From: a virus
DNA length: 34,685 nt
Reading direction: 5' to 3' (one strand)
IMG/VR virus record: IMGVR_UViG_3300032299_000745
Span: 1-34,685 of that record
This document shows positions 1-34,685 of this stretch, piece by piece. The notes under the pieces are model-generated. The model was not told where the DNA came from and did no database searches. It saw only the letters and a program-made list of their open reading frames with translations. Position 1 is the first letter of the stretch, and each line of letters starts with the position of its first letter. The translations under genes were made by a program, and so were the position numbers.

Positions 1-116
1 TGGATTAAAAAACATTTAGAGGATAGCTATGATAGAGTAGTTTATGTATTTGCCAATACAGGACTTGAAAATGAGCAGACTTTGGAATTTGTAGAACAAT
101 GCGATAACTATTGGAA
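1..116. repeat. Terminal overlap showing circularity (left copy)
   Basis: Bases 1-116 are identical to 34570-34685. The reading frame of the PP-loop gene continues perfectly across the join, so this is the overlap of a circular assembly and the unique length is 34,569 bp. It could reflect a circular or circularly permuted, terminally redundant virion genome. The sequence alone cannot separate these. Confidence 0.95.
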
Positions 117-816
117 ACTAAATGTGCAATGGGTTGAAGCATCTGTAAATTTTGGCGAAAGAAAAGGAACTGGCTATTGGCTAACTGACTTTGATAATGC
201 AAGAAGAAAAGGAGAGCCATTTGAAGCCATTATACAAAAGTATGGAATACCTAATCAAGCGTTCCCACATTGCACAAGAGAATTAAAACAAGCACCGATT
301 AAAGCATTTGCAAAAGATTGGTTTGATGGCGAAAAATACGATACTGCAATAGGAATAAGAATTGATGAAGCAGATAGAATGAACGCAAAAGCAAAAGAAA
401 TGCGGTTTATTTATCCATTGATTAAACAAGATATGATACCTGCAACAAAGCCAATGATTAACTTTTTTTGGAAGCAGATGCACTTTAGATTAGAGTTGAA
501 AGGTTATCAAGGAAATTGCACTACTTGTTGGAAAAAGGCAGATAAAAAATTATTTCAGATATACAAAGAAAATCCAAAAGCGTTTGACTTTATGGATAAA
601 ATGGAACGAAAATATCCAAGAATAGGCAATGAGTTTGACAAAGATTTAACTGCAAAAGATAGGGTATTTTTTAGAGGCAACAGAAGTGCAACAGACATAA
701 TGTGTCAAGCAGAAAATTGGAAAGGAATAATTAAAAATGATGCTGATGAATATTCATATCAAATTGACTTACTCGGTGGTGATAGCTGTGAGGTCTTTTC
801 GGAGTGCGGTTCGTAG
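1..816 (+). CDS. PP-loop (PAPS reductase-like) protein, 3' part; continues from 34510
   Basis: This is residues 21-291 of a 291-residue protein whose first 20 codons lie at 34510-34569. The family (PAPS reductase/DndC-like adenine nucleotide alpha hydrolases) activates substrates with ATP through an N-terminal PP-loop. The segment here contains NTGLENEQT (about residues 39-47), the family signature HCTRELKQAPIKAF around Cys111, a CxxC pair (Cys193, Cys196), and a C-terminal DSCEVFSEC stretch that may hold an iron-sulfur cluster or metal. The true substrate is unknown. Similar phage proteins are often labelled PAPS reductase without proof that they act in sulfate assimilation. The gene is the last cassette of the attC-like array and is followed by the core CTCGCATAAC at 820-829. 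An adjacent DNA methyltransferase cassette allows a guess at DNA modification or counter-defence, but that is inference. Confidence 0.85.
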   Translation, partial: WIKKHLEDSYDRVVYVFANTGLENEQTLEFVEQCDNYWKLNVQWVEASVNFGERKGTGYWLTDFDNARRKGEPFEAIIQKYGIPNQAFPHCTRELKQAPIKAFAKDWFDGEKYDTAIGIRIDEADRMNAKAKEMRFIYPLIKQDMIPATKPMINFFWKQMHFRLELKGYQGNCTTCWKKADKKLFQIYKENPKAFDFMDKMERKYPRIGNEFDKDLTAKDRVFFRGNRSATDIMCQAENWKGIIKNDADEYSYQIDLLGGDSCEVFSECGS

Positions 817-819
817 CAT

Positions 820-910
820 CTCGCATAACTAATCGCTTTGTCTGATAAAGTTTCGCAAACACAACAAAATAATATAATAATATGAAAGCAACGATAGACA
901 TTTGCGATAG
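820..910 (+). other. attC-like site E (left half clear, right half uncertain)
   Basis: CTCGCATAAC at 820-829 is the exact reverse complement of GTTATGCGAG at 34472-34481, the 5' end of the same cassette. The next bases (CTAATCGCTTTGTC, 829-842) can pair imperfectly with GACATTTGCGATAG at 897-910, but no GTT core follows, and that partner lies inside the next gene. This is therefore called as a half-site marking the right border of the cassette array. Confidence 0.55.
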
Positions 911-1046
911 TGGATTAACATCCGCAACGCTGACAAATGATAAAGGTGAGGTGATTTCATGGGAAGATTTATCGAGAGATGAACAACTATGGCTACTTGA
1001 TAGCTTTAAAACATTTTTTGAATTTTTTAGTAAATTTATAAAGTAA
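882..1046 (+). CDS. Small hypothetical protein, 54 aa
   Basis: The ORF runs from ATG at 882 to TAA at 1044-1046 and encodes 54 residues. It begins MKATIDICDSG and contains a central acidic stretch (WEDLSRDEQLWLLDSF), and an aromatic, basic C-terminus (FFEFFSKFIK). I recognise no domain. It is the first gene of a tightly packed plus-strand operon (882-2095) and lies just right of the cassette array border. An A/T-rich stretch with no Shine-Dalgarno precedes the start, as usual for Bacteroidota. Support is the in-frame, ordered context, with no known family. Confidence 0.6.
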   Translation: MKATIDICDSGLTSATLTNDKGEVISWEDLSRDEQLWLLDSFKTFFEFFSKFIK

Positions 1047-1050
1047 TAAT

Positions 1051-1248
1051 ATGCCTAAAGTACTAACTAACAACAACAGAAACATCGGAAGGATAACGAT
1101 GAAAAACATCACCGAAAGGCAGGTGAAATGCCTCGCTAAGAGTAAAGGTGTAACCCTCGCAGGTAAAGACTGCAATAAGTGGTTAAGCGAAAACCTGCAT
1201 TTATTTATTAACGAGTTTATAACGCATAATTTAATAGAAAATGACTAA
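1051..1248 (+). CDS. Small hypothetical protein, 65 aa
   Basis: This basic 65-residue protein starts 4 nt after the stop of the upstream gene. An alternative start at Met17 (1099) would give 49 residues. No domain is recognised. The segment ITERQVKCLAKSKGVTLAG could form helices, but I do not call a fold. The 3' end overlaps the next gene by 8 bp through the sequence ATGACTAA, which carries both the next start and this stop. That suggests translational coupling. Confidence 0.65.
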   Translation: MPKVLTNNNRNIGRITMKNITERQVKCLAKSKGVTLAGKDCNKWLSENLHLFINEFITHNLIEND

Positions 1249-1432
1249 AGAACAAAAGGTTGGACATTGTGTCCAAGCAGAAAGAATGTATAGTGAGGAA
1301 GAAGTAGTTGCATTACTGGAGTATGTAAGAGAAAACTTTTATGACACTGGATTAAAATGGCACTCACAACCAGATACAGATTATACTTCAAGAGAATTAC
1401 TTGAACAATTTAAAAAGAATAACAATGACTAA
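1241..1432 (+). CDS. Small hypothetical protein, 63 aa
   Basis: This acidic 63-residue protein overlaps the upstream and downstream genes by 8 bp each, both times through the octamer ATGACTAA. It contains SEEEVVALLEYVREN, typical of short phage accessory proteins of Bacteroidota phages, and ends in an Asn-rich tail. Function is unknown. The paired identical overlaps indicate translational coupling in the 882-2095 operon. Confidence 0.7.
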   Translation: MTKEQKVGHCVQAERMYSEEEVVALLEYVRENFYDTGLKWHSQPDTDYTSRELLEQFKKNNND

Positions 1433-1964
1433 GTTCACAAGACAACACGGAATCGCATTCCTAATTAGCGCAATAGCACTATTCCTAATCATCCTATGCT
1501 GCGATAAGTGCAGATGTGGTAAGTCAGTAACACCAGCATCTAACTCATCCATGCACGTCAATAACTTTAAGAAGTCCATACTTGATGAGGAAGTGAAGAT
1601 ATTGAGAGATACGCAACGCATCTACATTGACAAATGGCGCACTAAAATGATTAAAGGTGATAGTGTTTATATTTACGTTAAACAGACCGCGCCCGACACT
1701 TGTAGTAGTTACATCGACACATTAAGGAAGTATCATCTAATCGAAAGAAACGCGGCATATTTGGTGCATCAGACTGATAGTGCAATCATTTACAACTTAG
1801 ACTCGCTTAATAAAGTAAACGATGTCATTATAGCAAGGTATAAAGATAAAGTGGTAAATTTGTGCGACTCAATAACTAACCATAAGTGCGGAAAGATTAA
1901 GGCATTCAGTAAGGGTGTTGTAGTTGGTGTTGCCGTTGGTCAAGTGTTGCAATTAATTAAGTGA
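1425..1964 (+). CDS. Membrane-anchored spanin-like protein
   Basis: The chosen start is ATG at 1425, inside the ATGACTAA overlap. A longer reading from a TTG at 1401 is less likely. The 179-residue product has an N-terminal hydrophobic segment (about residues 10-26) followed by Cys-Cys and more cysteines, a long polar helical middle, and a short glycine/valine-rich hydrophobic C-terminus (GVVVGVAVGQVLQLI). Two terminal membrane anchors around a periplasmic-type helical region resemble phage spanins, which link or fuse the inner and outer membranes at lysis. The N-terminal cysteine is not in a good lipobox because the residue before it is Leu, so a lipoprotein anchor is not certain. It lies beside the endolysin and holin-like genes, which supports a lysis role. 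Confidence 0.6.
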   Translation: MTKFTRQHGIAFLISAIALFLIILCCDKCRCGKSVTPASNSSMHVNNFKKSILDEEVKILRDTQRIYIDKWRTKMIKGDSVYIYVKQTAPDTCSSYIDTLRKYHLIERNAAYLVHQTDSAIIYNLDSLNKVNDVIIARYKDKVVNLCDSITNHKCGKIKAFSKGVVVGVAVGQVLQLIK

Positions 1965-2095
1965 TGGAGTTATCAATAGAATTAGTCAAGTTGTTGTTGG
2001 ATGCCATCGCTAAACTTGAGGCAGAGAATAAAAAACTAAAGGAACAACTAAGTGCATCGCAAAGTGTTGAGGTAATAGATGGGGATGGGTGTTAA
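1964..2095 (+). CDS. Small coiled-coil protein, 43 aa
   Basis: The start codon overlaps the upstream stop (TGATG at 1962-1966), and the ORF ends at TAA 2093-2095. The 43-residue product begins MELSIELVKLLLDAIAKLEA and forms one amphipathic helix with leucine/isoleucine heptads, ending in an acidic GDGC tail. No family is recognised. It is coupled to the spanin-like gene and its 3' end lies inside a strong terminator stem, so it closes the plus-strand operon. Confidence 0.6.
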   Translation: MELSIELVKLLLDAIAKLEAENKKLKEQLSASQSVEVIDGDGC

Positions 2096-2109
2096 AGCTC
2101 ATCCTTTTT
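2083..2109 (+). terminator. Rho-independent terminator of the 882-2095 operon
   Basis: GGATGGG (2083-2089) pairs with CTCATCC (2098-2104), seven base pairs with one G-U, around an 8-nt loop and followed by TTTTT (2105-2109). It overlaps the last codons of both convergent genes (43-aa gene on plus, holin-like gene on minus). The minus strand lacks a T-tract on its side, so the signal is directional. Confidence 0.8.
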
Positions 2110-2346
2110 GCCATTCTTTAACTCTGCAAGGTATTTCAATAGTTCGGGAATAGTCACCAAGCCAAGACAAACTAAAGCGAACACTAACCAAGTAATTGTC
2201 ATCTCAAGAACATTTGCAGTTGTGGTGTACTTGTAAGAGATATAAGTGGATACTACTACGATAGCCCAAAATGCGCTTAATTTGCGCCCACTTGCGCCCT
2301 CCTTGTTGTGTTTAAATGAGTTCCAAATGTCGGTTAGTTTGCTCAT
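2092..2346 (-). CDS. Holin-like membrane protein, 84 aa
   Basis: This 84-residue protein has a soluble N-terminus (about residues 1-22), two closely spaced hydrophobic segments (about 25-40 and 48-66), and a charged C-terminal tail (AELKNGKKDEL). Size, topology and a 4-bp ATGA overlap with the endolysin gene fit a class II-type holin that would form lesions in the inner membrane to release the endolysin. No sequence family is certain. It converges with the plus-strand operon that ends with the spanin-like gene, so the lysis functions face each other across the 2083-2109 terminator. Confidence 0.7.
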   Translation of the reverse strand: MSKLTDIWNSFKHNKEGASGRKLSAFWAIVVVSTYISYKYTTTANVLEMTITWLVFALVCLGLVTIPELLKYLAELKNGKKDEL

Positions 2347-2831
2347 ATTTTTGGGTAGGTAATGTTGTCTTGAATAAAGGTTGGTAGCTTTTGCAACTGC
2401 TTAATATTGTAGCCAAATGATTTTTGAACGTGAGGCTTTTCTTTAAATGAAGTCCAATCATTTGCCCACTCCCACCCATACATTTTAAAAACTTGGATAA
2501 CTTCCATTAAATCAGCTACTCCATCACCATCCCAATCTTTTGTAAAATCCCAACTTGCTTCAACACCATTTAATATTGCACACACATCTATCGCGAGCCC
2601 AAAATTGTGCAGGCTCTCGCCCCCACGAGCCATTGTAACAATTTTACCTTTAGTAGTGCGCCCTTGTGCAAACAAAGCATCTTGTTCTGACTTTGTGCGA
2701 TATGTTGATGTGAATCTGCATACTACTTTTTTATTTGAAAGTCTTTTGCATATTTCAGCGTAAATCTCTTTTGCTTCATCTCTTAGTTTTGGGTGAAGTA
2801 AATCGATTCTCTTAATTGTGATAGTGTCCAT
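2343..2831 (-). CDS. Endolysin, M15-family peptidase (L-Ala-D-Glu or D-Ala-D-Ala type)
   Basis: The 162-residue protein matches M15 zinc peptidases that cleave peptidoglycan stem peptides. The zinc-binding pattern is visible as ESLHNFGLAIDV (His75, Asp82) and KPHVQ (His134). The STYRTKSEQDALFAQGR segment and the GWEWANDW...KPHV spacing resemble phage L-alanyl-D-glutamate endopeptidases. There is no signal peptide, so release needs a holin, and the holin-like gene overlaps its stop by 4 bp. Length is normal for a single-domain endolysin without a separate cell-wall-binding module. Confidence 0.92.
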   Translation of the reverse strand: MDTITIKRIDLLHPKLRDEAKEIYAEICKRLSNKKVVCRFTSTYRTKSEQDALFAQGRTTKGKIVTMARGGESLHNFGLAIDVCAILNGVEASWDFTKDWDGDGVADLMEVIQVFKMYGWEWANDWTSFKEKPHVQKSFGYNIKQLQKLPTFIQDNITYPKI

Positions 2832-2895
2832 TAAAATGAGATTAAAATTGTTTTAATTTGTAAAAGTAATGATTTTTAATTAGTAGCATTGTGGT
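2832..2895. promoter_or_regulatory. Divergent intergenic promoter region (endolysin / 2896 operon)
   Basis: This 64-bp AT-rich gap separates divergent genes. On the plus strand TAGCATTG (2884-2891, one mismatch to TAnnTTTG) lies exactly 4 nt before the ATG at 2896. On the minus strand TACTTTTA is a one-mismatch -7 box about 35 nt before the endolysin start. Neither has a good -33 box, so these are weak calls. Confidence 0.4.
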
Positions 2896-3108
2896 ATGAA
2901 AAAGAAACAGACAGCAGTAGACTGGTTACAAGAATGTTTGTTAACGCATTTTAGTCACGAACAAATAATGCAATTTGAAGGATTATTTCAACAAGCAAAA
3001 GAAATGGAAAAGCAACAGATAATTAATGCTTATTGGGATGGTGGCGAAGATATGCCAATGATAAGTAAACAATGTGAACAATACTACAACGAAAAATTTG
3101 AAGCATGA
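2896..3108 (+). CDS. Conserved Bacteroidota-phage hypothetical protein, 70 aa
   Basis: The protein begins MKKKQTAVDWL and ends with the block QAKEMEKQQIINAYWDGG...EQYYNEKFEA. I recognise this as a recurring small protein of Bacteroidota phages and prophages, of unknown function. It is mostly helical by appearance with no membrane segment. It is first in a three-gene operon and its stop overlaps the next start (ATGA, 3105-3108). A possible leaderless promoter precedes it. Confidence 0.8.
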   Translation: MKKKQTAVDWLQECLLTHFSHEQIMQFEGLFQQAKEMEKQQIINAYWDGGEDMPMISKQCEQYYNEKFEA

Positions 3109-3287
3109 TTGAAGAATTAATACAAGACTTCATTGCTCGTGAAGTACCCGAAGCAGTTGAGCATAAGCACCGCGAGATGATAAGCGAGTTGTCGATAATG
3201 TACTTTATGGATAAGTTCGCAGTACTTGACCACCTCAACCAATGCAATGAGCATTTAGATGAAATGATAAAAGCAACAACGTATTAA
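3105..3287 (+). CDS. Small hypothetical protein, 60 aa
   Basis: This 60-residue acidic, helical protein contains a His-rich patch (EAVEHKHREM). It is translationally coupled to the upstream gene by an ATGA overlap and followed after one base by the next start. No family is recognised and no function is proposed. Confidence 0.65.
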   Translation: MIEELIQDFIAREVPEAVEHKHREMISELSIMYFMDKFAVLDHLNQCNEHLDEMIKATTY

Positions 3288-3288
3288 A

Positions 3289-3576
3289 ATGAGAACACAC
3301 AAAGAAGCCCTCGAAGCAATAGCAACTGACTTTTTAAATCAGAACGCAGATGCAGTAGGCAATGAGAATAAGCCTAATTACTCAAACAGAGATTTTATGA
3401 ACGCTGTCATCATTTTTCAGACCGCATTGATGGATAAGATGTTTGACAATCAAGAGTTCGATGATATGAGCGTGTTTGACCGTATGAAAATGTGCGAGAG
3501 TTGCGGACTTGAACTAAAAAAGTTGATACACACTTATACTGGGTTAGACACGCATAAGTTTGAGGATTTTTTATAA
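3289..3576 (+). CDS. Hypothetical protein, 95 aa
   Basis: This 95-residue protein starts one base after the stop of the 60-aa gene. It appears all-helical, with acidic surface segments (DNQEFDDMSVFDRMKMCESCG) and a single CxxC (Cys65-Cys68 region). Bacteroidota phages carry similar genes next to the QYYNEKF-type gene, but I know no function. Its last 6 bp overlap the convergent 54-aa gene on the minus strand. No terminator of good quality is visible between them. Confidence 0.65.
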   Translation: MRTHKEALEAIATDFLNQNADAVGNENKPNYSNRDFMNAVIIFQTALMDKMFDNQEFDDMSVFDRMKMCESCGLELKKLIHTYTGLDTHKFEDFL

Positions 3577-3735
3577 GGTTTTAAGTAATTCTTTAATCTT
3601 ATAAATAGCCAAGTAATCACTTATAGGGTTGCGGAGTAATTCTTCCACCGCAGCTAACTTTGCCTCAACTATTTTAAGCCTTAATTCTAATTCTTGTTCC
3701 CGACTTGGGAAATGTTTTATCGGCTCAAACTCCAT
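3571..3735 (-). CDS. Small hypothetical protein, 54 aa
   Basis: ATG at 3735-3733 overlaps the stop of the upstream minus gene (TAATG), and TAA lies at 3573-3571. The product has 54 residues, begins MEFEPIKHFPSREQELELRL and forms a probable coiled coil (EAKLAAVEELL) with a hydrophobic C-terminus. The overlap and coherent sequence support a real gene. It is last in the long leftward late operon. Function is unknown. Confidence 0.65.
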   Translation of the reverse strand: MEFEPIKHFPSREQELELRLKIVEAKLAAVEELLRNPISDYLAIYKIKELLKTL

Positions 3736-3974
3736 TATTTTAACGGCATTAGTTCAAGAAAGTTAAACCATAAAAGCATCGATGATTTAATCCTTGCTTG
3801 TTCTTTTTTTGTAAAGGTAGCAACGTATTGCACCTCATTGAAGTTATCATCCTTGATAGGTGATGCACTCTCTAACATATCAAGATGGCAACGAATAGCC
3901 GTACAAATTGTTTCGTAAGGCAACTCGTCCAAACTTGGTACTTCTTCTTCTTCGGTTATTTCGCTTGGTTTCAT
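3735..3974 (-). CDS. Hypothetical acidic protein, 79 aa
   Basis: The 79-residue product has an acidic N-terminus (SEITEEEEVPSLDELP) and a helical remainder. It starts inside the 3' end of the metallophosphoesterase gene (4-bp overlap) and is coupled downstream by TAATG. No domain is recognised. Its position suggests co-expression with the metallophosphoesterase, possibly as a partner, but that is inference. Confidence 0.65.
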   Translation of the reverse strand: MKPSEITEEEEVPSLDELPYETICTAIRCHLDMLESASPIKDDNFNEVQYVATFTKKEQARIKSSMLLWFNFLELMPLK

Positions 3975-5146
3975 TGTTCTTCAAAATCAAAAAAGTAATC
4001 ACTATGAGATGTTTCGTTGGAATGTAAAGGTATCACTTGAGTTGAATATCCACTCACCCCATTTACAAAGTTATGTTGCACCCATGAACTTGGTGGTGCA
4101 AAGGCTGCAAAGTTACGATAGTCAAAGTCCTTTGTTTTGCTGTAAGATACTTGGTGTAAGTCACCCTTATAAAGATGAACATACTTGCTATCTATCTTGT
4201 AGTGTTTGATGTACGAGTTGATAAAATTAATTGTTTTATCGTTCAAATTCAATGGCATTCCGAACTTCATAACCTTATCATCTTTGCCATGAGTTATAAT
4301 GAAGCAATGGTCGCCATGAGTGAAATGCTCCATGAATTTCTCTAATATGTAAAATGAACATACTTGTTTATTGTAAACTCGCTCGATAAGCATCTTTATA
4401 GTTTCATTTGCTATGTATCCAAAATCACCGCTATGATTGCATTTCGACACCGACCTTATTGTAATCTTTGAAGCAAAACCACCATTGATAATCTTCTCAA
4501 TCAAGTCAAGTTTACCACCTACATACGTTTTGAAAGCATCCACGTTGCTCATGTTTTGGTCTAGCTTATGACCGCCTCTTGTTGTTTCGCCATTCCACCC
4601 ATCAAGCCCATCACCTAAATCATAAAGAACTAAGGTATCAAAGCATCCATGTGTGTTGTATTCTTTAATAACTGATAGATATACTTGCTCAAGCCTGTAA
4701 TTAAATATCTCCTTATTGTACTTGTAATTGAATAATGACCTACCTTGAGGGTTAGGGTCTAGGCCAACGTGCATATCTGATATGATTACGTTAAGTACCT
4801 TCTCACTTTTTTTTACTTTTGGTAGTTTGACTTTTGGCAATTTGCGAGCTTCAATGATGTCGTCAATCATTTGAACCACCTCAAAACCGCTTATTGAGTT
4901 ATCGACCTTGACAAATGTTGATACGTTATTTGACTTATGCCAGTAATGTTTAGCATCTTCAAAGGAATAACCATTCTCTGATGAATCTTTGGCTAATGTT
5001 GGATGTTTGGCTATTGACCTTTTTATCTTATAAAATTTCGAATGACCATGATAAGGATTTAATCCAAAATGATTGGTGAAGTCTATCGGTTTGGCACTCG
5101 GATTATCAATTACAAATTTGTAGTGTGATTCATTTCTTTGTGACAT
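3971..5146 (-). CDS. Calcineurin-like metallophosphoesterase
   Basis: This 391-residue protein has the complete metal-binding series of calcineurin-like phosphoesterases: SDMHVG (Asp124, His126), GDGLDG (Asp179, Asp182), NHSGDFG (Asn237, His238), ITHGKDDK (His286) and GDLHQV (Asp329, His331). Such enzymes hydrolyse phosphomono- or diesters with two metal ions. The first roughly 110 residues form an extra basic domain before the catalytic core and may bind DNA, although I cannot name a fold. It lies in the late operon between membrane proteins and small genes, an unusual place for a nuclease, so a role in DNA ejection, packaging or host-DNA degradation is possible. The substrate is unknown. 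Confidence 0.88.
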   Translation of the reverse strand: MSQRNESHYKFVIDNPSAKPIDFTNHFGLNPYHGHSKFYKIKRSIAKHPTLAKDSSENGYSFEDAKHYWHKSNNVSTFVKVDNSISGFEVVQMIDDIIEARKLPKVKLPKVKKSEKVLNVIISDMHVGLDPNPQGRSLFNYKYNKEIFNYRLEQVYLSVIKEYNTHGCFDTLVLYDLGDGLDGWNGETTRGGHKLDQNMSNVDAFKTYVGGKLDLIEKIINGGFASKITIRSVSKCNHSGDFGYIANETIKMLIERVYNKQVCSFYILEKFMEHFTHGDHCFIITHGKDDKVMKFGMPLNLNDKTINFINSYIKHYKIDSKYVHLYKGDLHQVSYSKTKDFDYRNFAAFAPPSSWVQHNFVNGVSGYSTQVIPLHSNETSHSDYFFDFEEQ

Positions 5147-5157
5147 GGGTGTTGTTG

Positions 5158-5478
5158 TTAATTTTTCATCTGCTTATGTATGAGCTGTATGATGTCGCCT
5201 TGTTGCTTTATGAAATCAATCAAGTCATGATTATCCCGATGTATGTACTTGTTTAGTGCTTTGACCTCTAACGAAAGTTCGGTTAGTATTCGCTTTACCT
5301 CCTCAATATCTCTGCCGTGCAAGTCCTCAACTTTTTGAATTCTTTTTTCGTGATTTTCTTTAGCCTTTTCTAACACTCCCACCCTTCTGATAATGATGTC
5401 ATAAATGATTTTTACAAGCGTGAAAGTTATGCCTAATATAAAGGCACAAATAGTAACAACAATGGGTAGTGTAATCAT
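5158..5478 (-). CDS. Single-pass membrane protein with coiled coil
   Basis: The start is taken as ATG at 5478, giving an ATGA overlap with the upstream stop and 106 residues. An upstream TTG reading is not supported. A hydrophobic N-terminal segment (about residues 2-24) is followed by a basic, charged helical region with clear heptads (VGVLEKAKENHEKRIQKVED) and a helical tail. The topology is that of a membrane-anchored coiled coil, as in some holin or spanin accessory proteins, but no family is assigned. Confidence 0.7.
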   Translation of the reverse strand: MITLPIVVTICAFILGITFTLVKIIYDIIIRRVGVLEKAKENHEKRIQKVEDLHGRDIEEVKRILTELSLEVKALNKYIHRDNHDLIDFIKQQGDIIQLIHKQMKN

Positions 5479-5873
5479 AAGTTCCAAAGGGTATAAAACA
5501 TTGTTCCAACGATAAATAACATAGTTCTGAACTGCCAATCCATAGGTAGCAACCTATCCCATACAGATGTTGAACTACTTGAGGCATTGCTAAAAAAACC
5601 ATACTGATAAATCGAAGGATTAAGCCAGTGTCTAAATTGGTACAAAGTACCCAAGTGCCAAAAAGGATAACACATAACTAAAGGGATCATCGTTGCTAAA
5701 TCATAGTTCGTAAAGAACGCAATAACCGCAAACCAAACCAATCGGATAAACACTAATGGATAGTGTAATCTTTTCGCTGTGAGCCTTGAAATCTTATTTA
5801 CTAGTTCATCCCACATTAATGCCTCGCAGAATCCTATGACGATGAAAAACGCGATGTTTGAAAAGTATAGCAT
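5475..5873 (-). CDS. Polytopic membrane protein, 132 aa
   Basis: The 132-residue product has about four hydrophobic segments (near residues 4-20, 40-55, 60-78 and 117-131), with Trp-, Phe- and Tyr-rich stretches. It starts at ATG 5873 and is coupled to the next gene by ATGA. I recognise no family. A second holin, a superinfection-exclusion protein or a membrane factor for DNA entry are all possible, given its place after the fibre genes. Confidence 0.7.
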   Translation of the reverse strand: MLYFSNIAFFIVIGFCEALMWDELVNKISRLTAKRLHYPLVFIRLVWFAVIAFFTNYDLATMIPLVMCYPFWHLGTLYQFRHWLNPSIYQYGFFSNASSSSTSVWDRLLPMDWQFRTMLFIVGTMFYTLWNL

Positions 5874-5877
5874 GATA

Positions 5878-6072
5878 TTAATTTTTACTTACTAAATCTA
5901 TTTCGGGGTTGCTTTCAATCGCAGTGATTAACTCTTGCGCTGTTTTATAACCAAACTCATGAGAGTTCAATAAAATAGTTCCTTGTTCGGTCATAACGTG
6001 GATTTGAGTTTCCGATAAAATCTCAAATTGTTGTCCGACTATAATTGTAAAATGTACGTTGTTGACTGTCAT
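5878..6072 (-). CDS. Small hypothetical protein, 64 aa
   Basis: The 64-residue product is rich in beta-type sequence (VHFTIIVGQQFEIL...IHVM) and ends with a polar stretch. Its start codon overlaps the stop of the 703-aa fibre gene. It may be a small virion or fibre-associated protein or a chaperone, but nothing in the sequence decides this. Confidence 0.65.
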   Translation of the reverse strand: MTVNNVHFTIIVGQQFEILSETQIHVMTEQGTILLNSHEFGYKTAQELITAIESNPEIDLVSKN

Positions 6073-8183
6073 TATCTTCTTACTTTTAAAAATGTTAAAC
6101 GTGCTGAATCACCTGTTGTTGCCGTTGCTACACCTAATTGAAGTGATACAACAATATACTTGTTAGTAGTCCAGTCAATAGCAATGTTAGACGCTGCTAA
6201 TGTCATGTTGCTTAAATCACTAAACACACTATTTATTGATGTTGATAATACTTCCGTACCTGCTCCTGTTCCCGCTTTTACTTTTATTCTTAACTGTCTT
6301 GATTGCGCTGAATATAACACACCTGCTGCATACAATGCTTGACCAATTAGTATTGGTGAACCTGCAATATCATTGGTTGTATTAGCATAGATACGAATAG
6401 TTGACGCTCCATTTGCTGCAGACTTTCTAAATCCTGCAAGTACTTCAATGGTTGTGTCTGCATTAATCATTGAAGGTGTTATAAGTACCCCACCTGTATA
6501 AGTGTTATTTGTTGTTCCCGTTCCACCATTGCCAACTATTGCTCCATCTGTACAAGTCTCTGCGAGTATGGGTAATAAAGCATCAAGCCCGACAGATGAA
6601 GGTGTTAATGTTTCATTTTTCCACAAACTTGTAGCACTATCGTACTGCAACACTTGATTGTCTGCAACCGATGTGATTGATACATCGTGAAGCTCATTTA
6701 ATTCATATCCGTTCTGCACCTTAACGTACCATCTACCCGAAATACCATTGTTTGCAGTTGTAACCACACCTAAATAAACTAAGTTGTTTGGCGCAGTTGG
6801 CTTTACGTTTGTGATGCTTCCTGCTGTGCTACCTAAGTAAAGTGAGTCACCATCCGCAAAAGTAGATGTTGGAAGTATGCTTAACCCATCCAACAACCCT
6901 TGAATGATTATGATACCCTTTTGATTTGCTGCAATAGAGGTTGATAGTACCACACCAACCGTTCTTGAAGATGTAGCCTCGCTTGAATTGTTAGCACGTT
7001 TAACGGTCATTCTATCACCTTGACCTCCGAAAGCATACACCACTTGACCTTTAGTAATCGACACTGAATCAGCATTGGTAACGTAAGCAAGTAAGGTGTT
7101 TGGTGCTGTGCCTATTAGTTGAAATCTTCCTGTTGTAGAATTATAAACACACAACATCTCACCACCCGCAATAATATCACCGCCGATTAATTGGCCATCG
7201 TTGTTTCTGTATAAGTCAATTGCGCCTAAATAAGATGTGCCGTTGTAAATATTAAGTGTTGCGCTTGATGTATTGCCGTTGGTAAATCTTATAAGGTAAG
7301 CATCTCCATCGTTGTATGCTGTTACACCCGAAATCGTTGCCGTGTATGTGTCCGTGCCACTTGCTGTTGCGTGGGGGATGCCACCGCCGCCGCTTGGAAT
7401 TTGGTCAGTTGTTGCTAATGTTTTAGAAGTTCCTGCCGTATCTGGGAACTTTAATGCACCACCTGCTACTGTTGGTAAATCAAATGATAAAACAGTATTA
7501 AAACCATTAACTACATCTTGATACTCGATGTTATTAAAGCCTACAAGCATTAGTTGGTTGGCAACATCTCCATATTTAGAATTGTTAAGTGCTGCTTGAC
7601 CACCTGCATCATTTACTTCTTCAAGTGTCGGTACATTGCTTATCAAATCCCACACCGCAGCACCTGATGTTGCATCCGCGCAAACGTACAAAGTGCCATC
7701 ATCTAACACCCATCGTGAACCTACTTGAAATCGTAATGAACTATCAAACGTTGAATCGGGCACATAATTAAAGCAATTAGTTGACTCTCTCAAAAAGCCA
7801 TTGTTGTCGAATACATGGTGAATACCACTTTGCCACATATCTTCGTACCCAACCGAACAAATGCGACTGATACCTCCATTGCCTCCAAAATCATAAGTAC
7901 CTTTTTTAAGTAGTGAAGCATTCTCTAACTCTATCGCATCCGCATCGTTTACCTTTATGTTAGTGCCTAGTGTCTCATTGCCCTCAACTAATACTTCGTT
8001 AAGGTTAGGTACTGCCGTTAAGTATAACGTATCAAAATAGGCTTTTAACTTAGCTTTTAAGCTAGTTATCGAGTACCATCGTGTTTCCCATGTACTGGGC
8101 GCAATCTCAGTTGATAGTTCTTGTCTATCTGTGTCCTCAATAGTTGTTTGCTCAGTTGTATATTCGCTTATTTTTAAACTCAT
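6072..8183 (-). CDS. Tail fibre / receptor-binding structural protein, 703 aa
   Basis: The 703-residue protein is low in charge and rich in Gly, Thr, Ser and Asn, typical of trimeric phage fibres. It begins with a 45-residue segment (KISEYTTEQTTIEDTDRQEL...) that is similar to the start of the 251-aa protein at 9094-9849 and probably anchors both to the tail tip. Further along are ADNQVLQYDSATSLWKN, a phrase that recurs in fibre proteins, and a Gly-rich linker near residue 265. The C-terminal third looks beta-rich (IRIYANTTNDIAG) and may be the receptor-binding head. It overlaps the upstream gene by ATGA. Confidence 0.8.
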   Translation of the reverse strand: MSLKISEYTTEQTTIEDTDRQELSTEIAPSTWETRWYSITSLKAKLKAYFDTLYLTAVPNLNEVLVEGNETLGTNIKVNDADAIELENASLLKKGTYDFGGNGGISRICSVGYEDMWQSGIHHVFDNNGFLRESTNCFNYVPDSTFDSSLRFQVGSRWVLDDGTLYVCADATSGAAVWDLISNVPTLEEVNDAGGQAALNNSKYGDVANQLMLVGFNNIEYQDVVNGFNTVLSFDLPTVAGGALKFPDTAGTSKTLATTDQIPSGGGGIPHATASGTDTYTATISGVTAYNDGDAYLIRFTNGNTSSATLNIYNGTSYLGAIDLYRNNDGQLIGGDIIAGGEMLCVYNSTTGRFQLIGTAPNTLLAYVTNADSVSITKGQVVYAFGGQGDRMTVKRANNSSEATSSRTVGVVLSTSIAANQKGIIIIQGLLDGLSILPTSTFADGDSLYLGSTAGSITNVKPTAPNNLVYLGVVTTANNGISGRWYVKVQNGYELNELHDVSITSVADNQVLQYDSATSLWKNETLTPSSVGLDALLPILAETCTDGAIVGNGGTGTTNNTYTGGVLITPSMINADTTIEVLAGFRKSAANGASTIRIYANTTNDIAGSPILIGQALYAAGVLYSAQSRQLRIKVKAGTGAGTEVLSTSINSVFSDLSNMTLAASNIAIDWTTNKYIVVSLQLGVATATTGDSARLTFLKVRR

Positions 8184-9091
8184 GACCTATGTTTTTTATA
8201 GTTGTTATATCTTTGTGTGCAATTCAATTCAACATCCGCTAATTTACTCACTAATGGCTTCCAATTTGGGGCGTGTTTCGGCTCAAATTTAACTTCAAAG
8301 TCCACAAAAATAGCTGCATTTTTTGAATTATAGTCAGTTATCAAACATTTATCTGATGTCATTATTTCAACCCTCAATAATGTCTGTAAATTGTACGGAA
8401 TACGCCTTGTTTTTAGCACATACGTTGGCTCTTGTTCATCCTTTGTCCACTCTCTTTGTCCGTTCCAATATTGCACGTTCTCTTTTACTCCTTCCGTTGT
8501 TGGATAACCGAAAAATGCAGGTAGCCTTATCTGATTATGCCAATATAAATCAGAATATTGCTTTTGTAATTTTTGGTTGAACATAGAACCGATCGTACCA
8601 CTTTGCCACCAATCAATTCTTACCGTTTGTTCTGCTCTGTCAGCACGATAAATACATACTTTATACTCGTCTGAATAGGTAGTTGAATTACCTAGCATCG
8701 CATCAGTAACAACTAACGCAATCTGATAAATTCCTTCTCCGTATAAGTCAATAATTTTGTACCATTCTACTTTGTAACCTACAAACTTTTGAACGCCGAT
8801 GCTATCAAAAGCAAATGGATAATCAACGCCGTAAGTAGAGCCTGTTAAAGTAGCTTTCAACACACCATCCTTGTATATCTTATACACCGCCGTTGATGTT
8901 GTAGGCGAACAAAGATTTAAAAAAGATGTGACATCATTCTCAATGTTGTTCACTCCATCGTTAGCAAGCACAATCGTCTTAAATAACTTGCAGCAATCGT
9001 CTAAGTTACTATTAGGTAATAACAATGTAGGCTCAGATGCTGTCGGCCTTGGCAATGTGTAAAAGTATTGTAATGCTGATTCGCCGTCCAT
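8180..9091 (-). CDS. Tail/baseplate structural protein, 303 aa
   Basis: This 303-residue protein lies between two fibre genes, with an ATGA overlap to the next and 2 bp after the previous. A short Cys-Cys pair (NLDDCCKLF) precedes a segment of alternating beta-type sequence with a possible Ig-like or carbohydrate-binding fold (residues about 60-130). The last half is basic and aromatic. It is probably a baseplate or fibre-linker protein by position. No named family is recognised. Confidence 0.65.
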   Translation of the reverse strand: MDGESALQYFYTLPRPTASEPTLLLPNSNLDDCCKLFKTIVLANDGVNNIENDVTSFLNLCSPTTSTAVYKIYKDGVLKATLTGSTYGVDYPFAFDSIGVQKFVGYKVEWYKIIDLYGEGIYQIALVVTDAMLGNSTTYSDEYKVCIYRADRAEQTVRIDWWQSGTIGSMFNQKLQKQYSDLYWHNQIRLPAFFGYPTTEGVKENVQYWNGQREWTKDEQEPTYVLKTRRIPYNLQTLLRVEIMTSDKCLITDYNSKNAAIFVDFEVKFEPKHAPNWKPLVSKLADVELNCTQRYNNYKKHRS

Positions 9092-9093
9092 GG

Positions 9094-9849
9094 TTAATTG
9101 AATAAAGGTATGTATCTCGTTACTCCTGCGATTTGTATTTGAATATAATCACCTGTTGCTGTTTTAGTAGCAGGCAATACGTTCATAATTTTAAACCCAT
9201 CAGTATAAGCCATGCCATTTGTAATCATTTCTTTCCAAATCAACTTCCCATCCGTACCTTGAACTGATAAGGGTGCATGAGTATTATGGCTTGGTAATTC
9301 TGCGGCTGGATAAAATCTAATCATTCCTTGATATTGTGTGCTTTGAATACCTGCACAAACATTACAATTACCATTAATTGATTTATCTGCTTTAATAAAT
9401 ACATCATCTATCTCACCATATCCATTTGCATAACCTAATGATGTAACTGAACCAACCTCCGCAGTTCCAACCATTACATTACTTACATTTACATTAGTAC
9501 CTGCGGTTCGTGTGTTTTTAAATACTGCAACGGGTAATGATCCAACAACAATTTTTTGAACATGAAGCCTAGCAGTTGGAGATGTTGTTCCCACTCCGAT
9601 ATCACCATTTGAATTGAAGATATCACTTGTTGCTTCCCATGCACTCGCGCCTTTCTTTATTGTTTGACCCGTTGTTCCGCTTGGCCATATCTGACCTATC
9701 AAACTAATAATAGCTGTCTTTAAAGTAGCCCATGTGAACTTCCTTGAGTCATAAGGTGTCGCAGGTGCAACGTATGCCGACACATCGAACTCGTCATTGT
9801 TATCAAATGTTGTTTGTGTATTTGGATACTCAGTGATTTTTATTCCCAT
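9094..9849 (-). CDS. Short tail fibre-type protein, 251 aa
   Basis: The N-terminal 45 residues (KITEYPNTQTTFDNNDEFDV...) match the beginning of the 703-aa fibre. In the middle lies NGDIGVGTTSPTARLHVQK, a phrase widely found in fibre and surface proteins of Bacteroidota phages and bacteria, where it marks beta-rich trimeric shafts. The C-terminus is beta-rich and short. The protein probably forms a second, shorter fibre sharing the attachment point of the large one. The start overlaps the stop of the 799-aa gene by one base. Confidence 0.75.
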   Translation of the reverse strand: MGIKITEYPNTQTTFDNNDEFDVSAYVAPATPYDSRKFTWATLKTAIISLIGQIWPSGTTGQTIKKGASAWEATSDIFNSNGDIGVGTTSPTARLHVQKIVVGSLPVAVFKNTRTAGTNVNVSNVMVGTAEVGSVTSLGYANGYGEIDDVFIKADKSINGNCNVCAGIQSTQYQGMIRFYPAAELPSHNTHAPLSVQGTDGKLIWKEMITNGMAYTDGFKIMNVLPATKTATGDYIQIQIAGVTRYIPLFN

Positions 9850-12248
9850 TACTCAATTATTTTTTGTTCATCGTCTTCTGTGAATTTGTCAATACCATCC
9901 TCAGTAATCTTATTACCTGCGCTGCCATCATTCTCATACAACCTCGCTACTATCTTGTAGATGATGTTACCTTGAGGTAATAATGTATGGTCTATCACCG
10001 CCTTTGCAACGATTGTATCTGATGCAGGTTGTGTTAGTTCTACCTTGTTACCGCTTATGCCTGTCAATGGTATAAAACAAGTCAATGGGTTATTCGTCGC
10101 CCACTTGCTTGAATATCTTTGTCGGCCAGCTATACCGCCTTGCTCAAATATCTCAATGCCAAACACAACATAACATAGGTTAATATCTAAAGGTGCATTT
10201 TTTTCGAATGTAGCTTTGATTTGCGTGTTAGCAAACGATTGAATGTACCAACGTGAATTTACGCTATCAAATAGGCTATTTCCGCTCATTGTATAACTTT
10301 CTACATCCTTTGTAGTAAAATCTACATTGCTTTCGTAATCGTTTATCTCAATTAAGTTATCGAGCTTGTAACTCATTGGGATGCCGTTATAGGTAATATC
10401 TATAACCGTTCTAAAGTAAACACCCCAATCCGCATTTTGATATCTAAACCAATCTTGGTTAAGTCCGTTTTGTGGATAGTTGATATCATAAAAATCAGTA
10501 TTAGCCCCAATCAAAGCAATCCAATACTCCCAACGAATCATAAATCCATACGCAATATCAAATCTAATCTTATCACCGTCAGCATAGCAATTCGAAATTG
10601 TTACATTCTTGCGTGGCTCTGTGGTAGGTATTTGAAAAACTCGCGTACCGGAAAAGTTCGTGATTTGATAGTCACCCGAAAAAACTTGACTAGGATTAAA
10701 TTGAAAGTCCTCAATCACAAACTCACGGCCGTTGTTCTTTTTTGCAACTATTTGTTGCGTTACCTTGGTGAACACCGTTGGCAATGGAAAATTTAAAGGG
10801 AATAAAAAGATGCTTGAGTACATTACACACTCATCTTCTTTAATAGTTGTTATGCCTGCCTCTACACCTGCATCGTTCACGTTCTCATAGTGACGTAAAA
10901 ACTTAGGATAAATAACAACAATGTCCTCAACACTAGGGTTGTAAGTCTCAAACACGCCGTTGTAGATAGCTTGTTTGTTTTGCGTTGCTGCCGTTGTTAA
11001 TGCTGAATTTGATATGGTAGCCCAAAACGTATATCGAGGCGTCAATGACTCATTCATTACCGCTAAAGCATCATTGCTTAGTTCAATAGTCATTGTAACC
11101 TTAAGCACATTTGCACTTATAAAATCACATTTTAAATCCGTCAAACTTTGATATGTAGTTCCAAAATTACTTGGCGCAACATTTACTCCGTCACTTACTA
11201 AAAAAGTATTAGTGAATAAAAAGTTTTCATCAAATGTCCTTGCGTTACCTTGATACTCTGATTGGTTGTTTGGTAGCTTTGACCACCCTAACAATAGGTT
11301 AGTTGCATTGTCCCAATCGCCAGTACTTGAATTGATATTGAACTCAATAGTCTGAACCGTTGTGTCCAATCTTAACTTAGCCGTTGCGCTGCCGTTTATC
11401 TCTACATCCGTAATAGTGTAATCTCTCGCACTTCCGTTAAAAACCTCATTGAACCACCCCGAATTACCTATCTCTTGCCTACAATCAGCCCATTGCCTTG
11501 AATTAGGATTTGAATAAACACCGTAAGCCTCTATTCGATAAACGTGCTTTAAGCATCGTGAGTTAAAATAATAGGTAGGCGCAACCTCATTCTGTGTATC
11601 AACCAACTGATTAGCCAAATAAATAGGCGTAACAGTTGTTTCATGTATGATTCTAAATACTTGTTTGCCAGTTGTTGTGTCATAGCTTACACCCTCGATA
11701 GTAGCTGAACCCGTTTGATATGGTAAAAGCCCATCAAACACCATAGGAATAGGCGTTGTGTTTGCTGCATCTAAGCCAATGGCATACATCTTTTGAAAAC
11801 TGCCATCTACCTTTGAATTAAAGTTAAGTATCTCGGCATTCTCAATAAATCCATAAGGCATCCCTACACCAGTGATTGGTGTAATGTTATAGATTACTGC
11901 CGTTGATGATGAACTATAAGAACCAAAGTCATAATCAGTAATGATAAGATTTGGAGAAAGCACGTTCATAACCGTTACAATAAACGTAGTCGCGCCGTCA
12001 ACTATCTTTATTTCATCTCCAACATTTATATCACTTAACCTACCCGAACTATTTGCTAGTGCATAAGTGTTCGCGCTTGGTGCATGACCAAATTGCAAAG
12101 GTGAATTAGCCGTGAAAGTCTTATAGGTAAAGACCTCAAAGTCTATCGTTATCGTTAATGGCTCACCAATAGTAAACAATGACCAGTTCACATCTGAACT
12201 TGGCCTTAACTTATCTGTGATTGTTCTATTGGTTATTATGACTGCCAT
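9849..12248 (-). CDS. Large tail-tip/baseplate structural protein, 799 aa
   Basis: The 799-residue product is beta-rich, with few lysines, no signal peptide and many Asn/Thr/Tyr, as in virion surface proteins. It follows the 612-aa baseplate protein and a 75-aa coiled-coil protein, and precedes the fibres, the usual place for a tail-tip or central baseplate subunit. No catalytic motif is visible. The C-terminus is acidic (ENDGSAGNKITEDGIDKF). The 13-bp overlap with the upstream gene suggests coupling. Function is by position. Confidence 0.65.
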   Translation of the reverse strand: MAVIITNRTITDKLRPSSDVNWSLFTIGEPLTITIDFEVFTYKTFTANSPLQFGHAPSANTYALANSSGRLSDINVGDEIKIVDGATTFIVTVMNVLSPNLIITDYDFGSYSSSSTAVIYNITPITGVGMPYGFIENAEILNFNSKVDGSFQKMYAIGLDAANTTPIPMVFDGLLPYQTGSATIEGVSYDTTTGKQVFRIIHETTVTPIYLANQLVDTQNEVAPTYYFNSRCLKHVYRIEAYGVYSNPNSRQWADCRQEIGNSGWFNEVFNGSARDYTITDVEINGSATAKLRLDTTVQTIEFNINSSTGDWDNATNLLLGWSKLPNNQSEYQGNARTFDENFLFTNTFLVSDGVNVAPSNFGTTYQSLTDLKCDFISANVLKVTMTIELSNDALAVMNESLTPRYTFWATISNSALTTAATQNKQAIYNGVFETYNPSVEDIVVIYPKFLRHYENVNDAGVEAGITTIKEDECVMYSSIFLFPLNFPLPTVFTKVTQQIVAKKNNGREFVIEDFQFNPSQVFSGDYQITNFSGTRVFQIPTTEPRKNVTISNCYADGDKIRFDIAYGFMIRWEYWIALIGANTDFYDINYPQNGLNQDWFRYQNADWGVYFRTVIDITYNGIPMSYKLDNLIEINDYESNVDFTTKDVESYTMSGNSLFDSVNSRWYIQSFANTQIKATFEKNAPLDINLCYVVFGIEIFEQGGIAGRQRYSSKWATNNPLTCFIPLTGISGNKVELTQPASDTIVAKAVIDHTLLPQGNIIYKIVARLYENDGSAGNKITEDGIDKFTEDDEQKIIE

Positions 12249-12463
12249 TTGTTTAACTCTTCTAATTTACTATTGACATCTTGAAACTCCTTTAACACAC
12301 CCGACTGCATAAACGCAGTTACAAATTCTTTCTTTTCGTCTATTGTTTGGGCCGACTCTTGAGCCTCTTTTAATTTGTCATTTGCAACCTTCAAAAGGCC
12401 TGTAATGCCCGACATTGTTTGCTCTATCTGTTGCTTGATGTTATTCGCCTGATTGTTCGACAT
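12236..12463 (-). CDS. Small coiled-coil protein, 75 aa
   Basis: This 75-residue, almost wholly helical protein (IEQTMSGITGLLKVANDKLK) overlaps both neighbours (23 bp and 13 bp). Its position between two baseplate genes suggests a tail-assembly or baseplate-stabilising factor. No family is recognised. Confidence 0.65.
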   Translation of the reverse strand: MSNNQANNIKQQIEQTMSGITGLLKVANDKLKEAQESAQTIDEKKEFVTAFMQSGVLKEFQDVNSKLEELNKWQS

Positions 12464-14279
12464 ACGTTCTTTGCAAATTTTCGTTGTAAATATACAATTT
12501 TCTTGTTTTCGCAGACGCTGTTTCGTCCCATGGATTGAAAATAAATGATTCTAACTTCATATCGTCAGTTGCATTGGGGTTATCCTTCACCATCAGATAG
12601 TCTGTTAACGTAAATGGGATGCGGTCATAGTCTTGCAACTTCCATTGATTGTTGATTATTTCAATGATGTAATAGTTTTCATACACATACTTTGCGGTTG
12701 GCTGCTCTTCTTTCAACTTACCATTGTCATCAACTGCCAACAACTTATCTTGAGTGAAAAAATCATTCTCAAGCATCAACATCCCAATTCTGTTATCAAT
12801 CAATGATCCAATAGGCGTATACTCGATAGGGTTAATGGTAGGTATCTCTGGAAAGTCAAAACTAAATCCAATGCTTGGTAAGTCACCCAAGTCCTCAAGG
12901 AATTCTATGAAGTCATTAATCGCATCAATGATGTCATTCACAACTGATATTGAAAAATTAATGGCTTGAACCGTTGGTACTAGCAATACATCAATCGCGT
13001 CAAGCATGAAGTCAAATACTTTCTCAACGGTTGTAAGCTCTGTCTTTCGTTTGCCTAATGCATACGCTAACTCTACTTGTTTAAGTCCTTTTAATAACTT
13101 AAATTGTGGGTTTGCGCTTGTTATTTGGCTCTGCAATACTTGATAAGAAGTACCTTTATACTGAGTAATAGTGTTCGATTCCATTACATCAGTCTGAAAT
13201 TGAATAAACAAATTAGAATAAATCTCACTTGTATTCAATCTGTAGGTAGTATTCATGATTGGTGGTATCGTATATTGCGGTGGCACGATTGAATAGTCCT
13301 TGCGCTCAAATCGCATATTGCCACTTGATGCATTCATCAACACCTTACCATTGAATAAGTCTTTCATCTTGATGATGAAGTCACTAAATGTCATATCCTT
13401 TGGATAGCCATATTGAGGGAACTCCGATGTGCTTAACGCTCCTAACATACCAAAGTCAAAAGCATTGTTTGTTGTTGGTGGCACTCTGAACTTCTTAGGT
13501 AATATCACCCAATCACTTGGAACTACCGTGCTATCAAAAGTTAAGTTTAAGTATTGACACCCTTTTTCAAAAAGTGTTCTTAACTTCATTGCTTTGTGAT
13601 ACTTTACAGGCTGAATAAGCAAGTTAAACATCTGTTTAATCAATAGCAACATCGCAACAAGCATAGCCACAAACTTGACAATCTGAACTACTAACGCGAA
13701 TATCTGACCATAAGATAATGGGTCGGTGGTTAGTGCTACCAACGTGGCTAATAAATCTTTACCTGCTGCATAAAGTGACTGACCAACAAACGTAAGCGAC
13801 ACCAACGCAATGGCTGTCTCTTTGTAATTTGGAATAGCTGATATTACATAAGGAATGTTGATGTAATCAGCCTCAGTAATAAGCCCAATCTCTGGACTTG
13901 CTAAGTAGTCAAATCCGAAACCTGCTGCCGTGTCATTTATCCAATCAATAGAGTACTTTTCTTTGCTCTTTGCTTGTATCGAATACTCGTCAAATACTGC
14001 ATCATCAGTCAAGTCAATATAGCCATCTAAAATAGGTATAACCAACCCGTCCGACTCGCGCACCGCCTCAATTTTAAACGGCATCCCTTCCATGATGAAG
14101 CCCGAAAAAATCCATTGTTGTAACAAGTCGATATTTTCGCGTACAAAGTCCCAATCATTGATAGTTACTTGGCTGCTCTTGAACTCACCATCTTGAAAGT
14201 TACATTCAATACCTAACTCACGCCAGTTTTTAGGTGGGTTTACCTTCTGATTATTTAGATAAAAGTTTAGTTGATTCAT
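12441..14279 (-). CDS. Baseplate / distal tail-type protein with hydrophobic segment, 612 aa
   Basis: This 612-residue protein follows the tape measure, where distal tail or tail-associated proteins are usually encoded. The N-terminus (MNQLNFYLNNQKVNPPKNWRE) and the early SQVTINDWDFVRENIDLLQQW pattern recur in Bacteroidota phage baseplate proteins. A strongly hydrophobic stretch (about residues 157-225, with FVAMLVAMLLLIKQMFNLLI) is unusual for a soluble virion protein and could insert into the host membrane. A second hydrophobic helical region lies near 430-475. The gene overlaps the tape measure by ATGA. Confidence 0.7.
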   Translation of the reverse strand: MNQLNFYLNNQKVNPPKNWRELGIECNFQDGEFKSSQVTINDWDFVRENIDLLQQWIFSGFIMEGMPFKIEAVRESDGLVIPILDGYIDLTDDAVFDEYSIQAKSKEKYSIDWINDTAAGFGFDYLASPEIGLITEADYINIPYVISAIPNYKETAIALVSLTFVGQSLYAAGKDLLATLVALTTDPLSYGQIFALVVQIVKFVAMLVAMLLLIKQMFNLLIQPVKYHKAMKLRTLFEKGCQYLNLTFDSTVVPSDWVILPKKFRVPPTTNNAFDFGMLGALSTSEFPQYGYPKDMTFSDFIIKMKDLFNGKVLMNASSGNMRFERKDYSIVPPQYTIPPIMNTTYRLNTSEIYSNLFIQFQTDVMESNTITQYKGTSYQVLQSQITSANPQFKLLKGLKQVELAYALGKRKTELTTVEKVFDFMLDAIDVLLVPTVQAINFSISVVNDIIDAINDFIEFLEDLGDLPSIGFSFDFPEIPTINPIEYTPIGSLIDNRIGMLMLENDFFTQDKLLAVDDNGKLKEEQPTAKYVYENYYIIEIINNQWKLQDYDRIPFTLTDYLMVKDNPNATDDMKLESFIFNPWDETASAKTRKLYIYNENLQRTYVEQSGE

Positions 14280-16840
14280 ATCCTTCGGCGATGAGTTGTT
14301 ACTTTGGCAATTCCATTTCTAATCTCGGCGTGTACTATATTGCCTAAATTGTCAATATTCGTTTGATGTACGGGCTTATTATTTGTTACTGATAGTAATT
14401 GCTTCAAAAGATTATTCGTCTCTCTCAGCTCAATATTTTGATTAATCAATACGCCTTTAGGTTGCTCGATGTTTCCGTAATTAAACAACACACCCTTTTG
14501 ATAGTCATGTAATATCTGTGCTGCGTCATCGTTTGAGATGTTACCTATCTTAGCATTTTGTGAAGGGTTAAAGATTCTTTCGTTACCATCCACCGCAACA
14601 ACATAACCATCTTGACCATTGTGAACCTTGTTACCTTGTAAGTCTCTAGCCACATTCTCAGTACCATCGATAAACGCACCACTAATAACCTCTGCTAATG
14701 CCGTGTCAACGATTGCCTTTTGTAGAGCCGTGTTCGGGTCGGTCTTAGCATAGCTTGAAAATAATTGATAGAACGCAAATATTTTTTGTTGACGTATCTC
14801 TTTCTCTTGTTGTCTACGTTTCTCTAACTCTAGTTTAGCTGCTTTCTCTTTCTCAAATGCTAAAGTGTTCTCTAGTCCTCGCTCTGCTAGTCTTTCTTGC
14901 GCCTCGATAGCTTTTTTGTTGGCTTCCGTTTCTTGCTCGAGTAAATCGTTTTTTTCTTTGTTACGTTTCTCTAATGCTTTTTGAAGATACCCAGCAACCT
15001 TGTCGGCCTCCTTCATTATCTCTTGATTCTTTTTCTTTTCAAGTTCTAACTCATTTTTTGCATCCTCTCCTGCTTTTTTCCACAATGCATCAAACTCTTT
15101 TTTCTTTTTTTCGGCTCTTTTAGCTGCTCTATCTTCGTCTTTTTTATCTGCTTCTGCTTGTCTTTCCTCTGCCGATTTCTTTGCGTCAATATCCACTTGT
15201 GCTAAGTCTTGTTGCAACTTCTTTTCAAGTGCTATCAATGCTTCTGCTTTTAGTTTTGCATCTCCTTTTTGTTGCGTAATTCTTATTTGGTCGAGCCTAA
15301 ATTGTTCTTCTATCTGTGCTTTTTTTCGCAATGTTTCGTCGGCTATAATAGCTATTTCCATGGCTCTTATTTGAGCCTCTAAACTCATGTTAGCCTCTAG
15401 CTCTTGCTTCTTTCTTTCAGCTTCTTTTGCCGCTGCTTCTTCCTTCCCTTTTTGTATCTCAGCATCAAACCCACTTAGCTTTGCATTGTTCTTTTTATTT
15501 TCTTGAAAAAACTTAGTGTCGGCATCAATAACATCCTTGTAGTAGTTTTCTAGTTCTTTGAATTTATCTTCATAGTTATTTCTTAAGTTCTTCATTGATG
15601 CAGAAGCATTTGCTTGTTCAGCATCTGACATCTTTATAAATGCCATTATCTGTTTAGCATCAACACCGTTCTTTTTAGCTAAGTAGTTGAGTTCAATATC
15701 TAACTTTTGTTGTGCGAACTTACCTTGTTGCTTTGCTTCATCTTCTGAAATCCTTATAGCTTCTTTTAATGCTGCACGCCTTACTGCATTACTCTTCGTT
15801 CTGTCGGCTGCCGTAAACTCTAACTTTGCTATTTTGTTTGCTGCCTCTGCGGCATTACTTATGTAGTTATTTTGAGAATCTTCCAATGCATCTAAAGCCT
15901 CTGTGTAATCCCTTGCTGCTTGCGTTGCAATTTCTAACTGCTCACTTGTACCTGCTACCGCTTGAGAAAACTTATCTGACGCCGCTGAAAAGTTACCACT
16001 AAATAAATCTTTAAACGCACCTATTAATATAATAGCCCTTGTTCTTATAACATCTAAGATGGCACTTACTTGCTCCATCCTTGTAGCTATTTCAACTGCC
16101 CCACTATCACTACTTGCAAATGCTTTATAAAGGCCATAAATCGCAGCCGTTAATAACGTAACAACTAAAATTAATGGGTTCTTGGCTAAATTTAATAATT
16201 GTGAACCTAAGTTTTTAGCCCCCTCAGCGGCATCTCTCATAGGTGCAGGTAATGCCTCAAAAGCACTCTTGTAATTACCTACGTTACGTTGAAACTCACC
16301 AACTCCCTCTTCGGCTTTCCTTACCTTTTTATCTAGTTCGGTAAACTCTTTTTGTAATGCTTTAAACGCTTTTGTGTTATCCTTACCTGTAAACGATAAT
16401 TCTTTTAGTTCCTTTTTAATAGCCGACAAACGCTGAACACCCTCTTTATATTCGCCGTTTAAGTCTTTTAAACTTTTCTCTGTAGCCTTGTTTTGCTTCT
16501 CAATTAGTTGTTGATTCTTTATCTCTTCGCGCTGGGTCTTAAGTTTTTCTTGGTTTAGCTTTTCACTTTGTTGTTGAACTTGTATCTCAGCCTTGGTAAG
16601 TGTTTCTTGCTGCTTGATTAGTTGATTCGTTTCGGCCATTGCTTGATTCAACTGCTTCACATCGTCATAGCTCTTAGCCTTGAACGTGCTTACGAATTCT
16701 TTTTGCGCTGCGATTGATCCTTTAATTGTTACTTGCGTTTCTTTGATAACCGCTAGTAGTTCCGTTGCGCCTCTCTTAGCATCGTCGAACACGCCATTGA
16801 CGAATAAATCTTCTTTGCCTAATGCCTTACCTTCTGCCAT
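14276..16840 (-). CDS. Tail tape measure protein, 854 aa
   Basis: The 854-residue protein has a long coiled-coil N-terminal half, a hydrophobic segment (about residues 224-242, LVVTLLTAAIYGLYKAF), a Lys/Glu/Ala-rich coiled-coil middle and a C-terminal FIDGTENVARD...GQDGYVVAVDGNERIFNP block, which recurs at tape measure C-termini of Bacteroidota phages. It sets tail length and is ejected with the DNA in siphoviruses. It starts in a TAATG overlap with the 150-aa upstream gene. The length would fit a tail of roughly 130 nm by the usual 1.5 angstrom per residue rule. Confidence 0.92.
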   Translation of the reverse strand: MAEGKALGKEDLFVNGVFDDAKRGATELLAVIKETQVTIKGSIAAQKEFVSTFKAKSYDDVKQLNQAMAETNQLIKQQETLTKAEIQVQQQSEKLNQEKLKTQREEIKNQQLIEKQNKATEKSLKDLNGEYKEGVQRLSAIKKELKELSFTGKDNTKAFKALQKEFTELDKKVRKAEEGVGEFQRNVGNYKSAFEALPAPMRDAAEGAKNLGSQLLNLAKNPLILVVTLLTAAIYGLYKAFASSDSGAVEIATRMEQVSAILDVIRTRAIILIGAFKDLFSGNFSAASDKFSQAVAGTSEQLEIATQAARDYTEALDALEDSQNNYISNAAEAANKIAKLEFTAADRTKSNAVRRAALKEAIRISEDEAKQQGKFAQQKLDIELNYLAKKNGVDAKQIMAFIKMSDAEQANASASMKNLRNNYEDKFKELENYYKDVIDADTKFFQENKKNNAKLSGFDAEIQKGKEEAAAKEAERKKQELEANMSLEAQIRAMEIAIIADETLRKKAQIEEQFRLDQIRITQQKGDAKLKAEALIALEKKLQQDLAQVDIDAKKSAEERQAEADKKDEDRAAKRAEKKKKEFDALWKKAGEDAKNELELEKKKNQEIMKEADKVAGYLQKALEKRNKEKNDLLEQETEANKKAIEAQERLAERGLENTLAFEKEKAAKLELEKRRQQEKEIRQQKIFAFYQLFSSYAKTDPNTALQKAIVDTALAEVISGAFIDGTENVARDLQGNKVHNGQDGYVVAVDGNERIFNPSQNAKIGNISNDDAAQILHDYQKGVLFNYGNIEQPKGVLINQNIELRETNNLLKQLLSVTNNKPVHQTNIDNLGNIVHAEIRNGIAKVTTHRRRI

Positions 16841-17292
16841 TACTCTTTATTATTTTGCTTATTGAACTCTGAATACTGAGCTATGTAACTGAACCATTCA
16901 GATACACTTATCTCGTGCAAATTTAGTTTAAATCCAATCCACTTTTCAATTAATATCTTTAATTCATTTGATTTCAAAGATTTTTGTTCTAGCTTCTGCT
17001 TCAACTCTTCTTCATGTATACGAATAAAAGTGTTGTTGAACTTATCACCACTAATAGCCACCTCGCACTTTAGCGCAATAATTTCTTTTTGCAGCTCGAT
17101 AATTTCAATGAATGATTCAGATAGTCCAAACCTATCAACCAACTGCCTCTGAATATTCTCAAACGCTCTCTCATGATTGCCGAATAATCCTTTCTTTTTT
17201 ATCATGAAAGTGATATTATCTTCATCAACTATCTTTAAGTAATTGAATGTCGGCATAGTGTCGATGCTATTGTAGTATCTTACTCTTAACAT
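16840..17292 (-). CDS. Putative tail assembly chaperone, 150 aa
   Basis: This 150-residue helical protein sits directly upstream of the tape measure with a TAATG overlap, the position of tail assembly chaperones in siphoviruses. It contains acidic helices and an ISVSEWFSYIAQYSEF C-terminus. No programmed frameshift to an extended product was found by eye. The role is by position only. Confidence 0.6.
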   Translation of the reverse strand: MLRVRYYNSIDTMPTFNYLKIVDEDNITFMIKKKGLFGNHERAFENIQRQLVDRFGLSESFIEIIELQKEIIALKCEVAISGDKFNNTFIRIHEEELKQKLEQKSLKSNELKILIEKWIGFKLNLHEISVSEWFSYIAQYSEFNKQNNKE

Positions 17293-17731
17293 AAATCATA
17301 ATTAATGGTTTGGCTCTTTCACGCAATACATCTTTGCTCTCCTCGGTAAGTCCGATAACTACTCCGAAATTATCTTGTAAATCTTCGCCATCCTTGATAG
17401 TGTTTGCGTCAATAACTAAGTCACCATTTGCAATAGTCTTCACCTTAAATGTGCTATAAAATGCGCCGGTGTCACGCAATGTTACTCTGTTTATTGGTTG
17501 GCCTTTCTCACGCTTTATAAACTCCGTATTAGGCGAATAGACAGCTCCACCCCTAGCATAAACAGAACGCAACGTGCGACCATCCATACCAACACCCTTT
17601 TCGTATAACTGAACTTGACGATTGAGCCTTAACGCTTCAAACTGAATGGAACGATTGCCAGTCACTACCTTTAGCGCATCCGTCTCATTTAACTTTAGCA
17701 CCTTCTTTGCTATGACCTCAAGACTCCACAT
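17267..17731 (-). CDS. Minor tail / head-tail joining protein, 154 aa
   Basis: The 154-residue protein contains GGAVYSPNTEFIKREKGQP followed by RVTLRDTGAFYSTFKV, a combination I recognise from virion connector or minor tail proteins of Bacteroidota phages. It is basic at the start and beta-rich in the centre. It lies between the major tail protein and the tape measure. The start overlaps the stop of the 57-aa gene and its 3' end overlaps the next gene by 26 bp. Confidence 0.65.
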   Translation of the reverse strand: MWSLEVIAKKVLKLNETDALKVVTGNRSIQFEALRLNRQVQLYEKGVGMDGRTLRSVYARGGAVYSPNTEFIKREKGQPINRVTLRDTGAFYSTFKVKTIANGDLVIDANTIKDGEDLQDNFGVVIGLTEESKDVLRERAKPLIMIYVKSKILQ

Positions 17732-17891
17732 TCAACTTAGCATACTCTTTTTTTATCTGACGATATGCATTCTGCCAATGAAAGTTAGGTAAGTCTTTGA
17801 ACGCATCTCTAAAGTGACTCTCAGTATATTTCCCAATCGTATTGACCTCAAATTTATAGCCGTCAACTATTATCATTTTGCGATTATCCAT
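17718..17891 (-). CDS. Small hypothetical protein, 57 aa (leaderless start)
   Basis: The start is taken as ATG at 17891 (MDNRKMIIVDGYKFEV). A longer reading that begins MRLFFYICS would run back into the terminator and promoter and is rejected. The -7 box TATATTTG (17903-17896) ends exactly 4 nt before this ATG, so the mRNA probably starts at or next to the start codon. The 57-residue product is basic and aromatic. It is the first gene of the tail-assembly transcript, after the terminator of the major tail protein. Function is unknown. Confidence 0.7.
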   Translation of the reverse strand: MDNRKMIIVDGYKFEVNTIGKYTESHFRDAFKDLPNFHWQNAYRQIKKEYAKLNVES

Positions 17892-17895
17892 GCTG

Positions 17896-17903
17896 CAAAT
17901 ATA
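17896..17903 (-). promoter_or_regulatory. Promoter -7 box TATATTTG, 4 nt before ATG 17891
   Basis: The minus strand reads TATATTTG, a perfect match to the Bacteroidota -7 consensus TAnnTTTG, then CAGC and ATG. The -33 region is poor (a TTG lies 22 nt upstream). The box begins in the T-tract of the terminator at 17903-17935. Confidence 0.65.
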
Positions 17904-17935
17904 AAAAAATAGCCTCACATTTCTGCAAGGCTATT
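17903..17935 (-). terminator. Terminator after the major tail protein
   Basis: On the minus strand AATAGCC (17935-17929) pairs with GGCTATT (17914-17908), 7 bp around a 14-nt loop, followed by a T-run (17909-17903). It lies 28 nt after the major tail protein stop, consistent with separating an abundant message from the less abundant tail-assembly genes. Confidence 0.8.
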
Positions 17936-17962
17936 CAACAAATCAAACTATCAGAAAACTTC

Positions 17963-18919
17963 TTAAACTACCGCGCCTGTTGTACCAATCATTGTAGTAC
18001 CATCAAGGCCATTCTTCTTAACGTATGGTTGTAATACATCAGATACAGTCTGCGAGGTGTACGCTAATGTGTAGCGACCTGCTTGTGAAGTACTCTCTGT
18101 AACGGTTGTAAGTGTTACATCAGCACCATCTGTGGTGTTTCTAATTTTAGAACCTGTTTCAGTTACGCTTGATGCAAAGTCAGCAATAAGTAACCCCTCA
18201 ACTGGCGAACCATTGATAAAGTCACCGTACTTGTTGTACACATCAACAACCATTGATGTCTGACCTGTAGACACCACACGAACGTAAGCATTGATTAAAC
18301 CTCTCACATTCGCAAGGTTAACACCAGTAAATGATGAAGATAAAATCATTCTCAAATCTTCGTCTCTCTCATCGATACCAAATTCAAAAGAAATCATAAT
18401 CTTTTGGATAGTAGTATCAGTTGTAAACATCAACTTGTTGTAGAATGAATCTGCTTGAATCTCTACAGGATAAAGCATACCATCATCGTTTTTTACCTTA
18501 CCATAAAGTGATCCGTTAGAATCAATCATGAAAGCTCCGAACGATGAACATCTGTTTGAGTTCAACTGATTAAGTAACTCTGGGCCACCTTTAAGAACTA
18601 AGCCCGTGAAACTTCTAACCCCTTGACGAATGAATACTTTTGAGCCATCCTCGAAAGTCTCCATCAAAGCATCAGCACGTTCACCTGCTACATTCTTCAA
18701 TGGGCCTACAGGATACCATCTCTTAGAATCGTCTGCTTGGTTAATCAACGCCGTTACATAAGCACTATCCAAAGTGTCAGTCGGGTCGATTGAATTTTCT
18801 GTTCCATCATTTGCGATAAGAGGAACTAAAATTAATTGTTTTGTAACTCCAAATACTGGAATACAATTCGGTGTGCCTGTATTTTGTAAGCTAACACCGC
18901 AAGAACATAATGCACTCAT
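17963..18919 (-). CDS. Major tail (tube) protein, 318 aa
   Basis: The 318-residue product begins MSALCSCGVSLQNTGTPNC, a cysteine-containing opening that recurs in tail tube proteins of Bacteroidota phages, and is otherwise a beta-rich protein with an ordered C-terminal domain (about residues 200-318). It follows the connector genes and precedes the tape measure region, and its own terminator follows. All of this fits the major tail protein. It lacks any catalytic motif. Confidence 0.8.
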   Translation of the reverse strand: MSALCSCGVSLQNTGTPNCIPVFGVTKQLILVPLIANDGTENSIDPTDTLDSAYVTALINQADDSKRWYPVGPLKNVAGERADALMETFEDGSKVFIRQGVRSFTGLVLKGGPELLNQLNSNRCSSFGAFMIDSNGSLYGKVKNDDGMLYPVEIQADSFYNKLMFTTDTTIQKIMISFEFGIDERDEDLRMILSSSFTGVNLANVRGLINAYVRVVSTGQTSMVVDVYNKYGDFINGSPVEGLLIADFASSVTETGSKIRNTTDGADVTLTTVTESTSQAGRYTLAYTSQTVSDVLQPYVKKNGLDGTTMIGTTGAVV

Positions 18920-18944
18920 GTTATAAATTTTTTTTAGTTAATAA

Positions 18945-19619
18945 TTAATTGCAACACACTAAACACTTGTTGAATGGAATCTTAATTAGTAATTCAACGC
19001 CCGAAATATTATCTGAAAATATCTTTCTTTCAATACCTTTTTCAATCACATCTCCGAAGTTTACAAAGTCATTTTCCACAAAAGTAATGTTGTATGCTGC
19101 GTTTGCTTGAGCATAATTTGACAAGGCAATCATGAACTGCCTCACCGCCGACTTCATCGGTTTAATCGCGTTGGTGTAATGGTCACCCGTTAACCAATCC
19201 TTAGGGTCGCAATTAGCCATAAAGTAAATTGCACAATCACTTTCATAGTCAACCAAATCCATCTCCGAAGCATACACCTCGGGTGCATTTAAGTGAAGAT
19301 AAATGAACGGTAACTTATCATTTGCATTCTTCTTTTTTATCAACTCCTTGTTAGTGTCTAAGAAAGTGCCGTAATAAAAAAATGGTAATCGTAAAGTATA
19401 ACTACCTGCATTCAACGCAACGCTTGACTTCACCGTTATGCTTGTGTTTTCAACCACATCGATAATCTTGTACGATCCAAGTAAATTACCAATAGTTGCC
19501 CATAGTGTTCTACTTGTGTTCATACGATATACGCCACTACTAATTACATCAACTGATGTCACTTTAATAGTTCCATCGATAGTGTTTATAATAGCTTGGA
19601 TGTGTTCGTGTGTTGTCAT
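18945..19619 (-). CDS. Head-tail connector / tail completion protein, 224 aa
   Basis: This 224-residue protein has an N-terminal beta-rich part (TIKVTSVDVISSGVYRM) and a C-terminal alpha/beta part with LPFIYLHLNAPEV and a Cys-Cys tail (CLVCCN). It lies between a 167-aa connector-type gene and the major tail protein, where tail completion or neck proteins occur. The start overlaps the upstream stop. The family is not certain. Confidence 0.65.
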   Translation of the reverse strand: MTTHEHIQAIINTIDGTIKVTSVDVISSGVYRMNTSRTLWATIGNLLGSYKIIDVVENTSITVKSSVALNAGSYTLRLPFFYYGTFLDTNKELIKKKNANDKLPFIYLHLNAPEVYASEMDLVDYESDCAIYFMANCDPKDWLTGDHYTNAIKPMKSAVRQFMIALSNYAQANAAYNITFVENDFVNFGDVIEKGIERKIFSDNISGVELLIKIPFNKCLVCCN

Positions 19620-20122
19620 TAGATGCTGATGTAATCTTTATGAATACCCTTATACTCGGGATAAGTTGAGCCGTTTGCAATGATGTATCTCTGTATCGAT
19701 TTAAACGTGCTTATGCAATAATTGTACTCATTTACCAAGGTTGCGAAACCCATCTTTGAAAAATAATTTATACTGCTCTCAGACTGCTCATTGCCCGAAA
19801 TAGTATTGACTTGGCTTTGTTGACGCACATAAAAAAAGAATATCCACTTCACTAACATCTGTTTGATGCCTAGCGATTGAATTAAGTCTCCATCTATATC
19901 CTTAAACCATGCATTAAAAATATCAATGAACCTTTGCGTCTGAGGTTCTCCGTCATCTAAATCAGCAATAAACAAATCGCATAATTCAACGCCTAACATC
20001 TCATAAAGCAAGGTTAGTTCATAAGTATCAATCGCAGTTTGTAACTCCTCCTCGGTGAAGTTATCAGTTGCAATGGCGGTAGTGCCAGTCTCAAAATCTG
20101 TTATTGATACTATGTAACTCAT
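19619..20122 (-). CDS. Head-tail connector (adaptor)-like protein, 167 aa
   Basis: The helical 167-residue protein sits two genes after the major capsid gene, where head-completion adaptors (gp6-like) are encoded. The FNAWFKDIDG...IKQMLVKWIFFFYVRQQ helices and SESSINYFSKM segment recur in Bacteroidota phage connector proteins. No enzymatic motif is present. The call is by position and overall character. Confidence 0.65.
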   Translation of the reverse strand: MSYIVSITDFETGTTAIATDNFTEEELQTAIDTYELTLLYEMLGVELCDLFIADLDDGEPQTQRFIDIFNAWFKDIDGDLIQSLGIKQMLVKWIFFFYVRQQSQVNTISGNEQSESSINYFSKMGFATLVNEYNYCISTFKSIQRYIIANGSTYPEYKGIHKDYISI

Positions 20123-20311
20123 TTATATTTCTTTTACTAGTTTTTTGTGTGTCAAAATCTCGGCTATATTCTTAGATACCTCTAACTTTTCGCCTACTTC
20201 TAAGCCTTTAAACGCCTCAACAACCTCAACAATTACTATCTCAGTTGATTGAGAGAACTCAACCGCCTCTATTGAAGCGGTTTGAGTTTCTTCTTTAACC
20301 TTCTTAGCCAT
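20123..20311 (-). CDS. Small acidic protein, 62 aa
   Basis: The 62-residue product (MAKKVKEETQTASIEAVEF) ends with LEVGEKLEVSKNIAEILTHKKLVKEI, a short alpha/beta unit common in genes that follow the capsid protein in such phages. It may be a head-decoration or completion factor, but this is not shown. It starts 4 bp after the capsid stop and abuts the connector gene. Confidence 0.65.
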   Translation of the reverse strand: MAKKVKEETQTASIEAVEFSQSTEIVIVEVVEAFKGLEVGEKLEVSKNIAEILTHKKLVKEI

Positions 20312-20315
20312 GCGA

Positions 20316-21620
20316 TTATGCAGTCTCTAAAGCAGCAATGTCAGTTGAGAAAGTACCTTTCACAAATGCATTTCTGTTGTTGTTCTTAGTTACTAAAGCA
20401 CCTCTCCACTCAGCGATGATAGTACGCAAGTTCTTAGTCCAGTCATTACCATCTAAGCCCATGTTGATTGTTACCGCTTCTTTTTGGTAAAGGGTACTCA
20501 TGTTGAAGTTACCTACCAAGTAAGTACCTGCGGTTACTAATGTAGTTGCAATCATTGGAACGCCATCTAAAGTAAGGGTCTCACCGATGAACATTAATCT
20601 GTCGATGTAACGTCTATCAGTTGCTGATACCTTGTACAACTTCAACTTAGTGATGTCGCTTGGGTTCATCAAGATAGCATTAGGTGCTTCTTGGTTAGCC
20701 AATGCGATTTGGTTCATTGCAACGGTTAAAACGTCAGCCTCGTTTGCGTTATCAACCGTACCTGCAAAAGTACCTGCTGCGAATGCTGTTGCAACCGTGC
20801 GAATACCATTCATGTTCGGAGCTGTACCATTACCCGAGTATGATGTAGACTCAACATCTAACATCAACAATCTCATCAATTCATTATTGATTTCTGATTG
20901 GATGAAATCGATATCGTCTAACATCTCAGTTGATACCTTGATGAATGCAGTACGCTTAACAACTGCTTGTGAAGCAACTACTAAGTCAAAGTCAACTTGG
21001 TTCTTAGTGTCTCCTTCCGCAGTTCCACCTGCTGAACCATCGCGGTTAGCTTGGTAAACCCATGAAATGATGTTTGAACTTGCTGCACCCTTCGCAAATA
21101 AGTCCATCAAACGAACTCGGCGTGTAGCGATTAAGTTAAGACCTGCGATACGTTGCTCAACTGGTACATTACCACCCGAGATGTTAGTTGATTCTAACAT
21201 TGTACCTGCTGCTTTTATCTCAAAAGTAATACCCGATTGCTCTGCATTACCTTTGTTTAAGCCTTTCAACGCTGCTAACTTAGCCTTGTTCTCTTCTGAG
21301 TTCAATGCTTCTTTCACGCTTGAAGCGTTTGAAGTTAAACTTCTCTCAGAGTTGTTCTTGTTCAACTTTTCGATAGCTAAACCATACTCTTTAAGAGTCT
21401 TATTCAACGAAATCATCTGCTCTTTTTGAGCGTTAGCAAGTTCAGTCTTTAAAGACTCGATGTCTTCTTTACTTGCGCTTTTTGCAACTGCATCTTCTAA
21501 TGCTTTGCGGGCTTCATCGTTGTATTCGTTGTACAACTTAGCCATTTCTTCTGCATCTTTTTCTGCAAAAGTTACTGAGGTTAATCCTTTTGTTTGGAGG
21601 AATAAATCGAACTTAGTCAT
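20316..21620 (-). CDS. HK97-type major capsid protein, 434 aa
   Basis: The 434-residue protein has an N-terminal helical delta-domain (about residues 1-130, many Lys/Glu/Ala heptads) that acts as scaffold and is normally removed by the protease, then the HK97 fold. Recognisable parts are the N-arm after SGGNVPVEQRI, the AVVKRTAFIKVSTEMLDD segment (P-domain spine helix), an A-domain with PNAILMNPSDITKLK, and the terminal strand ending in NRNAFVKGTF. It lies directly after the protease gene, as in other HK97-type modules. Confidence 0.93.
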   Translation of the reverse strand: MTKFDLFLQTKGLTSVTFAEKDAEEMAKLYNEYNDEARKALEDAVAKSASKEDIESLKTELANAQKEQMISLNKTLKEYGLAIEKLNKNNSERSLTSNASSVKEALNSEENKAKLAALKGLNKGNAEQSGITFEIKAAGTMLESTNISGGNVPVEQRIAGLNLIATRRVRLMDLFAKGAASSNIISWVYQANRDGSAGGTAEGDTKNQVDFDLVVASQAVVKRTAFIKVSTEMLDDIDFIQSEINNELMRLLMLDVESTSYSGNGTAPNMNGIRTVATAFAAGTFAGTVDNANEADVLTVAMNQIALANQEAPNAILMNPSDITKLKLYKVSATDRRYIDRLMFIGETLTLDGVPMIATTLVTAGTYLVGNFNMSTLYQKEAVTINMGLDGNDWTKNLRTIIAEWRGALVTKNNNRNAFVKGTFSTDIAALETA

Positions 21621-21621
21621 T

Positions 21622-22545
21622 TTAATTGTTCTTTGTTAAGTGAATAAATAATTGTTTCTTTTTAAGTGCTTTCGCGGCTTGTATGTCAATTTGCGTGTCT
21701 TTCAACGGCGCACTTGTTTTCTTTCTCGGCATCCCACATGATGCACAATAATCACCATTCATCTCTTCGCCACATGATGAGCATTCTTTCGTCTCTTCCT
21801 CGGGGCTTGGATTTTGAAGTATAGGTGTTGCATCGTTGCTTCCCTTTACTACCATGCTGCCTTCATCTCTAATCTTTAATTCGGTAACTGCCCAAAAGTA
21901 ACCCATCAAGTCAGCATCAGCCTTGTTGGCTATCATCTTATAATATTTGTCCCAGTTAGCTTTCTCAACCTTATACTCGGGTCTTTTATCGTCAATGCAG
22001 GTAACAAAGTTCACATACTGCATTCTGATTGAGTTTTGAACGGGTCTATTATTGTCGATAATATCTTCGATGCTTTCGCTTTCAACTAATGCCTCTTTCT
22101 CAATCTTAAAGATTAAGCACTCAGCATTACCACTATACTCTTTTCCTAACTCAGAAAAAGGCAATTCAGCAACCATCATCTCTACATCTGACTGCCAAGC
22201 AATGATAGTGTCAACACTTATGTTATGATCCTTGCAATATAGTATCTTTCCCTGTTGCTCTTGTACCGTCTTCTTGAAACACCCATTGATGTGAACATCC
22301 CCATGTGAGTCAAGGTAGTTAGTTGTAGATATAACTGGATAAATATAACCATCCTCAATAGTGAGTGCTTTAGTAGCATTGTCTTTTAACTTAATACTTG
22401 ACTTAGATAGATGCCCACGCTGATGTGAGAATACTATCTCAGCCTTTTTAAATGCCTTAATCCTTGCTTCATCATTTTTGATAGCATCATACAACTCTGC
22501 TTTAGAGTTGAATTCTTTATTCGGAAAGTAAATCGATGTTATCAT
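21622..22545 (-). CDS. HK97-type prohead protease with C-terminal zinc ribbon, 307 aa
   Basis: The 307-residue protein lies between portal and capsid genes. The protease domain includes GYIYPVISTTNYLDSHGDV (about residues 66-84), KDHN with a candidate catalytic His107, and QNSIRMQYV with a candidate Ser172. An acidic linker is followed by CSSCGEEMNGDYCASCGMP (Cys255, 258, 267, 270), a zinc-ribbon. The zinc module is not part of the standard HK97 protease and may dock the protease or act as a C-terminal cargo. The ATG at 22545 overlaps the stop of a 27-aa ORF (ATGA), which suggests coupling. Confidence 0.85.
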   Translation of the reverse strand: MITSIYFPNKEFNSKAELYDAIKNDEARIKAFKKAEIVFSHQRGHLSKSSIKLKDNATKALTIEDGYIYPVISTTNYLDSHGDVHINGCFKKTVQEQQGKILYCKDHNISVDTIIAWQSDVEMMVAELPFSELGKEYSGNAECLIFKIEKEALVESESIEDIIDNNRPVQNSIRMQYVNFVTCIDDKRPEYKVEKANWDKYYKMIANKADADLMGYFWAVTELKIRDEGSMVVKGSNDATPILQNPSPEEETKECSSCGEEMNGDYCASCGMPRKKTSAPLKDTQIDIQAAKALKKKQLFIHLTKNN

Positions 22546-22625
22546 TTATTCACTATTTTTTGTTTTTTTATCGCAGTCTTAGCCTTTATCTCGTCTAATT
22601 CTTTCTTTGTCTTTGTCTTTTTCAC
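22542..22625 (-). CDS. Lysine-rich 27-aa microprotein with GTG start
   Basis: The GTG at 22625-22623 opens a 27-codon ORF (MKKTKTKKELDEIKAKTAIK...) ending in TGA that overlaps the protease ATG. A TAATTTTG -7 box (22637-22630) ends exactly 4 nt before the GTG, matching the leaderless pattern of two other genes. The product is a basic single helix. It could be a real peptide or a leader for coupled translation of the protease. There is no homolog known to me. Confidence 0.5.
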   Translation of the reverse strand: MKKTKTKKELDEIKAKTAIKKQKIVNK

Positions 22626-22629
22626 AATG

Positions 22630-22637
22630 CAAAATTA
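22630..22637 (-). promoter_or_regulatory. Promoter -7 box TAATTTTG, 4 nt before GTG 22625
   Basis: The minus strand reads TAATTTTG then CATT then GTG. This matches TAnnTTTG perfectly. The -33 element is weak (ACTG, 19 nt upstream). It probably drives the protease-capsid transcript. Confidence 0.55.
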
Positions 22638-22645
22638 ATCTTTTT

Positions 22646-24031
22646 TTAATTCGTTGCAGTATTATTTTCTTGCGTGAATGTACTTGCTTGTTGCGCCCCT
22701 ATTTTTGGCAAGTCTGAATGACCTAACCCTACTAATTCTCTTATCTCATCCTCAGTCAATTGACCTATCACTTGAGTTGCCAATAATGGACTCATTCCGC
22801 TAAGAGCTTCAAGGGTTGCGTTCGGTTGCTCAAGTTTTGGCATTCCCAACATTTCCGCTGCCGTACTCGCTGAGATGATGCCTTTGTCCTTTAATAGTGC
22901 AACCCTTTCTGCTTCCTCTTTATTATTAGTTTGTAAGCATTTGACACCACTAAAGTCTTGGCGCATCCTCACCGTTTCATAAGGAAAGTGATTAGTGCAT
23001 AGAAAGGATGTTAACGCTTCGGATAACTTATCACTCAAAGGTATGATGCAGTTAGTGTACATTGCTTTCTCTGCCTCTAACCTGTTGTTGTAAGTCTTGT
23101 TTTCGGGGTCATTGAAAAGCGAACTATCTAACCCTAACACATTACATAGTGTTCGTGTTGTTACAACTCCCTTCTCAAGTAGTTGCATATCTGCGCTTGA
23201 CATACCCACTTGAATGTAACCTAAGTCTTTATTAGTAGCCACCACCTTACCGAAGTTATGCGCTCCACCTATCTTTTCACGCAATGATGAATCAATCATC
23301 TTGAATTCATCCTCGGTCATTGGTAATTGACTGCGGTCAGTTATGAACCCACTTGCCCCCTTATTACCTAATATCGATGCATCCGCTATCCATCTCTCAT
23401 TACCTACTTGAACAACATTGGCTGCCACTTGTATCGGACTTAACCCATAAACGAAGTTAGTTAGGTTAGGATTGAAGAATTTAATGTGCTTCAATCTGTC
23501 ATTCTTATAGATACCTTGCGATGAACCAAAGCTAAATTGGTATTCTAACTGAGGCATAAAGAATGATGAATTTTGATTGAATATAGTTACTGATTGACTT
23601 GGTAATATATCAACCTCTTCAATTAATGTTGAGTTGAATTGGCTATTGCCTATGAGATAAGTGTTGCCAGTAATTAATAAGTAAAGTAATATCTGCTCTT
23701 CGATGTCATCCCATGTGTAATGCTTAGTCATGTTAGGTTCAGCCATCAACTCATGCAAGGAAGTATCTCTCAACTCCTTCCAATTGCCGTTAGCCTGTCG
23801 CTTTTCAATCACCCATGGAACGCTCTTAGAGATGTCGGTAATCTTTTTTATGATAGAATAAACATCAACATTCTGCGAATAACCTTGAGCTACTTGTATT
23901 GCTTGATTGTTGTTGAAATTAAAGGGTAAAAACCCGCTGAATTGACTAAAAATGTTAAAGGGTACTTGTTGATTCAAGTTGCCACCTAAACTCTTTATTA
24001 TAAACTCTTTTGCATTTTTCGCAAATCCCAT
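22646..24031 (-). CDS. HK97-type portal protein, 461 aa
   Basis: The start is taken as ATG 24031 (a GTG at 24037 would add two residues). The 461-residue protein shows the HK97 portal pattern: YSIIKKITDISKSVPWVIEK, EEQILLYLLITGNTYLIGN, FNPNLTNFVYGLSPIQVA and LGNKGASGFIT. It forms the dodecameric vertex through which DNA is packaged. It follows the large terminase with a 36-bp gap that carries a -7 box (TACATTTG). Confidence 0.93.
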   Translation of the reverse strand: MGFAKNAKEFIIKSLGGNLNQQVPFNIFSQFSGFLPFNFNNNQAIQVAQGYSQNVDVYSIIKKITDISKSVPWVIEKRQANGNWKELRDTSLHELMAEPNMTKHYTWDDIEEQILLYLLITGNTYLIGNSQFNSTLIEEVDILPSQSVTIFNQNSSFFMPQLEYQFSFGSSQGIYKNDRLKHIKFFNPNLTNFVYGLSPIQVAANVVQVGNERWIADASILGNKGASGFITDRSQLPMTEDEFKMIDSSLREKIGGAHNFGKVVATNKDLGYIQVGMSSADMQLLEKGVVTTRTLCNVLGLDSSLFNDPENKTYNNRLEAEKAMYTNCIIPLSDKLSEALTSFLCTNHFPYETVRMRQDFSGVKCLQTNNKEEAERVALLKDKGIISASTAAEMLGMPKLEQPNATLEALSGMSPLLATQVIGQLTEDEIRELVGLGHSDLPKIGAQQASTFTQENNTATN

Positions 24032-24051
24032 TTTCACGATATTTATTGTGG

Positions 24052-24059
24052 CAAATGTA
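24052..24059 (-). promoter_or_regulatory. Promoter -7 box TACATTTG upstream of portal
   Basis: This is a perfect TAnnTTTG match on the minus strand in the terL-portal gap, about 20 nt before the portal ATG. The -33 region is not recognisable, so the call is moderate. Confidence 0.5.
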
Positions 24060-24066
24060 ATTATTT

Positions 24067-25218
24067 TTATTTACTAATTAATAATGCACTTTGTGTAAGA
24101 TAGTCAAATGCATAGCGCAAAGGGTCTATTTGATGGTTATAAGCATCTATCGGCACTTGTGACCGCTTATCATGCCAAACATAGTTTCGAAGTTCCTTAA
24201 TTAAATTAATTGAGTCCGATGTTACTATTATTTCATAGTCTTGTATTCTTTTGATACCATTCCTTACGCTATCTTGACCTTTTCGTGCAGGATAGATGTT
24301 CAATCCTCTCTGCCTAATGTCATTAATCGTTCTTGGGTCAGCACTATCAGCAACAACAACGCTCTTCAATGGCTGAAGTCTATTGTTTAGGATGTCAATT
24401 AGTTGCTCGGTTGAGTTTCCTGTTTTGTATAGCACTTCTTGAGCGTAAATCAATTTTCGTTTTTTGTCTATTGCTACCTTAATAAGTGAGTCGGGATCGT
24501 TTGAAAAACCGAAATCCAAGCCATAAACGTGAGGCAATGAAGTATCAAACTCGCCAACGCTCCAATTTTGGAAGATAGCACCTTGCAAAGTACCTATTTG
24601 CCCATCGATATACACCTTGCACCAATTAGCCCAGTACTCGGATGTCTTAGCCTTCTCTTGTTTTAATTCTAGTTCCTTCTTTATCTCGGGTGGAATAGCC
24701 TCATTGTCATGATAGGTAAGTATAAGGAAGTCAGTATTTGGCTCGGTTAATATCTCAGTATGTACCCAAAACTCATTGTCGGGGTTAAAGTCTATCCATA
24801 TCTCGTTAGAACGCACCATTAGCGCATCCGCAATCTCAAATGATATGTGGTTAGCTTCGTTAAGAAAAAGAATGTCACGTTTGCCACTTGCCTTGGCCTT
24901 TCCTTGCGTGTCGAATGATGTGAACTGAATGATTGAGCCGTTGGTGAATTTATATTCCATTGGGTTACTTCGCCAATGATCCTCAATCCATCTATTCGTG
25001 TCTATCATTACATCTTGAAATATCCTTACCGCACCATTCCTCACCGCAGGAATTGACTCCGCAACAACCGTTATCACTAGCCGTGGTGTCTTAGCTGCCT
25101 TGTCGATAAGAATAGGAATGATGGCATAAGTCTTCCCTGCCGATGTGCCACCTTGTATTACCTTTTTCCTATTGGTAAGCGAAAGTAACTTATTAATCGT
25201 TGTTGTTCGTCTGAACAT
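24067..25218 (-). CDS. terL: Terminase large subunit, 383 aa
   Basis: The 383-residue packaging motor has an N-terminal ATPase with Walker A QGGTSAGKT (residues 22-30), Walker B ILFLNE (116-121, catalytic Glu121) and a C-terminal nuclease with three acidic positions: GLDFGFSNDP (Asp235), VVADSADP (Asp291) and NHQIDPLRYAF (Asp365). This is the terminase family 3 type. Length is a little short for the family but complete. It overlaps the small subunit gene by 26 bp and the portal follows. Confidence 0.96.
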   Translation of the reverse strand: MFRRTTTINKLLSLTNRKKVIQGGTSAGKTYAIIPILIDKAAKTPRLVITVVAESIPAVRNGAVRIFQDVMIDTNRWIEDHWRSNPMEYKFTNGSIIQFTSFDTQGKAKASGKRDILFLNEANHISFEIADALMVRSNEIWIDFNPDNEFWVHTEILTEPNTDFLILTYHDNEAIPPEIKKELELKQEKAKTSEYWANWCKVYIDGQIGTLQGAIFQNWSVGEFDTSLPHVYGLDFGFSNDPDSLIKVAIDKKRKLIYAQEVLYKTGNSTEQLIDILNNRLQPLKSVVVADSADPRTINDIRQRGLNIYPARKGQDSVRNGIKRIQDYEIIVTSDSINLIKELRNYVWHDKRSQVPIDAYNHQIDPLRYAFDYLTQSALLISK

Positions 25219-25717
25219 CGGGGAATAGTGGTTGCTCTTGTTTTACTTCTATTTGGGTTTTCGTCGCTGCATAGTCACCCTCTATCTTGCTTATCTCGGC
25301 TTGAAGCTCGCGCAATGCTTTCATAAGTTGCGCCCTCTCGATGTATGTTAGCTTTCGTTCAATTTCTGTCCACTCTAATTGCTTTGGTGACTTCACGATG
25401 TCGGGGGTGATGTTACTATCGAGCATCCTCTGAATGTCATCCGCTTGCTTTTGCAAGTTCATCAACCTTTCACTTTTCGATTTTAAGCCATTAGAGTGCG
25501 TTTCGATTGCTTGGTGTATGGTAGCCTCATTTATCTTTGTTTCGCGCTCTTGTTGAAATAAAACATACTCTGATTGCGCTTTTTTCCAATAGGTTACAAA
25601 GGTAGGTTCACTACACTTAAACTTACTTAAGAAAACTTCAAATACTTTTGAGTAAAGTGTATTCCCTTTTTTAAGTTCACTTAAAATAAATGGTACATAC
25701 TCATTGTTTTTAGCCAT
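25193..25717 (-). CDS. Terminase small subunit-like protein, 174 aa
   Basis: The 174-residue protein precedes and overlaps the large terminase gene, which is the usual place of the small subunit that binds the packaging site. The N-terminal segment (NTLYSKVFEVFLSKFKCSEPTFVTYWKKA) could form a helix-turn-helix, followed by a long central coiled coil (residues about 80-165). A strong Bacteroidota promoter ends 4 nt before ATG 25717. The function follows from position and general form. Confidence 0.75.
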   Translation of the reverse strand: MAKNNEYVPFILSELKKGNTLYSKVFEVFLSKFKCSEPTFVTYWKKAQSEYVLFQQERETKINEATIHQAIETHSNGLKSKSERLMNLQKQADDIQRMLDSNITPDIVKSPKQLEWTEIERKLTYIERAQLMKALRELQAEISKIEGDYAATKTQIEVKQEQPLFPDVQTNNND

Positions 25718-25721
25718 GCCA

Positions 25722-25752
25722 CAAAAGTAATGATTACTATCTAAAAAACAAA
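25722..25752 (-). promoter_or_regulatory. Strong promoter of the packaging genes, leaderless start
   Basis: On the minus strand, TTTG (25752-25749), exactly 19 nt, then TACTTTTG (25729-25722): a full match to the Bacteroidota TTTG-N19-TAnnTTTG pattern. Only TGGC separates it from ATG 25717. The -33 box lies in the T-tract of the upstream terminator. It is probably the late-transcript start. Confidence 0.8.
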
Positions 25753-25770
25753 AGCCCCTATTATGGGGCT
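25743..25770 (-). terminator. Terminator after the early operon
   Basis: AGCCCC (25770-25765) pairs with GGGGCT (25758-25753) around a 6-nt loop, followed by TTTGTTTTTT. It lies 26 nt after the end of the 67-aa gene and ends the early transcript. It overlaps the next promoter. Confidence 0.85.
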
Positions 25771-25795
25771 AATGTCTACAAACAAATTAATCAAA

Positions 25796-25999
25796 TTAAT
25801 ATTCTTTTGATTTCAAACCTATGTCTATCAACTCTCTCAAGGTAGGTGCTACTTTATTTTCTTTCCTGTAGGCATGTAGTCTTTTGTAGAGTGATTTATG
25901 TTTAGTTCCAAAAACACATATTTCATTGACTGACCTTGTCTCAAGTTGCTTGAGATAATGTGTTAGCCGATCCGTTGCGTTTAGTTCATTCTTAATCAT
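25796..25999 (-). CDS. Small hypothetical protein, 67 aa
   Basis: The 67-residue basic protein (MIKNELNATDRLTHYLKQLE) includes FGTKHKSLYKRLHAYRKEN, a positively charged helical stretch that could bind nucleic acid. It is coupled to the upstream gene by ATGA and is last in the early operon. No family is recognised. Confidence 0.65.
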   Translation of the reverse strand: MIKNELNATDRLTHYLKQLETRSVNEICVFGTKHKSLYKRLHAYRKENKVAPTLRELIDIGLKSKEY

Positions 26000-26196
26000 T
26001 CCACCTCCACTCTTTTACCTTGCGCCTCAAGTTGCATCTTAAGCGCAGTTATACACTTATCGGGTGTATGGTTGAACACATTAGGGATGTTTCTCGCCTC
26101 AAGTACAGTTAGCTTCCATTCCTTACCCATCCACTTAGTGATGTGGATGGTGTAGGGAATGCCGTTAATGGTTATCTTTCTTGTAATGTCATTCAT
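25996..26196 (-). CDS. Small hypothetical protein, 66 aa
   Basis: The 66-residue basic, beta-type protein (DITRKITINGIPYTIHITKW) ends EAQGKRVEVE. It overlaps the genes on both sides by ATGA. No domain is recognised. Confidence 0.65.
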   Translation of the reverse strand: MNDITRKITINGIPYTIHITKWMGKEWKLTVLEARNIPNVFNHTPDKCITALKMQLEAQGKRVEVE

Positions 26197-26504
26197 AGCC
26201 TTCCAAATCTTATATCATTAATTAACTGCTGGGTGTTGATGTTATCCTCATTCGGATTACCCCATTGCTTATACATCACCTTTGTGCGCTTTCTCCTGCT
26301 CACCTCAATAATGTGCTTCATACGCTCACCCTCGATGCGGATAAGTTGCTTTTGGCCGTTCTCCATCATTGACATAAGCACTTTACCCAAGTGAATTAGT
26401 GCTTTTTTTACCTTTTCAAGCACTATCTCGGTAGTTGATGGTGTTGGGGTCATTGACCTGTCAAGTTTAGCTAATGTGTAGCCGATTGTTTTAGTTGTCT
26501 TCAT
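26193..26504 (-). CDS. Hypothetical protein, 103 aa
   Basis: This very basic 103-residue protein includes IEVSRRKRTKVMYKQWGNPN and a helical core. It could bind nucleic acid, but there is no named domain. ATGA overlaps link it to the genes on both sides in the early operon. Confidence 0.65.
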   Translation of the reverse strand: MKTTKTIGYTLAKLDRSMTPTPSTTEIVLEKVKKALIHLGKVLMSMMENGQKQLIRIEGERMKHIIEVSRRKRTKVMYKQWGNPNEDNINTQQLINDIRFGRL

Positions 26505-26692
26505 TTTTTTTCTTTTTCTACGATTTTACCCAATTCAAATATTGTTGTCGCGCCATCTGGCTTTATTTCGCAAAAATAAAAGTGTTGCGAGTCACTTATT
26601 AATACTTTACTTTCGATAAAGATAGAGTGACGTTTACACATCTCACTCTTTTCAATAATTTCAATTTCTTCTTTTGTTAGTATTACTCTCAT
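26501..26692 (-). CDS. Small hypothetical protein, 63 aa
   Basis: The 63-residue protein begins MRVILTKEEIEIIEKSEMC and has an alternating beta-type centre (FYFCEIKPDGATTIFELG). The start overlaps the upstream stop by TAATG. Function is unknown. Confidence 0.65.
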   Translation of the reverse strand: MRVILTKEEIEIIEKSEMCKRHSIFIESKVLISDSQHFYFCEIKPDGATTIFELGKIVEKEKK

Positions 26693-26904
26693 TACTTTAA
26701 TTTATTAAGCATTTTGTCGCACCATTGCGCTAAATCGTTCATTTTTTGTTCGTGAGCTGTGATAAGCACAACTCTTTTTTCCTGTGTGGTCAGTCCTTGC
26801 TTAACCTCGATAGGTAAACGTAAGGATGTCATAACCATCTTGCTTTCTTTTTTTGGGCGGCCTGCACCCTTGCGCCTGCCGCCTCTGTTTTCTTTTTTTG
26901 TCAT
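26692..26904 (-). CDS. Small GRRKGAGRPK-motif protein, 70 aa
   Basis: The start is taken as ATG 26904, which overlaps the upstream TAA. An upstream in-frame extension to 26958 lies inside the 59-aa gene and is rejected. The motif GGRRKGAGRPKK (AT-hook-like, common in phage small DNA-binding proteins) is followed by MTSLRLPIEV, resembling a short ribbon-helix-helix strand, and a helical tail. A DNA-binding role is likely. The target is unknown. Confidence 0.7.
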   Translation of the reverse strand: MTKKENRGGRRKGAGRPKKESKMVMTSLRLPIEVKQGLTTQEKRVVLITAHEQKMNDLAQWCDKMLNKLK

Positions 26905-27083
26905 TATGGTCTTTCTATTTTTATAAACAAATTGCTTTGATACTTTGAGTATTGGCAAATATCTTTGTTAAACTCAATGTAATTATTTTCAATAAAGCAT
27001 TTAGCTTCCCAATGCGTTCTAAACTGCCCCAATAAAGCAATAATGTTATTGCCATTATAAAGTGCTACTATAAAGTTCTTCAT
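26904..27083 (-). CDS. Small hypothetical protein, 59 aa
   Basis: ATG at 27083 and TAA at 26906-26904 define a 59-residue protein starting MKNFIVALYNGNN and ending FIKIERP. It overlaps the upstream stop by ATGA and the downstream start by TAATG. Both junctions support it. The sequence is beta-alpha-like with no domain I recognise. Confidence 0.7.
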   Translation of the reverse strand: MKNFIVALYNGNNIIALLGQFRTHWEAKCFIENNYIEFNKDICQYSKYQSNLFIKIERP

Positions 27084-27280
27084 CCTTTTATTTTTTCTAT
27101 TGTTTCTTTTATCTCTTTAGTTGCACAAGTAGTTCCAAAACTAAATCCTCCTTGTGAAATATGACTACTCGGTAAAATTGTGTAGTAGTTACCATCTGTT
27201 TGTGATAATTCTAACCACTTAGCTTTTTTACTATCTAAAACTTCTCCGCATCTTTCGCATTTAATTGTTGCTGCTTTCAT
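27080..27280 (-). CDS. Zinc-finger-like small protein, 66 aa
   Basis: The 66-residue protein contains CERCGEVLD (Cys9, Cys12) near the start and a single later Cys (GTTCATKEI), so a complete four-ligand zinc site is not evident. It follows a good promoter (27306-27336) and is first in the small-gene run to 25796. Function is unknown. Confidence 0.7.
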   Translation of the reverse strand: MKAATIKCERCGEVLDSKKAKWLELSQTDGNYYTILPSSHISQGGFSFGTTCATKEIKETIEKIKG

Positions 27281-27305
27281 AATTTCTTATTGATTAATTC
27301 GAAGG

Positions 27306-27336
27306 CAAATATACACCCTTATTTGAATTGTGCAAT
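27306..27336 (-). promoter_or_regulatory. Promoter of the small early-gene operon
   Basis: On the minus strand, ATTG (27336-27333), 19 nt, then TATATTTG (27313-27306). Seven of eight -7 and -33 core positions match the Bacteroidota consensus. The likely start is about 20 nt before ATG 27280. Confidence 0.75.
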
Positions 27337-27366
27337 ACACCAATCAAAAATAATCGTAATTTATAA

Positions 27367-27957
27367 TCATTCTAAATAATGTGACTTTAATCTCTTAACC
27401 TTTAGCTTGTAGTAATCAATCATTTCTTTTATGTCGGGAATGCTTAATTTTAGTGGTTGCGTACGCTTAATTTTTAAACTTTCAAATCTGTACATTCCTA
27501 TTCTTTCGGGCAAATTAATAGCATATTCGCTTATTGCGCCGTGCTTGTGTTGGTTGCAATGCACACACTGGCCATGCACGTTATCCTCATCAAATCTAAG
27601 GTTAGGATATGCTCCCACCGAAAAAAAATGACCAGCATCATACTTACCCTTTAATGGTCGGTTGCAACTAATACAAGGTTGGTCGGCATCCCTTAAACGG
27701 ATGTAGGTATTGAATACTTTTTGCAAATCATTGAGCCATTTCGAATGTGATTTAATTGAATCTAAGATTGCTTTTTTATTCTTGGCATTCTCAATTCGTA
27801 TCTGCTTTTCGTACTTCCTCGCGTAAGTTTTAGAGTTGATTATTGCTATCGAGCATTCAACTGAACATACTTGCTCACCTCGTACCTGTTCGAATCGTTT
27901 ACGCTTTCCAAAATTACCTTGAGTGCATTCTTTATTTTTGCATAAAACTTTTGCCAT
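27367..27957 (-). CDS. ninG: NinG-like recombination protein, 196 aa
   Basis: The 196-residue protein matches lambda NinG-type proteins: an N-terminal cysteine cluster (CKNKECTQG, then CSVECS), a central CISCNRPLKGKYDAGHFFS segment and a second pair in CVHCNQHKHG. The AGH and CxxC arrangement is HNH-like. NinG family proteins take part in phage recombination. It lies between a 108-aa gene (26-bp overlap) and a promoter gap. Confidence 0.88.
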   Translation of the reverse strand: MAKVLCKNKECTQGNFGKRKRFEQVRGEQVCSVECSIAIINSKTYARKYEKQIRIENAKNKKAILDSIKSHSKWLNDLQKVFNTYIRLRDADQPCISCNRPLKGKYDAGHFFSVGAYPNLRFDEDNVHGQCVHCNQHKHGAISEYAINLPERIGMYRFESLKIKRTQPLKLSIPDIKEMIDYYKLKVKRLKSHYLE

Positions 27958-28258
27958 ATTCCAACATCTTTTTTACGATTTCGTAATTCATTTTTTCGGT
28001 GATTGCCATCTTGTGTACCGGTGTTATCCTCAACATCGCATCACGTTGCATCAAGTTTAAATCATTAACCGAAAGTATAGTTATTAGTTTAATCTTGCCA
28101 TCCTTCATAAGAATGTCATAGCCTTTAACCTTAGTAAAATTGTCTTTTACTGGCTTAACTTCCAAAAGTATGCAATATGTTAATCCATTAGTGAACATAC
28201 TTTGACACCAATGGTACCTGTTATCTTTTACAATTATGCAGTTAAGGTGTGGCAGCAT
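27932..28258 (-). CDS. Hypothetical protein, 108 aa
   Basis: The 108-residue protein lies between the ATPase and NinG genes, overlapping by ATGA upstream and 26 bp downstream. It has an alpha/beta look (LTYCILLEVKPVKDNFTKVK) and no recognised motif. Its place suggests a part in replication or recombination. Confidence 0.6.
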   Translation of the reverse strand: MLPHLNCIIVKDNRYHWCQSMFTNGLTYCILLEVKPVKDNFTKVKGYDILMKDGKIKLITILSVNDLNLMQRDAMLRITPVHKMAITEKMNYEIVKKMLEYGKSFMQK

Positions 28259-29139
28259 CAGAATGGTTCTGTTTCAAAGTTAGTATTAGGTTTTAAAGAT
28301 ACAGGTTCTTCAATGATGCTAAGTTGTTCACCCATCACATAAGGCAATCCATCGGAATTAATTTGAAATTGAAATTCACTTATTGGATAACCTCTTGTGT
28401 AATTGAATGTAACATTCACCGCATCCTCAACATTCTTCACGTTGCAAACTGTTTCTGCTTTCTTGAGTATAAATGAACCTAAATGCCCAGTCGCTTTGTT
28501 AGTAGTTGAGTTTTGATGTATGATAGTTGTGATGTGTATGTTTTTTTCGGCAGTCCACTTCATCAACTTTTGCACTACCATCTCACATTCAACTAAATTA
28601 TTGAAATCCTGTATTAAGTCCGCGATTCCATCAATAGCAATAAGGCCAATATCATTTTTAAACTCGCTTTCGTAAATTAAAAACTCAATTAGTTCTAATC
28701 TTTCGGTGTGGCTTAGTGGTCTTAGAGAGTATGGTTTGTAATTATCTGATGATCCGACCATATCAACAACCCTTTTGAATACGTTTTGCGAGTGCCATAG
28801 TGATTGCTCGGTGTCAATATCAACTACTATTTTATTTTGATTGTGTCCTTTAATTGTAGTGCTGAATTGATTTGATTTACCTCCTAAAAACCTTGCAATT
28901 AATAGTGATTTAAGAAATGTTTTTTTGGACTTGGATGGACCAACTATCGCGCTAAAGTTTCCATACGTTCCAAATGGTGTAGGGTAAGTGTTACCTCTAA
29001 TCGTGTGTTCACCAATCGATATTGCTACAGGTGGGAATGACAATTTCTTATTCACATCAACAAAGTGTGCATCGAGCTTCTGCGATAGATGCGATGTTAT
29101 CGGTTCTCCATCTTTAGGTAAATAGTCGAGTAAACTCAT
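28258..29139 (-). CDS. RecA-fold replicative helicase-type ATPase, 293 aa
   Basis: The start is taken as ATG 29139, whose ATGA overlaps the upstream stop. A longer frame from a TTG at 29190 is rejected. Walker A is GPSKSKKT (residues 67-74), Walker B is IGLIAID (164-170), and IIHQN resembles the sensor strand of RepA/DnaB-type RecA folds. It is likely the ATPase half of a helicase whose DnaB-N half is the gene just upstream. Confidence 0.8.
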   Translation of the reverse strand: MSLLDYLPKDGEPITSHLSQKLDAHFVDVNKKLSFPPVAISIGEHTIRGNTYPTPFGTYGNFSAIVGPSKSKKTFLKSLLIARFLGGKSNQFSTTIKGHNQNKIVVDIDTEQSLWHSQNVFKRVVDMVGSSDNYKPYSLRPLSHTERLELIEFLIYESEFKNDIGLIAIDGIADLIQDFNNLVECEMVVQKLMKWTAEKNIHITTIIHQNSTTNKATGHLGSFILKKAETVCNVKNVEDAVNVTFNYTRGYPISEFQFQINSDGLPYVMGEQLSIIEEPVSLKPNTNFETEPF

Positions 29140-29777
29140 AATACTTGAATTAATTGATTGTAGTACATCCTTTGTAAATCTGTTTTGCAAAGTTTTGAAA
29201 GGGCATGAATAACGTAAGTCTTATTCGATTCTTTCCTAATATGGTCTAATTTGATATTCACATTTGAATTGAACAACTCAAGTTCTTTAATTATCAACTG
29301 ATTAACTTGCTTTGATTCCAACATCTTTTGCGCTCCTGTAGCCAAGTTCCAAATCGGCTCATCGAGCTGCTCAACTTCTTTCAACACCTCGCTTACTAAT
29401 GCCCTATCTGATTCTGATATGCCTATGTGCATAACGAGTATTCTAAGCATATTTATAAATTTTTCTTTCAAGTCAATTTGAACTAATATGGCTGAATGCT
29501 CCATGACATGAGCTGATGATGCCACTTGATTACTGATGTCGATTAAGTAGTGCAAGTAATCCTTACCATACTTAACTTGTAATTTATAGGCAACCGTTGA
29601 CATATCAATAGCCACTTTTCCTTCCATCTCTTTTATCGTTTGCCATATCAATCGATGGTCGAACTCATAGTTTTGAAAGTTCTTTTCGGTTAAGAATTTA
29701 AGTGCATCGATTGCCGTACTATCTAACACTACCGCAGCTATTATTTGTTGTTCAAGTTTTTTTCTGATGTTTATCAT
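29136..29777 (-). CDS. DnaB N-terminal domain protein, 213 aa
   Basis: Residues about 5-110 match the helicase-collar domain of DnaB: EQQIIAAVVLDSTAIDALKF, FDHRLIWQTIKEM, AIDMSTVAYKL and VASSAHVMEHSAI. No ATPase motif follows. The C-terminus is helical. Together with the next gene (ATPase) this looks like DnaB split in two genes overlapping by ATGA. It would act in helicase assembly or primase contact. Confidence 0.8.
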   Translation of the reverse strand: MINIRKKLEQQIIAAVVLDSTAIDALKFLTEKNFQNYEFDHRLIWQTIKEMEGKVAIDMSTVAYKLQVKYGKDYLHYLIDISNQVASSAHVMEHSAILVQIDLKEKFINMLRILVMHIGISESDRALVSEVLKEVEQLDEPIWNLATGAQKMLESKQVNQLIIKELELFNSNVNIKLDHIRKESNKTYVIHALSKLCKTDLQRMYYNQLIQVL

Positions 29778-30427
29778 ATTCCCATTATTATTTGATTGTA
29801 GTCTCTTTTTTGTGGCTCTGTAAGTGTAAGGTATTGCTGATGGGTAAGTGTTACCTTACCGCTTCGCCAATCTGGTAGCTTTTGAGTGTCGGTAAACTTT
29901 ACTTTACCTTCTCTTTCATCTCTTGAAGCCCATTGTTTAGCTGTCGCTATCCAATCTACTTTTTTATTACCCTCATTACTCCAAGTGATTAGTGCTTCAT
30001 AATAGTACTTTAGCTTATCGGTATTCCAATCACTAAGTGCGTCTTTAAATTTATGCTTATCGATGTAAATAGAATCAGTAAATAAGTGCTTACTTTTACC
30101 CACTTTTACTTGTACTTTATCTTTCTCTTTATCTTGTTCTTTCTCTTGCTTATAGGCTCCCTTATACTTACCCTTATACTTACCCTTAGTAGGGTTGCCA
30201 TTAGGGTATGTCTCAATCCCTTTAGAATAGCCAATTACTTGCTTATCTAAAGAGTGAATCTGACCCCTAAAAAGTAGCTTCGCTTTCTCTCTTTTTGGCT
30301 CTTTTTTTTCACCTGTAAATTGATAATGTAATATAGCATCGTAATACTCAATTCGGTCTTCATTATCCAAAAGCAACCCTGTTTCGTAGTAGCTTCGATA
30401 AAAGTTAAATGCCTTTCTATTTTCCAT
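29774..30427 (-). CDS. Replication-protein-like, 217 aa
   Basis: The N-terminal 60 residues (NFYRSYYETGLLLDNEDRIE) resemble DUF6291-type proteins found in phage replication modules. A basic spacer with KGKYKGKYKG repeats follows, encoded by a 12-bp DNA repeat at about 30157-30190. The C-terminal segment YYEALITWSNEGNKKVDWIA is common in phage replication initiators. It opens the replication cluster after the structured RNA and overlaps the next gene by ATGA. Origin binding or loading of the helicase is inferred. Confidence 0.7.
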   Translation of the reverse strand: MENRKAFNFYRSYYETGLLLDNEDRIEYYDAILHYQFTGEKKEPKREKAKLLFRGQIHSLDKQVIGYSKGIETYPNGNPTKGKYKGKYKGAYKQEKEQDKEKDKVQVKVGKSKHLFTDSIYIDKHKFKDALSDWNTDKLKYYYEALITWSNEGNKKVDWIATAKQWASRDEREGKVKFTDTQKLPDWRSGKVTLTHQQYLTLTEPQKRDYNQIIMGI

Positions 30428-30437
30428 GTATTAAATG

Positions 30438-30550
30438 CAAAAAGCCCCAATAGTGGAGGGCATTCCAACTATTGAGACTTTGCAATTCTGTGATTTCTCA
30501 CATATTTTTACTTGATGTATGCCCACATCAATGTTTTGTCTTAAATTACT
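30438..30550 (-). ncRNA. Predicted structured small RNA or attenuator leader (about 113 nt)
   Basis: The gap between two early genes contains a promoter-like box, three hairpins and a terminator in order on the minus strand. Hairpin 1: TTGATGT/ACATCAA (30531-30512). Hairpin 2: TGTGA-GAAA-TCACA (30502-30489), a GNRA-type tetraloop. Hairpin 3: a 12-bp stem AGTCTCAATAGT/ACTATTGGGGCT (30479-30443), then TTTTT. Ends are estimated from the -7 box and the T-tract. It either makes a small RNA or attenuates the replication genes. No known Rfam family is recognised. Confidence 0.55.
30439..30479 (-). terminator. Terminator / attenuator before the replication genes
   Basis: A 12-bp stem (two G-U pairs, 30479-30468 with 30454-30443) around a 13-nt loop is followed by TTTTT (30443-30439). 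It sits 12 nt before the start codon at 30427, inside an operon, so it must be partial, regulated or the end of a separate RNA. Confidence 0.8.
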
Positions 30551-30554
30551 TTTG

Positions 30555-30583
30555 CAAAAATAGCAAAAAATTTTGATTTACAA
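30555..30583 (-). promoter_or_regulatory. Promoter upstream of the structured RNA
   Basis: On the minus strand, TTG (30583-30581), 18 nt, then TATTTTTG (30562-30555), a perfect TAnnTTTG box. Transcription would start near 30550 and give an RNA ending at the terminator near 30438. Confidence 0.6.
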
Positions 30584-30838
30584 CTAAAATTCTTCGTGTG
30601 AAGGCAAATTTAACTTTGGCCAAATCTGATTTCCAGACCCTAAATACTTCTTTTTTGCCTTTGCCTCGCGTTCCTCTTTAGTCTGTGTGTGTGCAATTTC
30701 AACGTGCTTTCCAAACTTATCGAGCTTGTCATTCACTATGATGCTCACGTTTAGATAACGCTTTCCGTTCTGCGCGATAGTTACCTTTGATTCATCGATT
30801 TGGTCAAGGCAGATCGACCCTCCTAAAATTATTCCCAT
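30584..30838 (-). CDS. Conserved small phage protein, possible ssDNA-binding type, 84 aa
   Basis: The 84-residue protein includes NGKRYLNVSIIVNDKLDKFGKHV and KYLGSGNQIWP, a pattern recurring in Bacteroidota phages next to ERF and exonuclease genes. By neighbours and beta-type sequence it may be a single-strand-DNA-binding or recombination accessory protein. This is inference. It starts 1 bp before the stop of the exonuclease gene. Confidence 0.65.
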   Translation of the reverse strand: MGIILGGSICLDQIDESKVTIAQNGKRYLNVSIIVNDKLDKFGKHVEIAHTQTKEEREAKAKKKYLGSGNQIWPKLNLPSHEEF

Positions 30839-30839
30839 A

Positions 30840-31577
30840 TTACTTCGTATAAAAAAATTTATTATTCACTTTGATTATTTTGTCGGCAGCCGTAAAGATG
30901 TTACTTGCTTCTTTCAAGTTCTTATACCTCATTCCTTGCATTTGTGAGTAGAAAAATTCAACCTCATCCATTACTGGCGCATTCGCTAACTTTTCAGCTA
31001 ATATAGTCTTTTCGGGTTGATATTTGTCAACTGCAATCATTATTTTGTCGCACGTTTCTTCATCTTTCTGCACATCGAATATCTTGAACCGATCCTCCAA
31101 CGGCATTGGATACTCGTTCCACTCATCTTCGCCCCACTCCTCTTTTTTGGTAAGGTAAAAGCAAAGCATAGCATCTTTAACATTGGCCGACATCATCTGC
31201 ATCTGTAGTTGATTATAGTACTTTGTAGGCATCTTCTCGATTTGCTCAAGGTAAGTGTATATCGATGTCGGACATTTAATATCCCCGACAATTCCGACAC
31301 CTAAAAAGTCGGGACTCGCACCACATCTGTCATCAATAGCCATGTATTCATCATGCCAATTAATATTAGGATGTAATGGCTTCACGCAAAGCTCGAATGC
31401 GTTTAGTTGATTGACTATTCCATGTAACATATCGGATGTTTGCAAGTCTTTTTTTATGCCTATCATTTCCATTGCCAAGTCTAGGCAATAAGATTGAGCA
31501 GTTTTACCTGTTCCCCCAGCGAGCAGTTCTGATATTCTACTCGCTGAAAATTTACCTACTCTATTATTTGCTTCCAT
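30840..31577 (-). CDS. YqaJ/lambda-exonuclease-like recombinase, 245 aa
   Basis: The 245-residue protein shows the YqaJ-type nuclease core: FSASRISELLAGG, a Glu at about 62 in NAFEL, SPDFLG (Asp90), GDIKCP (Asp99, Lys101) and YYNQLQMQM (Gln series near 123-127). Compared with lambda Exo the usual E-x-K is D-x-K (Asp99). It would degrade duplex ends to give 3' single strands for the ERF protein. It overlaps the ERF gene by 14 bp. Confidence 0.85.
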   Translation of the reverse strand: MEANNRVGKFSASRISELLAGGTGKTAQSYCLDLAMEMIGIKKDLQTSDMLHGIVNQLNAFELCVKPLHPNINWHDEYMAIDDRCGASPDFLGVGIVGDIKCPTSIYTYLEQIEKMPTKYYNQLQMQMMSANVKDAMLCFYLTKKEEWGEDEWNEYPMPLEDRFKIFDVQKDEETCDKIMIAVDKYQPEKTILAEKLANAPVMDEVEFFYSQMQGMRYKNLKEASNIFTAADKIIKVNNKFFYTK

Positions 31578-32118
31578 TTATCTCTACTTTTCTTTTAGTG
31601 AACATTGCTTTGATTGCTGCTTCTGTCGGCTGCACTTGGTTGTAATAAGCATTTAACTCATCAAGTGTACTCATTAACCTAAGTTGCTCACCAATCATTG
31701 CCATATCTTTTGAATTCTCATAAGATACTTTTTTCATCGGTTGTGGTGTGCTCGCCTTGTTTCCATCATCATCATCAGCACCTACGTTTATAAGTGATTG
31801 CATACCGTAACGTCTCGCGTAAGTAATACCACTACCTTGCGCCTGTGCATCGTTTTGTTTGCTATAAACGATTTCAGTTAGTGATTCGATAGTTTCACCA
31901 CTTTCGTGTAATAACATGGTTTTAACGAAGTTTTTGCCATCAATGTGAACGATTGGTTGAAGTACTACTATACCATGCTTGTTTAGTACTGGCATACACG
32001 CTTCGCGGATTGCGTTTAAGTCCGCATACTTTGATTTAAAAAACGGATTGTTTGAATCCTTGATGGCATTACCCATCTCCATTTGTGCCTTTACTAAGGC
32101 GATTGCGATTTGTTTCAT
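31564..32118 (-). CDS. erf: ERF-family single-strand annealing protein, 184 aa
   Basis: The ERF signatures are clear: NPFFKSKYADLNAIREA (residues about 24-40), LNKHGIVVLQP, and QAQGSGITYARRYGMQSLI followed by an acidic stretch (about 92-119). The family anneals complementary strands in phage recombination. The downstream exonuclease makes this a two-component recombination system. The C-terminal 60 residues are variable, as in the family. Confidence 0.93.
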   Translation of the reverse strand: MKQIAIALVKAQMEMGNAIKDSNNPFFKSKYADLNAIREACMPVLNKHGIVVLQPIVHIDGKNFVKTMLLHESGETIESLTEIVYSKQNDAQAQGSGITYARRYGMQSLINVGADDDDGNKASTPQPMKKVSYENSKDMAMIGEQLRLMSTLDELNAYYNQVQPTEAAIKAMFTKRKVEINGSK

Positions 32119-32129
32119 TTGTATAAATA

Positions 32130-32348
32130 TTAAATTGAATCTTGTAAATAGCCAAAGTGGTCAGTACCTAAATTACTGTCTGAATATTGAACTAGGTTAG
32201 TAATGTCGCGGTCTTTGTAATATATTTTATAAATTACAAAACAGTCTCTCATGCGACCATCAAACATCTCAAACTTTTCTAATCTGTAGTGCGCCTCAAT
32301 ACTAAGGTTTCCGTATTTGTCGCTAAAATTTTTTACTGTATATCTCAT
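32130..32348 (-). CDS. First gene of the leftward early operon, 72 aa hypothetical
   Basis: ATG 32348 is taken as the start because the longer reading to 32399 would include the promoter. The 72-residue protein begins MRYTVKNFSDKYGNL and is beta-rich with no domain recognised. It lies just after the strong early promoter at 32371-32400, so it is probably the first expressed early gene. A host-takeover role is possible. Confidence 0.65.
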   Translation of the reverse strand: MRYTVKNFSDKYGNLSIEAHYRLEKFEMFDGRMRDCFVIYKIYYKDRDITNLVQYSDSNLGTDHFGYLQDSI

Positions 32349-32370
32349 ATCTCTTTCTATTAAAGTGATA

Positions 32371-32400
32371 CAAATATAGTCTTTATTTTGATACGACAAA
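32371..32400 (-). promoter_or_regulatory. Leftward early promoter
   Basis: On the minus strand, TTTG (32400-32397), 18 nt, then TATATTTG (32378-32371): a full consensus match. It serves the ERF-exonuclease-replication operon. An inverted repeat overlaps its upstream edge. Confidence 0.8.
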
Positions 32401-32416
32401 TTAAAATTTAATTAAA
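32399..32416. promoter_or_regulatory. AT-rich inverted repeats, candidate operator
   Basis: AATTAAA-A-TTTAATT (32399-32413) is a perfect 15-bp inverted repeat about one central base, and TTTAATTAAA (32407-32416) is a second palindrome within it. They overlap the -33 box of the leftward promoter, where a repressor would act. AT-rich DNA makes chance palindromes common, so the call is tentative. Confidence 0.35.
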
Positions 32417-32457
32417 ATATTTATTGCGCTAATTATCAGCCAATTAAAGATTTTTTG

Positions 32458-32487
32458 ATTGTCGAATAAAAATAAAGGTTATAATTG
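32458..32487 (+). promoter_or_regulatory. Rightward promoter for the 32506 gene
   Basis: ATTG (32458-32461), 18 nt, then TATAATTG (32480-32487, one mismatch). The likely start is about 15 nt before ATG 32506. It may also read into the cassette array. Confidence 0.55.
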
Positions 32488-32505
32488 CAAAAATTAATAA
32501 ATCAA

Positions 32506-32874
32506 ATGAAAATAGCACCAAAAGATAGCAAGTTCACCGACATGGGGATTGAACTTTTAAGAGTTAAGATGATGCAGCCCGAACGAAGCATGAAAGAGAT
32601 TGGCGAATCGTTTGGGTTGAACCGATATGAAACCGAGACGGCATCCGCTACCGCCCAGTATCATTTGGGTATAGTGTTGAAATCGCAGCCGAATAAAGGT
32701 AATAATTTACCGTACATAAATGTTACGGAAGCACCACCTGTCGCAGTAAATTTTGGTGATATACCCGACTTGTATTTAGCACCCGAACCCGAATGGATGA
32801 AGTCAGTAAACTTTAACAAGTTGGAAAAGACTAACGATGATAAAGCGTTTAATTACATGATGAAAAAAATTTAA
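32506..32874 (+). CDS. Helix-turn-helix-like putative regulator, 122 aa
   Basis: The start is ATG 32506 (an upstream TTG lies in the promoter). The 122-residue protein contains RSMKEIGESFGLNRYETE, which fits a helix-turn-helix, then a Pro-rich central stretch and a helical end. Its gene diverges from the early operon across a short promoter region, the arrangement of a phage switch regulator, so repression or activation of the early promoter is a reasonable inference. The stop codon TAA is part of the TTTAAC core that opens attC-like site A. Confidence 0.65.
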   Translation: MKIAPKDSKFTDMGIELLRVKMMQPERSMKEIGESFGLNRYETETASATAQYHLGIVLKSQPNKGNNLPYINVTEAPPVAVNFGDIPDLYLAPEPEWMKSVNFNKLEKTNDDKAFNYMMKKI

Positions 32875-33000
32875 CGGCATCTGCTTTGCGAAGTGGCGGT
32901 TTTGGAACACCATAGCTTCAATATAGCACTACTGTTGATTAGAATTACAAGGGTTCAAATTAGCACTTCACCCGCCATTTTGCAAAGCAAGTGTTAGCGG
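32872..33000 (+). other. attC-like recombination site A
   Basis: Three paired arms form a dyad: TAAC (32872-32875) with GTTA (32993-32996), GCTTTGC (32883-32889) with GCAAAGC (32982-32988), and TGGCGG (32894-32899) with CCGCCA (32972-32977). A 72-nt variable centre lies between. The outer AAC/GTT cores and two inner arms match integron attC architecture. The 5' core TTTAAC is not matched by any upstream GTTAAA, so it may be the left border of the array. Confidence 0.75.
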
Positions 33001-33046
33001 TTCGGGCTTCTCCGCTTTTAGAAGTCCAAAGTTTAATAACAAGAAA

Positions 33047-33310
33047 ATGAAATTAAGAAAAGTAATGTTCAACAAATGGATACCAAGAGTTGACGAAAAA
33101 ACAGAATTAGGAACTAAGGCAAAAGAAGGAACAAACTGCTGGGAAAAAGACTTTCCAAATGCAGGTTTATTTCATCAATGGGCAAGTGCCTATGAAGAAA
33201 GTAGCGAAGGTTTTGGAAATTACACAGTTGCACTTGTCGAAATGACTGACGGAACTATTGAACAAGTTTTACCGAGTAGTTTAAAGTTTGTCGATTTGCC
33301 GTCTTATTAG
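33047..33310 (+). CDS. Cassette-borne conserved hypothetical protein, 87 aa
   Basis: The 87-residue protein begins MKLRKVMFNKWIPRV and includes GTNCWEKDFPNAGLFHQWA and GNYTVALVEMTDGTIEQVLP. I recognise this as a recurring small protein of Bacteroidota phages and environmental sequences, with no function known. It fills cassette 2 (32994-33444, 451 bp), whose ends are GTTAGCGG and CCGCTAAC. There is no Shine-Dalgarno. Confidence 0.75.
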   Translation: MKLRKVMFNKWIPRVDEKTELGTKAKEGTNCWEKDFPNAGLFHQWASAYEESSEGFGNYTVALVEMTDGTIEQVLPSSLKFVDLPSY

Positions 33311-33315
33311 CCTGA

Positions 33316-33451
33316 CCGCTAACGTTCCGATTATTTGCGTTCGGTGGGGCGTTACACCACCAAAGTTAATTTGAAACACTAAATTTTAATAATATGCAAA
33401 ACGATGATTTGAAAAACAACACCCCCACTGACGCAAATAATGTGTTAGCGG
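33316..33451 (+). other. attC-like recombination site B
   Basis: CCGCTAAC (33316-33323) pairs perfectly with GTTAGCGG (33444-33451). TTATTTGCGT (33331-33340) pairs with ACGCAAATAA (33431-33440). GGTGGGG (33343-33349) pairs closely with CCCCCAC (33422-33428). The 72-nt variable centre carries ATG 33394, from which the next ORF reads in frame through the right arm. Confidence 0.85.
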
Positions 33452-33606
33452 TTGTTTTAATTGAGCAGTTAGATAAATGGATAGAAGATTGTCAAGCACA
33501 AGCAGACGTTTTCTTTGAAAGAGGTATGACTGTTTCTGAAACAAGTTCATTAGCTATGAAAATTGCTTACATGAATGTTAAGACGTTGGTAAAAAATAAC
33601 CGCTAA
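33394..33606 (+). CDS. Tiny cassette ORF starting inside attC-like site B, 70 aa
   Basis: The 70-residue frame starts at ATG 33394 in the variable centre of site B, runs through its right arm and ends at TAA inside CCGCTAAC of site C (33600-33607). Cassette 3 itself covers only 33445-33675 (231 bp) and supplies residues from about 18 onwards (LAVVLIEQLDKWIEDC...). A GTG at 33442-33444 straddles the junction. Thus the start of translation appears to be provided by the previous cassette's attC. The protein is helical with no domain recognised. It could instead start at ATG 33526 (26 aa). Confidence 0.55.
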   Translation: MQNDDLKNNTPTDANNVLAVVLIEQLDKWIEDCQAQADVFFERGMTVSETSSLAMKIAYMNVKTLVKNNR

Positions 33607-33682
33607 CGGGTTCGGGCTTGGCGAAGTTTGCGAAGCGTTGGCTTGTGCGGTCGGGCAAATTGCGCCAAGCCCGTGTTATGTG
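33600..33682 (+). other. attC-like recombination site C
   Basis: CCGCTAAC (33600-33607) opens the site, and GTTATGTG (33675-33682) closes it, which belongs to the next cassette. The inner arm CGGGCTTGGCG (33613-33623) pairs perfectly with CGCCAAGCCCG (33663-33673), 11 bp. The 83-bp length is typical of attC sites. Confidence 0.85.
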
Positions 33683-33710
33683 TCTGTAATTTTTTTAAAC
33701 TTTTTGTGCG

Positions 33711-34361
33711 ATGGCAATAGAACTATATAATGAAGATAATATGAAATTGATGGCAAGATACCCTGACAAGTATTTTGACATAGCAATCGTTGACCCACCT
33801 TATGGAATTGATATAAATAATCAATCGCAAGGTAAAGGAGGCGGAGTTGCTAAAAAGATTGATTATACTAAATACGATTGGGATAAGCAAGCACCCGACA
33901 AGGCTTACTTTGATGAACTTATGAGAGTATCTAAAAATCAAATCATTTGGGGAGCAAATCACTTTATTGAAAAGCTACCGATAAATTCAAGTTGCTGGAT
34001 TGTTTGGGATAAGGAAAATGGAGAAACTGATTTTGCTGATTGCGAATTAGCTTGGACAAGTTTTAAGACTGCAGTTAGAAAATTCAAATGGAAATGGGCA
34101 GGAATGTTACAGCAAAATATGAGCAATAAACAGCAACGAATACACCCGACTGAAAAGCCAATACAGCTTTATCAATGGCTTTTAAAGAAATATGCAAAGG
34201 AAGGTGATTTGATTTTAGATACTCACTTGGGGAGTGCTTCTATTGCGATTGCTTGCCATAGGGAAAAATACAGCCTTGTTGGTTGCGAATTAGTAACTGA
34301 ATATTATGAGAAAGGACTTAAACGATTGCAAAATGAACAAGCACAAACGGTATTATTTTGA
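33711..34361 (+). CDS. DNA methyltransferase (beta-type N6/N4), 216 aa
   Basis: The 216-residue protein has catalytic motif IV DPPY (residues 28-31), the HPTEKP motif (145-150) and the AdoMet-binding motif LDTHLGSAS (Asp170), in the order of beta-class N6-adenine or N4-cytosine methyltransferases. It would methylate phage DNA, possibly to evade host restriction. No restriction partner is visible. It fills cassette 4 (33676-34472, 797 bp), bounded by GTTATGTG and CACATAAC. Confidence 0.92.
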   Translation: MAIELYNEDNMKLMARYPDKYFDIAIVDPPYGIDINNQSQGKGGGVAKKIDYTKYDWDKQAPDKAYFDELMRVSKNQIIWGANHFIEKLPINSSCWIVWDKENGETDFADCELAWTSFKTAVRKFKWKWAGMLQQNMSNKQQRIHPTEKPIQLYQWLLKKYAKEGDLILDTHLGSASIAIACHREKYSLVGCELVTEYYEKGLKRLQNEQAQTVLF

Positions 34362-34393
34362 AGCGGAGGAAAAAAAGTTTAAAAAAATTATTG

Positions 34394-34479
34394 CACATAA
34401 CGTTTTGCAGATAAGCGAAGGCACAAATAGCGTTGGCTTTAGCGAGGGATTTGGGCTTTTGCTTATGTGCTGTTATGCG
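34394..34479 (+). other. attC-like recombination site D
   Basis: CACATAAC (34394-34401) is the exact reverse complement of the 5' end of the same cassette (33675-33682). ATAAGC (34411-34416) pairs with GCTTAT (34461-34466) and continues with mismatches. The closing core GTTATGCG (34472-34479) belongs to the next cassette. The 86-bp length is typical. Confidence 0.85.
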
Positions 34480-34509
34480 AGGTGCTTTTAACAAATTAAA
34501 ATTAGAATT

Positions 34510-34685
34510 ATGAAGAAAAATTTATTAGTATCATTTTCAGGAGGCGAAACATCAGGATTTATGGCTCAATGGATTAAAAAACATTTAGAGGATAGCTATG
34601 ATAGAGTAGTTTATGTATTTGCCAATACAGGACTTGAAAATGAGCAGACTTTGGAATTTGTAGAACAATGCGATAACTATTGGAA
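34510..34685 (+). CDS. PP-loop (PAPS reductase-like) protein, 5' part; continues at 1
   Basis: The ORF starts at ATG 34510 (MKKNLLVSFSGGETSGFMAQ), giving the PP-loop SFSGGETSG at residues 8-16, which binds the ATP phosphates. It continues in frame past the contig end to the stop at 814-816 for 291 residues in all. Because the circle closes here, the 176 bases shown duplicate 1-116. See the entry at 1-816. Confidence 0.9.
   Translation, partial: MKKNLLVSFSGGETSGFMAQWIKKHLEDSYDRVVYVFANTGLENEQTLEFVEQCDNYW
34570..34685. repeat. Terminal overlap showing circularity (right copy)
   Basis: This is the exact second copy of bases 1-116. It lies inside the coding sequence of the PP-loop protein, which makes a functional direct terminal repeat unlikely and an assembly overlap more likely. 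Confidence 0.95.

Follow-up and report, generated by a model that had tools for sequence, protein, structure and literature searches.

A probable integron-type cassette exchange system of Bacteroidota phages, linked to a recombinase that lacks the IntI patch

Introduction

Integrons are the described systems closest to the locus analysed here. Their folded attC hairpins and their cassettes with self-matching cores have counterparts in the phage arrays reported below, and an attI-like sequence there is a candidate equivalent of the attI site adjoining a tyrosine recombinase gene. The differences are that the phage-linked recombinase lacks the IntI patch and belongs to another clade, that the cassette ORFs are reversed with respect to attC, and that the ORF-sense strand is the one that folds better. 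The solved structures closest to this recombinase are those of Xer proteins, which resolve chromosome dimers at dif and are not known for a role with cassette arrays. An atypical orientation of integrase and cassettes has also been described for the Treponema chromosomal integron (PMC3607928), although there intI occupies the array's 5' end and points toward attI, whereas here the recombinase gene is located at the 3' end of the cassette ORFs.

Phages have themselves been described as carriers of attC sites. Qi et al. (2023; PMC9892861) report integrons and CALINs in phages, among them, as in the phage studied here, integrase-less attC arrays with methyltransferase cassettes. They note divergent attC directions in Polaribacter phage P12002L and activity of IntI1 on its attC2, but not on attC1. 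In contrast to the present data, excerpts of that paper mention no cognate patch-less recombinase, attI-like site or reversed cassette phase; nor was a paper on a phage-encoded patch-less integron found among open-licence PMC papers. Beyond the presence of attC in phages, shown by these authors, a candidate enzyme and insertion site can now be named for one such pool. We consider it likely, from comparisons of sequence, that the phage analysed here is an integrase-less carrier of four cassettes belonging to an integron-type exchange system of Bacteroidota phages that is rich in DNA-modification genes.

Results

The window, i.e., the whole stretch of DNA analysed (IMGVR_UViG_3300032299_000745, 34,685 nt), is a circular phage contig in which positions 1 to 116 are repeated at 34570 to 34685, so that the last cassette continues across the contig join, as the first-pass annotation had proposed. 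It derives from a tailed phage, most likely of a Bacteroidota host, and no nucleotide relatives were found in INPHARED. A search of the whole window with the PF00589 profile gave no match to a tyrosine recombinase; the window is thus no complete integron, which would have the integrase in the same genome.

Sites were called throughout with a rule-based scorer (no covariance model) asking only for AAC, a stem and GTT. At a score of at least 16 on the ORF-sense strand, the whole window rendered exactly four matches, sites A to D, all of them in the array and with scores of 17.5 to 19.5. Two hundred Markov-1 copies of the window rendered 13 matches at that threshold in total (top score, 17.3; none of at least 17.4). 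All four sites show the attC-like layout of outer AAC/GTT cores and paired inner arms. The locus had previously been described as five consecutive genes, each followed by such a site (A to E). This holds for A to D; at E, the scan found no stem after CTCGCATAAC, the sequence folds no better than shuffles, and only the core AAC is present. There are four mobile units, not five, and we take the gene at 32506 to 32874 as a phage gene rather than a cassette.

This gene (plus strand, as are all the genes, sites and units that follow) encodes 122 aa immediately 5' of the array and ends in a stop codon that shares bases with the first core (ATTTAAC). Homologues occur in L002 (74%) and G099 (48%), neither of which has an array behind it. 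Site A (32873 to 32995; AAC...GTT; score, 19.3) provides the body of unit 1 (32876 to 33323), which continues with ORF2 (33047 to 33310; 87 aa, phrog_11000) and the closing core CCGCTAAC, its phase being deduced from the unit boundaries. ORF2 has distant homologues in Flavobacterium phages, and no plasmid relatives of it were found. Unit 2 (33324 to 33607) consists of the body of site B (33321 to 33446; score, 19.3), ORF3 (from 33394 or 33442, two candidate starts, to 33606) and, again, the closing core CCGCTAAC. The ATG at 33394 is in the loop of site B, in frame with ORF3; among sites of ~120 to 135 bp, a start codon in the loop was read in this example only. Unit 3 (33608 to 34401) comprises the body of site C (33605 to 33677; score, 19.5), ORF4 (33711 to 34361), which encodes a DNA N6/N4 methyltransferase of 216 aa (PF01555, 1.3e-15; phrog_67, 1.6e-41), and the closing core CACATAAC.

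Unit 4 is split by the contig join. Its first part (34402 to 34569, up to the 116-bp terminal repeat) contains the body of site D (34399 to 34474), which is of a homogeneous type, and the start of ORF5; the second (1 to 829, continuing from 34569) contains the rest of this ORF and the closing core CTCGCATAAC (820 to 829). ORF5, i.e., cassette 5, encodes a PAPS-reductase-like protein of 291 aa with its stop at 816 (PF01507, 3.2e-5; phrog_424, 4.8e-47). The last AAC of the array (827 to 829) is inside this closing core, and phage DNA lies beyond it: a right junction without an attC body (830 to 881), formerly called site E, and a phage gene (882 to 1046). In L002, a 91% identical homologue of the latter directly follows the homologue of the 32506 gene, with no array at the junction, so that this phage presents the empty site. 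G099, a more distant relative, has attC-like sites elsewhere in its genome.

On the ORF-sense strand, sites B, C and D folded better than shuffles (z of -4.4, -4.7 and -4.8, respectively), while A was weak (-1.4). Folding of the bottom strand had been put forward as the check on these sites. We rejected antisense-strand folding as a test of attC identity because the ORF-sense strand folds better, with -26.6 versus -23.9 kcal/mol for site B and -18.8 versus -8.6 kcal/mol for site D. By computed folding, the ORF-sense strand was the more stable in 98 of 110 phage sites. Hairpins that fold well and stand between co-directional genes could act as transcription terminators or as some other intergenic RNA element instead of as recombination sites. 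We regard this as extremely improbable, since it leaves the core self-match, the exact-ended cassette movement and the link to a recombinase, all described below, unexplained, and since the arms of the 110 sites have common spacer lengths and a wobble position suiting attC.

Two minor features of the sites were noted. A loop near CGTTTTAATG is common to short attC-like sites in L170 (2729 to 2772), L471 (P12002L, upstream of gp35), L165 and L083. In G035 (63.9 kb), attC-like sites are present in three separate clusters of one genome.

Within each unit, the closing core xxxTAAC pairs with the unit's own opening GTTAxxx, and the self-matches quoted at first pass for cassettes 2 to 5 are indeed present in the window. 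When a self-match was defined as reverse complementarity between the tetranucleotide behind GTT and the one ahead of AAC, opening and closing cores were partners in 69 of 97 distinct phage cassettes, compared to a mean of 6.8 and a maximum of 19 in 1000 shuffles. The match extends past the seven-base core to about ten bases. The self-match expected of integron cassettes is therefore a property of these units, and the earlier description of integron-type cassettes in an integrase-less phage is borne out by sites A to D, their cores and the lack of a PF00589 match in the window.

To establish the unit boundaries, we aligned 124 cassettes, taken from the window and from further viral contigs, to viral contigs. 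In 24 of 65 cassette-contig pairs (some of them reciprocal, 10 involving cassette 5, and L163 and L196 being the same contig), the match was limited on the left to the cassette plus the preceding attC body and ended on the right no more than 13 nt from the closing AAC. In 17 of the 24, it ended within 2 nt of this AAC; the other seven, all of cassette 5, ended at -10 to -13 or +11. Most of the remaining 41 pairs were copies of one locus in near-identical contigs. In one of the clearest cases, unit 2 of the window matched L235 (90.7%) from 124 nt upstream, including all of site B, to +1 past AAC. The match of unit 3 to L083 (95% at the nucleotide level) stopped at AAC. L239 matched L181, L202, L228 and L245 (98.5 to 99.4%) with ends at 0, and cassette 5 was found in G006, L163, L165 and L167 (94 to 96% at the nucleotide level) with ends at 0, 1 or 11.

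Many of these matches take in the upstream attC body and end at AAC, from which it follows that attC travels with the downstream ORF; in the contexts read, the DNA after AAC differs. The cassettes hence move as units with exact ends, most close matches stopping no more than one or two bases from AAC. The shared units do not have attC 3' of the ORF with exchange at the GTT core, as class 1 cassettes do. The phase read from these alignments is the opposite one: exchange would take place at the closing AAC, and attC would consequently be 5' of the ORF with which it travels. Viewed on the opposite strand, the arrangement corresponds to an integron in which the ORFs are inverted. The longest ORF was sense in 235 of 250 units and antisense in 13.

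Further evidence of movement came from near-identical contigs. L194, L195, L200 and L221, which by their names derive from different metagenomes, are 99.4 to 99.9% identical over 2.8 to 5.0 kb. L195 and L221 read ...GCCACTAAC|TACTCGACTTGCG, with nothing inserted at AAC, whereas between the AAC of GCCACTAAC and TACTCG there is an insert of ~0.19 kb in L194 and of ~1.6 kb in L200. We take these differences to mean that whole units were gained or lost at AAC. The proposal that the cassettes were acquired as units is in agreement with the empty site in L002 and with the different flanks of cassette 5 among other viral contigs; the five genes, far from always occurring together in the same order, are found separately elsewhere. 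L164 carries two copies, ~1 kb apart (1800 to 2090 and 2900 to 3300), of the cassette 5 end together with the DNA that follows.

The 80 longest cassette proteins of the set gave 11 N6_N4_Mtase and 2 Dam matches and one each to MT-A70, D12, Mom and PAPS reductase. A role of the cassettes in DNA modification and anti-restriction is probable. One 20-mer taken from site D was present in 75 IMG/VR viral contigs and in one bacterial genome, there outside any attC. A near-relative search of 84,980 bacterial and archaeal genomes gave no close relative of the cassette 5 protein; a bacterial source of this cassette or of the site-D type was accordingly set aside, as far as close or exact matches go. Some cassettes are common to recombinase-less phages and to phages with an array-linked recombinase (hereafter, platform recombinase), namely, L219/L317 (99.3%) and L193/L418 (92.1%); none of the window's own cassettes matched platform contigs. 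Such scans of the collections find close relatives only, and most contigs are metagenomic fragments.

Among viral records that either had such sites or were relatives of the window phage (99, i.e., 100 records minus the bacterial genome G051), PF00589 was strong in only 2, and in both the array immediately precedes the recombinase gene. With those two proteins alone as queries, nine loci were retrieved: arrays lie 0.2 to 0.6 kb 5' of the gene in seven, a site lies 3.1 kb 5' of it in one, and one is uninformative. From a wider search of viral contigs, the best-scoring 80 of 289 matches were kept and, with L316 and L317 added, 82 loci were scanned. Among the 69 of these 82 loci that have at least 600 bp upstream, 63 showed 1 to 11 upstream sites, all on the strand of the recombinase gene, and 6 showed no site by the rule-based scan; L312/L313 and L401/L402 are duplicates or near-duplicates. 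As a background, relatives of the window's terminase yielded 8 sites per Mb for an equal score. In most loci, the conserved attI-like sequence TAAC|TATTATATAT or a similar one is located just before the recombinase start, after the core of the last cassette. The recombinase and the sequence behind it are identical between L309 and L310, whose last cassettes differ, and the same is nearly true of L316 and L317.

By its position, a platform recombinase could be a lysogeny integrase that merely lies nearby, the arrays arising by homologous recombination between similar hairpins and ordinary phage mosaicism. Hairpins of the site-D type vary very little from phage to phage, and the genes of the window phage include one for an Erf-like annealing protein, as such a process would favour. 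However, the boundaries fall at AAC and not within the hairpins, the core self-match is far above that of shuffles, and the array-recombinase link recurs in those 63 loci across divergent sequences, which makes this explanation very unlikely. From the association with arrays, the platform recombinase looks like a candidate cassette mover that may act on attC. By eye, TAAC|TATTATATAT (L309 to L317, L398 to L470) resembles a dif half-site. In L445, from 6001 onwards, three more attC-like sites are present 3' of the recombinase on the same strand.

The distinct platform recombinases are 263 to 286 aa long and keep the catalytic residues. The IntI patch is absent in the seven that were aligned, and the scores of two members do not reach the TIGR02249 cut-off. 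A tree of 108 proteins separated a clade of 29 IntI proteins (100/100) from one of 40 phage proteins (92/95). The phage clade was nearest to the host protein L318 and then to XerA-like Bacteroidota proteins, with a joining branch (81/92) that is not strong. L318, which adjoins a helicase-like gene and has the same attI-like site, may be prophage-borne. Both in sequence and in fold, the nearest solved structures were those of archaeal XerA and Xer recombinases (5hxy, 4a8e), followed by IntI4 (2a3v).

Terminase genes were detected in 23 of 50 platform records (PF03237 in 16, phrog_6681 in 8), on contigs of up to 362 kb; the other 27 may be fragments or misclassified. G043, G006 and G055 contain terminase and portal genes together with 8 (main array), 5 and 10 sites, respectively, on the array strand, so genuine tailed phages carry platform recombinases. 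A related recombinase (E <= 1e-40) was present in 111 of 396 sampled Bacteroidota genomes. Host arrays were sampled in 18 regions, chosen before the scan, and 30 short loci. Around the 18 recombinases (194 kb) there were 22 sites, and 20 other 20-kb regions (400 kb) of seven of the same genomes gave none, which suggests that the system also exists outside phages, on host chromosomes. L362, L364 and L365 are N-extended XerA-like host recombinases with arrays on the opposite strand and, by eye, AAC|TTGTTTATATA-like junctions.

Discussion

On balance, we favour the view that Bacteroidota phages harbour a second lineage of integrons. It would have reversed cassettes and an attI-like site of its own, its recombinase would lack the patch, and DNA-modification and other genes would pass through it from phage to phage independently of IntI. 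The unit would consist of an attC-like hairpin, one ORF and a closing core pairing with its own opening core. It would be excised as a circle and re-enter at an AAC core to give AAC|unit|AAC. On the other strand, this would be the familiar G|TT integron exchange with the ORF reversed, which gives the cassette ORFs the same orientation as the neighbouring phage genes; the catalysis and the strand used are predictions, as is the circle. The enzyme is likely the XerA-like tyrosine recombinase without IntI patch that other phages encode beside AAC|TATTATATAT, and the window phage may receive it in trans, either during co-infection or from a copy in a prophage or in the host.

The first-pass annotation had seen in the window host cassettes placed by a host integron integrase in trans. 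This would mean canonical IntI acting on phage-borne attC, with the phage as a carrier of host integron cassettes. IntI proteins over the TIGR02249 cut-off are present in 105 of the 396 sampled Bacteroidota genomes, and IntI1 recombined attC2 of P12002L, a site of similar look (PMC9892861); canonical integrases are therefore possible movers. However, the recombinases linked to such arrays in phages are of the patch-less family and not IntI, and both the ORF orientation and the exchange core are reversed with respect to class 1 cassettes. Moreover, neither the site-D 20-mer nor the cassette 5 protein was found as a cassette in bacterial genomes by near-exact and close-relative scans. We consider host IntI an unlikely agent, and neither the host origin of the cassettes nor their placement by a host integrase was upheld. 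Canonical IntI loci of Bacteroidota were also rejected as a source of such sites, as they showed few attC-like sites, different by eye.

Should the second-lineage reading be correct, phages would own a gene-capture platform, the IntI patch would appear to be dispensable for cassette exchange, and a route for anti-restriction genes between unrelated phages would be explained. The origin of integrons also becomes testable in this respect, as the tree places the platform recombinases with XerA-like Bacteroidota proteins, apart from IntI. In the cultured phage P12002L, which carries similar-looking sites, two arrays end before the same AAC|AACGGATAAAAC.
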